Source of the DNA: Stella humosa
GTDB taxonomy: Bacteria; Pseudomonadota; Alphaproteobacteria; ATCC43930; Allostellaceae
DNA: 64,000 nucleotides
Assembly: GCF_006738645.1 (NCBI RefSeq)
Contig: NZ_AP019700.1
Coordinates: 1,996,001 to 2,060,000 of the forward strand
Direction of reading: 5' to 3'
Numbering within the stretch: the stretch's first letter is position 1; every line of letters starts with the position of its first letter. The notes under the pieces were generated by a model. The model was given only the letters and a program-made list of their open reading frames with translations. It was not told the DNA's origin and made no database searches. Below are positions 1-64,000 of this stretch, one piece after another. The translations under genes were made by a program, and so were the position numbers.

Positions 1-1
1 C

Positions 2-601
2 GTCGTCCCGGCGGTGACCGAGTTCCTGCGGCGCCATCCCGCCTGCCGTGCCGAGATCCGCCTGAACGACCGCCGCCTCGACCTGCAGAGCGGCGATCTC
101 GACCTGTCGATCCGCGTCGGCTGGCTGGCCGATTCCAGCATGCATGCCCGCCGCATCGGCCATTTCGAGCAGGTCCTGGTGGCAGCACCGGACTTCGCCG
201 ACGACATCGCGAAGATGAGCGCACCGGGCGACCTTGCCACCGTGCCCTTCGTCGCCAACCTGGCGCTGCGCGACCCGCTCGCCTGGCAGTTCGCGCGTGG
301 CGACGGCGAACGGGAGGGCTTTCAGGCATCGGCCGCGATGGCGATCGACACGACCCAGGCCGTCCATGCCGCGGTGCTGTGCGGCGCCGGCCTGTCGGTG
401 CTGCCGGACTTCCTGGTCGCGGCCGACCTGGCGGCCGGGCGGCTGGTAGAGGTGCTGCCGCAATGGCGCCTGCCGTCCGGTGGTATTCATGCCGTGTTCC
501 CGACCGCCCGCTTCCGGCCGTCGCGCGTCGGCGCCTTCGTCGATCTGCTGGCCCAACGCATCGCCCGGCAATCTCAGACAGGGCAGGGGCCGGCGGGTTA
601 G
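2..601 (+). CDS. LysR-family transcriptional regulator, C-terminal part (partial)
   Basis: The reading frame is open from the first complete codon of the window, so the gene starts upstream; about 199 residues are visible. They match the effector-binding domain of LysR regulators: the run 'FLRRHPACRAEIRLNDRRLD' is followed by a 'GDLDLSIRVGWLADSSM' segment, the usual strand-turn-strand that precedes 'R.IG....VLVAAP'. The DNA-binding helix-turn-helix would be off the left edge. The segment ends with the common 'HAVFPTARFRPSRVGAFVDLL' tail. LysR proteins bind a small effector and usually control a neighbouring gene; the alpha/beta hydrolase 43 nt downstream on the same strand is adjacent, but regulators of this class more often control a divergent gene, which is not visible here. 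Confidence 0.85.
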   Translation, partial: VVPAVTEFLRRHPACRAEIRLNDRRLDLQSGDLDLSIRVGWLADSSMHARRIGHFEQVLVAAPDFADDIAKMSAPGDLATVPFVANLALRDPLAWQFARGDGEREGFQASAAMAIDTTQAVHAAVLCGAGLSVLPDFLVAADLAAGRLVEVLPQWRLPSGGIHAVFPTARFRPSRVGAFVDLLAQRIARQSQTGQGPAG

Positions 602-644
602 GATCGGGTCCTGCCCAGCCACCTGCCACAGGGGAACTGCCCGC

Positions 645-1460
645 ATGCTCGACGATCGCTACTTCGATTCGGCCGGCGTGCCGATCCGCTATGTCGAGGC
701 CGGCGGGGGTGAGCCCGTGATCCTGCTGCACGGCTTTTCCAGCTCGCTCGACGAAGGCTGGGTCGAGCGCGGCGTGGTGGACGAATTGGCCCGCAGCCAC
801 CGCGTCGTCGCCTTCGACAGCCGCGGCCACGGCAAGAGCGGCCAGCCGCACGACCCGGCCGCCTACGGGCCGGAGATGGGGCGGGACGCAATCCGGCTGA
901 TGGACCATCTGGGCCTGCCGCGGGCCCACGTCATGGGCTATTCGATGGGCGCCCATGTGGCCGCCCAGCTCGTCACGCGCAGCCCGGCGCGCTTCGCCAG
1001 CCTGATCCTGGGTGGCGCGGTCGGCCGGCTCGACTGGTCGGAAGCCGACCAGGCCCGGGTGGACATCGAGGCGGCCGAATTGGACCAGGGCCTGCTTTCG
1101 TCCCAGATCCTGCGCCTGTGGCCGAAGGACCAGCCGGTCCCGTCGGCCGGGGAACTGAAGGCGATCTCCGCCCGCCGGCTGGCCGGCAAGGATCCGCTGG
1201 CCCTGGCCGCCGCCCGCCGCTCCAACCCCGAGCAGGTGGTGACGCTGGCCGACCTGGCGGCGACGCCCGTGCCGTTGCTCGGCATCGTCGGCACCGCCGA
1301 TCCCTACCGCAAGGACTTCGAGCGGCTGCGCACGGCCCGCCCGGGGATGGAACTGGTGCTGATCGAGGGTGCCGCCCACGGCAACGCGGTAGGCCGGCCG
1401 GAATATGTGGCGGCAGTGCGCGGGTTCCTGGCGCGGCAGCCGCCGATGGCGGCTGCCTGA
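645..1460 (+). CDS. alpha/beta-fold hydrolase
   Basis: A 271-residue alpha/beta hydrolase. The oxyanion-hole motif HGFSSS lies at 29-34, the nucleophile elbow GYSMG at 98-102 (Ser100), a probable acid Asp in 'GIVGTADPYRKD', and the catalytic His in 'IEGAAHGNAVG'. There is no signal peptide, so it should be cytoplasmic. I chose the ATG at 645, preceded by a purine-rich AGGGGAA, because the protein then begins where family members begin; the frame is open further upstream but that part is not protein-like. Family members act as esterases, lactonases or C-C hydrolases; the substrate cannot be read from sequence. It ends 4 nt before the convergent kinase-like gene. Confidence 0.85.
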   Translation: MLDDRYFDSAGVPIRYVEAGGGEPVILLHGFSSSLDEGWVERGVVDELARSHRVVAFDSRGHGKSGQPHDPAAYGPEMGRDAIRLMDHLGLPRAHVMGYSMGAHVAAQLVTRSPARFASLILGGAVGRLDWSEADQARVDIEAAELDQGLLSSQILRLWPKDQPVPSAGELKAISARRLAGKDPLALAAARRSNPEQVVTLADLAATPVPLLGIVGTADPYRKDFERLRTARPGMELVLIEGAAHGNAVGRPEYVAAVRGFLARQPPMAAA

Positions 1461-1464
1461 CGGT

Positions 1465-2592
1465 TCAGCCGAGGCCGCTCTTCGGAATCCGGATGCGCAC
1501 CGTGCCGTCATCGAGCGCGTGGGCCTCGCCGCCGAACTGGCGGGTCAGCGCGGTCATCAGGCGGGTGCCGAGGCCGGTCGAGCGGCCGGCGTCGGTCGCG
1601 GTCAGGGCGGCCGCGGCGTCGGTCACGGTCAGCACATAGTCGTCGGCATCGCCGTCGACGAAGCCGACCGCGATGGTGCGCGTGCGGTGCTTGATCGCGG
1701 TGGTGACGAGCTGGGTCACGATCAGGCCGAGCGAGACCACGCGGTCGACGGCGACGGGCACGGCCGCCACGTCCAGCGACAACAGGCCGTCTGCCGCGGC
1801 GATTCCGAGGGACTGGGCCAGGTCGTCGCAGAGCCGCTGCATGTAGTCGGCCAGGTTGACCAGGCCCGTCGCCTCGTGGCCGTAGAGCCGGTCATGCACC
1901 AGCGCGATGGTCGAGACGCGGGCGGCCGCCTCCTCCAACTGCTCGCGCACGAAGGCGTCGTCGGAAGCGCGGGCCTGCATTTCCAGCAGCGAGCGGGTGA
2001 CGGCCAGGCTGTTCTTCACCCGGTGGTCGATCTCGGACATCAGGATGTGCAGCCGCTCCTCCGTCTCGCGACGGCGGGCCAACTCGCGGCGATGGCCGAT
2101 CTCGCTCATGGCGGTGGCGGCAAGATCGCTCAGCGTGCCGAGGTCGGTGGTGTTCCAGATGCGCGGATGGTGGTCGATGGCGCAGAATGCGCCCAGCACC
2201 GCCCCGTCCGGGCTGGCGACCGGCATGGCGGCATAGCCGATCACCCCCAGCGCACGGACGGCCGGGTTATCGCGCACCCGCGCGTCGAGCCGGGCGTCGT
2301 TGATGACCAGCGGTGAGCCCGTCTCGACGACGTGGCGGCAGAAGGAGTGGGTCAGCGGCGTCTGCCGGGCACTGGCCCAGGGCTCCGTCAGGCCGTGCTG
2401 GCTGACGAAGAACTGCCGGTCGACATCGACGACGGTGATCAGCGACACCGGCGCCCCCAGCAGGCGGGCGGCCAGCCGGGTGAGCCGGTCGAAGGCAAGC
2501 TGGGGCGGCCGGTCGAGCAGCCCGCTCTGCGCCACGGCGTGCAGCCGGTCGCTGTTGTGGATGGCGTCGGCGACGCCCGTCTCGATGGCCAC
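1465..2592 (-). CDS. GAF-domain sensor histidine kinase-like protein (HisKA_2/HWE type), probably degenerate
   Basis: About 375 residues: an N-terminal GAF domain ('RLAARLLGAPVSLITVVD' to 'GAFCAIDHHPR', roughly residues 35-165) followed by a HisKA_2-type dimerisation helix with the phospho-acceptor context 'EIDHRVKNSLAV' (His190) and a C-terminal HATPase-like region. The ATP-binding motifs are off: the N-box, normally 'NELVTNA.KH', reads 'TQLVTTAIKH', so the magnesium-binding Asn is Thr, and the G1 box is 'TDAAAAL' instead of 'D.G.G'. Either it binds ATP poorly or it is a pseudokinase. No membrane segment is visible, so it is a soluble sensor. I use the GTG at 2592 with AAGGA about 12 nt upstream; a TTG at 2655 would add 21 residues. 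No response regulator is adjacent. Confidence 0.75.
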   Translation of the reverse strand: MAIETGVADAIHNSDRLHAVAQSGLLDRPPQLAFDRLTRLAARLLGAPVSLITVVDVDRQFFVSQHGLTEPWASARQTPLTHSFCRHVVETGSPLVINDARLDARVRDNPAVRALGVIGYAAMPVASPDGAVLGAFCAIDHHPRIWNTTDLGTLSDLAATAMSEIGHRRELARRRETEERLHILMSEIDHRVKNSLAVTRSLLEMQARASDDAFVREQLEEAAARVSTIALVHDRLYGHEATGLVNLADYMQRLCDDLAQSLGIAAADGLLSLDVAAVPVAVDRVVSLGLIVTQLVTTAIKHRTRTIAVGFVDGDADDYVLTVTDAAAALTATDAGRSTGLGTRLMTALTRQFGGEAHALDDGTVRIRIPKSGLG

Positions 2593-2699
2593 GACCGGTC
2601 GTCGTCCTTGTGCTGGATCGGCCCCGACCCGGGATGGTCCCAAGGGTCTCGCCAACCGGGATCATTGACCGGTCCTGGCCCCCGGAGTCGAGCGGAATT

Positions 2700-3992
2700 T
2701 CAGCCCTGCGTCGACCTGCGCAGGCTGCGTTCCATCCAGTCGGCGATCGCGACCATTCCGGCGTCCGTGCCGCGCCGCCCGACGAGCTGAATGCCGAGCG
2801 GCAGGCCGTTCGGCCCGCGGCCATGGGGGACATGGACGAGCGGTCCGTGCAGCAGCGTCCACATGCCGTTCAGCGACGGGTCGCCGGTGTAGTCGAGGCC
2901 GCGCGGCGCCTCGCCGGCCGAACTGGGCGCCAACACGGCATCCAGGCCGGCGGTCAGCTTGTCGAAGCGCTGGCGCAGTCCCTCGGCGGCGGTCTGGGCT
3001 GCCGCCAGGTCACCCGCCGGCCGCGCCTCGGCTTCCGCCAGCAGGTCGGCCAGGCGCGGGCTGATCTGGGCGCGATGCTGCGTCCATTCCCAGCCGAGCG
3101 TCTGCAGGGCTTCCATGGTGAAGATGGCGCGGTGGATCTCGCGCATCGGGGCAAATTCCGGCGGCAGGTCGAGCGGCACGATCTCGGCCCCGGCGGCGGC
3201 GAGCTGCGCCAGGATCGCATCGAGATGGGCGCGGTAGGCGGGGTCCACCAGGTCCCATAGCGGCGTCCGGCACCAGCCGAGGCGCGGCCGCGCGGGGGCT
3301 TCGGCCGGCGTCGTGCCGGACCATGTCTCCAGCAGCAGGAACAGGTCCCGGGCCTCGCGCGCGAAGGCGCCCAGCGTGTCGAACGAGGGCGACAGCGCCA
3401 TGGTGCCGGCGAGCGGCACGGACCCGCGCGTCAGCTTCATGCCGACGACGCCGCAGAAGGCGGCCGGCCGGATGACGGAGCCCACGGTCTGCGAGCCATA
3501 AGCCAGCGGCACATGGCCGTCGGCGACGGAAGCGGCCGACCCGCTGGACGATCCGCCCGGCGTGTGGGCGGTGTTGGCGGGGTTCGTGGTCGGGCCGGGA
3601 TGGAAGCAGGCGAACTCGGTCGTCACCGTCTTGCCGGGGATGATGGCGCCGGCCGCACGGGCCAGGGTGACGCAGTCGGCATCCATGACCGGGCGGCGCC
3701 CGTGATGGATCGGCGAGCCGCGCTCGGCCGGCATGCCGGCCACGTCGAAGATGTCCTTGATGCCGACCGGCAAGCCATGCAGCGGGCCGCTCGCCGGCCG
3801 GGCATCGGCCGCCCGGGCCGCCGCGATGGCGCCGTCCGGGTCCAGATGGGTCCAGGCCCGGATGGTGGCGTCGCGGGCCGCGATGCGGGCGAGGCAGGCC
3901 CGCGTCAGCGCCTCGGCCGAAAGCTGCCCATCGGCGATGGCGCGGGCCGCCGCGGTGGCGGACAACCTCTCCGGCTGGTCCATGTCGGCCAT
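2700..3992 (-). CDS. amidase (amidase-signature family)
   Basis: A 430-residue amidase-signature enzyme hydrolysing a carboxamide to acid plus ammonia. The Ser-cisSer-Lys triad is intact: Lys79 in 'GLPVGIKDIFD', cis-Ser148 in 'TPGGSSSGSAA', nucleophile Ser172 in 'GSQTVGSVIRPAAF'. The spacings 79-148-172 match those of characterised members. The family includes GatA, but the short C-terminal part and absence of gatC/gatB nearby argue for a catabolic amidase. It lies 12 nt downstream of the PLP-enzyme gene and is probably the last gene of the ridA-to-amidase run. Substrate unknown. Confidence 0.88.
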   Translation of the reverse strand: MADMDQPERLSATAAARAIADGQLSAEALTRACLARIAARDATIRAWTHLDPDGAIAAARAADARPASGPLHGLPVGIKDIFDVAGMPAERGSPIHHGRRPVMDADCVTLARAAGAIIPGKTVTTEFACFHPGPTTNPANTAHTPGGSSSGSAASVADGHVPLAYGSQTVGSVIRPAAFCGVVGMKLTRGSVPLAGTMALSPSFDTLGAFAREARDLFLLLETWSGTTPAEAPARPRLGWCRTPLWDLVDPAYRAHLDAILAQLAAAGAEIVPLDLPPEFAPMREIHRAIFTMEALQTLGWEWTQHRAQISPRLADLLAEAEARPAGDLAAAQTAAEGLRQRFDKLTAGLDAVLAPSSAGEAPRGLDYTGDPSLNGMWTLLHGPLVHVPHGRGPNGLPLGIQLVGRRGTDAGMVAIADWMERSLRRSTQG

Positions 3993-4004
3993 CGGCCAGC
4001 CCCC

Positions 4005-5330
4005 TCAGAAGAAGGTGCGATAGGCGCCGACCACCTGGTAGGCGTCGTCCACCACCGGCAGCACCTGCCACTTGTCGAAGGTGACGCAGGGGTGGGAGAC
4101 GCCGAAGCCCACGAGGTCGCCGACCTGGAGCGGGCTGCCGACCGGCACGGTCATGTGGCAGTGCTGGTCGTTGAGGCCGGTGACGGCATGCTCGGGGCCA
4201 AGCTCCCCCGGTGCGCCGTCGGCGCCGGGGCGATACCAGGATTGCGCCTGGGGCAGGCCGCCGGTCACGCCGACGTCGCGCTGGCCCATGGTCAGGATCA
4301 CCTTGCCCGGCTCCGGCCGCGACTGGACATAGGCCCAGACCTCCATCGCCGGCCGCAGCCCCGGCCCCAGGCGGTCGACCAGCGGCGCCCGGCCGCGCAC
4401 GGCCGCGAAGAAATCGCGATACATCAGTGAATCATGGCTGACGTAGCAGCCGCTGCGCGACACCAGCAGCACCTCGCGATGCAGCCCGGCCCGGCGGAAA
4501 CGGTCGACGACGATGTCGTAGAAGGCCGATCCGCCGGCGCTGAGGATGATCGGGCCATCCGCGAACAGGCCGCCGGCCTCGGTCGCCGCTGCCATCGCCA
4601 CCATGCGCCGCAGGAAGGCGTGCACCTGGTCTGCGCATTCCTCGATCGTCTTGCCGGCGACCAGCCCCTCGAACCCCTCGACGCCGCGCAGCTCCAGATA
4701 GGGCTCGGCCGCCTTCACGGCGCGCGCGACGGCCAGCGCGGTCTCGGCATTGCGGCAGCCCGTGCGGCCGCCGGCATAGCCCATCTCCAGCAGCAGCGGC
4801 AGCGGGCGGCCGATCGGGTCGGCAGCGGCGGCCTTGGCCAGCAGCTCGACCGACGCCACCGAATCGACCAGCGCCAGCAGCTCGAATCCCGGGTCCTGGC
4901 GCAGCATGTCGAGCGCGCCGCGCACCGCCTGGCGGCCGATGAGCTGGTTGGCCAGCAGCACCCGGCGCACGCCGTTGCGCCGGGCCACGATCGCCTGGTG
5001 GATGGTGCCGACGGTGATGGCCCAGGCGCCATGCTCCACCTGTTCGCGGAAGAGGCCGGGGGCCATCGTCGTCTTGCCGTGCGGCGCCAGCACCGCCCCG
5101 GCATCGCCGACGAAGCGCGCCATCCAGTCGAGATTGTGGTCGAGCGCGCTGCGCTTCAGGACGGCCAGCGGCAGCGGCAGGTCCTCGGCCAGCAGGTTCC
5201 AGCCCTTCTCCCCGATGGCGCCGATGGGAAAGGGGGCGACGCCGGGCGGCATCCCCTTCACGGTCTCGTCCAGGACGAAGGCGGCGGGATCACCCAGGGG
5301 CGGGATCAGGGCCGAGGCGGCTGCGGTCAT
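4005..5330 (-). CDS. PLP-dependent D-threonine aldolase / D-serine dehydratase-like enzyme
   Basis: A 441-residue fold-type III PLP enzyme (N-terminal alanine-racemase-like barrel plus beta domain). The PLP lysine is Lys86 in 'LAPHGKTTMAPGLF'. Near the C-terminus 'GVSHPCVTFDKW' supplies the His413-x-Cys415 pair that binds the catalytic metal in D-serine dehydratases and D-threonine aldolases, and 'NDQHCHM' at 388-393 is also typical. The family acts on D-beta-hydroxy-amino acids, giving pyruvate/oxobutanoate plus ammonia, or glycine plus aldehyde; the exact reaction cannot be fixed here. The ATG at 5330 overlaps the stop of the upstream phosphoesterase gene in an ATGA, indicating translational coupling. 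A RidA protein in the same run would fit disposal of the 2-aminoacrylate-type intermediates such enzymes release. Confidence 0.82.
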   Translation of the reverse strand: MTAAASALIPPLGDPAAFVLDETVKGMPPGVAPFPIGAIGEKGWNLLAEDLPLPLAVLKRSALDHNLDWMARFVGDAGAVLAPHGKTTMAPGLFREQVEHGAWAITVGTIHQAIVARRNGVRRVLLANQLIGRQAVRGALDMLRQDPGFELLALVDSVASVELLAKAAAADPIGRPLPLLLEMGYAGGRTGCRNAETALAVARAVKAAEPYLELRGVEGFEGLVAGKTIEECADQVHAFLRRMVAMAAATEAGGLFADGPIILSAGGSAFYDIVVDRFRRAGLHREVLLVSRSGCYVSHDSLMYRDFFAAVRGRAPLVDRLGPGLRPAMEVWAYVQSRPEPGKVILTMGQRDVGVTGGLPQAQSWYRPGADGAPGELGPEHAVTGLNDQHCHMTVPVGSPLQVGDLVGFGVSHPCVTFDKWQVLPVVDDAYQVVGAYRTFF

Positions 5331-6571
5331 TGCGGACACGAGAAGTTCTTTCCTTCCAGTCGGCAGCGCCGGACGACGCGGCCTTCGACATCCATCACCG
5401 AGGCCTGCCACTCCGCCCCGGCGCGCTCCAGCAGCAGGAACAGGAACCCCTTCTCGGAGGTGCGCTCGACCACCTCCATCCCGGCGATCGCATAGCTGGG
5501 CGGGCCGTCGTTGAGCGCGCCGTCGATCGCCGTGCCGCCACCGCCGACGATCACCTGCGACGGCCGCTGGCCGGCGAAGCGGAAGACGTCGAAGCGGTGG
5601 ATATGGCCCGAGAAGACGACCGGGAACGGATCGGGTCCCAGGCCCTCGCTGGCCGCCAGCAAGGTCTGATTGGTCTCGATCGGCCGGCGCTCCTGCCCCT
5701 CGAACCGCCAGATCGCGTAGATCGGGTGGTGGGCCAGCAGCCAGCTCGTGGGCGTGGCCAGGGCGCGGGCCTGCTCGATCTGCGGCCGGTAGCGCTCGAT
5801 CAGCGGCTGCGGCGGCCGTTGGTCGAGCGCGTGCGCGGTATCCAGCACCACCAGGCTGAAATCGCCCAGCGTGATGCGATAGGGCTCGGTAAAGGCCTCG
5901 CAGTCGACCGGCCGCACGCGCGGCTCCAGGTAGCGGTACCAGCCATGGCCGGCGCGCCGACAATCCTCGTGGTTGCCGCGCACCATCACCCAGGGGGCGG
6001 TCGCCAGCAGCGGTGCCGCGGGGGTGAAGAAGTCCGCCTGCCAGGTCGCCCAGTTGTAGCCGTAGGGGCTGCCCTCGCAGCCGGCGCTGGGCTGCGGGCA
6101 GGGCGATTCACGATAGTGGTAGTCGCCGACATGAATGACGAGGTCGGGCTTCAGGCCGGCTGCCGTCGCCGCCAGCCGGGCGAACGGCCATTCGGCCGGA
6201 TCGTTGCAGGCCTGGGCGAAGCCGCCGCGGATGCGGCAACCGGTATCGCCCAGCAGCACGATGCGCTGCGGGTCGGGGGGCGGCACCGGCACCGGCCGAC
6301 CCGCGAAGGTGACGCTCTTGACGATCCCCGGCAGCGGCGCCTCGCAGACCGTGTGCGGATAGTCCTGCCAGGGGCCGACGCGCACCTGCATCGGCCGGTC
6401 GAAGTCGTCGTAGCGGATGCGGGGGCAGGCGGCATCCGTGGTGGCCGTGCGCACGACCGCGCCCTGGGGGCCCAGCACGACCCAGGGATGCAGGGTCTCG
6501 GCCGCCGCCGCGCCGGCCAGGCCGGCTGCGGCGGCGAACGAAAGAACCGCGTTGCGGATCGCGCGGTTCAT
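5327..6571 (-). CDS. secreted calcineurin-like metallophosphoesterase
   Basis: A 414-residue protein with a Sec signal peptide (residues 1-25, cut probably after 'GLAGAAAA'). The phosphoesterase metal motifs appear in order: 'VLLGDTG' (Asp109), 'HVGDYHY' (Asp150), 'VRGNHEDC' (Asn200, His201), 'LLAHHPIY' (His281) and 'FSGHIHRFD' (His323, His325). The first motif reads GDTG rather than GD.H, as in purple-acid-phosphatase-like members. Residues 26-100 form an N-terminal region that looks like a separate beta domain. Several Cys pairs suit an exported protein. It should hydrolyse phosphate esters in the periplasm; the substrate is unknown. It starts 5 nt after the amidohydrolase stop and overlaps the next gene by 4 nt, an odd partner for two cytoplasmic enzymes. 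Confidence 0.85.
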   Translation of the reverse strand: MNRAIRNAVLSFAAAAGLAGAAAAETLHPWVVLGPQGAVVRTATTDAACPRIRYDDFDRPMQVRVGPWQDYPHTVCEAPLPGIVKSVTFAGRPVPVPPPDPQRIVLLGDTGCRIRGGFAQACNDPAEWPFARLAATAAGLKPDLVIHVGDYHYRESPCPQPSAGCEGSPYGYNWATWQADFFTPAAPLLATAPWVMVRGNHEDCRRAGHGWYRYLEPRVRPVDCEAFTEPYRITLGDFSLVVLDTAHALDQRPPQPLIERYRPQIEQARALATPTSWLLAHHPIYAIWRFEGQERRPIETNQTLLAASEGLGPDPFPVVFSGHIHRFDVFRFAGQRPSQVIVGGGGTAIDGALNDGPPSYAIAGMEVVERTSEKGFLFLLLERAGAEWQASVMDVEGRVVRRCRLEGKNFSCPQ

Positions 6572-6576
6572 CCGGA

Positions 6577-7731
6577 TCAGTTGATCGTCGGCTGGGCGGC
6601 GGGCTCGTGCCACCGGCCGCCGGCGACCATGCCGCGGGCAAGCAGGCGCTGCTTGCCCTCCAGCCGCTCGCCCAGCACGTCGCGGTAGCTCCAGTTGCCC
6701 TCGGCCAGTTCCAGCACAGAGGCATCGCCGATGCCGCCCTCGATCAGGCGACCCAGCTCCGGGCGCTGCACGGCCTGTCCCGCCGTCTCGGTCGCGCGCC
6801 GGATCACCTCGCCCAGCGGCACGCCCAGGCAGACGAACTTCGACAGCGTCACCAGCAGGTCGTAGGCCGGGCCGTGGATCGAGATCTCGTGCACGTCGCT
6901 GGAGATGACGTCGGGCAGGAAGCCCGCCGCCAGCATGGCGCGCGTCGTCTTGAAGCCGAAGCTGCCGCCGCCATGGCCGATGTCGAACAGCACGCCGCGT
7001 TCGCGCGCGGCCGCGATCTCCTCCCGCACGCGGCCGTCCGGCGTGACCGGCGCGTTGGGGAAGGGGCGGAAGCAGTGGGTCAGCACGTCGCCCGGGCGCA
7101 GGCGCTGAATCACCTCCAGCCGGCTCGGCGGCGGGTTGTCGAGGTGGCACATGACGGGCATGCCGACCTCCTCGGCCACGTCGAGCGCCATGTCGAGCGG
7201 CGCGATGCCCGACGTGCCGCTGGCCGACCGGCCGACGCGCACCTTGATGCCGACGACGATGTCCCGGTTGGCGGCGGCGACACGCGCGCATTCCCGCGAA
7301 TCGAGCAGGCGGATGTCGGCGCACTCGCCCACCATCACCGACTGGCTGAAGGCGAAGATGCCGGGATAGGACAGGTTGATGTAGGGCAGGATGCGGATCG
7401 GCGAGCCGTCGATCAGGAACTTGCGGAACCCATGCAGCGTGCCGGGACCGGCACTGCCGGCGTCGATCAGCGTCGGCGTCGCCATCTGGCGGGCGACGGA
7501 GAGCGGGTCGACGCCGAGCGAGGTGCCGCCCCAGTAGACATGGGTGTGCAGGTCGATCAGGCCGGGGGTGACGATCAGCCCGCGGACATCCTTCACCTCG
7601 GCGCCGGACGGCACCGCCAGGTCGGGGCCGATCGCGCGCACGCGGCCATCGGCGAACGCGACGTCGGAAATCTGGTCGATGCCGCGGCCGGGATCGAGCA
7701 CCCGGCCTCCCTTCAGCACGAGTTCGGTCAT
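6577..7731 (-). CDS. amidohydrolase-superfamily metallohydrolase (COG3964, dihydroorotase-like)
   Basis: A 384-residue amidohydrolase with a binuclear metal site: HxH in 'LIDLHTHVYWG' (His62, His64), a carboxylatable Lys163 in 'VGIKVRVG', His196 in 'VMCHLDN', His219 in 'VLTHCF' and Asp279 in 'ISSDVHE'. This pattern and the HTHVYWG...GGTSLG context match the COG3964 group (Atu3266-like), often misannotated as dihydroorotase; characterised members hydrolyse esters such as acetyl-(R)-mandelate or related N-acyl/O-acyl compounds. No pyrimidine genes are near. It lies 41 nt after ridA and 5 nt before the phosphoesterase gene, so it is probably co-transcribed. The natural substrate is unknown. Confidence 0.85.
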   Translation of the reverse strand: MTELVLKGGRVLDPGRGIDQISDVAFADGRVRAIGPDLAVPSGAEVKDVRGLIVTPGLIDLHTHVYWGGTSLGVDPLSVARQMATPTLIDAGSAGPGTLHGFRKFLIDGSPIRILPYINLSYPGIFAFSQSVMVGECADIRLLDSRECARVAAANRDIVVGIKVRVGRSASGTSGIAPLDMALDVAEEVGMPVMCHLDNPPPSRLEVIQRLRPGDVLTHCFRPFPNAPVTPDGRVREEIAAARERGVLFDIGHGGGSFGFKTTRAMLAAGFLPDVISSDVHEISIHGPAYDLLVTLSKFVCLGVPLGEVIRRATETAGQAVQRPELGRLIEGGIGDASVLELAEGNWSYRDVLGERLEGKQRLLARGMVAGGRWHEPAAQPTIN

Positions 7732-7772
7732 GGGTCGGGCGCTCTCGTTCGGTCTGTCTGGTGAAGGGCGGA

Positions 7773-8219
7773 TCAGGCGACTTCGATGATCGCTTCGATC
7801 TCGACGGTGATCTGGCCGGGCAGCGAACCCATGCCGACGGCCGAGCGGGCATGGCGACCCTTGTCGCCGAAGACCTCGACGAACAGGTCGGAGCAGCCGT
7901 TGATCACCTTGGGCTGGTCGCCGAACTCCGGCATCGCGTTGACCATGCCCAGCACCTTGACGATGCGGGTTACCTTGTCGAGGTCGCCGATGGCGTCCTT
8001 GATGACGGCGATCAGCACCAGGCCGACATCGCGGGCGTGCTTGTAGGCCTCCTCGACGGTGACGTCGCGGCCGACCTTGCCGGTCGCACCCGGACCCGGA
8101 CCCTTGCCGGCGAGGTACAGCAGATTGCCGGTGCGCACGGCATGGACGTAATTGCCGGCGGCGTTCGGCACCGGCGGCAGGGTGATGCCAAGCTCGGCGA
8201 GGCGCTTCTCGATCTGCAT
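7773..8219 (-). CDS. RidA family protein (enamine/imine deaminase-like)
   Basis: A 148-residue YjgF/YER057c/RidA-fold protein. The conserved arginine that holds the substrate carboxylate is present in 'GRHARSAVGMGSLPG' (Arg125), and the N-terminal 'LYLAGKGPG' strand and 'QITVEIEAIIEV' C-terminal strand are typical. RidA proteins hydrolyse reactive 2-imino/enamino acids made by PLP enzymes; others in the family work on carbamates or acylated amines in catabolic operons. Sitting directly upstream of a COG3964 hydrolase and, two genes on, a PLP dehydratase-like enzyme, this copy is probably specialised for that pathway. Start ATG at 8219; 45 nt separate it from ksgA. Confidence 0.85.
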   Translation of the reverse strand: MQIEKRLAELGITLPPVPNAAGNYVHAVRTGNLLYLAGKGPGPGATGKVGRDVTVEEAYKHARDVGLVLIAVIKDAIGDLDKVTRIVKVLGMVNAMPEFGDQPKVINGCSDLFVEVFGDKGRHARSAVGMGSLPGQITVEIEAIIEVA

Positions 8220-8245
8220 CGGGGCAGGCTCCGTCAGGGAAATGG

Positions 8246-8262
8246 TCGGGCGGGAAGCCCGA
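8246..8262 (-). terminator. hairpin between ksgA and ridA
   Basis: A 6-bp perfect inverted repeat, TCGGGC / GCCCGA with a 5-nt loop, in the 45-nt gap. On the minus strand it is followed by CCATTTCCC, only a weak T-run. It could attenuate read-through from the envelope operon into the ridA cluster. Weak evidence. Confidence 0.35.
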
Positions 8263-8264
8263 GC

Positions 8265-9131
8265 CTAGCAGGCCGGATCGCCGCCGTCAGTCCCGCCCGT
8301 GCCCCGATCGGCAGAAACCAGTCTCGCCAGATGCGCGAAATCCTCGACCGACAGCTCTTCGGCCCGGCGCGTCGGGTCGATGCCGGCCCGGGACAGCAGC
8401 GCCTCGCCGCCGAGCGGCCGCAGGCTGGCCCGCAGCATCTTGCGGCGCTGGCCGAAGGCGGCCTGGGTCACCCGTTCCAGGGTCGCGCGGTCTGCCGGTG
8501 CCAGGGGCTCCGCCCGCGGCACGATCTCGACCACCGACGAGGTCACCTTGGGCGGCGGCACGAAGGCGCTGGCCGGCACGTCGAAGAGCCGGCGCACCCG
8601 GCAGGTCCACTGCACGATGACCGACAGCCGGCCATAGTCGCTGTCGCCCGGCTGGGCCAGCAGGCGGTCGGCGACCTCCTTCTGGAACATCAGCACGAAG
8701 CCGGCATACTGGTCGGCTCGCTCCAGCCAGCGCAGCAGCAGCGCGGTCGAGACGTTGTAGGGCAGGTTGGCGACGATGCGCCTGGGGGCCGCCGTGCGCT
8801 CGACCGGGTCGACGCGCAGCGCATCGCCCATGACGACCTCCAGCCGGCCGGGATAGACGGCTGCGATCTCGGCGAGGGCGGCAGCACAGCGGTCGTCGCG
8901 CTCGATCGCCAGCAGGTAGCCGGCACCGCATTCCAGCAGCGCCCGGGTCAGCCCGCCCGGGCCGGGGCCGATCTCGATGACCGTGCCGCTGCCGATGTCG
9001 CCCGCCGCCCGGGCGATCCGCCGGGTCAGGTTCAGGTCGAAGAGGAAATGCTGGCCCAGGCCCTTGCGGGCGCCGATGCCGTGGCGGGCGATGACCTCGC
9101 GGAGCGGCGGCAGGCTGTCGGGGGCGCTCAC
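8265..9131 (-). CDS. rsmA: 16S rRNA (adenine1518-N6/adenine1519-N6)-dimethyltransferase
   Basis: A 288-residue KsgA/RsmA. The N-terminal '[10 protein letters not shown]' RNA-binding motif, SAM motif I '[12 protein letters not shown]' (51-62), motif II acidic 'AIERD', 'MGDALRVD', and the catalytic 'VANLPYNVS' (NLPY 122-125) are all present. The enzyme dimethylates two adjacent adenines of 16S rRNA helix 45 late in 30S assembly. The start is the GTG at 9131, overlapping the pdxA stop as GTGA, so it is translationally coupled to pdxA, an arrangement common in proteobacteria. The C-terminal '[16 protein letters not shown]' tail is extra and low-complexity. Confidence 0.96.
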
Positions 9132-10165
9132 TCGGCGGCGACGGGCGGGCGTCCGCGGACCGGGCCGGCGTGGCGGCGGGCGGCGATCTGGCCGGCCATG
9201 ACCATGGCCGCGCGCAGGCTGCCGGCATGGGCGACGCCGGTGCCGGCGATGTCGAGCGCGGTGCCGTGGTCGGGGGACGTGCGCACGAAGGGCAGCCCCA
9301 GGGTGATGTTGACGCCGCCGTCGAAGTCGATCGTCTTCAGCGGGATCAGCGCCTGGTCGTGATACATGCAGAGCGCTGCGTCGTAGCGCGCCCGCGCACG
9401 GGCATGGAACATGGTGTCTGCCGGCAGGGGGCCGCGCGCGTCGATGCCCTCGGCGCGCAGGATCTCGATCGCCGGGACGATGATCTCCAGTTCCTCGCGC
9501 CCCAGGGTCCCATTCTCGCCGGCGTGCGGGTTGAGGCCGGCCACGGCCAGGATCGGCTCGGCGATGCCGAAATCCTGGCGCAGCGCGTGCGCGGTGATGC
9601 GGCCGGCCGTCAGGATCAGGTCGGTCGAGACCATGTCGATGGCGCCGCGCAGCGAACTGTGCACCGTGGCCGGCACCACGCGCAGCTCCGAGCAGGCCAG
9701 CATCATGATTGGGTGCACGCCGCCGCCGGCCAGTTCGGCCAGGAACTCGGTATGGCCGGCATGGCGGAAGCCCGCCGCGTAGAGCGTTTCCTTCTGGATC
9801 GGGTTGGTGACGACGGCACCGGCCGTGCCGTCCTGGACGGCTGCCACCGCGCGCCGGATCGATTCCAGCACCAGGTGCGCCTGGGCGGGGTCGGGGCGGC
9901 CGGGGGTCGGCGTCGGCGCCGCGGACAAGGGCAGCACGGGCAGGGCGCGTGCGAAGACGGCGGCGGCCTCCGACGGATGGGCGATCGTCGCCACGGGCAC
10001 GTCGAAGCCGACCCGCCGCCCGAGGGCCGCCAGCCGCGCCGGGTCGTCGATGATGAAGAAGGGGGCGTCGCCGGGCTCACGTTCCGCCCAGCATCGGAGC
10101 GTGATCTCGCCGCCGATGCCGGCCGGCTCACCCATGGTCAATGCCAGCGGCAGCATGTCGCCCAT
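9128..10165 (-). CDS. pdxA: 4-hydroxythreonine-4-phosphate dehydrogenase
   Basis: A 345-residue PdxA, which oxidises 4-phosphohydroxy-L-threonine with NAD in the DXP-dependent pyridoxal-phosphate pathway. The opening '[15 protein letters not shown]' is diagnostic. Metal ligands are His138 ('GHTEFLAEL'), His214 ('LNPHAGENG') and His269 ('[11 protein letters not shown]'); '[13 protein letters not shown]' closes the active site. The frame is open further upstream, but that part is not protein-like. Start is the ATG at 10165; an ATG at 10156 three codons later is possible. It lies between surA and rsmA as in many proteobacteria. Confidence 0.96.
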
Positions 10166-10188
10166 CCTGGTCAGGCCCGGTCGCGGGT

Positions 10189-11508
10189 TCAGCTGCGGAT
10201 ATCGATGAAGGCGCTGCGGCGCAGGTCGCGGATGACCCGGCGGGCGACATTCTCCAGGCGCTGCACGGTCAGCGCCTCGGCGATCGCCTCGCGGTCGACC
10301 TTCTCTGCGGCCTTCGACTGGGCCTGGCGCTCGCACACCATCAGCACGATGAAGCCGGCATCGGTCTGCAAGGGCGGCGTCGTCTTGCCGACGGGCTGGC
10401 TGGCCACGATCTGGCGCAGGCGAGGGGGCATGTCGCCCAGCCGCACCTGGCCGAGATCGCCCGAGAGCGAGCCGGATGCCGCCCGGTCGGCCGTCATGTC
10501 GGCACAGTCGCGCACGGTCCGGCTCAGTTCCTCGGCCTGCTGGCGGCGCTGCTGGATGATCTGCGGGCTGGCGCCGGCCGGCACCGGCACGACGATCTGG
10601 CGCAGCGACACCATCTGGTCGTCGGCGGCCGCGGCCTGGGCGCCGGCCGGCTGGCGGCGCTCGATCAGCAGCAGGATGTAGTAGCCGCCCGGCATCTTGA
10701 TGGGACGGCTCAGCTCGCCCGGCTGCATCCCGTCGACGATGGCTTCGAGCTGCGGGTCGAGTTGACCCGGCTGGATCCAGCCGAGATCGCCGCCCTGGGC
10801 GGCCGAGGCGGCACGCGAGAATTGCTGCGCCACCTGTGGGAAGCGGACGCCCGAACGCATCTGCTCGATCAGGCGCTCGGCCGTGCGCGCGACCTCGACT
10901 TCTTCGCTGGGGTTCTCGACCGGCAGGAAGATCTCGGCGACACGGCGCTCGGGGACGGAGGCGGCAGCCTGGCGCTTCTCGATCGCCTCGTCGATCTCCT
11001 CCTCGCTCACGCTGATGCTGCGGGCGTGGCGCCGGCGCATCAGCTTGTTCCACTGGATGTTGGCGCGAAGCTGTTCCTCGGCCGTGCCGCGCGGAACGGA
11101 GTTCTGGTCGAGCCAGGCGTAGAACCCGCCCGGGCCCATGCTGTTCTGCGATTCCAGCCGCTTGATGTTGTCGGCCAGTTCCTGCTCGCTCACCCGGATC
11201 GAGGCACGGGCCGATTCCTGGGCCTGCAGGCGCTCGTCGATCAGGGTGCGCAGCACCTGGGCACGCATGCGGTCGACGTTCTCTGCCGTCGGCGGCTGGC
11301 CGGAGGCAGCCAGCACCAGGCGCACGCGGGCGTCGACGTCGTGGGCCGTCACGATGTCCTCGTTCACCACGGCCGCGATGCGGGTCGAAGCCTGCTGGGC
11401 CAGCAGCGGGGCCGCCGGCTGGACGAGGAGGAGCGGGGCCAGAAGCAGCAGCGACGCCGCCGCCCGGCGGCCATGGCGAAGGATGGAAAAGCCGGAAGGC
11501 ATGCGCAT
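10189..11508 (-). CDS. surA: periplasmic peptidyl-prolyl isomerase/chaperone SurA
   Basis: A 439-residue SurA-type chaperone. Signal peptide about 1-38 ('ASLLLLAPLLLVQPAAPLLA'), then the N-terminal SurA domain ('RIAAVVNEDIVTAHDVDARV', 'LIDERLQAQES') and a clear parvulin domain at about 195-300 ('GGDLGWIQPGQLDPQLEAIV', 'MPGGYYILLLIERR'). A second, weaker parvulin-like segment follows ('VSLRQIVVPVP', 'SGDLGQVRLGDMP'). It escorts unfolded outer-membrane proteins, including LptD, to the BAM complex. Its ATG overlaps the lptD stop as TGATG, coupling chaperone and client. Confidence 0.93.
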   Translation of the reverse strand: MRMPSGFSILRHGRRAAASLLLLAPLLLVQPAAPLLAQQASTRIAAVVNEDIVTAHDVDARVRLVLAASGQPPTAENVDRMRAQVLRTLIDERLQAQESARASIRVSEQELADNIKRLESQNSMGPGGFYAWLDQNSVPRGTAEEQLRANIQWNKLMRRRHARSISVSEEEIDEAIEKRQAAASVPERRVAEIFLPVENPSEEVEVARTAERLIEQMRSGVRFPQVAQQFSRAASAAQGGDLGWIQPGQLDPQLEAIVDGMQPGELSRPIKMPGGYYILLLIERRQPAGAQAAAADDQMVSLRQIVVPVPAGASPQIIQQRRQQAEELSRTVRDCADMTADRAASGSLSGDLGQVRLGDMPPRLRQIVASQPVGKTTPPLQTDAGFIVLMVCERQAQSKAAEKVDREAIAEALTVQRLENVARRVIRDLRRSAFIDIRS

Positions 11509-13796
11509 CAGAGGAAATCCACCCGTGGCAAGCCGAACTCGCCAAGATTCTTGAAGTAGAGGCGGACGAGGATCGCGTCCGACGGCTCGATGTCGAGATC
11601 CTGCGTCCGGGTGCGGCGATAGCTGATCACGACCGTGAGGCAGTCATCCTCATACTTGGCGCCCAGCGTCGAATCCAGCACGTCGCCACCGTTCTTCAGG
11701 TCGATCGTGCTCTGGCCGAAGAGCGACCAGAACTGGCTGATCCGGGCCGATGCGCCGAGGCCCAGCTCCTCGCGCTTGCCGGTGACCGGCTCGTTCGGCG
11801 GCGCGTCGAGGAAGATGTAGCTGCCATAGAGCTTCAGCCAGGAGGGGCCGCCGGAGGCGCCGATCTCGTGCCGTCGCGCGGCCAGATTGTCCTTGTCGAG
11901 GCGGAAACGGTAGAGCAGGTCGAGATATTCCCACGGCGACACGACGAACCGGCCGACGATGTCCGAGCGCTTGTCCTCCGCGCCCGAGCCGATCGGCATC
12001 GCCCGGTTTTCCTGCAGGCTGTAGCTCTGGGCGATGAAGGTGCGCACGCTCATGCCGCCCGGCAGGTAGGCGCCGAGGTTGAGGCCATAGGCCACCCGCT
12101 GCCCGCTGTCGAAGCGGTCGAGGCCGGGGAAGCGGTTGGGCCGCATGATGTTCACGTCGTTCAGCTCGAAGCCGAGGCTGTCCTCGTTCGGCACGCTGTT
12201 CTGGCGGCCCAGCACGGGCGATGCCGCGAACATGGCCACCGGCTCGATCAGGTACTGCACGCCCGGATCGTTGCGGACCCAGGGGTAGCTCCAGTTCACC
12301 GAAAGCTGCGGCAGCAGGCGGGCCGTCGTGGCGTCGCGCGTCGGGCTGGCGTCGCCCAGCGCTGCATCCACCGCCAGGTCGTTCGCCCAGTAGGCATCGC
12401 CACGCATGGTGGCGGCGAAGGTGTAGCGGTCGCCGAGCGAGGACTGCCATGGCATCTGCCAGCCGCCGTTGATCGACAGGCGGCGGCTGTCGGTGCCGTC
12501 CTCGCGCATCAGGTTCAGGATGTTGGCGTCGGCCGACCAGTAGGCCCCACGCTCGTTGGGCTCGCCCAAATAGTGGACGTTGGCGACGGGGGCCACCACC
12601 GGCTGCCGGCTTGCGCGATCCTCCGGCCGCAGGCCCTGGAAGGCATAGGCGCTGACGTCGGCGTAGCTGCGGCCGCGGAAGCCCTCCACGAAGGCCCGCG
12701 TCGTCAGCGACTCCTCGGAGCCATAGCCGTAGCGCCGCATGTAGGTCTTGTCGGTCGTCCGCGCCAGGTCGAGGCCGGCGCGCCAAGTGTCGTCGAGGTC
12801 GATGCGGGCCTTGCCCTTCACATGGCCGCGGAACTTGTCGGTCGAGGTGACGGGGGCATCCTTGGTGCCGGTGGTGCGGTCCGCCACCGTGGCGCTGGCG
12901 CCGATCTCGTAGAAGCCGTTGCGCAGCCTCTGGCGCAGTTCGCCGCCGACCACCAAGCCCTGCTGGCTGGTGACGATCGGCTCGAACGTGAAGTCCATGC
13001 TGTCGGAAATGACGAAATAGTACGGCACGCGGGCGAACACGCCGAGGTCTGTCTTGGCGCCGACGGTGGGGGCAAGGAAGCCGCTCTGCCGCTTCACCGT
13101 CGGGTCGGGATGCGAGAAATAGGGCGTGTAGGCCACCGGGATGCCCATGATCTCCATGGTCGCGTCGCGGTACTGGACCGTCTTGCGCTCCTGGTCGTGG
13201 ATCACGCGGGCGGCCCGGATCTGCCACATCGGCGGCCGGGTCGGGTCGGTCTTGCACAGCACGCAGGGCGAATAGACGCCCTGGTCGAGTTCGGTGCGGT
13301 TGCCGTTGCTGCGGGTGGCATCGTTGCCAGCCATGCGGCCGCCATCGGTCATCAGCATGCGGACGTTGCGCACGAAGCCGTCGCGCAGCCCCTCCTGCAA
13401 CTCGACATAGTCGGCGAAGATGACGTCGCCGGTCGGCTCCAGGATGCTGACGTTGCCCGATGCCGTCGCGGTGTTGGTGCGCTGGTTATAGGACACGACG
13501 TCGGCCATCAGCGTGCGCTGGTCCTGGGTCATCTCGACCTTGCCGCGCGCCACGATGATGCCCAGCTCGTTGTCGTGCGACAACTCGTCGGCCGAGAACA
13601 GCACCGGCTGGGTCGTGTCCTGCTTGACGCCGCCCGCGCCGGGCAAGGTGATGCCCTGGCCGGTGCGCTGTTGCGGCGTCTGGGCCACGGCACTGCCCGC
13701 AGCAAGCGGCAATAGCGCGATGCCGGCCAGCAAGCAGCAGAAGGCACCGGCCAGTCCGGTGGCGATGGGGCGGGAAGGGCGCATGTCGTCAGCCAT
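11508..13796 (-). CDS. lptD: LPS-assembly outer-membrane protein LptD
   Basis: A 762-residue LptD: signal peptide 1-39 (ends 'AAGSAVAQ'), periplasmic OstA/LptA-like beta-jellyroll (about 65-180), and a C-terminal beta-barrel ending in 'EFGLPRVDFL' with terminal hydrophobic residues as the BAM signal. Mature cysteines that I see are Cys178 and Cys181 ('SPCVLCKTD') and Cys719 ('YEDDCLTVV'), so at most one inter-domain disulfide, fewer than the two in E. coli. LptD inserts lipopolysaccharide into the outer leaflet with LptE. It overlaps lptG by 8 nt and surA by 3 nt. Confidence 0.95.
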   Translation of the reverse strand: MADDMRPSRPIATGLAGAFCCLLAGIALLPLAAGSAVAQTPQQRTGQGITLPGAGGVKQDTTQPVLFSADELSHDNELGIIVARGKVEMTQDQRTLMADVVSYNQRTNTATASGNVSILEPTGDVIFADYVELQEGLRDGFVRNVRMLMTDGGRMAGNDATRSNGNRTELDQGVYSPCVLCKTDPTRPPMWQIRAARVIHDQERKTVQYRDATMEIMGIPVAYTPYFSHPDPTVKRQSGFLAPTVGAKTDLGVFARVPYYFVISDSMDFTFEPIVTSQQGLVVGGELRQRLRNGFYEIGASATVADRTTGTKDAPVTSTDKFRGHVKGKARIDLDDTWRAGLDLARTTDKTYMRRYGYGSEESLTTRAFVEGFRGRSYADVSAYAFQGLRPEDRASRQPVVAPVANVHYLGEPNERGAYWSADANILNLMREDGTDSRRLSINGGWQMPWQSSLGDRYTFAATMRGDAYWANDLAVDAALGDASPTRDATTARLLPQLSVNWSYPWVRNDPGVQYLIEPVAMFAASPVLGRQNSVPNEDSLGFELNDVNIMRPNRFPGLDRFDSGQRVAYGLNLGAYLPGGMSVRTFIAQSYSLQENRAMPIGSGAEDKRSDIVGRFVVSPWEYLDLLYRFRLDKDNLAARRHEIGASGGPSWLKLYGSYIFLDAPPNEPVTGKREELGLGASARISQFWSLFGQSTIDLKNGGDVLDSTLGAKYEDDCLTVVISYRRTRTQDLDIEPSDAILVRLYFKNLGEFGLPRVDFL

Positions 13797-14883
13797 CTTC
13801 GGCGTGTAGCAGAATCGACGCGCCTATCAAAAGGCATACGCCGGCGGGGGTCCAGGCGGCGAGGGCGATCGGGATGTTGGCGGCGAGACCGAGCGCGAAC
13901 ACGACGTCCGACAGAAAGTGCAGCAGGAAGCCCGTAAGCACCCCGCCCAGGATGAGCCAGGTGGTGCCGCCGCGGCGCGTATGGCGCAGGGCGAAGGTGG
14001 CGGCGATCAGCACCAGCGCACCCAGCAGGATCGGCTGGGCCAGCAGGGAGTGCCAGTAGAGCCGGTGGCGGTGGGCGGAGAAGCCGGCCGTCTCCAGCAG
14101 GGTGATGAAGCTGGGCAGTTCCCAGAACGAGATCGTCTCGGGTGCCGCGAAACTGTCCTGGAGCCCACGCGTCGTCATCGTCGTGGGCAGGACGACCTCA
14201 CCCACCGGCACGGCGGACTGCCCGGGCGTCCACGACCAGGCGTCGAAGAGGCGCCAGCTCTGTTCCTCGAGCCGGGCGCTGGCGGCGTCGTAGCGACGGG
14301 CCAGCCGGTCGTTCTCGCGGAATTGCAGGACCGTGACTTCGAGCAGCCGCCCGTCGTCCGGGGCGACGCGGAGGGAATGGATGATGGTCGGCCCCTCCTC
14401 GTCGTTCTGGCGCAGCCACAGCCCGGTACGCGACAGGGCCAGATCGCTGGTGCGTCCCTTCAGCACCCGGCTCTCCAGCCCGTCATAGCGGTTGCGCAGG
14501 ATCGAGGCCACGGGATTGAAGACCGTGACCGCCAGGATGCCGATGACGAACGCCACCAGGACGGCCGGGGCCAGGAACTGCCAGGCGGAAACCCCGGCGG
14601 CGCGGGCGACCAGCAGCTCGCTGCTGCGGGTCAGCCGCCAGAAGGCCAGCATGCTGCCGAACAGCATGGCGAACGGCAGGATCTCCTGTGCCAGGTAGGG
14701 CAGCTTGAAGATCGCCATCTGCAGCAGGATGGGGACGGTCGCTTCGGCCTTGCTGCCCGACCGGCGCAGCAGCTCGACGATGTCGATCACGAAGGCGACG
14801 CCGACCATCCCCACGAAGACGCCGCCGCACCAGGCGGCGAACTGCCGGGCGATGTAGCGCGAAAGGGTGGGGGAGATGCTCAT
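13789..14883 (-). CDS. lptG: LPS export ABC transporter permease LptG
   Basis: A 364-residue YjgP/YjgQ-family permease. Three N-terminal membrane segments ('GVFVGMVGVAFVIDIVELL', 'ILPFAMLFGSMLAFWRL', 'FLAPAVLVAFVIGILAVTVF') flank the typical 'SSELLVARAAGVS' coupling-helix motif; a periplasmic jellyroll (about 130-255) follows, then three C-terminal segments beginning with 'LYWHSLLAQPILLGALVLIA'. With LptF and LptB it extracts LPS from the inner membrane and feeds LptC/A/D. Assignment as LptG rather than LptF rests on being second and on closer similarity to the G type; the partner gene overlaps by an ATGA. Confidence 0.92.
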   Translation of the reverse strand: MSISPTLSRYIARQFAAWCGGVFVGMVGVAFVIDIVELLRRSGSKAEATVPILLQMAIFKLPYLAQEILPFAMLFGSMLAFWRLTRSSELLVARAAGVSAWQFLAPAVLVAFVIGILAVTVFNPVASILRNRYDGLESRVLKGRTSDLALSRTGLWLRQNDEEGPTIIHSLRVAPDDGRLLEVTVLQFRENDRLARRYDAASARLEEQSWRLFDAWSWTPGQSAVPVGEVVLPTTMTTRGLQDSFAAPETISFWELPSFITLLETAGFSAHRHRLYWHSLLAQPILLGALVLIAATFALRHTRRGGTTWLILGGVLTGFLLHFLSDVVFALGLAANIPIALAAWTPAGVCLLIGASILLHAEDG

Positions 14884-15998
14884 GCCGCCGGCGCTGCCGC
14901 GGGCGCCGCGTGCCGCCGGCCGCGCGGCCGCAGCATCAGGAAGATCCCGGCCGCCATCGGCAGCAGCAGGTTCAGGTGCATCAGGGGCAAGAGGGCCGGC
15001 GTCTTGTTGGCGAGGTTGTTGAACGCGATGTTGCCGACCTGCACCCCGAAGGCGATGCCGATGGCGCCCATCAGCCGCCAGGTCTGTCCGCGCCGGTTGA
15101 ATTCGCCGCCCAGCAGACAGCCCAGCGCCAGCAGGGCATAGGCGAAGGGATAGAGCGGGGCCAGGATGCGCTGGTGCCCCTCGACCATCAGGCGGTGGCC
15201 GTAGTAGCGGTCGGCCTGGGTGCCGGACGGGAAGAACAGCTCCGGCAGGTAGCGTTCCTGCGGCTCGTGCCAGCGCGCACCCGGCGCGTCGCGCACGTCG
15301 CCCAGCTCTATGATGTAGCGGTCGAAGGCCAGCACCGACAGGCGGTGGGTCTTGCGGTCGAGCTCCTGGCGGGTCCCGTTCATCATCACGATGCGCGGGC
15401 CGGAGTCGGTCTGGGCCAGCGCCCCGCGCTCGGCCGTCAGCGTCGCCGGCCGGCCATCGACGCGCTCGTCCTGGATCATCAGGCCCAGAAGCTCCCCCGA
15501 TGGCGATTGCTGGCGGATATAGACCGTGACCTTGTCGGTGATGCTGTTGAAGACCCCTTCCTGCAGCAGGATCGAGGCGAAATTGTTGCGGATCTCGAAC
15601 TGCAGGTCCTTGAAGGCGCGGAACGAGGTCGGCAGGAAATAGAGGCTGAGGGCAAAGCCCAGCAGGCTGGCGGTGGCCGCCACCAGCAGGGCGGGCCGCG
15701 CCAGGCCCATCTGGCTGACGCCGGTCGCCCGCAGCACCACCAGCTCGCTGTCGGTGATGAGGCGATGGTAGGTGAAGAGGATCGCGGCAAAGGTCGCGAT
15801 CGGCAGCACCACCTCAAGGAAGCGCGGCAGCAGCAGCAGCGCCAGATAGAGGAACGTGCCCACGGAGACGCCGCGGTTGACGATCAGCTCGATCAGCCGC
15901 AGCGATTGGGACAGCCAAATGGCAAAGCACAGCCCGATCGCGATGAAGGCGAGGACCGTCAGACACTGGCGGTAAACGTAGCGATCGATGCCCAGCAT
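14880..15998 (-). CDS. lptF: LPS export ABC transporter permease LptF
   Basis: A 372-residue paralogue of the next gene. It has the same layout: membrane segments 'CLTVLAFIAIGLCFAIWL', 'VLPIATFAAILFTYHRL' and 'ALLVAATASLLGFALSLYFL', the 'DSELVVLRATGVSQMGL' coupling motif, a periplasmic jellyroll, and three C-terminal segments. 'LPTSFRAFKDLQFEIRNNFA' after TM3 is typical for LptF. It heads the minus-strand envelope run and is divergent from pepA across a 138-nt gap. Start ATG at 15998. Signal-peptide-like low-complexity alanines close the C-terminus. Confidence 0.92.
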   Translation of the reverse strand: MLGIDRYVYRQCLTVLAFIAIGLCFAIWLSQSLRLIELIVNRGVSVGTFLYLALLLLPRFLEVVLPIATFAAILFTYHRLITDSELVVLRATGVSQMGLARPALLVAATASLLGFALSLYFLPTSFRAFKDLQFEIRNNFASILLQEGVFNSITDKVTVYIRQQSPSGELLGLMIQDERVDGRPATLTAERGALAQTDSGPRIVMMNGTRQELDRKTHRLSVLAFDRYIIELGDVRDAPGARWHEPQERYLPELFFPSGTQADRYYGHRLMVEGHQRILAPLYPFAYALLALGCLLGGEFNRRGQTWRLMGAIGIAFGVQVGNIAFNNLANKTPALLPLMHLNLLLPMAAGIFLMLRPRGRRHAAPAAAPAA

Positions 15999-16060
15999 GA
16001 CCGCCCGATTATAGGAAGTGCGTCCGCGTCGCGGATAGAAGCAAATATCCGGGCCTGCGG

Positions 16061-16089
16061 TTGACAGCGGGGAGCGGCGGGGTCTATCC
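16061..16089 (+). promoter_or_regulatory. putative sigma-70 promoter for pepA
   Basis: A perfect TTGACA -35 hexamer at 16061-16066, a 17-nt spacer and CTATCC at 16084-16089 (or TATCCG one base later). The -10 match is weak, but the site is correctly placed 48 nt before the pepA ATG in the divergent lptF/pepA gap. Confidence 0.5.
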
Positions 16090-16136
16090 GGGCCGGTCGT
16101 TCCGATCGCCCGATCCGCCTATTGCTGGAGACCCCC

Positions 16137-17627
16137 ATGGAAATCCGTTTCGCCAACGCCGCGGCCCCGAAAGCGGGCGCCCTGGCACTGCTGGTCCACG
16201 AAGGCCGCGTGCTGACCGAGGCTGGCCGGGCGATGGACGAGGCGACCGGCGGGGCGCTGGTCCGCGCCATGGAAGCCAGCCGATTCGAGGGCAAGCGCGA
16301 CCAGCAACTGGTCATCGTCGCCCCGGCCGGGGTCGCGCTGACGCGGATCGTGCTCTGCGGCGCGGGCAAGGCGGGTGAGGCCGATGCCGCCCGCTACCAG
16401 GCGCTGGGCGGCGCGGTCGCGGCCGCCTTCAACGCCGCTGGCGACAAGGAAGGCACGATCCTGATCGACGGTGTCGAGGGCGAGAAGTCCGACCTGGCCG
16501 AGGCGGCGGCCGAGGCGGCGTTCGGCGCGCGGATGCGCAGCTATCGCTTCGACAAGTACCGCACCACCGAGAAGCCCGAGAAGAAGCCGACGCTGGAGCG
16601 CCTGACGATCGCGGCGACCAATTCCGCCAAGCGCGTCTATGCCGCCCGTGAGGCGGTGGCCGACGGCGTGTTCCTGACCCGCGACCTGGTGTCGGAGCCG
16701 GGCAACATTCTTTATCCTGAAACCTTAGCCGATGCCGCCAAAGCCTTGAAAAAGGATGGTGTTACGGTTGAAGTGCTGGATGAGAAGGCGATCCGCAAGC
16801 TGGGCATGGGGGCGCTGATCGGCGTCGCCATCGGCAGCGTCCGGCCGCCCCGCGTCGTCGTCATGCAGTGGAACGGCGGCCGCAAGGGCGAGGCGCCGAT
16901 CGCCTTCGTCGGCAAGGGCGTGACGTTCGACACCGGCGGCATCTCGATCAAGCCGGCCGGCGGCATGGAAGACATGAAGTGGGACATGGCCGGCGCCGGC
17001 GTCGTCATCGGTCTGATGCGGGCGCTGGCCCGGCGCGAGGCGGCGGTGAATGCCGTTGCCGTGGTGGCGCTGGTCGAGAACATGCCGTCGGGCTCGGCCC
17101 AGCGGCCGGGCGACGTCGTCACCTCGATGTCGGGCCAGACCATCGAGGTCCTGAACACCGACGCCGAGGGCCGGCTGATCCTGGCGGACGCCTGCTGGTA
17201 CTGCCAGGACCGCTTCAAGCCGCAGGCGATGATCAACCTGGCGACCCTGACCGGGGCCATCATCGTGGCCCTGGGCGACCATCATGCCGGGCTCTTCTCG
17301 AACGACGACACGCTGTCGGAGCGCTTGGCCGCTGCCGGCAAGTCGGTCGGCGAGCAGCTTTGGCGCCTGCCGCTGGCGGACTACTACGACAAGCAGATCG
17401 ACAGCGACATCGCCGACGTGAAGAACATCGCCGCCAACCGCGGTGCCGGCAGCATCATCGGCGCGCAGTTCATCCAGCGCTTCGTCAACAAGGTGCCGTG
17501 GGCCCATCTCGACATCGCCGGCGTCACCTGGTCCAAGGCCGACACGGCGATCACGCCCAAGGGTGCGACGGCCTTCGGCCTGCGCCTGCTCGACCGACTG
17601 GTCGCCGACCATTACGAAGGCAAGTGA
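16137..17627 (+). CDS. pepA: leucyl aminopeptidase (M17)
   Basis: A 496-residue M17 cytosol aminopeptidase. The catalytic half carries 'FVGKGVTFDTGGISIKPA' (Lys260, Asp265, Lys272), 'MKWDMAGAG' (Asp283) and the signature 'NTDAEGRLIL' (Asp342, Glu344), all ligands of the two zinc ions or catalytic residues. It releases N-terminal residues, typically Leu, and acts as a cytoplasmic hexamer. The ATG at 16137 has CTGGAG seven bases upstream; a TTG at 16122 is an unlikely alternative. Codons for residues 189-217 (16703-16787) are strikingly AT-rich compared with the rest. holC overlaps the stop, a widespread proteobacterial pairing. Confidence 0.96.
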   Translation: MEIRFANAAAPKAGALALLVHEGRVLTEAGRAMDEATGGALVRAMEASRFEGKRDQQLVIVAPAGVALTRIVLCGAGKAGEADAARYQALGGAVAAAFNAAGDKEGTILIDGVEGEKSDLAEAAAEAAFGARMRSYRFDKYRTTEKPEKKPTLERLTIAATNSAKRVYAAREAVADGVFLTRDLVSEPGNILYPETLADAAKALKKDGVTVEVLDEKAIRKLGMGALIGVAIGSVRPPRVVVMQWNGGRKGEAPIAFVGKGVTFDTGGISIKPAGGMEDMKWDMAGAGVVIGLMRALARREAAVNAVAVVALVENMPSGSAQRPGDVVTSMSGQTIEVLNTDAEGRLILADACWYCQDRFKPQAMINLATLTGAIIVALGDHHAGLFSNDDTLSERLAAAGKSVGEQLWRLPLADYYDKQIDSDIADVKNIAANRGAGSIIGAQFIQRFVNKVPWAHLDIAGVTWSKADTAITPKGATAFGLRLLDRLVADHYEGK

Positions 17628-18073
17628 CGGATATCGGCTTCTACCACCTGACCCGCACCCCGCTCGAACGCGCGCTGCCCCGCCTCCTGGAGAAGGTGGC
17701 GGGGATCGGGCGGCGGGCGGTGGTGTTGGCCGGGTCGACCGAGCGCGTCGAGGCCTTGAACGCGCTGCTGTGGACCTATGACCCGGACAGCTTCCTGCCG
17801 CACGGGTCGGCCGCCGACGGCAATGCGCCGCAACAGCCGATCTGGCTGACCGCGGCCGACGAGAACCCCAACCAGGCGACGGTGCTGGTGCTGGTAGACG
17901 GCATGTCGTCGTCGCGGCTGGCGGACTACGAGCGCTGCCTCGACCTGTTCGACGGCAACGACCCCGAGGCGGTGGCCACCGCCCGCGATCGCTGGCGGAC
18001 GGCCAAGGATGCCGGCCACAAGCTCACCTACTGGCAGCAGACCGAGCAGGGCGGCTGGCAGGCCAAGGGCTGA
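17624..18073 (+). CDS. holC: DNA polymerase III subunit chi
   Basis: A 149-residue HolC. 'IGFYHLTRTPLERALPRLLE' at the start and 'VLVLVDG' in the middle are typical of the chi fold, which links the clamp loader to single-stranded-DNA-binding protein. Start is the GTG at 17624, overlapping the pepA stop as GTGA, so translation is coupled. The C-terminus 'KLTYWQQTEQGGWQAKG' matches the family end. The pepA-holC order is conserved in alphaproteobacteria, which supports the call for this fast-evolving subunit. Confidence 0.9.
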   Translation: MTDIGFYHLTRTPLERALPRLLEKVAGIGRRAVVLAGSTERVEALNALLWTYDPDSFLPHGSAADGNAPQQPIWLTAADENPNQATVLVLVDGMSSSRLADYERCLDLFDGNDPEAVATARDRWRTAKDAGHKLTYWQQTEQGGWQAKG

Positions 18074-18143
18074 GGGCCAAGGGCTGAGGTCGACCTTCGC
18101 CAGGTTCAGGGCGGCCTTCTTCGCGACTTCCCGTCGCGGTCGG

Positions 18144-18172
18144 TTGCGGTGCGTATGGGCCGTCGCTATAAC
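18144..18172 (+). promoter_or_regulatory. putative promoter for ndk
   Basis: TTGCGG (18144-18149), 17-nt spacer, TATAAC (18167-18172). The wider GCTATAAC fits the GCTANAWC -10 element described for alphaproteobacterial housekeeping promoters. It would give a leader of roughly 30 nt before the ndk ATG. Confidence 0.6.
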
Positions 18173-18207
18173 CCCGCGACTTTTCATCCCCGAGAAAGAG
18201 AATCTCC

Positions 18208-18630
18208 ATGGCGGTCGAACGCACGCTCTCGATCATCAAGCCGGACGCGACCCGGCGCAACCTGACGGGCAAGATCAACGCCCGGTTCGAAGAGCAGGGC
18301 CTGCGCATCGTCGCCCAGAAGCGGCTCCAGCTCAGCCGCGCGACGGCCGAGAAGTTCTACGGCGTGCATGCCGAGCGTTCGTTCTTCGGCGAACTCTGCG
18401 ATTTCATGATCTCCGGCCCGGTAGTGGTGCAGGTCCTGGAAGGCGAGAACGCCGTCGCCCGCAATCGCGAGATCATGGGTGCCACCAACCCGGCGAACGC
18501 CGCGGCCGGCACGATCCGCAAGGACTTCGCCGAATCGATCGAAGCCAACTCGGTCCATGGTTCGGATTCGGCCGAGAACGCGGCGACCGAGATCGCGTTC
18601 TTCTTCGCGCAGACCGAGATCGTCGGCTGA
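18208..18630 (+). CDS. ndk: nucleoside diphosphate kinase
   Basis: A 140-residue NDK, the normal bacterial length. The phospho-acceptor His117 lies in '[12 protein letters not shown]', preceded by the '[17 protein letters not shown]' loop; '[18 protein letters not shown]' is the typical start. The enzyme moves the gamma phosphate between NTPs and NDPs in the cytoplasm. AGAAAGAGAA precedes the ATG as a purine-rich ribosome site. The gene appears to be transcribed alone, with a promoter in front and a strong hairpin behind. Confidence 0.98.
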
Positions 18631-18637
18631 TGCCGGC

Positions 18638-18684
18638 GGCCGCGTCGCCGGTCCCTGCCGGGACGGCGACGCGGCCGGTTCGTT
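18638..18684 (+). terminator. ndk terminator-like hairpin
   Basis: A long GC-rich inverted repeat starts 8 nt after the ndk stop. The 12-nt arm GGCCGCGTCGCC (18638-18649) pairs with 18665-18676; one bulged G and a further GTCCC/GGGAC pairing leave a TGCC loop. The 3' tail GGTTCGTT has only a few T residues. It lies between convergent ndk and the COX subunit IV gene and could serve both. Confidence 0.6.
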
Positions 18685-18814
18685 AGATCAGGAAGATCGC
18701 CATCAGGGCGAGCAGCGCGATGACGATGGCCGTCGTCCAGGTCGAGAAGCGAACGAACGAATTCCAGAACTCGCGATGCTCGCGCTCTACCGCTTCGAAC
18801 TTGTTGGCCGCCAT
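18683..18814 (-). CDS. aa3-type cytochrome c oxidase subunit IV (small membrane protein)
   Basis: A 43-residue protein, short enough to be missed by gene finders. It starts 'MAANKFEAVEREHREFW', then 'NSFVRFSTWTTAIVIALLA' leads into one hydrophobic membrane helix ending 'LMAIFLI'. This charged N-terminus, the 'F..F.R..TW.T' run and one C-terminal helix are the pattern of the bacterial aa3-type cytochrome oxidase subunit IV family (COX4_pro_2) found in alphaproteobacteria. The ATG at 18814 has GGGGA about 9 nt upstream. No other oxidase gene is in the window, so it is detached from the main cox operon, as often seen. Confidence 0.8.
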   Translation of the reverse strand: MAANKFEAVEREHREFWNSFVRFSTWTTAIVIALLALMAIFLI

Positions 18815-18882
18815 CAAAATCCCCATTCGTTTCCCAGAGACCGAAACCTGCTACCGAACCGCCGGCCGATTGGCAAGGCGGA

Positions 18883-19536
18883 TCAGGCCGCCGTCGGTAC
18901 GAGCACCGGCGCTGCCGGCCACCCGCCGCCGCTGACCAGCGTGCGTTCGCCCGACACCGTTACCCGCCCGTCGGCGATCAGGCGCACCGCCAGCGGATAG
19001 GCGGCATGCTCGGCCGTCAGGATACGGTCGGCCAGCCGGCTCTCGTCGTCGTCCGGCAGCACCGGCACCATCGCCTGGACGATGATCGGCCCGGCATCCA
19101 TCTCGTCGCGGACATAGTGGACGGTGCAGCCCGACAGGCGCACGCCGGCGTCGATCGCCTGCTGCTGCGGGTGCAGCCCCTTGAAGGACGGCAGCAGAGA
19201 CGGGTGGATGTTGATCATCCGGTCGAACCAGGCGGCGACGAAGCCGGTCGTCAGCAGGCGCATGAAGCCCGCCAAGCATACCAGCGCGACCTCGGCCTGG
19301 CGCAGGCGGGCATCCACCGCCGCATCGAAATCGGCCCGGCTGGCGAACTGCCGGTGCGGGATGACCGCCGTCGCGATGCCGGCCGCCTCGGCCCGGGCGA
19401 TGGCCTGGGCATCGGCCCGGTTGCTGATGACGACCGCGATCTCGGCCGGGAAGGCCGGGTCGCGGCAGGCGTCGATCAGGGCCTGGAGGTTGCTGCCGCG
19501 CCCGGAGACCAGGACGCCCAGCTTCAGCCGGGCCAT
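18883..19536 (-). CDS. purN: phosphoribosylglycinamide formyltransferase
   Basis: A 217-residue PurN (GART), third step of purine synthesis, using 10-formyl-tetrahydrofolate. Visible are the phosphate-binding '[12 protein letters not shown]' (10-20), the catalytic '[13 protein letters not shown]' (Asn109, His111) and '[11 protein letters not shown]' (Asp147). Start is the ATG at 19536, 13 nt inside the end of purM, giving the usual N-terminus; an ATG at 19563 would add nine residues unlike the family. purM-purN coupling is common. Confidence 0.96.
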
Positions 19537-20642
19537 CGCTCGGCCAGGCTGCCCACGGTGCATCCGGGCGCGCCAGCGTCCCGGCGCACCGTCGTGCCGA
19601 TGCGATGGGCGGCGACGCCGTCGGCCGCCAATTGCGCGACGATGCGCTCGGCCTCGGCCGCTGCCACGACGACGACCATGCCGATGCCGCAGTTGAAGGT
19701 GCGCGCCATCTCGGCCCCGGCGATGTTGCCGGCCTGGGCCAGCCAGTCGAACACCGGCGGCATCGGCCAGCGCTGGGTGTCGACCGACACGGCGACGTCC
19801 GCCGGCAGCACGCGCGGCACGTTCTCGACCAGCCCGCCGCCCGTGATGTGCGCCAGCGCCTTGACGCCGCCGGAGCGTACGGCGGCCAGGGCCGGCTTCA
19901 CATAGATCCGGGTGGGAGTCAGCAAGGCCTCGCCCAGCGTGCGGTCGGGGTCGAACGGGGCGGGGTCGTTCCAGCCGAGCCCGGCCGCGGCCGCGACCCG
20001 GCGCACCAGCGAGAACCCGTTGGAGTGGACGCCGTCCGAGGCCAGCCCGAGCACGACGTCGCCGACGCCGACCGTGGTGCCGTCGAGTGCCTCGCCGCGC
20101 TCGACCGCGCCCACGGCAAAGCCCGCCAGGTCGAAGTCGTCACCCTGGTAGAGGCCCGGCATCTCGGCCGTCTCGCCGCCGACCAGCGCGCAGCCGGCCT
20201 GGCGGCAGCCCTCGGCGATGCCGGCGATGATCGCCCGGCCACGCTCGACATCGAGCCGGCCGGTGGCGAAATAATCCAGGAATAGCAGGGGTTCGGCACC
20301 CTGGACCACCAGGTCGTTGACGCACATCGCCACCAGGTCGATGCCGATCGTCTCCAGCCGGCCGGTGTCGATGGCGATCTTCAGCTTGGTGCCGACGCCG
20401 TCGGTGGTGGTGACCAGGATGGGGTCGCGGAAGCCCGCGGCCTTCAGGTCGAACAGGGCCCCGAAGCCGCCCAGGCCGGCATCGGCCCCCGGGCGGCGGG
20501 TGGCTCGGGCGAGCGGCTTGATCGCCTCGACGAGCGCGTTGCCCGCGTCGATGTCGACCCCGGCGTCGCGATAGGTATGGCTGCTGATGGCGTCCTCGCC
20601 GCATATGGGGTACAGAACGGCGGCCCGCCGCGCCCGGGTCAC
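19524..20642 (-). CDS. purM: phosphoribosylformylglycinamidine cyclo-ligase
   Basis: A PurM of about 372 residues (AIR synthetase), ATP-dependent closure of the imidazole ring. Motifs: '[15 protein letters not shown]', '[12 protein letters not shown]', '[20 protein letters not shown]', '[12 protein letters not shown]', '[17 protein letters not shown]', '[17 protein letters not shown]'. There is no ATG near the expected start. I chose the GTG at 20642, with TGGGGC in front, which leaves about 23 residues before 'TYRDAG'; the true start may differ by a few codons. It is divergent from the DUF2066 gene across 67 nt. Confidence 0.94.
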
Positions 20643-20709
20643 GCATGCCCCATGGACGCGGGCCAAGGGCCAGCGCCGGCCGACAATACCGGATCGGAGA
20701 ACCATTGCA

Positions 20710-21879
20710 ATGATCCGCCAGCGCCCTGCCTCCCGCCTATCGCTCGCTCTCGCCCTGGCCTTCGGCCTCGCTACCGGTCCGCTGGCGATGCCGGCCGCGG
20801 CCAGCGACCTGTTCACCATTCCCGCCAATGCCGTCGACGTCACCGCGGCCACCGCCGTCCAGGCGCGCGAGCGCGCGCTGGCCGACGCCCAGCAGGCGGC
20901 CGCCCGCAAGCTGATCGAGCGCCTGGTCGTCCCGGCCGGCGGCACGCCGCCCAGGCTGTCGGCCGCCCAGGTCGCGACCCTGGTGCAGGATGTGGAGATC
21001 GCCGACGAGCGGGTGTCGGCGGTGCGCTACATCGCCAACGTGACCGTCCGCTTCCGGCCCGACGCCGTGCGCAGCTTCCTGCGCGACCAGGGCATCGTCT
21101 TCAGCGAGCGCGCGGCGACGCCGATCCTGGTCCTGCCCGTCCTCGACCAGGGCGATGGCCCGATGCTGTTCGACGATCGCAACGGCTGGCTGCGGGCCTG
21201 GGCCGACCGGCCGGCGGGCGGCGGGCCGCCGCTGGCGGTGCCGCTGGGCGACCTGGCCGATGTCGGTGCCTTGACGGCCGGCCAGGCCCTGTCGATCGAC
21301 CGACCACGCATTGCCGCATTGGCGCGCCGCTACGGCGCCGACGAGGTGGCGATCGTGCGCGCGGCACCGGCCGCTGGCGGGAATGTGGCGGTAACCATCA
21401 CCCGCGTGGCCGGCGACGGCCCGGCGCGTGTGGCTCGCTCCAGCCATGCCGATCCGGCCGGTGACTTTGCCGGGCCGCTGCGCGCCACCATCGCTGCCCT
21501 GGAACGGCCGCTGGCGCCGGCCACGCCACCGCCAGCAGCAGGCACCCCCGCTATTGGCCAGGGCGGCGCCGACCTCGCGACCGCGCCCGCCGGTTCGGCC
21601 GAAGAGTGGATCGCGCTCCGTCGCCGTATTGCCGAGACGCCGGGGGTGGAACGGGTCGACATCGTGGCGCTCGGGGGCGGCAAGGCGCGGGTGCGCATCA
21701 CCCACCGCCTGGATGCCGACCGGCTGCGCCAGGCCATGGGCGCGCTCGGGGTGCAGGTGGATGCCCCGCAGCCCCTGTCGCCACCGCCCGCCGCCCAGCC
21801 GCTGCCCGCCGCGCGCCCGCCATCGGCCCCCGTGCCACTGGCGCCGACGCCGCTCGTGCCCGCGATGCCGCGCGGATAG
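20710..21879 (+). CDS. DUF2066 domain-containing exported protein
   Basis: A 389-residue protein with a signal peptide (1-32, '[20 protein letters not shown]') and the DUF2066 pattern: '[20 protein letters not shown]' followed by '[16 protein letters not shown]', '[19 protein letters not shown]' and '[12 protein letters not shown]'. The function of the family is unknown. The last 50 residues are Pro/Ala-rich and probably disordered. It starts with ATG at 20710 (CGGAGAA upstream). The lipid-synthesis-type enzyme, permease and hdaA that follow overlap or abut, so it probably opens that operon; the order is recurrent in alphaproteobacteria. Confidence 0.8.
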
Positions 21880-21889
21880 GCACCCGGCC

Positions 21890-22438
21890 TTGTATCTCGC
21901 CAACATCATCACCCTGGGCCGGCTGCTTTCGGTCCCGGTCATCGTCTGGCTGATCCTCGATGGATCCATGTTGCCGGCATTCGCGTTGTTCGTGGCGGCC
22001 GGCATTTCGGACGCGGTCGACGGCTTCCTGGCGCGCCGTTTCGACCAGCGCTCGGAACTGGGCGGCTACCTTGATCCCCTGGCAGACAAGGCGCTGCTGG
22101 TCGGCGTCTATGTCACGCTGGGCCATGTCGGCCATTTGCCGGCCTGGCTGGTGATCCTGGTGGTCTTCCGCGATGTCCTCATCATCGGCGGGGCGATCTT
22201 GCTCTACATGTTCACCGAGGCCCTGCAGATGGCCCCACTCACCGTCAGCAAGGTGAATACGGCAGCCCAGATCGTCCTGGCCGCCGTGGTGCTGGGCACC
22301 ATGGGGCTGGCGATCGACGATGGTGGCGTGGTGCGGGCCCTGGTCTATGCGGTGGGGGCGACGACGGCGCTGTCGGGTGCCGCCTACATCGTGCAGTGGA
22401 GCCGGCACGTCTCCGAGCCGGGGAACAAGCGCCCATGA
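21890..22438 (+). CDS. CDP-alcohol phosphatidyltransferase family protein
   Basis: A 182-residue membrane enzyme with the complete CDP-alcohol phosphotransferase signature D-G-x2-A-R-x8-G-x3-D-x3-D: Asp44, Gly45, Ala48, Arg49, Gly58, Asp62 and Asp66 in 'DAVDGFLARRFDQRSELGG'. About six hydrophobic helices follow the opening 'LANIITLGRLLSVPVIVWL'. It transfers a phosphoalcohol from CDP-diacylglycerol or related donors; size and opening resemble phosphatidylglycerophosphate synthase or cardiolipin-synthase-type members, but the acceptor cannot be told. The only suitable start is TTG at 21890, 10 nt after the DUF2066 stop. Its stop overlaps the next ATG (ATGA). Confidence 0.85.
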   Translation: MYLANIITLGRLLSVPVIVWLILDGSMLPAFALFVAAGISDAVDGFLARRFDQRSELGGYLDPLADKALLVGVYVTLGHVGHLPAWLVILVVFRDVLIIGGAILLYMFTEALQMAPLTVSKVNTAAQIVLAAVVLGTMGLAIDDGGVVRALVYAVGATTALSGAAYIVQWSRHVSEPGNKRP

Positions 22439-23505
22439 CGATCGCTGGCCGGCGGACTGTCCGCATCTGGGTGGGGTTGCTGCTGGCGACGGTGCTGGCG
22501 CTCTATCTCGTCAGCGATGTCCTGTTCCCGTTCGCCGTCGGCCTGGTGGTCGCCTACATCCTCAGTCCCTTCGTCGATCGCCTGGCGCGCTACGGTGTGC
22601 CGCGCTGGCTTGGCACGCTGGTGGTGGGCGGCGTCTTCATCCTAGCGGCCGTGGCAGCCGTGCTGGTCGTGGTGCCGCCGCTGGTCGACCAGTCGGTTGC
22701 CCTCGTCGCGCGCATGCCCGAGATCGCCGAGGCCCTGCGCAATCGCCTGGTGATTGTCGGCGATGCCGTGCGCGAGCGGCTGGGCCCCGACCAGGCGGCC
22801 GAGATGGAATCCTTCATCACCCAGCACCTGGGCACCGTCGCCACCTGGGCGGCCGGCATGCTGGGCGGCATCGTCGGCAGCGGCCTCGCCATCTTCAACG
22901 CCATATCGCTGGTGTTCATCACCCCGATCGTGGGCTTCTACCTGCTGCGCGACTGGCACCACATCATGGCGGCCCTGGATGCCAACGTTCCCAAGTGCCA
23001 TGCGGCGGACGTCCACGAACTGGCGATCGAGGTAGACCTGCGCCTGGCCGGCTTCCTGCGTGGGCAGGGGGTCGTCTGCCTCAGTCTGGGGGCCTTCTAC
23101 GCCATCGGCCTGTCGCTCGTAGGGCTCGATTTCGCGCTGGCCATCGGCATTTTCTCGGGCCTCGTATCCTTCATCCCGTTCGTCGGGTCGATCTCCGGCC
23201 TGGTGCTGTCGCTGTCGGTCGCGCTGGTGCAGTTCCCGGACTGGACCTCGGTCATCATCGTGGCCGCGGTCTTCTTCGCCGGCCAGGCGATCGAAGGCAA
23301 CGTGCTGACGCCCCTGCTGGTGGGCGACCGGGTCGGGCTGCATCCGGTGTGGGTCATCTTCGCGCTGCTGGCGGGCGGGGCCGTGTTCGGCTTCGTCGGC
23401 CTGCTGCTGGCGGTGCCGGCCGCGGCCGTGCTGGGCGTGCTGGTCCGCTTCACGCTGGAGCGCTACCGCGCCAGCACCCTCTTCAACGGCCAGCCCGACG
23501 CGTGA
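22435..23505 (+). CDS. AI-2E family transporter (PerM-type permease)
   Basis: A 356-residue polytopic protein of the AI-2E/PerM/YdiK family. Hydrophobic segments include 'VWVGLLLATVLALYLV'-like helix 1, 'VLFPFAVGLVVAYILSP', 'TLVVGGVFILAAVAAVLVVV', a long amphipathic soluble stretch (about 90-150), 'SLVFITPIVGFYLLRDW', 'IGIFSGLVSFIPFVGSISG' and 'QAIEGNVLTPLLVGDRVGLH'. The 'F...I.P.VGFY.LRD' and 'FIPF.G..I' motifs are diagnostic. Substrates in this family vary and most are unproven. ATG at 22435 overlaps the phosphotransferase stop, and the GTG of hdaA overlaps this stop. Confidence 0.88.
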   Translation: MTIAGRRTVRIWVGLLLATVLALYLVSDVLFPFAVGLVVAYILSPFVDRLARYGVPRWLGTLVVGGVFILAAVAAVLVVVPPLVDQSVALVARMPEIAEALRNRLVIVGDAVRERLGPDQAAEMESFITQHLGTVATWAAGMLGGIVGSGLAIFNAISLVFITPIVGFYLLRDWHHIMAALDANVPKCHAADVHELAIEVDLRLAGFLRGQGVVCLSLGAFYAIGLSLVGLDFALAIGIFSGLVSFIPFVGSISGLVLSLSVALVQFPDWTSVIIVAAVFFAGQAIEGNVLTPLLVGDRVGLHPVWVIFALLAGGAVFGFVGLLLAVPAAAVLGVLVRFTLERYRASTLFNGQPDA

Positions 23506-24233
23506 GCGGGCCGCGCCAGCTGCCTCTGCCGCTGGCGCACCGGCCAGCACTGGCGGCCGACGACTTCCTGGTGGCCGAGGGCAACCGCGCCGCCGTCGCC
23601 TGGCTCGATCGCTGGCCGGACTGGCCGGCCCCGGCGCTGACCATCATCGGGCCGGAGGGGGCGGGCAAGACCCACCTGGCACGCATCTTCGCCGAGCGTA
23701 CCGGCGCGCCGATCTTCGAGGGCCGCCGGCTGGCACGAGCCGCCCTGTCGCCGCTGGTCGAGGGCGCGCCCGCCGCCGTCGTCCTGGACGACGGCGACCA
23801 GGTGCCGGACTGGACCATCCTGTTCCACCTCTACAACATCCTGGCCGGGCGGGCAGGGCACCTGCTGATCATGGCGCGATCGGCCCCGTCGCGCTGGCCG
23901 ATCGACCTGCCCGACCTGCGCTCGCGCCTGCTGACGGCGCCGGTGGCGGCCATCGAGCCGCCTGGTGACGAACTGCTGGCGGCCGTCCTGGCCAAGCACT
24001 TCTCCGACCGCGGCATCGCCGTCGATCCCGACGTCGTCGGTTTCCTGGCGATCCGCATCGAGCGCTCGTTCGCCGCCGCCCAGTCGGTGGTGGGCGTCAT
24101 CGACCGCCACGCGCTGGCGGTCGGGCGGCGCATCACCCTGCCATTGGTGCGAGCGGCATTGCCTGAACTCGTCCGCGACGCCGATGATCGGCGCGCCGGT
24201 CTAGAATCGAATCAACGCCACGAATCACACTGA
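23502..24233 (+). CDS. hdaA: DnaA-related regulatory inactivator HdaA
   Basis: A 243-residue DnaA-like protein lacking DnaA's N-terminal and DNA-binding domains. 'QLPLPLAHRPALAADDFLVA' is the HdaA/Hda opening (the QLPL clamp-binding motif, residues 6-9), followed by Walker A 'GPEGAGKT' (50-57), Walker-B-like 'AVVLDDGDQV', and 'DLRSRLLTAPVAAIEPPGD'. HdaA bound to the beta clamp stimulates ATP hydrolysis by DnaA and prevents over-initiation. The start GTG at 23502 forms GTGA with the permease stop. The tail 'GLESNQRHESH' looks non-conserved. Confidence 0.88.
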   Translation: MSGPRQLPLPLAHRPALAADDFLVAEGNRAAVAWLDRWPDWPAPALTIIGPEGAGKTHLARIFAERTGAPIFEGRRLARAALSPLVEGAPAAVVLDDGDQVPDWTILFHLYNILAGRAGHLLIMARSAPSRWPIDLPDLRSRLLTAPVAAIEPPGDELLAAVLAKHFSDRGIAVDPDVVGFLAIRIERSFAAAQSVVGVIDRHALAVGRRITLPLVRAALPELVRDADDRRAGLESNQRHESH

Positions 24234-24244
24234 CGGAGGGAAAG

Positions 24245-25024
24245 ATGGATCTGGGCTTGAAGGGGAAGACCGCGCTCGTGTGCGCGGCCAGCAAGGGGCT
24301 GGGCAAGGGATGCGCCGTGTCGCTGGCGCGCGAGGGCGTGGACGTGACCATCCTCGCCCGCGGCGTCGAGGCGCTGGAGGCGACGGCCAAGGAGATCCGC
24401 GAGGCGACCGGGGCCAAGGTCACGACGCTGGCCTGTGACATCACCACGCCCGAGGGACGCCAGAAGGCGCTGGCCGCGTGCCCGGCGCCCGACATCCTGG
24501 TCACCAATGCCGGCGGCCCGCCGCCCGGCGACTTCCGCCAGTGGGGCGAGGCCGAGTGGCTGGCCGCGCTCAAGGCCAACATGCTGACGCCGATCGAACT
24601 GATCAAGGCGACGATCGACCCGATGATCCAGCGCCGCTTCGGCCGCATCATCAACATCACGTCGGGCGCGGTGAAGATGCCGATCGACGTGCTGGGCCTG
24701 TCCAACGGCGCCCGCACCGGGCTGACCGGCTTCTGCGCCGGCCTCGCCCGCCAGGTGGCCCAGCACGGCGTCACCATCAACAACCTGCTGCCCGGCCCGT
24801 TCGATACGGACCGCCTGCGCACCAACACCCGCTTGGCGGCCGAGAAGTCCGGCAAGCCGGTCGAGGAGGTGTGGAACCAGCGCATGATGCAGAACCCCTC
24901 GCGCCGCTTCGGCACGGTCGAGGAATTCGGCGATGCCTGCGCTTTCCTGGCCAGCAGCCAGGCCGGCTTCATCACCGGCCAGAACCTGCTGATGGACGGC
25001 GGTCACTTCCCCGGCACGCTGTAG
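24245..25024 (+). CDS. SDR family protein lacking the canonical catalytic Tyr/Lys
   Basis: A 259-residue Rossmann-fold protein of the short-chain dehydrogenase superfamily. The nucleotide motif reads 'VCAASKGLGKG' rather than TGxxxGxG, and the NAG motif 'VTNAGGPPPG' is present. At the active site Ser140 ('INITSGAV') is kept, but YxxxK is replaced by Ser153-Asn-Gly-Ala-Arg157 ('GLSNGARTGL'). This matches the BKR-like SDR subgroup described as lacking a perfect NAD motif and tetrad. It may bind acyl-CoA or a similar ligand without classic dehydrogenase chemistry. GGAGGGAAAG precedes the ATG. It follows hdaA by 11 nt. Confidence 0.85.
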   Translation: MDLGLKGKTALVCAASKGLGKGCAVSLAREGVDVTILARGVEALEATAKEIREATGAKVTTLACDITTPEGRQKALAACPAPDILVTNAGGPPPGDFRQWGEAEWLAALKANMLTPIELIKATIDPMIQRRFGRIINITSGAVKMPIDVLGLSNGARTGLTGFCAGLARQVAQHGVTINNLLPGPFDTDRLRTNTRLAAEKSGKPVEEVWNQRMMQNPSRRFGTVEEFGDACAFLASSQAGFITGQNLLMDGGHFPGTL

Positions 25025-25034
25025 GCGCCGGGCC

Positions 25035-25559
25035 TCAGTCGAGGTCGCGGGGCGCCCGGCAGACGACCAGGCGTCCCGCATTCTCGGCCAGGTCCCGCCA
25101 GACGCCGGCAACCGCAAAGCCGGCCAGGGCGGCGGTCGGAAAGCGGCTCGCCAGCCGTTCTCGATCGACGGCCGCACCCGATCCCGCCACGGCCAGCGCC
25201 AGTTCGTGCAGGCCCGGATTGTGCCCGATCACCAGCACGCTGCCGGCCGCGGCCGGCACGGCGCGAATCGCACCGAGCAGTCTCTCCGGCGAGGCGAGGT
25301 AGAGCGCGCGCTCGATCCGCAAGTCGGCGCTGGGCGGCAGGCCGGGGCGGAGCTGCTCCAGCGTCTCCTGCGTGCGCCGGGCGGCTGAACAGAGGATCAC
25401 CACCGGCGACGGCAGGGCCATGCCGGCCAGCACGCCGGCCAACGCCTGGGCGGCGTCGCGCCCGCGCGGGGCGAGCGGCCGGTCGAAATCATCCATGCCG
25501 GCGGATGCGGCTGCCGCCTTGGCGTGGCGGAGCAGCAGGAGGGTGCGCGTTTCGGCCAT
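25035..25559 (-). CDS. SixA-type phosphohistidine phosphatase
   Basis: A 174-residue histidine-phosphatase-superfamily protein. The catalytic 'LLLLRHAKA' (Arg11, His12), 'LCSAARRTQETLE' (Arg61 region) and second histidine 'VIGHNPGLHEL' (His113) are present; the RHAKA variant and short length are typical of SixA, which dephosphorylates phosphohistidine of signalling or PTS-type proteins. No partner is adjacent. It is convergent with the SDR gene (10 nt apart) and divergent from ppk1. Confidence 0.85.
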   Translation of the reverse strand: MAETRTLLLLRHAKAAAASAGMDDFDRPLAPRGRDAAQALAGVLAGMALPSPVVILCSAARRTQETLEQLRPGLPPSADLRIERALYLASPERLLGAIRAVPAAAGSVLVIGHNPGLHELALAVAGSGAAVDRERLASRFPTAALAGFAVAGVWRDLAENAGRLVVCRAPRDLD

Positions 25560-25653
25560 CGGCCGTCAGTAGCGCGGACCGAGGCCGCGCGGCAACCCGG
25601 AGCCGTGCCGCGCCCGCCATGACTCCGTCACGTTGGCCGGCTACGATGGGCGC

Positions 25654-27900
25654 ATGTCTGAAGAATCCGCCGCCCAGCACGCCGCCACCCAGCCGGTCGC
25701 CACCCAGCCAGTCGCGACCCAGCAGGTGGGCGATCCCAAGCCCGCGCGCGCCAGCCGGCGCCGTCTGCCGCCGCCGCCGGCCGCTCCGTCCTCGCCGACC
25801 TGGCCGTCCAATCGCTTCATCAACCGGGAACTGTCCTGGCTCGCCTTCAACGAGCGGGTGCTGGCGGAATCGGCCAACCTGCACCATCCGCTGCTGGAGC
25901 GGCTGCGCTACGTCTCGATCTCGGCCGGCAACCTGGACGAGTTCTACATGGTGCGGGTCGCCGGCTTGAAGGGGCAGATCCTGGCGGGCGTCGAGGCACC
26001 CAGCCAGGACGGGCTGACACCGGCACAGCAGCTCGCAGCCCTGACCCAGCGCGCGCTGGGCCTGATGGCCGGCCAGCAGGAGCGCTACCGGGCCCTGCGG
26101 CAGGAACTGCGCGAGGCCGGCGTGTCCGTCGTCGATCCGGGCGAGCTGACAGCCGACGAGATGGCGTTCCTCGCCACCCGTTTCCGCGAAGAGACGTTCC
26201 CCGTGCTGACGCCGCTGGCGGTCGATCCGGCTCATCCGTTTCCGTTCATCCCCAACCTCGGGCTGGGGCTGGTGCTGGCGCTGCGCCGGCGCACCGACGG
26301 CGAGCAGATGCAGGCGATCATCCTGCTGCCGCAGCAGTTGGGCCGCTTCGTGCGCCTGCCGGGGCCGGAGATCCGCTTCCTGGCGATGGAGCAGTTCATC
26401 GGCCTCTTCCTCGACCGCCTTTTCCCCGGGTTCGACGTGCTGGGCCGCGGCACCTTCCGCATCCTGCGCGACAGCGAGGTCGAGATCGAGGAGGAGGCCG
26501 AGGACCTGGTGCGCCTCTACGAGTCGGCCCTCAAGCGGCGCAAGCGCGGCCATGTCATCCGCCTGGGCGTCACCGCCGACACCAGCGAGGCGCTGCAGGC
26601 CTTCCTGGTCGAGCAATTGCACGTGGTGCCCGATGACATCTTCGCGGTCGACGGGCTGGTCGGCCTGGTCGACATCAAGCAGGTCATCATCGACGACCGG
26701 CCGGAGCTGAAGTTCCAGCCCTACAACCCGCGCTTCCCCGAGCGCATCCGCGATTTCGGCGGCGATTGCTTCGCGGCGATCCGCTCCAAGGATATCCTGG
26801 TCCACCACCCGTACGAGAGCTTCGACGTCGTCGTTCAGTTCGTGCGCCAGGCGGCGGCCGACCCGGCGGTGGTGTCGATCAAGCAGACGCTCTATCGCAC
26901 CAGCAACGACTCGCCGATCGTGCGCGCGCTCATCGAGGCGGCCGAGGCCGGCAAGTCGGTGGCGGCCCTGATCGAGCTGAAGGCGCGCTTCGACGAGGAG
27001 CAGAACATCCTCTGGGCCCGTCACCTGGAGCGGGCGGGGGTGCAGGTCGTCTACGGCTTCTTCGACCTGAAGACCCACGCCAAGATCTCGCTGGTGTCGC
27101 GGCGCGAGGGGGCGGGCCTGCGCAACTATGTCCATTTCGGGACCGGCAACTACCATCCCTACACGGCCAAGGTTTACACCGACCTGTCCTTCTTCACCTG
27201 TGACCCGGCGCTGTGCAGCGACGCGGCCAAGTTCTTCAACTACATGACCGGCTATGCCGTGCCGGAGGGGCTGGAGAAGCTGGCGATCGCGCCCATCTCG
27301 CTGCGCTCGACGCTGGTCCGCCATATCGAGGAGGAGATCGAGCACGCGCGCGCCGGCCGGCCCGCCACGATCTGGGCCAAGATGAACGCGCTGGTCGACC
27401 CCGACATCATCGACGCCCTGTACCGCGCTTCGCAGGAGGGGGTGAAGATCGAGCTGGTGGTGCGCGGCATCTGCTGCCTGCGGCCCGGCGTGCCCGGCAT
27501 GTCGGAGAACATTCGCGTCAAGAGCATCGTCGGCCGTTTCCTGGAGCATGCCCGGATCGTCTGCTTCGGCGGCGGCCACCGCATGCCGTCGCCGGCCGCC
27601 AAGGTCTTCATATCCTCGGCCGACTGGATGTCGCGCAATCTCGACTACCGGCTGGAGGCGCTGGTGCCGATCGAGAACCCGACCGTCCACCAGCAGGTGC
27701 TGGACCAGATCATGGTCATCAACATGAAGGACGAGGCCCAAAGCTGGACCTTGGGGGAGGATGGCGAGTATGTCCGGGTGTCGCCGGACGGTAACGGATT
27801 CTCAGCCCATGGGTATTTCATGACCAATCCCAGCCTCTCTGGTCGAGGCAGTGCCCTGAAGCAGGCCCGCCAGCCGAAGGCGCCCCGCCGCAGTGACTGA
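25654..27900 (+). CDS. ppk1: polyphosphate kinase 1
   Basis: A 748-residue PPK1 that makes long-chain polyphosphate from ATP. Family hallmarks: '[18 protein letters not shown]', '[20 protein letters not shown]', the autophosphorylated His475 in '[15 protein letters not shown]', His494 in '[18 protein letters not shown]' (19 residues on, as in E. coli PPK), and '[18 protein letters not shown]'. The first 50 residues are an Ala/Gln/Pro-rich disordered extension with a repeated VATQP unit, absent from most homologues. Start ATG at 25654; an in-frame TTG at 25633 is less likely. It overlaps ppx by 8 nt. Confidence 0.97.
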
Positions 27901-29407
27901 TGGCCCAGCCTTCCCCGGCGGGCTGCCGGCCGGGGATCCGAACGCGCGCGTCGCCGTCATCGATGTCGGCTCCAACTCCATCCGCCTCGTCGTCTTCGAC
28001 GGGCTGAAGCGCTCGCCGCTCGCCCTCTTCAACGAGAAGGTGATGTGCGGCCTGGGCCGCGGGCTGGAGCGTACCGGCCGCCTCAGCCCCGAAGGCACCG
28101 TCCAGGGGCTGGAGAACATGCGCCGCTTCGTGCGTCTGGCCCGCCTGATGGGCGTAGGCCGGCTCGACGTGCTGGCGACCGCGGCCGTGCGCGAGGCCGA
28201 GGACGGGCCGGCATTCGTCGCCGCCTTCGAGGATCAGTGCGGTGTCCCCGTCCGGGTCATCTCCGGCGTGGAGGAGGCCGCCCTGTCGGCTGGCGGCGTG
28301 CTGAGCGGCATCCCCGACGCCGCCGGCGTGATGGGCGACCTGGGTGGCGGCAGCGTCGAGCTGGTGCCCTTGCTGAACGGCATGGCGGGGCCGGGCATCA
28401 GCCTGCCGATCGGGCCGCTGCGGCTGGCCGATGCCGCCGGCGACAGCCCCAAGAAGGCGCGCGACCTGGTCGATGCGGCGATGGCCCGGGTGGATTGGCT
28501 GTCCCAGCATCGCGGCCGGAACCTCTATCTGGTCGGCGGCGCCTGGCGGGCGCTGGCGCGCATCCACATGGATGTGAGCCGCTATCCGCTGCACATCATC
28601 CACCATTACTCGATCGACCGTCCGGCGGCCGACGCCTTCCTGCGCGAACTGGCCAAGCTCAACCGCAAGGCGCTGGAGAAGCTGACCGGCGTGTCCCGCC
28701 GCCGCCTCGATTCGGTGCCGAACGCGGCCATGCTGCTGGGGCGGATCATCGAGGCGATGGTCCCGGCCCGCATCGTCTTCTCGGCCACCGGCCTGCGCGA
28801 GGGGCATATCTTCGCCGCCCTCGACGAGGAGACCCGCCGGCTGGACCCGTTGCTGGCGGCCTGCCGCTCGATCGCCGCCCGCGGCCGCCGCTTCGGGGCG
28901 GATGGCGAGGACCTGGTCGCCTGGACCGATTCCCTGTTCGCCGCCGACCCACCGGCCCTGCGCCGGATGCGCCATGCGGCAGCATTGCTGTCGGACAGCG
29001 CCTGGAACGAGCATCCGGACTACCGCGCCGAGCACGCTTTCCTGGGGGCCTTGCGCCTGCCGCATGGCGGGCTCGACCATCGCGGCCGGCTGCTGGTGGC
29101 GACCATGCTGCATGCGCGCTATGGCGGCGAGGCGACGGCGCCGGTGCTGGCGCCCTACGCGCGGCTGGCCAGCGACGGCGAGCGACTGTGGGCCCAGGCG
29201 GTCGGGCTGGCGTTGCGGGTGGGCTATACCGTATCGGGCGGCTCGCCCATGGCGTTGGCGCGCACGCGCCTGGAACTGACGCCGGCCGGCATCCGTCTGG
29301 TGCTGCTGCGCGACGACGAGGTGATGGCGGGCGAGGCGGTCCGGCGCCGGCTGGAAGCGTTGGGCCGGGCCCTGGGCCTGCCGGCAAAGGTAGCCTTCGA
29401 GGAGTGA
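27893..29407 (+). CDS. ppx: Ppx/GppA family exopolyphosphatase
   Basis: A 504-residue actin/Hsp70-fold phosphatase. The first phosphate motif '[17 protein letters not shown]' (about 21-37), '[15 protein letters not shown]', and the second '[16 protein letters not shown]' are clear; a C-terminal HD-like helical part follows ('HEDLVAWTD'-type, here '[13 protein letters not shown]', '[11 protein letters not shown]'). It removes terminal phosphates from polyphosphate or hydrolyses pppGpp. The start is the GTG at 27893, inside ppk1, so synthesis and breakdown of polyphosphate are coupled, a frequent arrangement. Confidence 0.92.
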
Positions 29408-29412
29408 GCGCC

Positions 29413-30276
<864 letters not shown>

Positions 30277-30292
30277 CTGCCGCAACGGCCGA

Positions 30293-30313
30293 TGGGCAGC
30301 GGCTCGCTGCCCA
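30293..30313. terminator. hairpin between convergent hydrolase and rnd genes
   Basis: An 8-bp perfect inverted repeat TGGGCAGC / GCTGCCCA with a 5-nt GGCTC loop in the 44-nt gap between two convergent stops. There is no T-run on either side, so it is either a weak bidirectional terminator or a 3'-end stabiliser. Confidence 0.45.
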
Positions 30314-30320
30314 GCAGCGA

Positions 30321-31484
30321 TCAGACTGCCACCCGGCCGAGGTCGACGACCGCGATCGACTTGCCGTGGGCGGTCAGGCCCAGCTTGCCGTGCTTCAGGG
30401 CCAGGGCATGCTGGCCGAATATCTCCCGCCGCCAACCTTCGAGCGCCGGCACATCGGCGTCGTCGGAGGCCGCGATGCGCTCCAGGTCGTCGGCCGACGC
30501 CACCAGCTTCTGGGCGACGTCGTGTTCCTCGCACTGCATCTTCAGCAGCACCCGCAGCAGGTCGCATAGCGGCCCCAGGCCGGGCGGCATGTCCTGGCGC
30601 GGCGGCGGCTGCGGCAGGTCGGCCTCGGGCAGGGCCAGGCCGCGATGGACGGCCTCCAGGATCTCGGAGCCGAAGCGCCCCTCGGCCAGGCCCTTGCCGA
30701 GGCCGCGGGTGCGCGCCAGGTCGTCGACGCTGGCGGGGTGGTGGGCCGCGATCTCCAGCACCGCCTCGTCGCGCAGGATGCGCCCGCGCGGCATGTCCTT
30801 GTCCTGGGCCGTGCGCTCGCGCCAGGCCGCGACCTCCTTCAGGACGGCCAGGAAGCGGCCGCTGCCGCCACGCACCTTGAACCGTCGCCACGACTCCGCC
30901 GGCTCCAGCCGGTAGGTCCCGGGCTCCAGCAGGACGTTCATCTCCTCGTCCAGCCACTCGCCGCGGCCGGACTTCTCCAGCCGGCGGCGCAGCTTCTCGT
31001 AGGTCGGGCGCAGGTGGGTGACGTCGGACAGCGCGTAGGTGAGCTGGCGCGGGGTCAGCGGCCGCTGTGCCCAGTCGGTGAAGCGCGACGACTTGTCGAT
31101 GCGGGCACCGGCCAGCTTGGTCGCCAGGTTCTCGTACGACACGGCCTCGCCGAAGCCGCAGACCATGGCGGCCACCTGGGTGTCGAAGAGCGGCTCGGGG
31201 ATGCGGCCGGTCAGGTGGTAGAAGATCTCGATGTCCTGCCGGGCGGCGTGGAACACCTTCACGATGCGCTCGTCGAACATCAGTTCCAGCAGCGGCGCCA
31301 GGTCCATGCCGGGCGCCAGCGGGTCGATGGCGGCGGCTTCCTCCGGCCCGGCCACCTGGACCAGGCAGAGCTGCGGCCAATAGGTCTTGTCGCGCATGAA
31401 CTCGGTGTCGACCGCGACATAGTCGGCGCCGATCTGGCGCTGGCAGAAGGCGGCGAGGGATTCGGTGTCGGCGATCAGCGTCAT
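30321..31484 (-). CDS. rnd: ribonuclease D
   Basis: A 387-residue RNase D, a 3'-5' exonuclease that trims tRNA precursors. The DEDDy exonuclease site is complete: '[20 protein letters not shown]' (Asp26, Glu28), '[11 protein letters not shown]' (Asp84) and '[11 protein letters not shown]' (Tyr150, Asp154). An HRDC domain follows at about 210-290 ('[18 protein letters not shown]', '[16 protein letters not shown]'). Start ATG at 31484. It is divergent from aspS, and a GC hairpin (31500-31519) lies in its leader. Confidence 0.95.
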
Positions 31485-31661
31485 TCGGCCTCTGTTTGCG
31501 CCCCGCCCTGCGGCGGGGCCATGTCATGTGGCATCGGGTCCTGTGGCATCGGCGGCTCTTCCGATGTAAGAGGAACGTCGGGACGACATTAGGCGCCGAC
31601 CGGCACGCGGTCGAGCGACGCTTTCGGTGGGCCCTGTCGTCCCGCGGCCGTCCCCTTCGTC

Positions 31662-31690
31662 TTGACAGGGGCGGTGATGCCATGCGCTTT
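31662..31690 (+). promoter_or_regulatory. putative aspS promoter
   Basis: A perfect TTGACA at 31662-31667 with a poor -10 (CGCTTT at 31685-31690, 17-nt spacer). Position is right for a short leader to the aspS ATG at 31730. It also argues against the in-frame ATG at 31682 being the start. Confidence 0.4.
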
Positions 31691-31729
31691 TCGCGCGCCC
31701 GATTCCCGCTCCTTTTCGACGGTTTCACG

Positions 31730-33514
31730 ATGCACGCCTATCGCACGCATACCTGCGGCCAGCTCCGCGCCGGCGACGTCGGCGGCCAGGTCCGCCTTTC
31801 CGGCTGGGTCCACCGCAAGCGCGACCACGGTCAGCTCGTCTTCATCGACCTGCGCGACCATTACGGCATCACGCAGTGCGTCGTGGACATCTCGAGCAGT
31901 CTCTTTGCCGCGGTCGACACCCTGCGGGTCGAAAGCGTCATCACCGTCACCGGCAAGGTGGTGGCCCGCTCTGCCGAGACGACCAACGCCAAGCTCGACA
32001 CCGGCGCCATCGAGCTGCAGATCGCCGAGCTGACGGTGCAGTCGGTGGCCGACACGCTGCCGATGCCGGTCAATGCCGATGCTGACTATCCCGAGGACAT
32101 CCGCCTGCGCTACCGCTTCCTCGACCTGCGGCGCGAGGCGGTGCATCGCAACATCATGCTGCGGTCCAAGGTGATCGCCAGCATCCGGCGGCGCATGATC
32201 GAGCAGGGGTTCGCGGAATTCCAGACGCCGATCCTGACCTCGAGCTCGCCCGAGGGCGCGCGCGACTTCCTGGTGCCGAGCCGCATGCATCCGGGGCAGT
32301 TCTATGCCCTGCCGCAGGCGCCCCAGCAGTTCAAGCAGCTGCTGATGGTGGCGGGCTTCGACCGCTATTTCCAGATCGCGCCGTGCTTCCGCGACGAGGA
32401 CAGCCGCGCCGACCGCTCCCCCGGTGAGTTCTACCAGCTCGATTTCGAGATGTCGTTCGTCACCCAGGAAGACGTCTTCCGCACGATCGAGCCGGTGCTG
32501 TCGGGCGTCTTCGACGAGTTCTCGGGCGACCGCGCCGTCACCCCGCCGCCATTCCCGCGCATCCCCTTCGACGAGGCGATGTTGAAGTACGGGTCGGACA
32601 AGCCCGACCTGCGCAACCCGCTGGTGATCGAGGACATCTCGGCCATCTTCGCCAAGTCGGACTTCCAGGTCTTCGTGAAGATCGTGGGTGCCGGCGGCGT
32701 CGTCCGCGCGATCCGCGCGCCGGGGGCGGCTGCCCGCCCGCGCAGCTTCTTCGACAAGCTGAACGACTGGGCCCGCGGCGAAGGTGCGCCGGGCCTCGGC
32801 TACATCACGCTGGCCGACGGCGAGGCCAAGGGGCCGATCGCCAAGTTCCTGTCGGCCGAGCGGGTGGCCGAGATCCGGGCGGCGACCGGTGCCGTCGACG
32901 GCGACGCGGTCTTCTTCGTCGGCGACAAGAAGGGGCCGGCGGCCAAGCTGGCGGGGGCGGCACGCAACCGCATCGGCCAGGAGATGGGCCTCTACGAGGA
33001 AGGCACCTTCCGCTTCTGCTGGATCACCGACTTCCCGATGTACGAGCTGGACGAGAAGACCAACCAGATCGTCTTCTCGCACAACCCCTTCTCCATGCCC
33101 CAGGGCGAGCTGGAAGCGCTGGAGACGATGAACCCGCTGGATATCAAGGCCTTCCAGTACGACATCGTCTGCAACGGGGTAGAGCTGTCGAGCGGCGCCA
33201 TCCGCAACCACAAGCCCGAGATCATGTACAAGGCCTTCGGCATCGCGGGCTATTCGCGCGAGGATGTCGAGGCGCGCTTCGGCGGCATGCTGGCGGCCTT
33301 CAAGTTCGGCGCCCCGCCGCATGGCGGCTCGGCCCCGGGCATCGACCGCATCGTCATGCTGCTGGCCGACGAGCCCAACATCCGCGAGATCATCGCCTTC
33401 CCGCTGAACCAGCAGGCGCAGGACCTGCTGATGCAGGCCCCGGCCGCGGTCCCGGCCGAGCGGCTGAAGGAACTGCATATCCGTCTCGACCTGCCGCCGA
33501 TCAAGAAGCCCTGA
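31730..33514 (+). CDS. aspS: aspartyl-tRNA synthetase
   Basis: A 594-residue class II AspRS: N-terminal OB-fold ('[20 protein letters not shown]'), catalytic core with motif 2 '[20 protein letters not shown]', bacterial GAD insertion (about 290-420), and motif 3 '[20 protein letters not shown]' followed by 'REIIAFPLN'. It charges tRNA-Asp in the cytoplasm. Whether it also charges tRNA-Asn (non-discriminating type, usual in alphaproteobacteria with GatCAB) cannot be decided here. Start ATG at 31730 gives the E. coli-like N-terminus; the upstream in-frame extension is not conserved. Confidence 0.97.
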
Positions 33515-33522
33515 CCGCCGCC

Positions 33523-33555
33523 GCCGCTCCCGCCCGCCAGTCTGGCGGGAGCGGC
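33523..33555 (+). terminator. aspS terminator-like hairpin
   Basis: A perfect 12-bp inverted repeat, GCCGCTCCCGCC (33523-33534) and its complement (33544-33555), starts 9 nt after the aspS stop. An alternative inner pairing CCCGCCA/TGGCGGG exists. No T-run follows, so efficiency is uncertain. Confidence 0.5.
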
Positions 33556-33704
33556 GAACAGGCTGGACAACGCCAGCGTTTGCAGGGAACCTCCGTCCGG
33601 GGGCAATGATCCGTTCGTTGCCGCAAGGCTGAAGTCGCGGTGCAGAGTGAACGCACGCCGCGACCGGTCTTCGCGCCAGAGCGGATGATGTAGACGGAGA
33701 CCAG

Positions 33705-35408
33705 ATGGCCGGACGGAAACCCTCGAACCTGGCGTTTGGCCTGGACGACAGGCCACCGCTGTCCGTAGTCCTGATTCTGGCCTTTCAGCACACCGTGCTG
33801 ATCCTGATGTTCATCGCCTATCCGCTGATCGTGGCGGCAGGGGCGGGCTTCTCTCCGGAAGCGACCCGCCATTTCGTCACCGCCACGATCTTCGCCATGG
33901 GGGTGGGCACGATCCTGCAGTCGTGGCGCCGCTTCGGCAGCGGCTACCTGTTGATCCACAACCCGAATCCGATCCACATCCCGACGCTGATCCAGGCGGG
34001 CTCGGTCGGCGGCCCGGCGCTGATCGCCACGCTCGGCCTGTTCAGCGCGGCCGTGCAGGCCTCCATGGGCCGCATCATCCGGCCCCTGCGGCGCCTGCTG
34101 CCGGCGGAGGTATGCGGCGTCACCGTCACCATGCTGGGCGTGTCGCTGATCGTGCCCGGGCTCGACCGGTCGCTGGAACTGTCGGCCGACCGGGCCGCAT
34201 TCCAGTCCGACAGCCTGCTGGTATCGGCCGTCACCCTGACCCTGATGCTGTCGGTCGCCATCTTCGCCAAGGGCACGCCCAAGCTGTTCGCGCTGCCGAT
34301 CGGCATCGGCGCCGGCTGGCTGCTGGCCATCGCGATGGGCCATGACGGGCCGACGCCGTCGGGCTCGATCGCATCCTTGCCCTGGATCGACCTGCCGCTC
34401 AGCCTGCCGGGCTTCGCGTTCGACATGGCGTTCCTGCCGGCCATCCTGCTGGGCGCCTTCATCGCCGCCATCGACACGCTGGGCCTGATGATCTCGGTCC
34501 AGCGGATGAACGATGCCGACTGGCGGCGGGCCGATCTGGCCGGCGTCTCCCGCGGCATGGTGGCCGACGGCACGAGTTGCACCATCAGCAGCGTGCTGGG
34601 GGGCATGCCGACGCATATCTCGTCGTCGAACGTCGGCCTGGCATTCGCGACCGGCGCCACGGCGCGCGTCATCGGCATGGCGGCCGGAATCATGCTGGTG
34701 GTGGCGGCCCTCTGCCCGCGGGTGGCGGCGACTGCCACCATGGTGCCGCAGCCGGTGCTGGGCGCCATCATCCTCTATTCGGCCGCCTACCTGATCACGT
34801 CGGGCATGGAGCTGATCCTGTCGCGCCGCCTCAGCGAGCGGCGGGTCTTCACCGTCGGCCTGTCGATCATCGCCGGGATCAGCCTGCTCGTGATCCCGCT
34901 GGTCTTCCGCGGCCTGCCGCCGTCGATCGCGCCCTTCTTCGGCTCGCCCCTGTCGCTGGCGGCCATCACCGCACTCTGCCTCAACCTGGTCTTCCAGATC
35001 GGCATCAGCCGGCAGGCGCAACTGGCGATGCCGGTCGGCGAGAACCCGTTCCTGGTGGTGCACGAGTTCCTCGACCGCCAGGGCGAGCTATGGGGCGCCA
35101 GGCGGGACGTCATCATCGCCGCCTCGCGCACCACGGCGCTGGCGGTGGAGGCCATCGTCGAGGCCGGGTTGGCGCGCGAGGCCGTGCGGCTCGACGTGCA
35201 GTTCGACGAGACCCATCTCGACGTCGTCGTCGCCTATGAAGGCATCCCCCTGGAGCGACCGACCGCCCAGCCGGCCCCGGAATCGCTGCTGGGCGACGAG
35301 CGCGACATCGGCCGCTATGTCGGCTGGACGCTGAGCCAGCTTTCGGATTCGCTGACGCTGCGCTCGGACGGCGAACGGCAGGCGGTCACCATCCGCTTCG
35401 AGCACTGA
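33705..35408 (+). CDS. NCS2-type (nucleobase:cation symporter-2) permease with C-terminal HATPase-like domain
   Basis: A 567-residue protein. Residues 20-435 form about 12-14 membrane helices with the NCS2/xanthine-uracil permease pattern: 'ILAFQHTVLILMFIAYPLIV', 'GVGTILQS', 'AFIAAIDTLGLMISVQRMN' and 'SSSNVGLAFATGATARVIG' (in place of the usual QNxG motif). Members move purines, pyrimidines or ascorbate-like compounds with protons or sodium. Residues 450-567 are soluble and resemble a GHKL/HATPase fold ('VRLDVQFDETHLDVVVAYEG', 'RYVGWTLSQLSDSLTLRSDG', then 'VTIRFEH') but lack the N-box Asn and the D.G.G motif. The SN-for-QN change makes the substrate uncertain. ACGGAGACC precedes the ATG. Single gene, 190 nt after aspS. 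Confidence 0.75.
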   Translation: MAGRKPSNLAFGLDDRPPLSVVLILAFQHTVLILMFIAYPLIVAAGAGFSPEATRHFVTATIFAMGVGTILQSWRRFGSGYLLIHNPNPIHIPTLIQAGSVGGPALIATLGLFSAAVQASMGRIIRPLRRLLPAEVCGVTVTMLGVSLIVPGLDRSLELSADRAAFQSDSLLVSAVTLTLMLSVAIFAKGTPKLFALPIGIGAGWLLAIAMGHDGPTPSGSIASLPWIDLPLSLPGFAFDMAFLPAILLGAFIAAIDTLGLMISVQRMNDADWRRADLAGVSRGMVADGTSCTISSVLGGMPTHISSSNVGLAFATGATARVIGMAAGIMLVVAALCPRVAATATMVPQPVLGAIILYSAAYLITSGMELILSRRLSERRVFTVGLSIIAGISLLVIPLVFRGLPPSIAPFFGSPLSLAAITALCLNLVFQIGISRQAQLAMPVGENPFLVVHEFLDRQGELWGARRDVIIAASRTTALAVEAIVEAGLAREAVRLDVQFDETHLDVVVAYEGIPLERPTAQPAPESLLGDERDIGRYVGWTLSQLSDSLTLRSDGERQAVTIRFEH

Positions 35409-35428
35409 AGGCGGCCGTCCTGCTCGGG

Positions 35429-37228
35429 TCAGAGCCAGCCGGGATCGGTGTCGAGTACCGTCATGTCCATGTCCTCCACCAGGCTCGCCCAATGGGCGGC
35501 CTTGGGGAGTTCCCAGCGGAAGAACCAGCGGCAGGCGGCGAGCTTGCCCTGGTAGAAGTCGTGGTCGTCCGCGGTAGCCGCGGCCAGGCCGCGCTCGGCC
35601 ACCAGCGCCTGGTCCAGCCACAGCCAGGCCACCACCACATGGCCCGCCATGTCGAGATAGGGGGTGGCATTGGCCAGTGCGGCGGTTGCGCGTCCGGCGG
35701 CCAGCACGGTGCGGACCCGGGCAGTCGCCGATTCCAGCCGGTCAACGGCGGCAGCCAGCGGGCCGGCGAGCCCGGCTAGAGCATCGGAGCCGGCGGCAGC
35801 ATCGGCCGTCGCCCGGATACCGGCGACCAGGTCGGCCAGCAGCCGCCCATCCTCCAGCATCGCCTTGCGGCCTAGCAGGTCGAGCGCCTGGATGCCGTTG
35901 GTGCCCTCGTGGATCGGGTTCAAACGGTTGTCGCGATAGAGCTGCTCGACCGGGTACTCGCGGGTGTAGCCGTAGCCGCCATGGACCTGGATCGCCAGCT
36001 TGTTGGCCTCCAGGCACCATTCCGCCGGCCATGCCTTGACGATCGGCGTCAGCATGTCGAGCAGCCGGTGGGCGCGGGCGCGCTCTTCGGCGTCGGGGTG
36101 GGTGCGGGCGTCGTCGACCAGCCTGCCGGCATAGAGGCAGAGCGCCAGCCCGCCCTCGACATAGGCCTTCTGCGCCAGCAGCATGCGGCGCACGTCGGCA
36201 TGCTCGACGATCGGCACCTGGGGTCGCGTGGCATCCTTGGCCTCGGCCGGGCGGCCCTGGGGCCGGCCCTTGGCATAGGCCAGTGCTTGCAAATAGCCGG
36301 CATAGCCCAGCATGACGGCCCCCAGGCCGACGCCGATGCGGGCCTCGTTCATCATCTGGAACATCTGAGCCAGGCCTTGCCCGGGCGCGCCCACGATCTC
36401 GGCCACGCAGGCGTCGCCTTCGCCGAAGTTCAGCATGGTCGAGGTGGTGCCGCGCCAGCCCATCTTGTGGATGAGGCCGGCCAGGGCCACGTCGTTGCGC
36501 TGCCCGAGCGCGCCGTCGTCGCCGACTGCGAAGCGCGACACCAGCATCAGCGACAGGCCGCGCGGGCCGGCCGGTGCGCCGGCGATGCGGCACAGCACCA
36601 GATGGACGATGTTGTCCGCCAGCTCGTGCTCGCCGCCCGAGATGAAGATCTTGGCCCCCTTCAGGCGCCAGGTGCCGTCCGCGGCCGGCGTGGCGGTGGT
36701 GCGCACGTCGCCCAGGGACGACCCGGCCTGGGGCTCGGTCAGCGCCATGGTGCCGAAGAAGCGGCCGGCGCGCAGGTGCGGCAGGTAGCGCTGCTTCTGG
36801 TCGTGGCTGCCGAAGCGCTCGATCAGGTTGGCCGCGGCAATGGTCAGCAGGGGGTAGGAGGCCGTGGCGATGTTGGCGGCGTCGAAGAGGCCGAAGCAGG
36901 CGAGCGCCACCAGGTGCGGCAGGCCCATGCCGCCATCGTCCACCGGCACCTCCATGGCGAAGAAACCGGCCGCCGCGAAGGCGTCGAGCGCGGTCTTGGC
37001 CTCGGGCACGGTGACGACGCGGCCATTCTCCAGCCGCGGCTCCTCCAGGTCGGCCTTGCGATTGTGCGGCGCGAAATGGCGCTCGGCCAGCCGCGTCGCC
37101 GTGTCGATGGCGGCCGCGAAGGTGTCGGGCGCGTGATCGGCGAAGGCCGCCCGGCCGGCCAGCCGCCCGGCCTCCAGCCACTCGAAGAGCTGGAAGTCGA
37201 GATCGCGGCGGCTGACCAGGCTGGACAA
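35429..37228 (-). CDS. acyl-CoA dehydrogenase with acetyl-CoA-dehydrogenase-like C-terminal domain (DmdC-like)
   Basis: About 599 residues, the longer acyl-CoA dehydrogenase type. 'GTMALTEPQAGSSLGDVRT', 'AKIFISGGEHELADNIVHLV' and 'KMGWRGTTSTMLNFG' belong to the FAD-binding middle domain; 'QVHGGYGYTREYPVEQLYRD' and 'IHEGTNGIQALDLLGRK' carry the catalytic Glu (HEGT). The C-terminal 130 residues fit the domain seen in DmdC and related enzymes of 3-methylmercaptopropionyl-CoA or short-chain acyl-CoA oxidation. No ATG is near; I chose the TTG at 37228, 8 nt after the upstream stop, which is provisional. Third gene of an ACAD operon. Confidence 0.85.
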   Translation of the reverse strand: MSSLVSRRDLDFQLFEWLEAGRLAGRAAFADHAPDTFAAAIDTATRLAERHFAPHNRKADLEEPRLENGRVVTVPEAKTALDAFAAAGFFAMEVPVDDGGMGLPHLVALACFGLFDAANIATASYPLLTIAAANLIERFGSHDQKQRYLPHLRAGRFFGTMALTEPQAGSSLGDVRTTATPAADGTWRLKGAKIFISGGEHELADNIVHLVLCRIAGAPAGPRGLSLMLVSRFAVGDDGALGQRNDVALAGLIHKMGWRGTTSTMLNFGEGDACVAEIVGAPGQGLAQMFQMMNEARIGVGLGAVMLGYAGYLQALAYAKGRPQGRPAEAKDATRPQVPIVEHADVRRMLLAQKAYVEGGLALCLYAGRLVDDARTHPDAEERARAHRLLDMLTPIVKAWPAEWCLEANKLAIQVHGGYGYTREYPVEQLYRDNRLNPIHEGTNGIQALDLLGRKAMLEDGRLLADLVAGIRATADAAAGSDALAGLAGPLAAAVDRLESATARVRTVLAAGRATAALANATPYLDMAGHVVVAWLWLDQALVAERGLAAATADDHDFYQGKLAACRWFFRWELPKAAHWASLVEDMDMTVLDTDPGWL

Positions 37229-37236
37229 GGGCGCCG

Positions 37237-38349
37237 TCAGGCTGCCTGGAAGCGCGCCAGATGGTGGTCGGCGTCGCCGAAGGTCTGTGCGATGGCGGTC
37301 AGCCGCTTGAAGTAGTGGCCGATCTGCATTTCCTCGGTCATGCCCATGCCGCCATGGAGCTGGACGGCGGACTGGCCGACGATGCGGCCGCTCTTGTCGA
37401 TCTGCACCTTGGCGGCCGACAGGGCGCGCCGGCGGGCGGCGGCGTCGGCCAGGTCGCATTGCACGGCCGCCACGATCGCCATGGAGCGTGACTGCTCCAA
37501 CTCGATGAACATGTCGACCAGGGCATGCTGCAGCGCCTGGAAGTTGCCGATGCGGGTGCCGAACTGCTCGCGCGTGTTGAGGTAGTCGCGCGTGCGCTCG
37601 AACGTCGCCTGCATGCAGCCGACCGCCTCGGCGCAGATGGCCGCGACCGCGATGTCGACCGCGTGCTCAATGGCGGGCAGCGCGCCGCCGTCCGGCCCCA
37701 GCAGGGCCTCGCGGCCGACGCGGACGTTGGCCAGCATCACCTCGGCCGCGCGCTGGCCGTCGATGGTGGCATAGGGGCGCAGCGACAGGCCGGCGGCGTC
37801 GGCCGGCACCAGGAACAGCGAGATGCCGGCGGCCGTGCGGGCCGACACGATGAAGTCGGTCGCCGACGGCGCGCCCAGGACGACGCTCTTGGCACCATCC
37901 AGGACGAAGCCGTCGCCGTCCGCCTTGGCCGTCGCCTCGACATGGCCCAGGTCGTGGCGGGCCCGGCGCTCGCCATGGGCGAAGGCCAGCCGGCGCTCGC
38001 CGGCGATGATACCGGGCACCAGTTCGGCGCGCTGGTCCGGGCTGGCCGCCAGCTTCAACAGGCTGCCGCACAGCACGACGGTGGGCAGGAAGGGCTCGAC
38101 CACCAGGCCTTTGCCGAACGCCTCCATCACCACCATGGTGTCGACGCCGGTGCCGCCGATGCCGCCCTCTTCCTCCGCGAAGGGCAGGGCCAGCAGGCCC
38201 AGATCGGCAAAGGTGCGCCAATGGTCGGCGCTCCAGCCGGCCTCCGATGCCACGATCTTGCGTCGCGCGTCGAAGCCGTACTCGTCCTGCACGAAGCGGT
38301 CGATCGAATTCTGGAGCTGCTGCTGCTGCTCGTTCAGTCCGAAATCCAT
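37237..38349 (-). CDS. acyl-CoA dehydrogenase, probable beta subunit of a heteromeric enzyme
   Basis: A 370-residue acyl-CoA dehydrogenase. It has the N-terminal helical domain, a short middle domain ('DGDGFVLDGAKSVVLGA') lacking the usual 'TEP.AGSD' loop (here 'FAHGERRARHDLGHVEA'), and the C-terminal FAD contacts 'TREQFGTRIGNFQALQHALV' and 'QLHGGMGMTEEMQIGHYFKR'. The typical catalytic Glu positions are not obvious. Such short, loop-poor members pair with a full-length ACAD into alpha2beta2 enzymes, as described for steroid side-chain FadE pairs. The neighbour 3 nt upstream is the likely partner. Start ATG at 38349. Confidence 0.82.
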   Translation of the reverse strand: MDFGLNEQQQQLQNSIDRFVQDEYGFDARRKIVASEAGWSADHWRTFADLGLLALPFAEEEGGIGGTGVDTMVVMEAFGKGLVVEPFLPTVVLCGSLLKLAASPDQRAELVPGIIAGERRLAFAHGERRARHDLGHVEATAKADGDGFVLDGAKSVVLGAPSATDFIVSARTAAGISLFLVPADAAGLSLRPYATIDGQRAAEVMLANVRVGREALLGPDGGALPAIEHAVDIAVAAICAEAVGCMQATFERTRDYLNTREQFGTRIGNFQALQHALVDMFIELEQSRSMAIVAAVQCDLADAAARRRALSAAKVQIDKSGRIVGQSAVQLHGGMGMTEEMQIGHYFKRLTAIAQTFGDADHHLARFQAA

Positions 38350-38352
38350 GGA

Positions 38353-39549
38353 TCAGGCCTTGAGAAGGATCTTGGAGACGATGTTCTTCTGGATTTCGTT
38401 CGACCCGCCATAGATCGAGGTCTTGCGCCAGTTGAAGTAGTGCGGCGCGAACGCAGCCGCCCCTTCCGGGCCGACCGGATCGACGTTGGAGCCGCCTTCC
38501 AGCGCCTCGGGCAGGAAGGGCAGGGCGTAGGGGCCGGCCGCCTCTACGAACAGCTCGGTAATCGCCTGCTGGATCTCGGTCCCCCGCACCTTCAGGATCG
38601 ACGGCTCGGGGCCCGGCACGTTGCCCTTGGTCTCGTTCGCCAGCGCCCGCAGGTTGGTGAATTCGAGCGCCATCAGCTCGACCTCGATGCGGGCCATCTT
38701 GTCGCGGAATGGGCCGTGCTCGAGCAGCGGCTTGCCGCCGATCGTCTCCTCGGCGGCGACCTGGCGCAGCTTGCCCAGCATCTTCTTCGAGTAGGCGATG
38801 CCGGCGATGCCGGACCGCTCATGGCCCAGCAGGTACTTGGCGCAGGTCCAGCCCTTGTTCTCCTCGCCCACCAGGTTCTCGACCGGGACCTCGACCTCGT
38901 CCAGGAAGACGTCGTTGATCTCGACGCCGCCGTCGATGGTGCGGATCGGGCGCACGGATACGCCCTTGCTGCGCATGTCCATCAGGATGAAGGAGATGCC
39001 TTCCTGCTTCTTGGCCGCGGGGTCGGTGCGCACCAGCACGAACATCCAGTCGGCATACTGGGCCAGCGTGGTCCAGGTCTTCTGCCCGGTGACGACATAG
39101 TGGTCGCCGCGGCGCTCGGCCCGGGTCTTCAGCCCGGCCAGGTCGGAGCCGGCGCCCGGCTCCGAATAGCCCTGGCACCACCATTCCTCGCTGGAGACGA
39201 TCTTGGGCAGGTAGCGCTGCTTCTGCGCCTCGCTGCCGAAGCGCAGCAGCACCGGCGCCAGCATCTTCAGGCCGAAGGGCATGGTCCGGGGCGTGTTGCC
39301 GAAGTTCAGCTCCTCGTCGAAGATGTGGCGCTGCACCGGCGACCAGTCGCAGCCGCCCCATTCCTTGGGCCAGTGGGGGGCCAGCCAGCCGCGCCCGTTC
39401 AGGATCTTCTGCCAGGTGACGTAGTCGTCCTTCGACAGGTGCTGCTGGGCTGCGACCTTGTCGCGGATATGGGCGGGCAGGTTGTCCCGGATGAACGTGC
39501 GGACCTCGTCGCGGAACGCGAGATCCTCGGCGCTGTAAGCAAGATCCAT
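38353..39549 (-). CDS. acyl-CoA dehydrogenase, probable catalytic subunit
   Basis: A 398-residue acyl-CoA dehydrogenase. 'WWCQGYSEPGAGSDLAGLKT' is the flavin/substrate loop and 'VTGQKTWTTLAQYADWMF' the beta core. The classical C-terminal base 'YEGT' reads 'SIYGGSNEIQKNI', so Glu is Gly there; the catalytic Glu is probably Glu244 in 'LLGHERSGIAG', the position used by isovaleryl-CoA dehydrogenase and by FadE26-type heteromeric enzymes. Likely substrates are branched or bulky acyl-CoAs. ATG at 39549 has GGGAGGG upstream. First gene of a three-ACAD operon on the minus strand. Confidence 0.87.
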   Translation of the reverse strand: MDLAYSAEDLAFRDEVRTFIRDNLPAHIRDKVAAQQHLSKDDYVTWQKILNGRGWLAPHWPKEWGGCDWSPVQRHIFDEELNFGNTPRTMPFGLKMLAPVLLRFGSEAQKQRYLPKIVSSEEWWCQGYSEPGAGSDLAGLKTRAERRGDHYVVTGQKTWTTLAQYADWMFVLVRTDPAAKKQEGISFILMDMRSKGVSVRPIRTIDGGVEINDVFLDEVEVPVENLVGEENKGWTCAKYLLGHERSGIAGIAYSKKMLGKLRQVAAEETIGGKPLLEHGPFRDKMARIEVELMALEFTNLRALANETKGNVPGPEPSILKVRGTEIQQAITELFVEAAGPYALPFLPEALEGGSNVDPVGPEGAAAFAPHYFNWRKTSIYGGSNEIQKNIVSKILLKA

Positions 39550-39596
39550 GGGCGCCCTCCCGATAGCGGCAGCGGTTCTGGTTGGTGGGCCGGAAG

Positions 39597-40574
39597 CTAG
39601 AGGGGTGCCGGCGGGTTGGCAAGCTGGCCAGACGTCAGCCACTCGGCCACCAGGGCCGCCACCGCATCCCCATTGCGGTCCATCATCAGCAGGTGGGAAT
39701 TGCCGGTGATGCCGAGCGCCGGCAGGTCGATCACGTCGACCCGGCCACCGGCCGCGCGCAGGGCATCGGCATAGCGCTCGAAGGCCGCGCGATATTGCCG
39801 CCAGACCGGGCTGGCGCCGAAGAAGTCGCCCCAGACGACGAGGTGCGGGACCCGGGCGGCCAGCGCCAGGTCGATGCCTGCGTGGTCGGGCGCGCCCGAT
39901 GGCTCCAGCAGCACAAGCCGGCGAACCCGTGCCGGCCCGCCCTGGGCGGCGGCGATGGCAAAGCCGCAGCCCTGGCTGTGGGCGACCACGTCCGCCGGCC
40001 CGAGCCGGTCGAGCAGTGCCGCATAGGCGCGACTGGTGGCGGCTTCGTTACCGGGCCAGCGCGGCACGATCTGGCGCGCCAGCCCCTCGAAGGCGGCGAT
40101 CGGGAACTGCTGCCCGGGATGCGGGCGGCGCAGCGGGTAGCCCTCCGTTGGGCCGATGCGGAACGTGTCCCACATCTCCTGCAGCGGCCGCAGCACCGGC
40201 TCGCCCGGCATCACGCCGGGATAGGGGAACCAGGAGGCCCGCCCGCGCTCCGTCGCGTCGGAGACGTAGACGTCGCGGCCGGCGCGCAGGAAGAAATCGT
40301 GCCAGCCCGGGCGGCCGTCGGGCGTGTCCTCCCAGGTGACGCCGGTCATGCCGCCGCCATGCCACAGCAGCAGCGGCACCGGCGTCGCGGGGTCGGCCAG
40401 GCGGACATACTGGACGTACATCTGCCCGGCCACGTAGTCGCCGTTGGGGTCGAACGGCCTGGCCGGCCCGCCCGGCGCGAAGGCCGCGACCCGGGTCGGC
40501 GCGCCTTCCACGCGGTGCGGCCGGCCGCCGACATGGAAGCCGCCGATGGCGGCCACGCGCAGCGGCGCACTCAT
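39597..40574 (-). CDS. alpha/beta-fold esterase/hydrolase
   Basis: A 325-residue alpha/beta hydrolase without a signal peptide. 'VPLLLWHGGGMTGVTWEDTP' is the oxyanion-hole region (72-75), the nucleophile elbow is 'VVAHSQGCGFA' (Ser200), and the catalytic His is in 'GITGNSHLLMMDRNG'. A C-terminal 'WGDFFGASPVWRQY' segment is typical of a group of proteobacterial esterases annotated only as alpha/beta hydrolase. ATG at 40574; divergent from the SDR gene (57 nt). Lies 47 nt upstream of the acyl-CoA dehydrogenase operon and could be its first member. Confidence 0.82.
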   Translation of the reverse strand: MSAPLRVAAIGGFHVGGRPHRVEGAPTRVAAFAPGGPARPFDPNGDYVAGQMYVQYVRLADPATPVPLLLWHGGGMTGVTWEDTPDGRPGWHDFFLRAGRDVYVSDATERGRASWFPYPGVMPGEPVLRPLQEMWDTFRIGPTEGYPLRRPHPGQQFPIAAFEGLARQIVPRWPGNEAATSRAYAALLDRLGPADVVAHSQGCGFAIAAAQGGPARVRRLVLLEPSGAPDHAGIDLALAARVPHLVVWGDFFGASPVWRQYRAAFERYADALRAAGGRVDVIDLPALGITGNSHLLMMDRNGDAVAALVAEWLTSGQLANPPAPL

Positions 40575-40631
40575 GGCGAGGTGCCGTTCCCGCCCCTATA
40601 GTCCGGGCGAACGAGTTGAGGGGAAGCGTCC

Positions 40632-41396
40632 ATGTTCGATCTCGCCGGCAAGGTTGCCATCGTCACGGGGTCCAGTCGCGGCATCGGCCGCGCGGCGGTG
40701 GAGGCACTGGCCAGGGCCGGCGCCCGGGTGGTGGTGTCGAGCCGCAAGCCCGAGGCGATCGAGCCGGTGGCGGCCGCGATCCGGGCGGCCGGCGGCGAGG
40801 CCGTGGCCATCCCCTGCAATGTCGGCCGCGAGGACCAGTTGCAGGGGCTGGTCGACGAGACCCGCAAACGCTTCGGCCGCATCGACGTGCTGGTCGGCAA
40901 TGCCGCGGTCAACCCGTATTTCGGGTCGCTGGAAGGGCTGACGCGTGAGCCGTTCGACAAGACCATGGCGACCAACGTGTGGAGCAACCTCGTGCTGGCG
41001 CGCCTGGTGATGCCCGACATGGCCGAGCGGCGCGAGGGCGCCATCATCATCGTCTCGAGCATCGCCGGGCTCAAGGGGACAGGCTCGCTCGGCGCCTATG
41101 CCATCTCCAAGGCGGCCGACTTCCAGCTCGCGCGCAACCTTGCCGTCGAATGGGGGCGGCACAACATCCGCGTCAACTGCATCGCCCCGGGCCTGGTGCG
41201 GACCGATTTCGCGCGTGCCCTGTGGGAGGACGAGAAGATGCTGGCCGGCAACCTGCGGCAATGCCCGCTCGGCCGCATCGGCGAGGTCGAGGACATTGCC
41301 GGCGCGGTGGTGTTCCTGGCGTCGGATGCCGCGCGCTTCATGACCGGGCAAGTGATGGTGATCGATGGCGGCGTGACCATCGGGCAGACCAACTGA
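40632..41396 (+). CDS. SDR family oxidoreductase
   Basis: A 254-residue classical short-chain dehydrogenase. NAD(P) motif 'VTGSSRGIGRA' (11-21), 'VGNAAVNPYFG', and catalytic Ser143 ('IVSSIAGL'), Tyr156 and Lys160 ('GAYAISKAAD') are intact; 'NCIAPGLVRTDFA' and 'GQVMVIDGGVTIG' close the fold. It most resembles dehydrogenases of the DHRS4/FabG type acting on ketones or 3-oxoacyl groups. GAGGGGAAGCGTCC precedes the ATG. The next gene begins within its stop (TGATG). Confidence 0.9.
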   Translation: MFDLAGKVAIVTGSSRGIGRAAVEALARAGARVVVSSRKPEAIEPVAAAIRAAGGEAVAIPCNVGREDQLQGLVDETRKRFGRIDVLVGNAAVNPYFGSLEGLTREPFDKTMATNVWSNLVLARLVMPDMAERREGAIIIVSSIAGLKGTGSLGAYAISKAADFQLARNLAVEWGRHNIRVNCIAPGLVRTDFARALWEDEKMLAGNLRQCPLGRIGEVEDIAGAVVFLASDAARFMTGQVMVIDGGVTIGQTN

Positions 41397-42700
41397 TGAC
41401 CGTTCCGGAATCGACCGAGACGCTGGTTTCGCTGGCCGTGGCCCTGGGGATCGGCCTGCTCGTCGGCATGGAACGGGGCTGGAACCGGCGCGAGGAGGAG
41501 GAGGGCAGCCGCGTCGCCGGCTGGCGCACATTCGGGCTGATCGGCCTGCTGGGCGGGGTGCTGGCGATCTCGGTGCCGTTCGCCGGTGGCGGCCTGCTCG
41601 TGTGCGGCCTGGCCGCCGTGGCGCTGTTCTTCGCGCTCGGATACTGGCGGGAATCCGATACGGCCGACGCCATCGGCATCACGACCGAAGTGGCGGCCAT
41701 CGCCACCTTCGCGCTGGGCGCGCTGGCCGGCCACGGCGAAATGGCCGTGGCGGCGTCGGCCGCCATCGTCATGACCATGATCCTCGGCTTCAAGCCCGAG
41801 ATGCAGGGCCTGCTGCAGCGGCTCGAGCGGCGGGAGCTGCTGGCGACCCTGCGGCTGCTGCTGATCTCGGTCGTGTTCCTGTCGCTGCTGCCCGACGAGG
41901 GCTTCGGGCCGTGGCAGGCGATCAACCCCGACCGGATCTGGCGCATGGTCGTGGTGATCGCGACCATCGGCTATGTCGGCTACTTCGCCATCCGCCTGAT
42001 CGGGCCGGCTGCCGGCCTGGCCGTCACGGCGCTGCTGGGCGCGCTGGTATCCTCGACCGCCGTCACCATCGGCCTGTCGAAGCAGGCGGCGCGCGAGCCG
42101 GAGCGGCGGCCGATCCTGGCTGCCGGCATCGGGCTTGCCTCCTCGGTGATGCTGCTGCGGTTGACCGTGGTGGGTGGCATCGTCGCGCCGGCCATCCTGG
42201 TGCCGCTGGCCGTCGCCCTGATTCCTGCTGCACTGGCGGGCGCGGTGGTCGCCGGCCTGCAACTGCGCCACGCGATGGCGAGCGACACGCCGGCCGAGCA
42301 GGAGCGCGGCAACCCGCTCGACCTCGGAGGGGCGATGAAGATGGGCACCATCTTCGCACTGGCCGCATTCCTGGTGCAGGCCGCCCAGAACCTGATCGGG
42401 TCGGCCGCCCTCTACCCGCTGGCCGGGATCGCGGGCCTCGTCAATGTCGACGCCATCAGCATCTCGCTGGCGGGCGGCGTCGCTGCCGGGTCGATCGAGG
42501 CCGCCACGGCGGCCACCGCCATTCTGATCGCAGCCCTGGTCAACACGCTGGTCAAGCCGGTGATGGCGGGCGCCATCGCCGGTTCCGGCCTGGCGGTGCG
42601 GCTGGCGCCGTCGATCCTGGTCTCGGTCGCGGCCGGTGTCGGCGGCTGGTTCACGGCCCAGGGGATGGACCTGCCGAACCCCTTCGCCCCCGCGGGGTGA
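41396..42700 (+). CDS. MgtC/SapB family membrane protein with DUF4010 domain
   Basis: A 434-residue polytopic protein. The N-terminal part 'SLAVALGIGLLVGMERGWNR' with 'RTFGLIGLLGG' is the MgtC/SapB signature (helices 1-4, about 1-130). The C-terminal half has further helices of the DUF4010 type ('GPAAGLAVTALLGALVSSTA', 'AAILIAALVNTLVKPVMAG'-like 'TAILIAALVNTLVKPVMAGA'). MgtC proteins influence Mg2+ and F-type ATPase homeostasis in some pathogens; the role of the fused form is unknown. Starts with ATG at 41396, coupled to the SDR. Convergent with the HAD gene. Confidence 0.85.
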   Translation: MTVPESTETLVSLAVALGIGLLVGMERGWNRREEEEGSRVAGWRTFGLIGLLGGVLAISVPFAGGGLLVCGLAAVALFFALGYWRESDTADAIGITTEVAAIATFALGALAGHGEMAVAASAAIVMTMILGFKPEMQGLLQRLERRELLATLRLLLISVVFLSLLPDEGFGPWQAINPDRIWRMVVVIATIGYVGYFAIRLIGPAAGLAVTALLGALVSSTAVTIGLSKQAAREPERRPILAAGIGLASSVMLLRLTVVGGIVAPAILVPLAVALIPAALAGAVVAGLQLRHAMASDTPAEQERGNPLDLGGAMKMGTIFALAAFLVQAAQNLIGSAALYPLAGIAGLVNVDAISISLAGGVAAGSIEAATAATAILIAALVNTLVKPVMAGAIAGSGLAVRLAPSILVSVAAGVGGWFTAQGMDLPNPFAPAG

Positions 42701-42709
42701 GCGGGCCGC

Positions 42710-43504
42710 TCAGCGCGCCGTCAGCAGGGCGTCGGCCACCTCCGCGAAGCCGTCGCCACCCTCGCTGGGGGCGACATAGGCGGGCGGCTGGGTAAGCTGG
42801 TCCCGAAAGCGGAGCACGTTGGCGACGCCGACGGCATTCGGGAAGTGTCCGAACATCGTCTGGTCGTTGGGCGAATCGCCGACGAAGACGAACTGCTCGG
42901 GCTGGGCGTCGATGTCGACCCCCAGCACGTCCTGGATGCAGCGGCGCGACATGGCGAGCTTGCTGAAGTCGCCGAACCACATGTTGACGTGGATCGACGA
43001 CACCTTGGCGGTGGCGCCGGCCGCCGTCGCGATCTCGACGATGCGGCGGACGGCCGCCTCGTCCAGCGGCGTCACGTCCTCGCACCAGTCGATGGCGATG
43101 TCGGCCGCGCGGTACTGCTGGTCGGACGCGATGCCGGTGCCCGGCACATCGGCCAGGATGGTGCGCGCGATCTCCCACAGGCGGACATGGTCGGCCGCGC
43201 GCTTGGCCTCGTCGACCCAGAAGCGGCGCACGAACTGCCGGTTGGCCTCGTCGTGGCGGAAGTAGAAGGCGCCGTTCTCGCCGACGACGGCCGCCACCGG
43301 CCACTGCCTTGCCACCATGTCGCACCAGCCGGCCGGCCGGCCGGTGACCGGGATCACCTTGATCCCCGCCCGCGACAGCCGCTCCATCGCCAGGTAGGCG
43401 CTGGCGGTCAGGCGGCCGTCGGTCGTCAGCGTGTCGTCGATGTCGGTCAGGACGCAGCGGACGGCACGGCGATGGGCGGCGGGAAAGGCGGCGAGCGATT
43501 TCAT
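42710..43504 (-). CDS. HAD-IIB family hydrolase (Cof-type phosphatase)
   Basis: A 264-residue HAD phosphatase. Motif I 'VLTDIDDTLTTDGRL' (Asp21, Asp23), motif II 'VIPVTGRPAGW', and motif IV 'QFVFVGDSPNDQTMFG' are present with a C2B cap between. Close relatives hydrolyse sugar phosphates such as mannosyl-3-phosphoglycerate or sucrose-6-phosphate; the substrate here is unknown. It starts 11 nt after the thiolase stop, so it is likely co-transcribed with the beta-oxidation genes without an obvious functional link. Confidence 0.85.
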   Translation of the reverse strand: MKSLAAFPAAHRRAVRCVLTDIDDTLTTDGRLTASAYLAMERLSRAGIKVIPVTGRPAGWCDMVARQWPVAAVVGENGAFYFRHDEANRQFVRRFWVDEAKRAADHVRLWEIARTILADVPGTGIASDQQYRAADIAIDWCEDVTPLDEAAVRRIVEIATAAGATAKVSSIHVNMWFGDFSKLAMSRRCIQDVLGVDIDAQPEQFVFVGDSPNDQTMFGHFPNAVGVANVLRFRDQLTQPPAYVAPSEGGDGFAEVADALLTAR

Positions 43505-43515
43505 CGCGCGCGGCC

Positions 43516-44700
43516 TCACGCGACCTCGAACAGGCCCGCCGCCCCCATGCCGCCGCCGACGCACATCGTCACCACCAGCCACTTCGCCTTGCGGCGGCGG
43601 CCCTCGATCAGGCCGGTGCCGATCATCCGCGCACCCGACATGCCGTAGGGATGGCCGATCGAGATCGACCCGCCATTGACGTTGAGGCGCTCCATCGGGA
43701 TGCCGAGGCGGTCGCGGCAATAGAGCACCTGGACGGCGAAGGCCTCGTTCAGCTCCCACAGGTCGATGTCGTCGACCTTCAGGCCGTGGCGCTCCAGCAG
43801 CTTGGGCACGGCGAAGACCGGGCCGATGCCCATCTCGTCGGGCTCGCATCCGGCGACCACCAGGCCGCGGAAGATGCCGAGCGGCTGCAGGCCGCGCTGC
43901 TCGGCCAGCTTGGCCTCCATCACGACGACGGCCGAGGCACCGTCGGAAAGCTGGCTGGCATTGCCGGCCGTGATGCAGCCGGTCTCGTTGAATACCGGCT
44001 TCAGCGAGGCCAGGCCGGCGGCGCTGGTATCGGGCCGGTTGCCCTCGTCGCGGGTCAGTGTCACCGGCTCGTCCCACTTGCGCTCCGTCGCCTTGTCGAC
44101 CTTCTCCATGATGGTCGGCAGCGGCACGATCTCGTCGTCGAACCGGCCGGCCTGCTGGGCGGCCGCCGTGCGGCGCTGGCTCTCGAGCGAGTATTCGTCC
44201 TGCGCCTCGCGGCTGATGCCGTAGCGCTTGCCGACGTTCTCGGCCGTCTCGATCATCGAGATGAAGAGGTCGGGCTTGTGCTTCATCACCCATTCGTCGC
44301 GCAGCCACGCCTTGTTCATGTTGGGCTGCACGAGGCTGATCGATTCGACGCCGCCGCCCACCATCACCGGCGCCCCGTCGACGATGACGCGCTGGGCCGC
44401 CATGGCGATCGCCTGCAGCCCCGACGAGCAGAAGCGGTTGACCGTCATGCCCGACGTCGTCACCGGCAGGCCGGCGCGGATGGCGGCATTGCGCGCGATG
44501 TTGAAGCCGGTCGCCCCCTCCGGGAAGCCGCAGCCCAGCACCACGTCCTCGACCTCGGCCGGGTCGACGCCGGCGCGCTCGACCGCATGGCGCACGACAT
44601 GGCCCGACATCTCGGTGCCGTGGGTCTTGTTGAAGGCGCCGCGGAAGGCCTTGCCGATGGGGGTGCGGGCGGTGGAGACGATGACGGCTTCGCGGGCCAT
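43516..44700 (-). CDS. acetyl-CoA C-acyltransferase (thiolase)
   Basis: A 394-residue thiolase. Nucleophile Cys91 in '[13 protein letters not shown]', His350 in '[14 protein letters not shown]' and Cys380 in '[13 protein letters not shown]' complete the active site. '[16 protein letters not shown]' is the family loop. It cleaves 3-ketoacyl-CoA with CoA. ATG at 44700 with GGAGGATCCCC in front. It lies 82 nt downstream of the FadJ-type gene; a GC hairpin (44755-44771) sits in the gap. Together they provide the last three steps of beta-oxidation. Confidence 0.93.
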
Positions 44701-44782
44701 GGGGATCCTCCGGGTCGATTCTCGATTGGGGCTGTCAGCGTGGGCTGTTCGTATGCCGCCAGGCGGGCGGCGGCAAGCGGCC

Positions 44783-46891
<2,109 letters not shown>

Positions 46892-47125
46892 CGGCTGTAC
46901 CCTGGATGATCTGGACCGGCCCGCACCTTAGTGGCCCGGTCGGGCGCCGCGCAATCCGGTGGCACCTGGCGTTCGATTGATCATGACGGCGCCCGGCGCG
47001 AAACGTGCTTTATGGAAGCAACCTCCCGTCCATCTCCGCGTTGAAGGTCGGCGTGGGGCGAACGGGCGCGTTCGATCGCCGCCGCGACCCCAAATTTTCT
47101 GACCCACTCCGGAGGAACCTTCTCG

Positions 47126-47929
47126 ATGCGCATTCGGCTCGGCTGCGAAATGACCTACGACGTCCCCAGTCCGACGCCGATGATCGTCATCCTCAACGTG
47201 CATCACAGCCGCGCCGGCGCGCTGGAGGGGCCCGACCACCTGATCACCACGCCGCCGGTGCCGGTCGAAAGCTATCGCGACAGCTTCGACAACTGGTGCA
47301 GCCGGGTGGTGGCCCCGCCGGGGCGCTTCACCATCGGCGTCGACTGCGTCATCCGTGACGACGGCATGCCCGACCAGGCCGACTGGCAGGCGATCCAGCA
47401 CCCGGTCGAGGAACTGCCGTCCGAGACGCTGCTGTTCCTGCTTGGGAGCCGCTACTGCGAGACGGACCGCTTGTCCGCGGACGCCTGGCAGATGTTCGGC
47501 CATACCCAGCCGGGCTGGGGCCGGGTGCAGGCGATCTGCGACTTCGTCCACAACCACATCACCTTCGGCTACCAGTATTCGCGCCCGACGCGGACGGCGG
47601 CCGAGGCCTGGTCCGAGCGCGTCGGCGTGTGCCGCGACTATGCCCACCTGGCGGTCACCCTGTGCCGCGCCATGAACATCCCGACCCGCTACTGCACCGG
47701 CTACATCACCGACATCGGCCTGCCGCCGCCCTACGAGGCGATGGATTTCGCGGCCTGGATGGAGGTGTATCTGGGCGGCCGCTGGCATGCGTTCGACCCG
47801 CGCAACAACGCGCCGCGCATCGGCCGCATCAAGATCGCCCATGGCCGCGACGCCGCCGACGTACCGCTGACCCATACGTTCGGCCCCAACGTGCTGAGCG
47901 GCTTCAAGGTCTGGGCCGAAGAGGTGTAG
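47126..47929 (+). CDS. transglutaminase-like protein
   Basis: A 267-residue transglutaminase-superfamily protein: N-terminal beta domain, then the core with catalytic Cys169 in 'ERVGVCRDYAHLAVTLCRA', and Asp224 in 'WHAFDPRNN'. The canonical His that starts the 'HAW.EVY' strand is Ala208 here ('MDFAAWMEVYLGGRW'). Its homologues are annotated as protease-like or transglutaminase-like with unknown substrate. Start ATG at 47126 with CCGGAGGAAC 10 nt upstream. The C-terminal 'HTFGPNVLSGFKVWAEEV' is typical of the alphaproteobacterial subgroup. Monocistronic or followed by the small gene. Confidence 0.8.
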   Translation: MRIRLGCEMTYDVPSPTPMIVILNVHHSRAGALEGPDHLITTPPVPVESYRDSFDNWCSRVVAPPGRFTIGVDCVIRDDGMPDQADWQAIQHPVEELPSETLLFLLGSRYCETDRLSADAWQMFGHTQPGWGRVQAICDFVHNHITFGYQYSRPTRTAAEAWSERVGVCRDYAHLAVTLCRAMNIPTRYCTGYITDIGLPPPYEAMDFAAWMEVYLGGRWHAFDPRNNAPRIGRIKIAHGRDAADVPLTHTFGPNVLSGFKVWAEEV

Positions 47930-47957
47930 GCTGCCGCCGATATCGGCGCCGGATGGG

Positions 47958-48215
47958 ATGCTGACGATGCGCAGGGGCGGGGCCGAGACGGTGTTTGCCA
48001 GTATCGAGAATGACGAGAGCAACCGCTGCGTCGACCTGTTCGTGCGCGCCGACGGCAGCTTCGGCTTCGAGGAGTACCGCCGCGACCCGGAGGATGCCGG
48101 AAGGTGGACACCGGTCACCGGATTCGCGACGCTTCGTTTCGATACGAAGGGCGCCATGCGCGAAGCCGCGGACCGGCAGGTGCGCTGGCTGGCGACCCGG
48201 CCGGTCGCCTTCTAG
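47958..48215 (+). CDS. hypothetical small protein (85 aa)
   Basis: An 85-residue protein that I do not recognise. It reads like a genuine small alpha+beta protein: 'VFASIENDESNRCVDLFVRA', 'GSFGFEEYRRDPEDAGRWTP', 'AMREAADRQVRWL'. GC-rich third positions match neighbouring genes. The start may be ATG 47958 or 47967. It lies 28 nt after the transglutaminase stop and its stop overlaps the stop of the convergent c-di-GMP gene by 4 nt. Confidence 0.6.
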   Translation: MLTMRRGGAETVFASIENDESNRCVDLFVRADGSFGFEEYRRDPEDAGRWTPVTGFATLRFDTKGAMREAADRQVRWLATRPVAF

Positions 48216-50749
48216 GCCTGATCCGTCAGGGCCGGCATCAGGTCGTCGACGGGGACGGGCTTGCCGAACAGATACCCCTGGAAGAGGTTGCACCTGGCAG
48301 CTCTCAGGACCTCGTACTGGGCGTAGGTTTCCACGCCTTCGGCACACACCTCAAGTCCGAGACGGCGGCCCAGGCTGGCGATGGCCTGGACGATCGCCAA
48401 TTCCTTCTGGTTGTCGGCGCCGTCCAGCTTGCTCGTGAAGCTGCGGTCGATCTTCAACTCCGCCACGTCGAGGTTGGCGAGGTAGGAGAGCGACGAATAG
48501 CCGGTGCCGAAATCGTCGATGGCGCAGCGCACGCCGTGGTCGCGCAGTGTCCCCACCTTGGTACGCGCGTCGAGCAGGTCGCGCAGCAGCAGGGATTCGG
48601 TGATCTCGATCTTCAGCCGGGCGGGGGGTATTTCCGCCTGCGAGATCCCGGACATGACGCGATCGACGAAATCCTCCTGGTAGAACTGGCGGGCGCTGAC
48701 ATTGACGGCCAGCGTCAGATGCCGGGCCTCCGACCGGGCCTGCCAGGCACGGAGCTGGTTGCACGCCGCCTCCAGTACCCAGTTGCCGATGGGTACGATC
48801 AGGCCGGTCTCCTCGGCCAGCGGGATGAAGCTGCCCGGCATCACCAGGCCGTCGCGCGGGTGCCGCCAGCGCAGCAGCGCCTCCGCCCCGACCAGGTGCC
48901 CGGCCGCATCGACCTGCGCCTGGAAATGCAGTTCGAACTGCTGGGCCGAGATGGCGGCGCGCAGGTCTTCTTCCAGGACATGGCGGGCGGCCATCGCATC
49001 GAGCATGGCTCTGTCGAAGACACGGAACGCGTTTCCGCCGGCCTTCTTGGCGTTGTACATGGCGGTGTCGGCCCGACGCACGATCTCCTCTCCGGTGATC
49101 CTCTCGGGTCCGCCGAAGATGCAGATGCCGATGCTGGCAGAGCAGCCGGGTGTATTGTTGAGGACGGGCTGGTCAGGCCCGCCGTCGCGCACGGCCGCCA
49201 GCAGCATGCGCCCGAACTGTCCGGCCTGGTCGGATGCGTTCTGCTCATCCGCGCCCAGACGCTCGATGGCGACAATGAACTCGTCGCCCCCCAGGCGGGC
49301 CAGGATGTCGTCCGGTTCGGTCACCGTGACCAGGCGTCGGGCAATCGATTGGAGCAGCATGTCGCCGGCGACATGGCCGCGCAGGTCGTTCAGCAGCTTG
49401 AAGCGGTCCAGGTCGACGAAGAACAGCGCGCCATACTGGCGCCTGCGTTGCAGGCGGCCGGCGCTCCGCTCCAGCCGGTCATAGAGCTGCCGCCTGTTGG
49501 GCAGGTTGGTCAGGCTGTCGTGGAAGGCCAGCCGCTGGATCGTCTCCTCCGCCTCGCGCTGGGCGCTGACGTCCATTACGAAGCCGTTCCAGTTGACGGT
49601 TCCGTCCGATTCCGCCCGCGGGATCGAGTTGCCCAACAGCCAGCGCTCGGTTCCATCCGGCAGGAGGATGCGGAACTGGCACTGCCAGGGTGCGAGAAGG
49701 TGGGCGGACTCCTCGATCGATGCGACCATTCGGGCCAGATCATCGGGATGGATACGGGCGAAGACGGGATCGGCGGATTCGACGGCCATGTCGGCCGACA
49801 CCCCGAAGACGCCGCTCATTGCCTCGCTCGCATAGGGAAAGCAGTAGGTCCCGTCCGGCCGCCGGCGGAACTGATAAACGACGCCCGGCACGCGAGATGC
49901 GATCGTCCGCAATTGGTCGTCGAGGATCCCGGCCTTTATCTCCGACCGCGCGGCGCTTTCGGCAGCATCGGCAATCCGGCGTCGGAGCTGCGTCGAGACC
50001 AGCGACACCAGCAGGATGAACGCCGTTGCCAGGGCCGCCGCGCCAGCCAGTATCGGGCGCGACACCGTTTCGGCGGCAATCGCCTGCTGCAGGTCGGACG
50101 TCGGCACGTAGACCGTCGATTCCATCGCCGCGTAATGCATGGAAGAGACGGCCAGTCCCATTGCCACAGCGCTGAACAGCGTGACGAGCAGGGGCGAGGC
50201 GATGATCCGGTGCAGCATGGCCTGTGCCGACAGGGCAACCGAGCCCATCAGGATGGCCAGGCCGATCGAGGCGAAGAACGGACCCTTGCGAAAGTACATA
50301 TCGGCCGGGACCACCATCGCGGCCATGCCGATATAGTGCATGGCGCAGATGCCGAGACCCATGATCACGCCCCCGGCCAGCGTACCGGCGAGGGTCACCC
50401 GCTCGCGACCGATGATGGTAAGCGCGATGAAGGCGGCGATGATGGCGGGTACCATGGAGCCGGCTGTCAGGGCCGGAAGGTAGGCCACCGCCACCGGCAG
50501 CTCGAACGCCAGCATGCCCACGAAATGCATCGCCCACACCCCGGCGCCGAGCGCCAGGGCGGCCATCACGTGCCAGACGAAACCGACGCCCCGCGAACCT
50601 GCCGCCCTGATCAGGTGGACGTGCTGAAGCCCGACGAAGGCGGCAACGATCGAAATGGCGACAGACAGAAGCACCAGCGCCGGGGAGTAGGCGCCCTGCA
50701 ATGCCCGGGCGAGGTCTACCTCGGGGCCGACGAACGCAATCGCATGCAT
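48212..50749 (-). CDS. MHYT-PAS-GGDEF-EAL cyclic di-GMP signalling protein
   Basis: An 845-residue membrane protein. Residues 20-255 form seven helices with three MHYT motifs ('AMHFVGM', 'AMHYIGM', 'SMHYAAM'), a proposed sensor of gases or copper. A PAS domain (about 285-400) links to GGDEF (about 405-575, motif 'LGGDEF' 486-491) and EAL (about 590-840, 'GAEALLRW' 621-628, 'DDFGTGYSS'). Both catalytic motifs are intact, so it could make and degrade c-di-GMP. The inhibitory RxxD site is Glu478-Pro-Asp-Asp, so product inhibition is probably lost. The start lacks a good ribosome site. Monocistronic. Confidence 0.92.
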   Translation of the reverse strand: MHAIAFVGPEVDLARALQGAYSPALVLLSVAISIVAAFVGLQHVHLIRAAGSRGVGFVWHVMAALALGAGVWAMHFVGMLAFELPVAVAYLPALTAGSMVPAIIAAFIALTIIGRERVTLAGTLAGGVIMGLGICAMHYIGMAAMVVPADMYFRKGPFFASIGLAILMGSVALSAQAMLHRIIASPLLVTLFSAVAMGLAVSSMHYAAMESTVYVPTSDLQQAIAAETVSRPILAGAAALATAFILLVSLVSTQLRRRIADAAESAARSEIKAGILDDQLRTIASRVPGVVYQFRRRPDGTYCFPYASEAMSGVFGVSADMAVESADPVFARIHPDDLARMVASIEESAHLLAPWQCQFRILLPDGTERWLLGNSIPRAESDGTVNWNGFVMDVSAQREAEETIQRLAFHDSLTNLPNRRQLYDRLERSAGRLQRRRQYGALFFVDLDRFKLLNDLRGHVAGDMLLQSIARRLVTVTEPDDILARLGGDEFIVAIERLGADEQNASDQAGQFGRMLLAAVRDGGPDQPVLNNTPGCSASIGICIFGGPERITGEEIVRRADTAMYNAKKAGGNAFRVFDRAMLDAMAARHVLEEDLRAAISAQQFELHFQAQVDAAGHLVGAEALLRWRHPRDGLVMPGSFIPLAEETGLIVPIGNWVLEAACNQLRAWQARSEARHLTLAVNVSARQFYQEDFVDRVMSGISQAEIPPARLKIEITESLLLRDLLDARTKVGTLRDHGVRCAIDDFGTGYSSLSYLANLDVAELKIDRSFTSKLDGADNQKELAIVQAIASLGRRLGLEVCAEGVETYAQYEVLRAARCNLFQGYLFGKPVPVDDLMPALTDQA

Positions 50750-50921
50750 GGCATTGGGCCGATTGATCGGACGCCGTCAAGCGCGCCGCGTGCCCGGAGG
50801 GTCCTCGATCCGCATCTGCAGAAGCACATATTGCACCGGGCGCTCGACGAAACGGGCATGGCTGCCCGATCCCTGTGCGTCATACGCTCGCAGAATTGGC
50901 AGGGAGCCGCAACTGCGCGGA

Positions 50922-51617
50922 CTAAACGAGCGGCGGGCTCAGCACCCACACCACCTCGGTCGGGCCGTCGCTGGCATTGGCGTAGCGGTGCGGCACGGTG
51001 GACGGGAAGCGGAAGCTGTCGCCGGTGTTCAGCAGGAACTCCTGGTCGCCATGCCACAGCCGCAGCCGGCCGGCGACGACGAGGCCGGCCTCCTCGCCGC
51101 GATGCTTGTGCGTCTCGCCGGAGGTGAACCCCGGCTCCAGCGTCATCATCAGGAGCTGGATGTCGCCGGACAGGTCCGGGGTCAGCAGGTCCATCACCAC
51201 CAGGTCGGCGTTGGTGCCGACGGTCGGCAGGCGTAGCTGGCGGCGGTCCTCGCGCCGGACGACCATCTTCAGCTCGGCCTCGGGCCGGCCGGCGTCGGCA
51301 TGGAAGAACCAGGCGACCGGCACGTCGAGCGCGTCCGCCAGCTTGCGCAGGGATCGGATGGAGGGGGAGGCCAGCCCGCGCTCGATCTGGCTTACCATGC
51401 CGATCGACAGGCCGGCCGAGGCACCCACCTGGGCCAGCGACAGTCCTTTCGCCTTGCGCAGCGCACGCAACTGGTTGCCGAGCCACACATCGGCCACCTT
51501 GCCCTTCCCGCGCGCGGCAGGGGTCTCGTGCACCTCGTCCTCGACCATCTCAGGCGGCTCGGAAATTGCCTCGATCGGGTGCTGGCGCAGGGCGCGGGGC
51601 GAAGTCGTGTGGCTCAT
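50922..51617 (-). CDS. XRE-family transcriptional regulator with cupin domain
   Basis: A 231-residue regulator. A Cro/C1-type helix-turn-helix (about 46-105: 'LRALRKAKGLSLAQVGASAG', 'SIGMVSQIERGLASPS') is joined to a C-terminal cupin_2 domain (about 150-228: 'FTSGETHKHRGEEAGLVVAG', 'LLNTGDSFRFPSTVPHRYAN'). Members of this architecture repress or activate catabolic operons in response to a small ligand bound in the cupin. It is divergent from hyuA across 129 nt containing an AT-rich palindrome, so it very likely controls the hydantoinase/TRAP operon and itself. ATG at 51617. Confidence 0.92.
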   Translation of the reverse strand: MSHTTSPRALRQHPIEAISEPPEMVEDEVHETPAARGKGKVADVWLGNQLRALRKAKGLSLAQVGASAGLSIGMVSQIERGLASPSIRSLRKLADALDVPVAWFFHADAGRPEAELKMVVRREDRRQLRLPTVGTNADLVVMDLLTPDLSGDIQLLMMTLEPGFTSGETHKHRGEEAGLVVAGRLRLWHGDQEFLLNTGDSFRFPSTVPHRYANASDGPTEVVWVLSPPLV

Positions 51618-51650
51618 GGCGTCCTCCGAATGGGGCCTGCGGGCACGTCA

Positions 51651-51676
51651 TTAAAAAATAGCATATCGTTTTTTAA
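51651..51676. promoter_or_regulatory. AT-rich palindrome, probable operator of the XRE-cupin regulator
   Basis: A 26-bp element: arm TTAAAAAA (51651-51658), 10-nt centre TAGCATATCG, and arm TTTTTTAA (51669-51676), a perfect 8-bp inverted repeat. It is almost GC-free within DNA of about 65-70% G+C and lies between the divergent regulator and hyuA, 34 nt before the regulator's ATG. It probably overlaps the -10 region of the regulator gene (GCTATTTTTT on the minus strand). Confidence 0.65.
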
Positions 51677-51746
51677 CGGGATTGTCGTCCGGGCCGAATG
51701 CGTGCCAGGATGAATTTCCAGACAATGACGTGCGGTAGAGTTGGGC

Positions 51747-53810
51747 ATGGTCGACAGCACGCGGGGCGGCATCCAGGTCGGTGTGGATATCGGCGGGACA
51801 TTCACTGATGTCGTGTGCCGTTCCTCCGATGGAAAGGTCAGATTCGTCAAGCTTCCCACCACGCGGAAGGACGAGAGCCAGGCCGTTCTCCAGTCCGTGG
51901 CCCTGATGGCCAGCGAGTGGGGCATCGCGGCCGGGGACATCACCCGCTTCGCTCATGGGACGACGGTCGCGACTAACGCCGTGCTGGAGCGCAAGGGCGC
52001 GCGCATCGGCCTGATCACCACCGACGGCTTCCGCGACGTGCTCGAGGTCGGCCGGCAGATGCGCCACCAGATGTATGGCGTGGTGCTGGACGGGGAGACG
52101 CCGGTGTTCCTGGCCCCCGGCGCACGGCGCAAGCAGGTGCGCGAGCGCGTCGCCGCCGACGGCACCGTGCTGCTGCCGCTCGACGAGGACGACGTCCGCC
52201 GTGCCGCGGCCGAACTGGCCGCCGACGGGGTCGAGGCCATCGCCATCTGCTTCCTCTTCTCGTTCCGCAACCCCGCCCACGAAGCCCGCGCGGCCGAGAT
52301 CGTGCGCGAGGCCCATCCGACCCTGAAGGTCGCCGTCTCGCACGAGGTCGACCCTGCCTTCCGCGAGTACGAGCGTACCGTCGTGACGGCCTTCGACGCC
52401 TATGTGAAGCCGGTCATCGACCGCTACCTGGCGCGGCTGGAGACGGGGCTCGAATCGGCCGGCGTGCCGGCGCCCTTGCAGGTCATGCAGTCGCGCGGCG
52501 GGCTGATGGTCTCCTCCGTCGCCCGCCAGCGGCCGGTGCGCCTGTTCCTGTCCGGGCCTGCGGCCGGCGTCATCGGCGCCCGCATGGCCGGCGAGGCGGC
52601 CGGCATCGAAGACCTGATCACCGTCGATATCGGCGGCACGAGCTGCGACATCGCCCTCATCGACAAGGGCCGCGCCCTGGTGCGATCGGAGGGGGTGATC
52701 GACGGCTATCCGGTGCGCGTTGCCATGGTCGACGTCAACTCGATCGGCTCGGGCGGCGGCAGCATCGCCTGGATCGACCGTGGCGGCGGCCTGCGCGTCG
52801 GCCCGCAGTCGGCGGGCTCGGAGCCGGGGCCGGCCTGCTATGGCCGCGGCGGCGAGAAGCCGACCGTGACCGACGCGTCGGTCGTGCTGGGCTACGTGAA
52901 CCCGGAATATTTCGCGGGCGGTGCCATGACGCTGCGCCCCGACCTGGCCGAGAAGGCGATCCGCGACCACATCGCGGGCCCCCTGGGCATGACGCTGGAG
53001 CAGGCGGCGCTGGGCATCCACCGCGTGCTGAACGCGCAGATGGCCGAGGGCATTCGCTTGGTCTCGATCCGCCAGGGCCTCGACCCGCGCCGCTTCGCGC
53101 TGATGCCGCTGGGCGGCGGCGGGGCGGTGCATGCGACCGCGCTGGCGCGCGACCTGTCGATCACGCGCGTCCTGGTGCCGCGCCATCCCGGCATCCTGTC
53201 CGCATCCGGCCTGCTGGCCGCGCCGGTCGAGCACGAGATGGCGACGGCCTTCGGCCATTCGGTCGCCGACAGCAGCCTGGCCGATATCCGCACGGTGCTG
53301 GACGGGCTCGATGCCGCCTGCCGCGACCTGATGGCGCGCGAGCAGCTAAACGGCGACCCCGTCACCATCCGCTATGCCGCCGACGTCTGCTATGTCGGCC
53401 AGTCCTACACGCTGGAAGTGCCGCTGCGCATGGACGAGTCGGCGCCGCTGGACCGGCTCTATGACGATTTCCTGGTCGACCATGACCGCGTCTATGGCCA
53501 TGCGACCCGCATTCCGGCGCGCATCGTCAACCTGCGTGCCGTGCACCAGGCGGGCGGCGGCGGCGGCCTGGAGGGTGCGATGGAATGGCAGCCGGGCTCG
53601 CCCGAAAAAGGCACCCGGCGGCTGCTGGTGGCCGAGATGACCGGCCCGGTCGAGGCCAAGGTCTATGACCGCGCGGCGATGGCGCCGGGCTTCACCTTCG
53701 CCGGCCCGGCCATCGTCGAGCAGCCCGACACGACCACCCTCGTCGAACCCGGCTGGCATGGCATGATCGATGCCGGCGGCTCGATGATCCTCACCTTCCA
53801 GGACGCCTGA
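51747..53810 (+). CDS. hydantoinase/oxoprolinase subunit A
   Basis: A 687-residue HyuA-type ATPase subunit of the hydantoinase/5-oxoprolinase/acetone-carboxylase superfamily. The N-terminal phosphate-binding motif is 'GVDIGGTFTDVVCRS', the second 'DLITVDIGGTSCDIALIDK', plus 'SRGGLMVSSVARQRPVRLF' and 'GSEPGPACYGRGGEKPTVTD'. With subunit B it opens cyclic amides such as hydantoins or oxoproline, usually with ATP. ATG at 51747 (in-frame TTG at 51741 less likely). Followed by hyuB after 41 nt and a TRAP transporter, so the substrate is probably imported by it. Confidence 0.92.
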   Translation: MVDSTRGGIQVGVDIGGTFTDVVCRSSDGKVRFVKLPTTRKDESQAVLQSVALMASEWGIAAGDITRFAHGTTVATNAVLERKGARIGLITTDGFRDVLEVGRQMRHQMYGVVLDGETPVFLAPGARRKQVRERVAADGTVLLPLDEDDVRRAAAELAADGVEAIAICFLFSFRNPAHEARAAEIVREAHPTLKVAVSHEVDPAFREYERTVVTAFDAYVKPVIDRYLARLETGLESAGVPAPLQVMQSRGGLMVSSVARQRPVRLFLSGPAAGVIGARMAGEAAGIEDLITVDIGGTSCDIALIDKGRALVRSEGVIDGYPVRVAMVDVNSIGSGGGSIAWIDRGGGLRVGPQSAGSEPGPACYGRGGEKPTVTDASVVLGYVNPEYFAGGAMTLRPDLAEKAIRDHIAGPLGMTLEQAALGIHRVLNAQMAEGIRLVSIRQGLDPRRFALMPLGGGGAVHATALARDLSITRVLVPRHPGILSASGLLAAPVEHEMATAFGHSVADSSLADIRTVLDGLDAACRDLMAREQLNGDPVTIRYAADVCYVGQSYTLEVPLRMDESAPLDRLYDDFLVDHDRVYGHATRIPARIVNLRAVHQAGGGGGLEGAMEWQPGSPEKGTRRLLVAEMTGPVEAKVYDRAAMAPGFTFAGPAIVEQPDTTTLVEPGWHGMIDAGGSMILTFQDA

Positions 53811-53851
53811 GTACAGGACGCCCGACCCAACGCTCGGAAAGGAGCCCGGCC

Positions 53852-55543
53852 ATGACCAGCGCCCAGCCCCACCTGCAGCTCGACCCGATCACCGTCGAGG
53901 TCGTGCGCCACAAGCTCGACGGCATCGCCAACGAGATGGAATCGACGCTGCTGCGCAGCTCGTTCTCGCCGATCGTGAAGGAGGGAATGGACGCGTCGGC
54001 CAGCCTCTTCACCATCGCCGGCGAGACGCTGGCCCAGGCCTGCGCCGTGCCGATCCACCTGGCCACGCTCATCCCGATCGTCGAGACGCTGCTGAAGGAG
54101 TTCCCGCTCTCCACCATGAAGGAGGGCGACGTCTACATCATGAACGACCCCTATCTGGGGGGGACCCACCTGCCGGATATCGCCATCGTCGTACCGGTCA
54201 TGTATCGCGGCCGGCCGATCGCGCTGTCGGCCTCGATGACGCACCATCAGGATGTGGGCGGCATGACGCCGGGCTCGATCCCGACCAACGCCACCGAGAT
54301 CTATCAGGAGGGCGTGCGCATCCCGCCGCTGAAGCTGCGCGATGCCGGCGTGATGAACGACACGCTGGTGAAGATGCTGCGGCTCAACGTGCGCATCCCG
54401 GACGTGCTGATGGGCGACCTCAACGCCCAGATCGCCGCCTGCACGATCGGCGCCCGGCGCATCGCAGCCCTGGCCGACGCCTATGGCGACAACCTGCTGA
54501 CGACCATCTTCCAGGAACTGCTGGAGAAGTCCGAGGCGATGACGCGCGAGGCCCTGCGCGCCATCCCGTCCGGCACCTACAAGTATGTCGACTACATGGA
54601 CAATGACGGCATCGAGCTCGACCGCCGCATCCGCATCGAGGTGGCGGTCACGGTCGAGAACGGCGCCATCCATTGCGACTTCACCGGCACCAGCCGGCAG
54701 TTGAAGGGGCCGTTCAACGTTGTCCGCTCAGGCTCGCAGGCGGCCGCCTACTTCGCCGTGCGCGCCCTGACCGACCCCAGCATTCCGACCAATGCCGGCT
54801 GCTTCCGCCCGGTGTCGCTGCACCTGCCCGAAGGCTCGATGGTGAACCCCAAGGAGCCCGCCCCCGTCGGCTCGCGCACGGCCGCCATCAAGCGCATCAC
54901 CGGCTGCATCATCGGTGCCTTCCAGCAGGCGTTGCCCGAGAAGGTGCCGGCCGATTCCGGTGGCGAGCTGCTTACGCTGGCCTTCGGCGGGCGCAAGCCG
55001 GATGGTTCGGGGAACTTCGTGGTGGGCGAGCTGATCGCCGGCGGCAGCGGTGCGGCGCGGCGCAGCGACGGCGTCGACGTGGTCGAGACCGATGCGTCGA
55101 ACTGCATGAATCTGCCGGCCGAGGCGCTGGAGATGGAGGCGCCGGTCCGCGTGCTGCGGGTCGAGCTGCGGCGGGATTCCGGCGGGGCCGGCAAGCGGCG
55201 CGGCGGGCTCGGCCTGATCAAGGAGTTCGAGATGCTCGACGTCGAGGCGACGCTGACGCATCGCGGCGAGCGCCATTTCTGCCCGGCCGCCGGTGCCAAT
55301 GGCGGCGAGGCGGGGGCGCCCGCGCGCTCGGTCATCATCCGCGCCGACGGCACGGAGGAGACAGTGCCGTCGAAGCTGGTGACGGTGCTGAAGCCGGGCG
55401 ACCGGCTGCTGGTGGAAACCGCGGGCGGCGGCGGCTACGGCCCGGCAGGCGAGCGCGAGCGCGACCTGGTGGATGCCGACATCGCCAACGGCAAGGTGAG
55501 CGCGGAAGAGGCGGCGCGGCTCTACGGCACCGCGGCCGAGTAG
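53852..55543 (+). CDS. hydantoinase/oxoprolinase subunit B
   Basis: A 563-residue HyuB-type subunit. 'LDPITVEVVRHKLDGIANEM' and 'STLLRSSFSPIVKEGMDASA' open it; 'DVYIMNDPYLGGTHLPDI' and 'MTHHQDVGGMTPGSIPTNAT' carry His/Asp residues typical of the metal site; 'GGRGYGP'-type ending here 'VETAGGGGYGPAGERERDLV'. It pairs with subunit A. GGAAAGGAGCCCGGCC before the ATG is a strong ribosome site. The gene ends 26 nt before dctP. Confidence 0.93.
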   Translation: MTSAQPHLQLDPITVEVVRHKLDGIANEMESTLLRSSFSPIVKEGMDASASLFTIAGETLAQACAVPIHLATLIPIVETLLKEFPLSTMKEGDVYIMNDPYLGGTHLPDIAIVVPVMYRGRPIALSASMTHHQDVGGMTPGSIPTNATEIYQEGVRIPPLKLRDAGVMNDTLVKMLRLNVRIPDVLMGDLNAQIAACTIGARRIAALADAYGDNLLTTIFQELLEKSEAMTREALRAIPSGTYKYVDYMDNDGIELDRRIRIEVAVTVENGAIHCDFTGTSRQLKGPFNVVRSGSQAAAYFAVRALTDPSIPTNAGCFRPVSLHLPEGSMVNPKEPAPVGSRTAAIKRITGCIIGAFQQALPEKVPADSGGELLTLAFGGRKPDGSGNFVVGELIAGGSGAARRSDGVDVVETDASNCMNLPAEALEMEAPVRVLRVELRRDSGGAGKRRGGLGLIKEFEMLDVEATLTHRGERHFCPAAGANGGEAGAPARSVIIRADGTEETVPSKLVTVLKPGDRLLVETAGGGGYGPAGERERDLVDADIANGKVSAEEAARLYGTAAE

Positions 55544-55569
55544 CGACAACCAAGAGCAGGAGCAGGGCA

Positions 55570-56607
55570 ATGGGGAACAGCGCGTTGCGTCACGCCGCCG
55601 TCGGCATGGCGGCCCTGGCGGCCGCCCTCGTCGGCGTGGCCTCCAATCCGGCCGAAGTGTCGGCCCAGACCACCTGGAAGATGCACATCGTCTGGGTGCC
55701 GGCCCGGCCGGAAGCCCAGGCCTACAAGCGCTTTGCCGACATGGTGAACGAGAAGGCCGCCGGCAAGCTCAAGATCGACCTGCACCAGGGCGGCACGCTG
55801 GGCGTCAAGGACGTCGACATGCTGCGCATCCTGCCCGCCGGCAACGTCATCCAGATCGCCGGCCTCTATCCCGGCTACATGACGCGCGACGTGCCGGAAT
55901 ATGCCTCGACCCTGCCGCCCGGCGTGGTCAAGGAACCGGCCAAGATGGTCGACGGCCTGCCGGCGCTGACCAAGATCTACGAGGAGACCTACAAGAAGTG
56001 GGGCATCGAGCTGCTCGGATACGTCATGCATCCGACGCGCGACACCCACATCATGTGCAAGGAGCCGGTGTCGTCGCTGGCCCAGCTTAAGGGCAAGAAG
56101 CTGCGCGTGTGGGAGAAGTTCCACGTCGACACCTTCGCCGAGCTCGGCGTGTCGGCGCAGATCGTCGGCCAGAACGACCTCTATGTGGCGATGAAGACGG
56201 GCGTCGTCGATTGCGCGGTCTATCCGATCGGCTTTGCGACCACCGTCTCGCTGCACGAGGTGGCACCCAACGCCAGCTACCTCTTCCCCTACGTCCTGCA
56301 CCCGCTGCACATCATCGTATCCAAGAAGGCGTATGACGCGCTGCCGGCGGATGTCCGCAAGATCGTCGCCGACGCCGCGGTGGCGACGCAGCAGGAGACG
56401 ATCAAGAACTACCTGTCGGGCAACTACGACCGCGAGGCGGCCAAGCTGTTCGTCGAGAAGGGTGGCAAGGAGCTGCCGCCGTTCCCGGACACCGACCAGT
56501 CGGCCTTCACCAAGACCGCGCGCGAGGTCTGGGAAAAGACCGCCAAGAGCCTCGGCCCCAAGGCGGTCGAGAACTACGAGGCGGTCCTGAAGGGGTTGGG
56601 CAACTGA
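55570..56607 (+). CDS. TRAP transporter solute-binding protein (DctP type)
   Basis: A 345-residue periplasmic binding protein with signal peptide (1-32, ends 'PAEVSAQ'). 'TWKMHIVWVPARPEAQAYKR' is strand 1; 'SLAQLKGKKLRVWEKFHVDT' and 'VAMKTGVVDCAVYPIGFATT' are the diagnostic DctP segments, the latter with 'G.VD...' in place of the usual 'G..DG'. It delivers an organic acid or cyclic amide to the DctQM permease. AGAGCAGGAGCAGGGCA precedes the ATG. A strong hairpin follows, which suits higher expression of dctP than of dctQM. Confidence 0.92.
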   Translation: MGNSALRHAAVGMAALAAALVGVASNPAEVSAQTTWKMHIVWVPARPEAQAYKRFADMVNEKAAGKLKIDLHQGGTLGVKDVDMLRILPAGNVIQIAGLYPGYMTRDVPEYASTLPPGVVKEPAKMVDGLPALTKIYEETYKKWGIELLGYVMHPTRDTHIMCKEPVSSLAQLKGKKLRVWEKFHVDTFAELGVSAQIVGQNDLYVAMKTGVVDCAVYPIGFATTVSLHEVAPNASYLFPYVLHPLHIIVSKKAYDALPADVRKIVADAAVATQQETIKNYLSGNYDREAAKLFVEKGGKELPPFPDTDQSAFTKTAREVWEKTAKSLGPKAVENYEAVLKGLGN

Positions 56608-56631
56608 TCGCCGGACCGGCCTAGCAAGCGG

Positions 56632-56670
56632 CCCGCCCTTGCCGGAATGGCGAGGGCGGGTCCTTTGTCC
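56632..56670 (+). terminator. hairpin between dctP and dctQ
   Basis: Arms CCCGCCCTTGCC (56632-56643) and GGCGAGGGCGGG (56649-56660) pair over 12 bp with one G-T wobble, loop GGAAT, followed by TCCTTTGTCC. It is either a partial terminator or a 3'-end stabiliser after dctP, 25 nt past its stop and 43 nt before dctQ. Confidence 0.6.
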
Positions 56671-56702
56671 AGCGTGTCGGCAGCCGTTGGCCTTTCGGGG
56701 GG

Positions 56703-57212
56703 ATGGGCATGAACGTGGTTTGGCGCAGCATAGACCGGCTGTTTACGGGTCTGCTGTGGATCGGCGTGGTGGCGGGGATGCTGATGACGACGTTCGTCGT
56801 GCTGGCATCCGTCATGCGGTATTTCGTCGGCGCCCCGTTCCGCTTCACCGAGGAACTGGTGGGCCTGTTGTTCGTGGCCGTGGCTTTCATCGGTCTGCCA
56901 TGGGCGACGCTGCACAACCGCCATCTGCGCATTACGCTCATTCCCGACAAGTTGCCGCCGGCCGTGCGACGCATCACCGACAAGGTGGCGGCGCTGCTGG
57001 TGATCGTCTTCTGTGCCGTTTTCGCGGCCCAGTCGTGGGAGTTCGCGGCCTTCTCGTTGTCCTTGAACGCGCGCTCCGACATGGGGGGAATCCCGCTGTT
57101 CCCGTGGATGGCGCTGATGCCGATCATGTGCGCGGCGGCCGGGATCGGCATGCTGGTGCGTTGGGTGCGGGGCCCATCCCCCGATGACGACGAAGCCCCG
57201 CCCGAGGTCTGA
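56703..57212 (+). CDS. TRAP transporter small permease (DctQ type)
   Basis: A 169-residue protein with four membrane helices: 'LFTGLLWIGVVAGMLMTTFV', 'LLFVAVAFIGLPWATLHN', 'VAALLVIVFCAVFAAQSW' and 'LMPIMCAAAGIGMLVRWV'. 'VVLASVMRYFVGAPFRFTEE' and 'NRHLRITLIPDKLP' are DctQ hallmarks. It joins the large permease to the binding protein. GGGGGGATGGGC gives start choices at 56703 or 56709. The C-terminal 'PSPDDDEAPPEV' is acidic and cytoplasmic. Ends 5 nt before dctM. Confidence 0.92.
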   Translation: MGMNVVWRSIDRLFTGLLWIGVVAGMLMTTFVVLASVMRYFVGAPFRFTEELVGLLFVAVAFIGLPWATLHNRHLRITLIPDKLPPAVRRITDKVAALLVIVFCAVFAAQSWEFAAFSLSLNARSDMGGIPLFPWMALMPIMCAAAGIGMLVRWVRGPSPDDDEAPPEV

Positions 57213-57217
57213 CGCCG

Positions 57218-58507
57218 ATGTTCTGGCTCTATTTCGCCGGTGGGCTCGGCATCACCGCCCTGACCGGCGTCCCCGTCGGCATCGGTCTGGCCCTGACGGG
57301 CATGGCGATCCTGCATTTCGAAGCGGGCGGCGCCACGTCGCTGGCCGTGACGGCAGTCTGGAACGTGCTGACGGACTTCACGCTCAGCTCGATCCCGCTG
57401 TTCATGTTCATGGGCGACCTCATGATGGAGAGCGGGCTCAGCCGCCGGCTCTACTCCGGTCTGGCGCCCTTGTTCCACCGCGTGCCGGGCCGGTTGCTCC
57501 ACTCCAACATTGCCGTCTGCGCCCTGTTCGGCGCCGTGGCGGGAACGAGCACGTCGACGGCGGCGGCCGTTGGCACCGTCGCCTATCCCGAACTGACGCG
57601 GCGCGGCTATGACAAGCCGGCGGTCGTGGCCTCGCTCGCCGCCGGCGGCACGCTGGGGCTGCTCATACCGCCCAGCCTGTCTCTGCTGCTGTACGGCGCG
57701 ACGCAGCAAGTCTCCATCGGTCGCCTGTTCCTGGCGGGCATCATCCCCGGGCTGATGATGGCCGGGCTTTTCATGGCCTGGATCTATATATCGGCCAAGC
57801 GGAACCCGCATCTGACGCCACAGGATGGCGAGCGGCCGACGCTGGGAGAGCAGTTGCGCGGCCTGCTCGGCACATGGCCGCTCGTCGTGCTGGTGTTCGC
57901 ATGCCTGGGCACGGTCTTCCTGGGCTGGGCGACCCCGACCGAGGCGGCCGGGCTGGGCGTTGCGGCGGCGATAGTCGTCGGCTTCCTCTTCGGCGAACTG
58001 ACCTTGAAGAAGACCTGGGCCGCGTTCCTCAACACCACGCTGGTCTTCTCGTCGATCGTGCTGGTGATCATCGGCTCGCTGATCCTGTCGCAGGCGGTCA
58101 GCATTCTGGGTCTTCCGTCCCAGGTCATGCAGGGGGTGGTCGATCTCGGCGTCTCGAAATACTGGGTCCTGGTACTGGTGGTCGTCACCTATCTCATCCT
58201 GGGCTGCTTCTTCGACGGCGTGTCGCTGATGCTGCTGACGATCCCGCTCGCCTATCCCGTGATGACCGGCATGGGCTTCGATCCGGTCTGGCTCGGTGTT
58301 GTCATCACCATCCTGATCGAGGTCGGCATGCTGACGCCGCCGGTCGGCATGAACCTGTTCGTCCTGGCGGCCATCACCAAGCATGAGGTCTCGCTTGGAC
58401 AGGCGGCCAAGGCGGCGGTGCCGTACTGGCTGCTTCTGCTGTTCGGTGTCCTGATTCTCACGGTCGTGCCCGGCATCGCCCTGTGGCTGCCTTCGATGAT
58501 GGGTTAG
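57218..58507 (+). CDS. TRAP transporter large permease (DctM type)
   Basis: A 429-residue protein with about 12 membrane segments. 'SSIPLFMFMGDLMMESGLSR' and 'ALFGAVAGTSTSTAAAVGTV' then 'AAGGTLGLLIPPSLSLLLYG' are the sodium/substrate-site repeats; 'LTPPVGMNLFVLAAITKHEV' is the second-half signature. The 'G..IPPS' and 'TPPVG.NL' motifs are diagnostic. It couples solute uptake to a sodium or proton gradient. The PLD gene may start 25 nt inside its end. Confidence 0.94.
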   Translation: MFWLYFAGGLGITALTGVPVGIGLALTGMAILHFEAGGATSLAVTAVWNVLTDFTLSSIPLFMFMGDLMMESGLSRRLYSGLAPLFHRVPGRLLHSNIAVCALFGAVAGTSTSTAAAVGTVAYPELTRRGYDKPAVVASLAAGGTLGLLIPPSLSLLLYGATQQVSIGRLFLAGIIPGLMMAGLFMAWIYISAKRNPHLTPQDGERPTLGEQLRGLLGTWPLVVLVFACLGTVFLGWATPTEAAGLGVAAAIVVGFLFGELTLKKTWAAFLNTTLVFSSIVLVIIGSLILSQAVSILGLPSQVMQGVVDLGVSKYWVLVLVVVTYLILGCFFDGVSLMLLTIPLAYPVMTGMGFDPVWLGVVITILIEVGMLTPPVGMNLFVLAAITKHEVSLGQAAKAAVPYWLLLLFGVLILTVVPGIALWLPSMMG

Positions 58508-59715
58508 GCACCCCGTTCCCGGCCGGCGGGTCCTATCCCGTGCGGCCGGGCAACCGGCTGGTGCCGCTGGTCGACGGGGTGCCGGCCTTCCGGCGGATCG
58601 GGGCCGCGGTCGAGGCCGCCCGCCACGCCGTCTGGGTCACGGTCGCCTTCGTCGACCCGCACCGGGCGTTGCCGGATCGGCTGGGGTCGGTCTTCGATCT
58701 TCTCGACCGGGCAGCCGCGCGCGGGCTCGACGTGCGCGTGCTGTTCTGGCGGCCCAACCCGGAGAGCGCCGGGTATGGCCAGGTCTTCGCCGGCACCGCC
58801 GCGGATCGCGCGCTGCTGGCAGACCGCCGGTCCGGCTGGCGTGCCCGCTGGGACCGGGCGCCGGGCGGCGCCTGCCATCACCAGAAGAGCTGGCTCGTCG
58901 ATGCCGGCCAGGCATCCGAGATCGCCTTCGTCGGCGGCATCAACCTGACCGCCGGGCTGGCGGGGGTGCCCGGCCATGCCGGCCCCGACCAGCAGCACGA
59001 CGCCTATCTCGAACTGGCCGGCCCGTCGGCGCGCGACGTGCACCACAATTTCGCCGATCGCTGGAACCGCGCCGCCAGCGAGCCGGACGGGCGCTGGCCC
59101 GATGGCGAGGATCCGCCGATGGCGCTGCCGGGCGCGCCGGGGCCGGCCAGGGGCGACAGCCTGGCGCAGGTCCAGCGCAACCTGCCGGGGGCCGAGCGCA
59201 CGATCCTGGAGCAGTATTGCCTCGCCATCACGGCGGCGCAGCGGACGATCTACATCGAGAACCAGGCGCTGCCGGCGGCGCCCGTGGCGGCCGTGCTGGC
59301 TGAGGCGCTGGATCGTGGCGTGACGGTGGTGGCCCTGGTCCCGGCCGACACCATGCGCACACCCATGCCGGACCATCTGGCCCGGCTGTTCGCCCATCCG
59401 AACTTCACGGCGGCGACCCTGGTCGCGGACGCGCCGGTGCATGTCCATGCCAAGCTGATGCTGGTCGACGATGCCTGGGGCACGATCGGGTCGTGCAACC
59501 TGCATGCGCGCTCGCTGCTGGAGCACAGCGAGCTAAACCTGTCGTTCCATGATCCGGCCGTCGTCCGCCGACTGCGCTGCGACCTGCTGGCCGAGCATCT
59601 GGGCGTGGACGTGGATGCTCTGGACGACCGCGCCGCACTCGCCCTTTATCGCCGCATCGCCGACGCCAATCGCTCGGGGCGCCGCCAGGGGCTGGCGGTC
59701 AGGCTTTGCGGGTAG
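58483..59715 (+). CDS. phospholipase D-like protein (two HKD motifs)
   Basis: About 410 residues with two complete HxKx4D motifs: 'HQKSWLVD' (His133, Lys135, Asp140) and 'HAKLMLVDD' (His322, Lys324, Asp329), each followed by the 'G..N' part ('FVGGINL', 'GTIGSCNLHARS'). There is no membrane helix or signal peptide, unlike cardiolipin synthase, so it is a soluble PLD-superfamily phosphodiesterase or transferase. Start GTG 58483 lies 25 nt inside dctM; GTG 58540 gives a shorter, equally plausible protein. Tail overlaps the convergent MFS gene by 17 nt. Its link to the hydantoinase operon is unclear. Confidence 0.82.
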   Translation: MAAFDDGLGTPFPAGGSYPVRPGNRLVPLVDGVPAFRRIGAAVEAARHAVWVTVAFVDPHRALPDRLGSVFDLLDRAAARGLDVRVLFWRPNPESAGYGQVFAGTAADRALLADRRSGWRARWDRAPGGACHHQKSWLVDAGQASEIAFVGGINLTAGLAGVPGHAGPDQQHDAYLELAGPSARDVHHNFADRWNRAASEPDGRWPDGEDPPMALPGAPGPARGDSLAQVQRNLPGAERTILEQYCLAITAAQRTIYIENQALPAAPVAAVLAEALDRGVTVVALVPADTMRTPMPDHLARLFAHPNFTAATLVADAPVHVHAKLMLVDDAWGTIGSCNLHARSLLEHSELNLSFHDPAVVRRLRCDLLAEHLGVDVDALDDRAALALYRRIADANRSGRRQGLAVRLCG

Positions 59716-60943
59716 GGGCCAGCAGGAACCAGGCAAACGCCAGCACCTGCAGGCCGAGCAGGACCGCGAAGGCGACCTGGTAGCCCTGCGGGTCGTAGCC
59801 GCCCTCGGCCGTGCGCGGCCACAGGCCGATGATGCCGCCGATGGCATACTGCAGCAGAAAGGCGCCGCTGCCCGACAGCAGGTTCATGCCGGTGTTGGCG
59901 CGCCCCGCGAAGGCCGGCCCGAAATGCTGCGACAGGGCGGCATAGGTCAGCGTGATGACGTTGAAGGTGGCGCCGAAGACCGCCCACAGTGCGGCCGAGC
60001 CCGACACCCATTCCAGTACGATGCCCAGTTCGGCCAGCATGAACAGCACGGCCGCCCCGCCGGCCACGGCCAGCGTGCCGATGCCGAAGCGGCGCAGCGC
60101 CTCGGCGATCACGCCCCCCAGCGCCGAGCCCAGGCTGAGGGCGAGGGCCATGATCATCAGTTGCGTCGCCACGTCCGGCCGGGCGAAGCCGGCGACGTCG
60201 CGCAGCCACGGGCCCGCCCACAGGGTCTGGATGGCCGAGCCGCTGGCAAATCCCAACAGCGTCATCGGCGCCACCCGCCAGAACAGGCGGTCGCGATAGA
60301 TGACGGTGAAGAGCTCGCGGAGCTGGCGGGCGATGGGGACGGGGGCGGCAACGCGCGGCCGCTCCGGCACCACCAGCCACAGGGCGATCGCCGCCAGCAG
60401 GGCCGCCCCGCCGCCCATCAGCATCAGGCCGCGCCAGCCGACGGTGCCCACGATCATCTCGGCCGGTGCGGTCGCCACCACCGCGCCCAGGCTGCCGAAA
60501 CCCAGGAACAGCCCGTTCAACAGCGGCAGCCGGGCAGGGGGAAACCAGTCCGCCATCTGCTTGTAGGCCGACATCAGCCCGCCCGCGAAGCCGAGCCCGA
60601 CCAGGGCCCGGCCGATCGCAACGGTTACCAGATCGTGGCCGACCGCGATGACGCAGGCGCCGATCGCGGCCACCGCCACCAGCGTCCCCTGCACCCGGCG
60701 CGCGCCGAAGCGGTCCAGCAGCGCCCCCAGCGGTAGCTGGAACAGCGCGAATGTCAGGAAGTACATCGAGGTCAGCAGGCCCAGGTCTTCCGGCCCCAGC
60801 CGCAACTCGCCCACCAGGTCGGGCGCGATCAGCGCGTTGATCGAGCGGAAGAACAGCGACAGGAAGTAGGCCGCCGCAAAGGGCGCGATGATGCGCACGG
60901 CAAGCCCGGCGCCGCCGGACGCCGACGATGGAGCGGGGGACAT
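59699..60943 (-). CDS. MFS transporter
   Basis: A 414-residue major-facilitator protein with about 12 helices. 'FAAAYFLSLFFRSINALIAP' is helix 1; the loop-2/3 signature reads 'GALLDRFGARRVQGTLVAVA' (G...DR.G.R). 'GRALVGLGFAGGLMSAYKQM' and 'LNGLFLGFGSLGAVVATAPA' are helices 4-5 of a group resembling nitrate/sugar-acid or proteobacterial unknown-substrate carriers. Substrate cannot be told. I use the ATG at 60943; the frame continues 39 codons upstream into AT-richer, non-conserved sequence. Confidence 0.85.
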   Translation of the reverse strand: MSPAPSSASGGAGLAVRIIAPFAAAYFLSLFFRSINALIAPDLVGELRLGPEDLGLLTSMYFLTFALFQLPLGALLDRFGARRVQGTLVAVAAIGACVIAVGHDLVTVAIGRALVGLGFAGGLMSAYKQMADWFPPARLPLLNGLFLGFGSLGAVVATAPAEMIVGTVGWRGLMLMGGGAALLAAIALWLVVPERPRVAAPVPIARQLRELFTVIYRDRLFWRVAPMTLLGFASGSAIQTLWAGPWLRDVAGFARPDVATQLMIMALALSLGSALGGVIAEALRRFGIGTLAVAGGAAVLFMLAELGIVLEWVSGSAALWAVFGATFNVITLTYAALSQHFGPAFAGRANTGMNLLSGSGAFLLQYAIGGIIGLWPRTAEGGYDPQGYQVAFAVLLGLQVLAFAWFLLAPTRKA

Positions 60944-61079
60944 GATGCGGCTCGGGGCTGCCTCTGGGACGTCGACCTTAGCGGGCGGGGAAGGATCGGC
61001 GCAATGAAACTGGAGGGTCAAATTTTTAATCGCGCAGGGACTTGTTGCTAAGAGGGACACGTTATGGTGTATTAATGGT

Positions 61080-61589
61080 ATGAAATGTTATCTATTTAGG
61101 ACCGTTGTTGCTGCTGTGTTCGCCGCTGTGGTCGGGTCCGGCCCGGCCTTGGCGCAGTTGACTATCCAGCCGGGCGATCTTCCGGCCCTGTTCCCCGGCG
61201 TCGAGATAAAACCGTCGGAGCCCAACCCAGGATGGATGGTGCTCGAAACCTTTCGCGAGCCGGAGGTGTCTATCACCCCAGGGCGCGTCAGGGCGCAGAT
61301 GACCTGGAACGGAATCGATGATGACGAATGGCCGTTCACCCGGATTGTAGACGTGCTGCTGGGCAAGGCGTGCGGACCGGTTCGCTCCGGCTGGACGAGC
61401 GCGCAACAGGATCGGCTCTACGCATCGCGGTCAGTTACGCGTGAGCGCAACATGGGCGGGAATGCCGGTACCTCGTTCAGCAAACGCATCAGCGCGTCGG
61501 TCGGCCGTTGCCGGGTCGATCTGGCGGCCCAGGGCGCGCGATGGCACGGGATCGAAGCGACGATCGTACCGCTCGCGGTAAAGCGATAG
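61080..61589 (+). CDS. hypothetical exported protein (169 aa)
   Basis: A 169-residue protein I do not recognise. It has a clear Sec signal peptide (1-25, 'VVAAVFAAVVGSGPALA'). The mature part has two Cys in 'LLGKACGPVRSG' and 'SVGRCRVDLAA' (possible disulfide) and no known motif. The first 15 codons are AT-rich (Lys AAA, Cys TGT, Tyr TAT, Leu CTA, Phe TTT) and the 70 bp upstream are the most AT-rich intergenic DNA after the XRE operator. No clear ribosome site. Origin by transfer is possible; a real gene is likely because codon usage recovers afterwards. Confidence 0.6.
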   Translation: MKCYLFRTVVAAVFAAVVGSGPALAQLTIQPGDLPALFPGVEIKPSEPNPGWMVLETFREPEVSITPGRVRAQMTWNGIDDDEWPFTRIVDVLLGKACGPVRSGWTSAQQDRLYASRSVTRERNMGGNAGTSFSKRISASVGRCRVDLAAQGARWHGIEATIVPLAVKR

Positions 61590-61612
61590 ACGTCAGCCGT
61601 TGACGATTGCCT

Positions 61613-62380
61613 TCACGCGGCCGTCAGGCCGCCATCCACCACCATCTCGGACCCGGTGACGAAGCGCGATTCGTCCGAGGCCAGATAGACCACGAGCGGT
61701 GCGATGTCGTCGGTCTCGCCCATGCGGCCGAGCGGGATCTGGCGGGCCAGCCGGCGGCGGGTGCCCTCGGGGTCGGGCGCGCCGGCCAGCATGCCGTCGA
61801 CCATGGGCGTGTTGACGAAGCTCGGATGCACGCTGTTGCAGCGGATGCCATAGCCCGCCCGCGCGCAGTGCAGCGCCACCGACTTGGTCAGCAGCCGCAC
61901 GCCGCCCTTGCTGGCGTTGTAGGCGGCGAGGTTGTGGCCGCCCACCAGGCCCGACACGGACGACAGGTTGATGATCGAGCCGCCGGTCGCCTTCATCAGG
62001 CCGATGCCATGCTTGCAGCCGAGGAACACCCCGTCGAGGTTGACGCCCATGGTCAGGCGCCATTCCTCGATCGTCGTGTCCTCGATGGTGTTGAGGATGG
62101 CGATGCCGGCATTGTTGACCAGCACGTCGAGCCGGCCGAGGCGCCGGGCCACCTCCGCCATGGTGGCGATCCAGGCCGCCTCGTCGGTGACATCGAGCGC
62201 CAGCGCCAGCCCGCCGCATTCGTCCGCGGTGGCGGCCGCGGCCGCCAGGTCGCGGTCGGTCGCCACCACCTGCGCCCCTTCGCCGGCCAGCGCCCGGCAG
62301 AAGGCCCGGCCGAGGCCCCCGCCGGCGCCGGTGACCAGCGCCACCTTGCCGGCGACCCTGCCCGTGACCCTGGCCGCCAT
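61613..62380 (-). CDS. SDR family oxidoreductase
   Basis: A 255-residue classical short-chain dehydrogenase. '[13 protein letters not shown]' (15-27) binds NAD(P); '[16 protein letters not shown]' follows; Ser141 ('NLSSVSG'), Tyr154 and Lys158 ('AAYNASKGG') form the active site; '[18 protein letters not shown]' and '[12 protein letters not shown]' complete it. The 'HPSFVNTPM' variant is seen in cyclohexanol- and 3-alpha/20-beta-hydroxysteroid-type dehydrogenases. Starts 1 nt after the acyl-CoA ligase stop, so co-transcribed; it may act on the ligase's products or on a related alcohol. Confidence 0.9.
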
Positions 62381-62381
62381 C

Positions 62382-64000
<1,619 letters not shown>

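Follow-up and report, generated by a model that had tools for sequence, protein, structure and literature searches.

The locus studied here lies in a 64,000-nucleotide stretch of Stella DNA, called the window below. It is occupied by an intact open reading frame (33705–35408, forward strand) that starts with ATG and encodes an NCS2-type permease of 567 residues plus stop. Pfam named only the permease part of this protein (Xan_ur_permease, PF00860, 161 bits, residues 23–398). A full-length AlphaFold model (pLDDT 86, pTM 0.78) had a UraA/UapA (SLC23) membrane domain followed by a tail. The membrane domain comprises residues ~9–435 (33729–35009, forward strand), and its comparison by VIA-align with UapA (5i6c) and UraA (5xls) gave a Z score of 40.1 with ~400 residues aligned, which indicated that the UraA-type 14-segment membrane fold is present. 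Upstream of the permease gene is aspS, as it is in Stella vacuolata (L001) and a further Stella sp. (L002), whose permeases are 80–82% identical to that of the window. The genes on the other flank are on the opposite strand and resemble, by eye, acyl-CoA dehydrogenases.

The tail is a pseudo-RsbW/SpoIIAB domain of residues 436–567 (35010–35405, forward strand), as assigned from AlphaFold models, a PDB fold search and hhalign comparison with RsbW. An earlier note made on this DNA had recognized the extra domain but placed it at residues 450–567; the domain in fact starts at ~436, with its first strand at 436–443. This strand is followed by helices at 448–463 and 467–486, strands at 490–500 and 504–513, a short lid helix at 525–529, a helix at 532–546, and two final strands at 549–555 and 558–566. 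The peptides quoted in that note were found in frame within the reading frame. The dN/dS of the tail was ~0.2, with 74–83% identity to the tails of two other Stella species, and the core was much alike. Together with the intact frame, this value ruled out a frameshift or an untranslated tail, and it points to purifying selection acting on a translated domain. Whether the tail is conserved in the family, a question that the note had raised, was answered by its presence end to end, at 30–40% identity, in relatives from other Alphaproteobacteria and also from Beta- and Gammaproteobacteria. The Stella genome itself has three paralogues of the window permease, all with tails.

AlphaFold modeling of the tail from 27 tail sequences gave a pLDDT of 92; along the chain, the model has a strand, two helices, two strands, a short helix, a further helix and two last strands. 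The top PDB matches of this model were UsfX–RsfB (8ih8), SpoIIAB–SpoIIAA (1th8 and 1til) and RsbW–RsbV (6m36 and 6m37), and the top matches were thus mostly complexes with STAS antagonists (Foldseek E values 3e-6 to 1e-5; VIA Z 14.9, rmsd 2.0 Å, 116 residues). SpoIIAB, RsbW and UsfX headed both the Foldseek and the VIA searches, the latter with Z scores of 14–15, whereas generic histidine-kinase ATPase domains reached Z scores of at most 9 among the best 50 of the fold list. Based on this difference, the modeled tail is of the RsbW type, a more specific assignment than a GHKL-like domain. Fold comparison was needed here because HMMER searches of PDB sequences with profiles built from the tail alignments produced no meaningful match (none for the group I profile and two chance matches for that of group II).

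Two groups of tails were distinguished, group I with the window permease and group II with one of the Stella paralogues. Both matched a profile of genuine RsbW proteins, most members of which came from genes neighbouring related permeases, with an hhalign probability of 96.8%; the match covered the whole domain in each case and 134 columns in that of group I. The two groups matched one another at 88%, having matched at 22% in an earlier comparison with fewer sequences. The group I profile also drew in genuine RsbW domains from other genomes, of which one belongs to a PP2C-RsbW protein (L046) and another has a PP2C gene beside its own (L047). The window tail alone scored 13.3 bits against Pfam HATPase_c_2, under the cut-off of 27.4 bits, and the group II tail of L072 alone exceeded that cut-off with 32.1 bits. 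Chance resemblance to RsbW was excluded by the fold search, the profile-profile match and the L072 score. The earlier note was right that a degenerate GHKL domain is genuinely fused to the permease, and structure prediction with Foldseek identified that domain as the RsbW/SpoIIAB variant of the GHKL fold. The likeness to RsbW that it reported also held, but not its restriction to the end of the domain, as the whole RsbW domain is present.

The ATP site of the tail was examined using residue roles that we took from SpoIIAB, namely those of the adenine-binding Asp, the Mg-binding Asn and the catalytic Glu. By hhalign columns and column counts, the degenerate N-box (35139–35153, forward strand) has L479 at the position of the catalytic Glu and A483 at that of the Mg-binding Asn. 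In the degenerate G1 box, Y511-E512-G513 (35235–35243, forward strand), the column counts placed an aromatic residue at the position of the adenine-binding Asp, and the Gly is kept. All 40 distinct group I tails have Y, W, F or H in place of this Asp, and all 40 have A, V, L, T or another residue in place of the N-box Asn. GGLG was found in none of the 40, in contrast to ten genuine RsbW proteins taken for comparison, all of which had the N-box Asn and GGLG or GGVG. The absence of the N-box Asn and of the Asp had been reported correctly in the earlier note; the Gly of DxG is retained in 38 of the 40 tails (G513 in the window). Considered together, the modeled fold, the sequence profile and the motif loss identify the tail as an RsbW/SpoIIAB domain whose ATP site looks dead, and the tail is predicted not to act as a serine kinase towards STAS proteins.

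These losses bear directly on the nucleotide-sensing tail proposed in the earlier note, which would sense or bind a nucleotide and exert feedback on the transport of purines. The GHKL fold would suit such a role, as would the N-box Glu pair that group II tails retain. However, every distinct group I tail has an aromatic residue where the adenine-binding Asp would be and has lost the Asn and GGLG, and we consider nucleotide sensing by the tail very improbable.

The permease core of group I was also found to have diverged from that of tail-less relatives. At a position in TM8 that is Glu in 26 of 26 tail-less NCS2 proteins, none of 40 group I proteins has Glu; they have R, K, D, N, T or H instead, with D257 in the window (34473–34475, forward strand). 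Similarly, the Q-N of the NAT motif in TM10, present in all 26 tail-less relatives, is replaced by S308-N309 in the window (34626–34631, forward strand), and most group I proteins have S, G, A or P in place of the Gln. By reference to UraA and XanQ, we take both this Glu and this Gln to belong to the substrate site. Based on their loss, the usual nucleobase transport is doubtful in group I, and the possibility arises that the core is no transporter at all. In group II the TM8 Glu is present in most cores (at loci such as L055, L072, L079 and L145). This group, whose tails also keep the Glu pair of the N-box, may differ in function from group I.

In a tree of the cores, group I, group II and the tail-less proteins each formed one cluster, with support of 0.40 for group I and 1.0 for the other two. 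The tree was rooted at its midpoint, which leaves the rooting open, and its members had been sampled by similarity to the window permease. This topology fits a single ancient fusion of permease and tail, although it does not prove one.

Gene neighbourhoods were read over wide stretches at 64 loci with tail-bearing NCS2 genes (35 of group I and 29 of group II) and at 26 loci with tail-less ones. Genes for STAS, RsbW and/or PP2C proteins were present within 6 kb at 10 of the 35 group I loci, at one group II locus and at none of the tail-less loci, and several of the linked group I loci had all three. The difference between group I and the tail-less loci was significant by Fisher's test (p 0.002). 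A binomial test that took the STAS gene density of Stella as its baseline gave p ~2e-10 for the ten linked loci of 35, and p ~3e-6 when only lineages were counted (six out of ~25, an approximate number of independent ones). Curated Pfam models confirmed STAS, HATPase_c_2, SpoIIE and Response_reg domains in the linked genes. The permease was often separated by 4 bp from its STAS, RsbW or PP2C neighbours, and some of these genes overlapped it, which indicated that they form operons.

The gene orders varied around the same components. L005 had REC-PP2C, RsbW, STAS and two NCS2 genes; L060 had a DctP protein, a TorS-type hybrid kinase, REC-PP2C, RsbW, STAS and NCS2; L072 had Peripla_BP_6, HAMP-PP2C-RsbW, STAS and NCS2; and L056 had NCS2, STAS and RsbW. 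At L169 (4852–8357) and L170 (5021–8585, with small overlaps), STAS, the tailed NCS2 and a PP2C that probably includes a membrane part form one operon, with RsbW absent within 6 kb. At two further loci, L003 (5692–7563) and L007 (4378–6198), the gene of a HAMP-bearing Ser/Thr protein kinase is immediately 3′ of a STAS–NCS2 pair; both are from metagenome bins titled Bordetella parapertussis, a name that may be wrong.

Given this linkage in relatives to the genes of a partner switch, a regulatory role, which the earlier note had also proposed, is the best reading of the tail, and a permease carrying a dead RsbW tail probably takes part in RsbW-type signaling, either as an end point that can be switched or as a sensor. 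A dead RsbW domain cannot phosphorylate, yet it may still bind a STAS partner. The explanation that we favour, which rests on computational evidence and to which we assign roughly even chances, is that the tail docks an unphosphorylated STAS protein and that the permease is the output of the switch. The tail would then offer a docking site, anchored at the membrane, to an RsbV-like STAS protein, which a separately encoded, ordinary RsbW kinase would phosphorylate and a PP2C phosphatase, often with a response-regulator domain, would dephosphorylate. Only the unphosphorylated form would bind to the dead-kinase tail beneath the transporter, and its binding would alter the activity, stability or conformation of the permease. 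The corresponding position in the SigB switch of B. subtilis is that of the sigma factor. We infer the binding of STAS, the direction of control, the partner in Stella and the substrate, in contrast to the fold and homology of the tail, its conservation and lost ATP-site residues, and the linkage in relatives, which were demonstrated above. A counterpoint to the docking model is that most loci are unlinked within 6 kb: in group I this holds for 25 of 35, the window locus among them, and in group II for 28 of 29.

The majority of loci being unlinked would also suit a tail that serves as a scaffold for dimerisation or stability and has no regulatory partner, any operon linkage being residual or indirect. 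RsbW and SpoIIAB domains dimerise, which adds to the plausibility of such a role. It nevertheless seems unlikely to us; against it stands the repeated adjacency, in about six lineages, to genes for STAS proteins, to which the RsbW fold binds. Less likely still, and in our judgment scarcely credible, is a tail that acts as a membrane anti-sigma factor and sequesters a sigma factor directly. Complexes of SpoIIAB with SigF (1l0o) and of UsfX with SigF (8jzt) do rank among the top fold matches, but no member of a sigma-factor family was found among the 20 neighbour proteins scanned, which were part of the neighbours in the linked operons. In this respect the tail differs from the anti-sigma kinases RsbW, SpoIIAB and UsfX, with which it shares the whole fold and a colinear sequence profile; it also differs from them in being fused to a permease and in having lost the ATP and Mg ligands.

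The main rival to an output role is a sensor role, favoured by the loss of the substrate residues. Here the permease would be the input. It would resemble a transporter but work as a receptor, and the conformation imposed by its ligand would set how much STAS (or RsbW) the tail binds, with the switch acting elsewhere. Operon linkage does not separate these two roles. The disappearance of the TM8 Glu from 40 of 40 group I cores, with the NAT-motif Gln gone as well, when all 26 tail-less relatives keep both, is what a transporter-derived receptor would be expected to show, and the tail resembles a binding domain devoid of catalysis. On the other hand, several of the linked operons already contain other inputs, in the form of the TorS-type hybrid kinase and DctP binding protein upstream of REC-PP2C in L060 and the Peripla_BP_6 protein in L072, and the R or K of many members may reflect a different, perhaps anionic, substrate and not the loss of transport. 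We regard the input role as possible, with a probability well below that of the docking model. A similarly tentative extension would be a widespread proteobacterial class of receptors, in which NCS2 cores that have lost nucleobase binding would signal through a dead RsbW tail that captures or releases STAS, so that a transporter fold would work within a sigma-free partner switch, as its sensor or as its effector.

For Stella, the docking model would have the STAS partner supplied by an unlinked module, as no STAS, RsbW or PP2C genes were found beside the window copy (within 6 kb) or in the stretches read around its three paralogues. Several STAS and HATPase_c_2 genes are present elsewhere in the genome. 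The closest match to the linked modules, itself unlinked to the window permease, is at C1 ~589.7–595.1 kb (7976–15068 of L154, C1:580000–596000) and encodes RsbW, STAS, a TorS-type hybrid histidine kinase and REC-PP2C. Its STAS protein is 49% identical to the one beside the L056 permease. A Na/Pi cotransporter gene adjoins this module, and RsbW, STAS and a Na/Pi cotransporter likewise adjoin the L056 permease. It is a guess, based on these resemblances, that the window permease is served by this module. A second Stella cluster, in L156 (C1:2365000–2380000), has two STAS and three HATPase_c_2 genes and no link to NCS2.

A fusion of NCS2 with a HATPase domain was not found described in the open-access literature, a coverage that mostly leaves out subscription journals. 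Compared with the NCS2/NAT (SLC23) proteins UraA, UapA and XanQ, the window protein has the same membrane fold (Z 40) and Pfam family, but it has an additional C-terminal domain and, with the rest of group I, is without the TM8 Glu and the NAT-motif Gln. The SulP/SLC26 anion transporters, which carry STAS domains (PMC8256260), have a related membrane fold (Z 26–32) that is likewise followed by a cytoplasmic C-terminal domain of an anti-sigma system. Their tail, however, is STAS, the RsbV side of the pair, whereas the window tail is of the RsbW side, with the RsbW fold in place of a STAS domain. By analogy, STAS in cis in SulP/SLC26 and STAS in trans via a pseudo-kinase adaptor would be mirror arrangements if the docking model is true, one membrane fold bearing either half of the anti-sigma pair.

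A precedent for a STAS protein acting on a transporter in trans is MlaB of MlaFEDB, a stand-alone STAS protein that binds MlaF, the ATPase of an ABC transporter; MlaF depends on MlaB to be stable and functional (PMC7367683). That system differs in being an ABC transporter, and neither an RsbW-like tail nor a PP2C/RsbW module is described for it (PMC7367683). RbaYVW of Rhodobacter capsulatus and SypE–SypA of Vibrio fischeri resemble the modules described here in having PP2C, RsbW and STAS functions and no sigma factor; in both, unphosphorylated STAS is the effective output, and the target of RbaV has been drawn as “X” (PMC3999984). A permease is not known to have been described as a target of either. 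Sigma-free partner switches are known in several Gram-negative bacteria, and the targets of their STAS outputs are mostly unknown. A transporter with a dead RsbW tail, encoded in a switch operon, would be a concrete and testable kind of STAS target, and its tail is a naturally occurring pseudokinase whose predicted task is a simple one.

One further neighbour was considered as a general companion of the tailed permeases and rejected. A carbonic anhydrase gene adjoins the tail-bearing NCS2 gene only at L059 (7044–8126) and L172 (5837–6610), whose permeases are sister proteins from different classes. Its presence there hints at a role in inorganic carbon (bicarbonate) in that branch.
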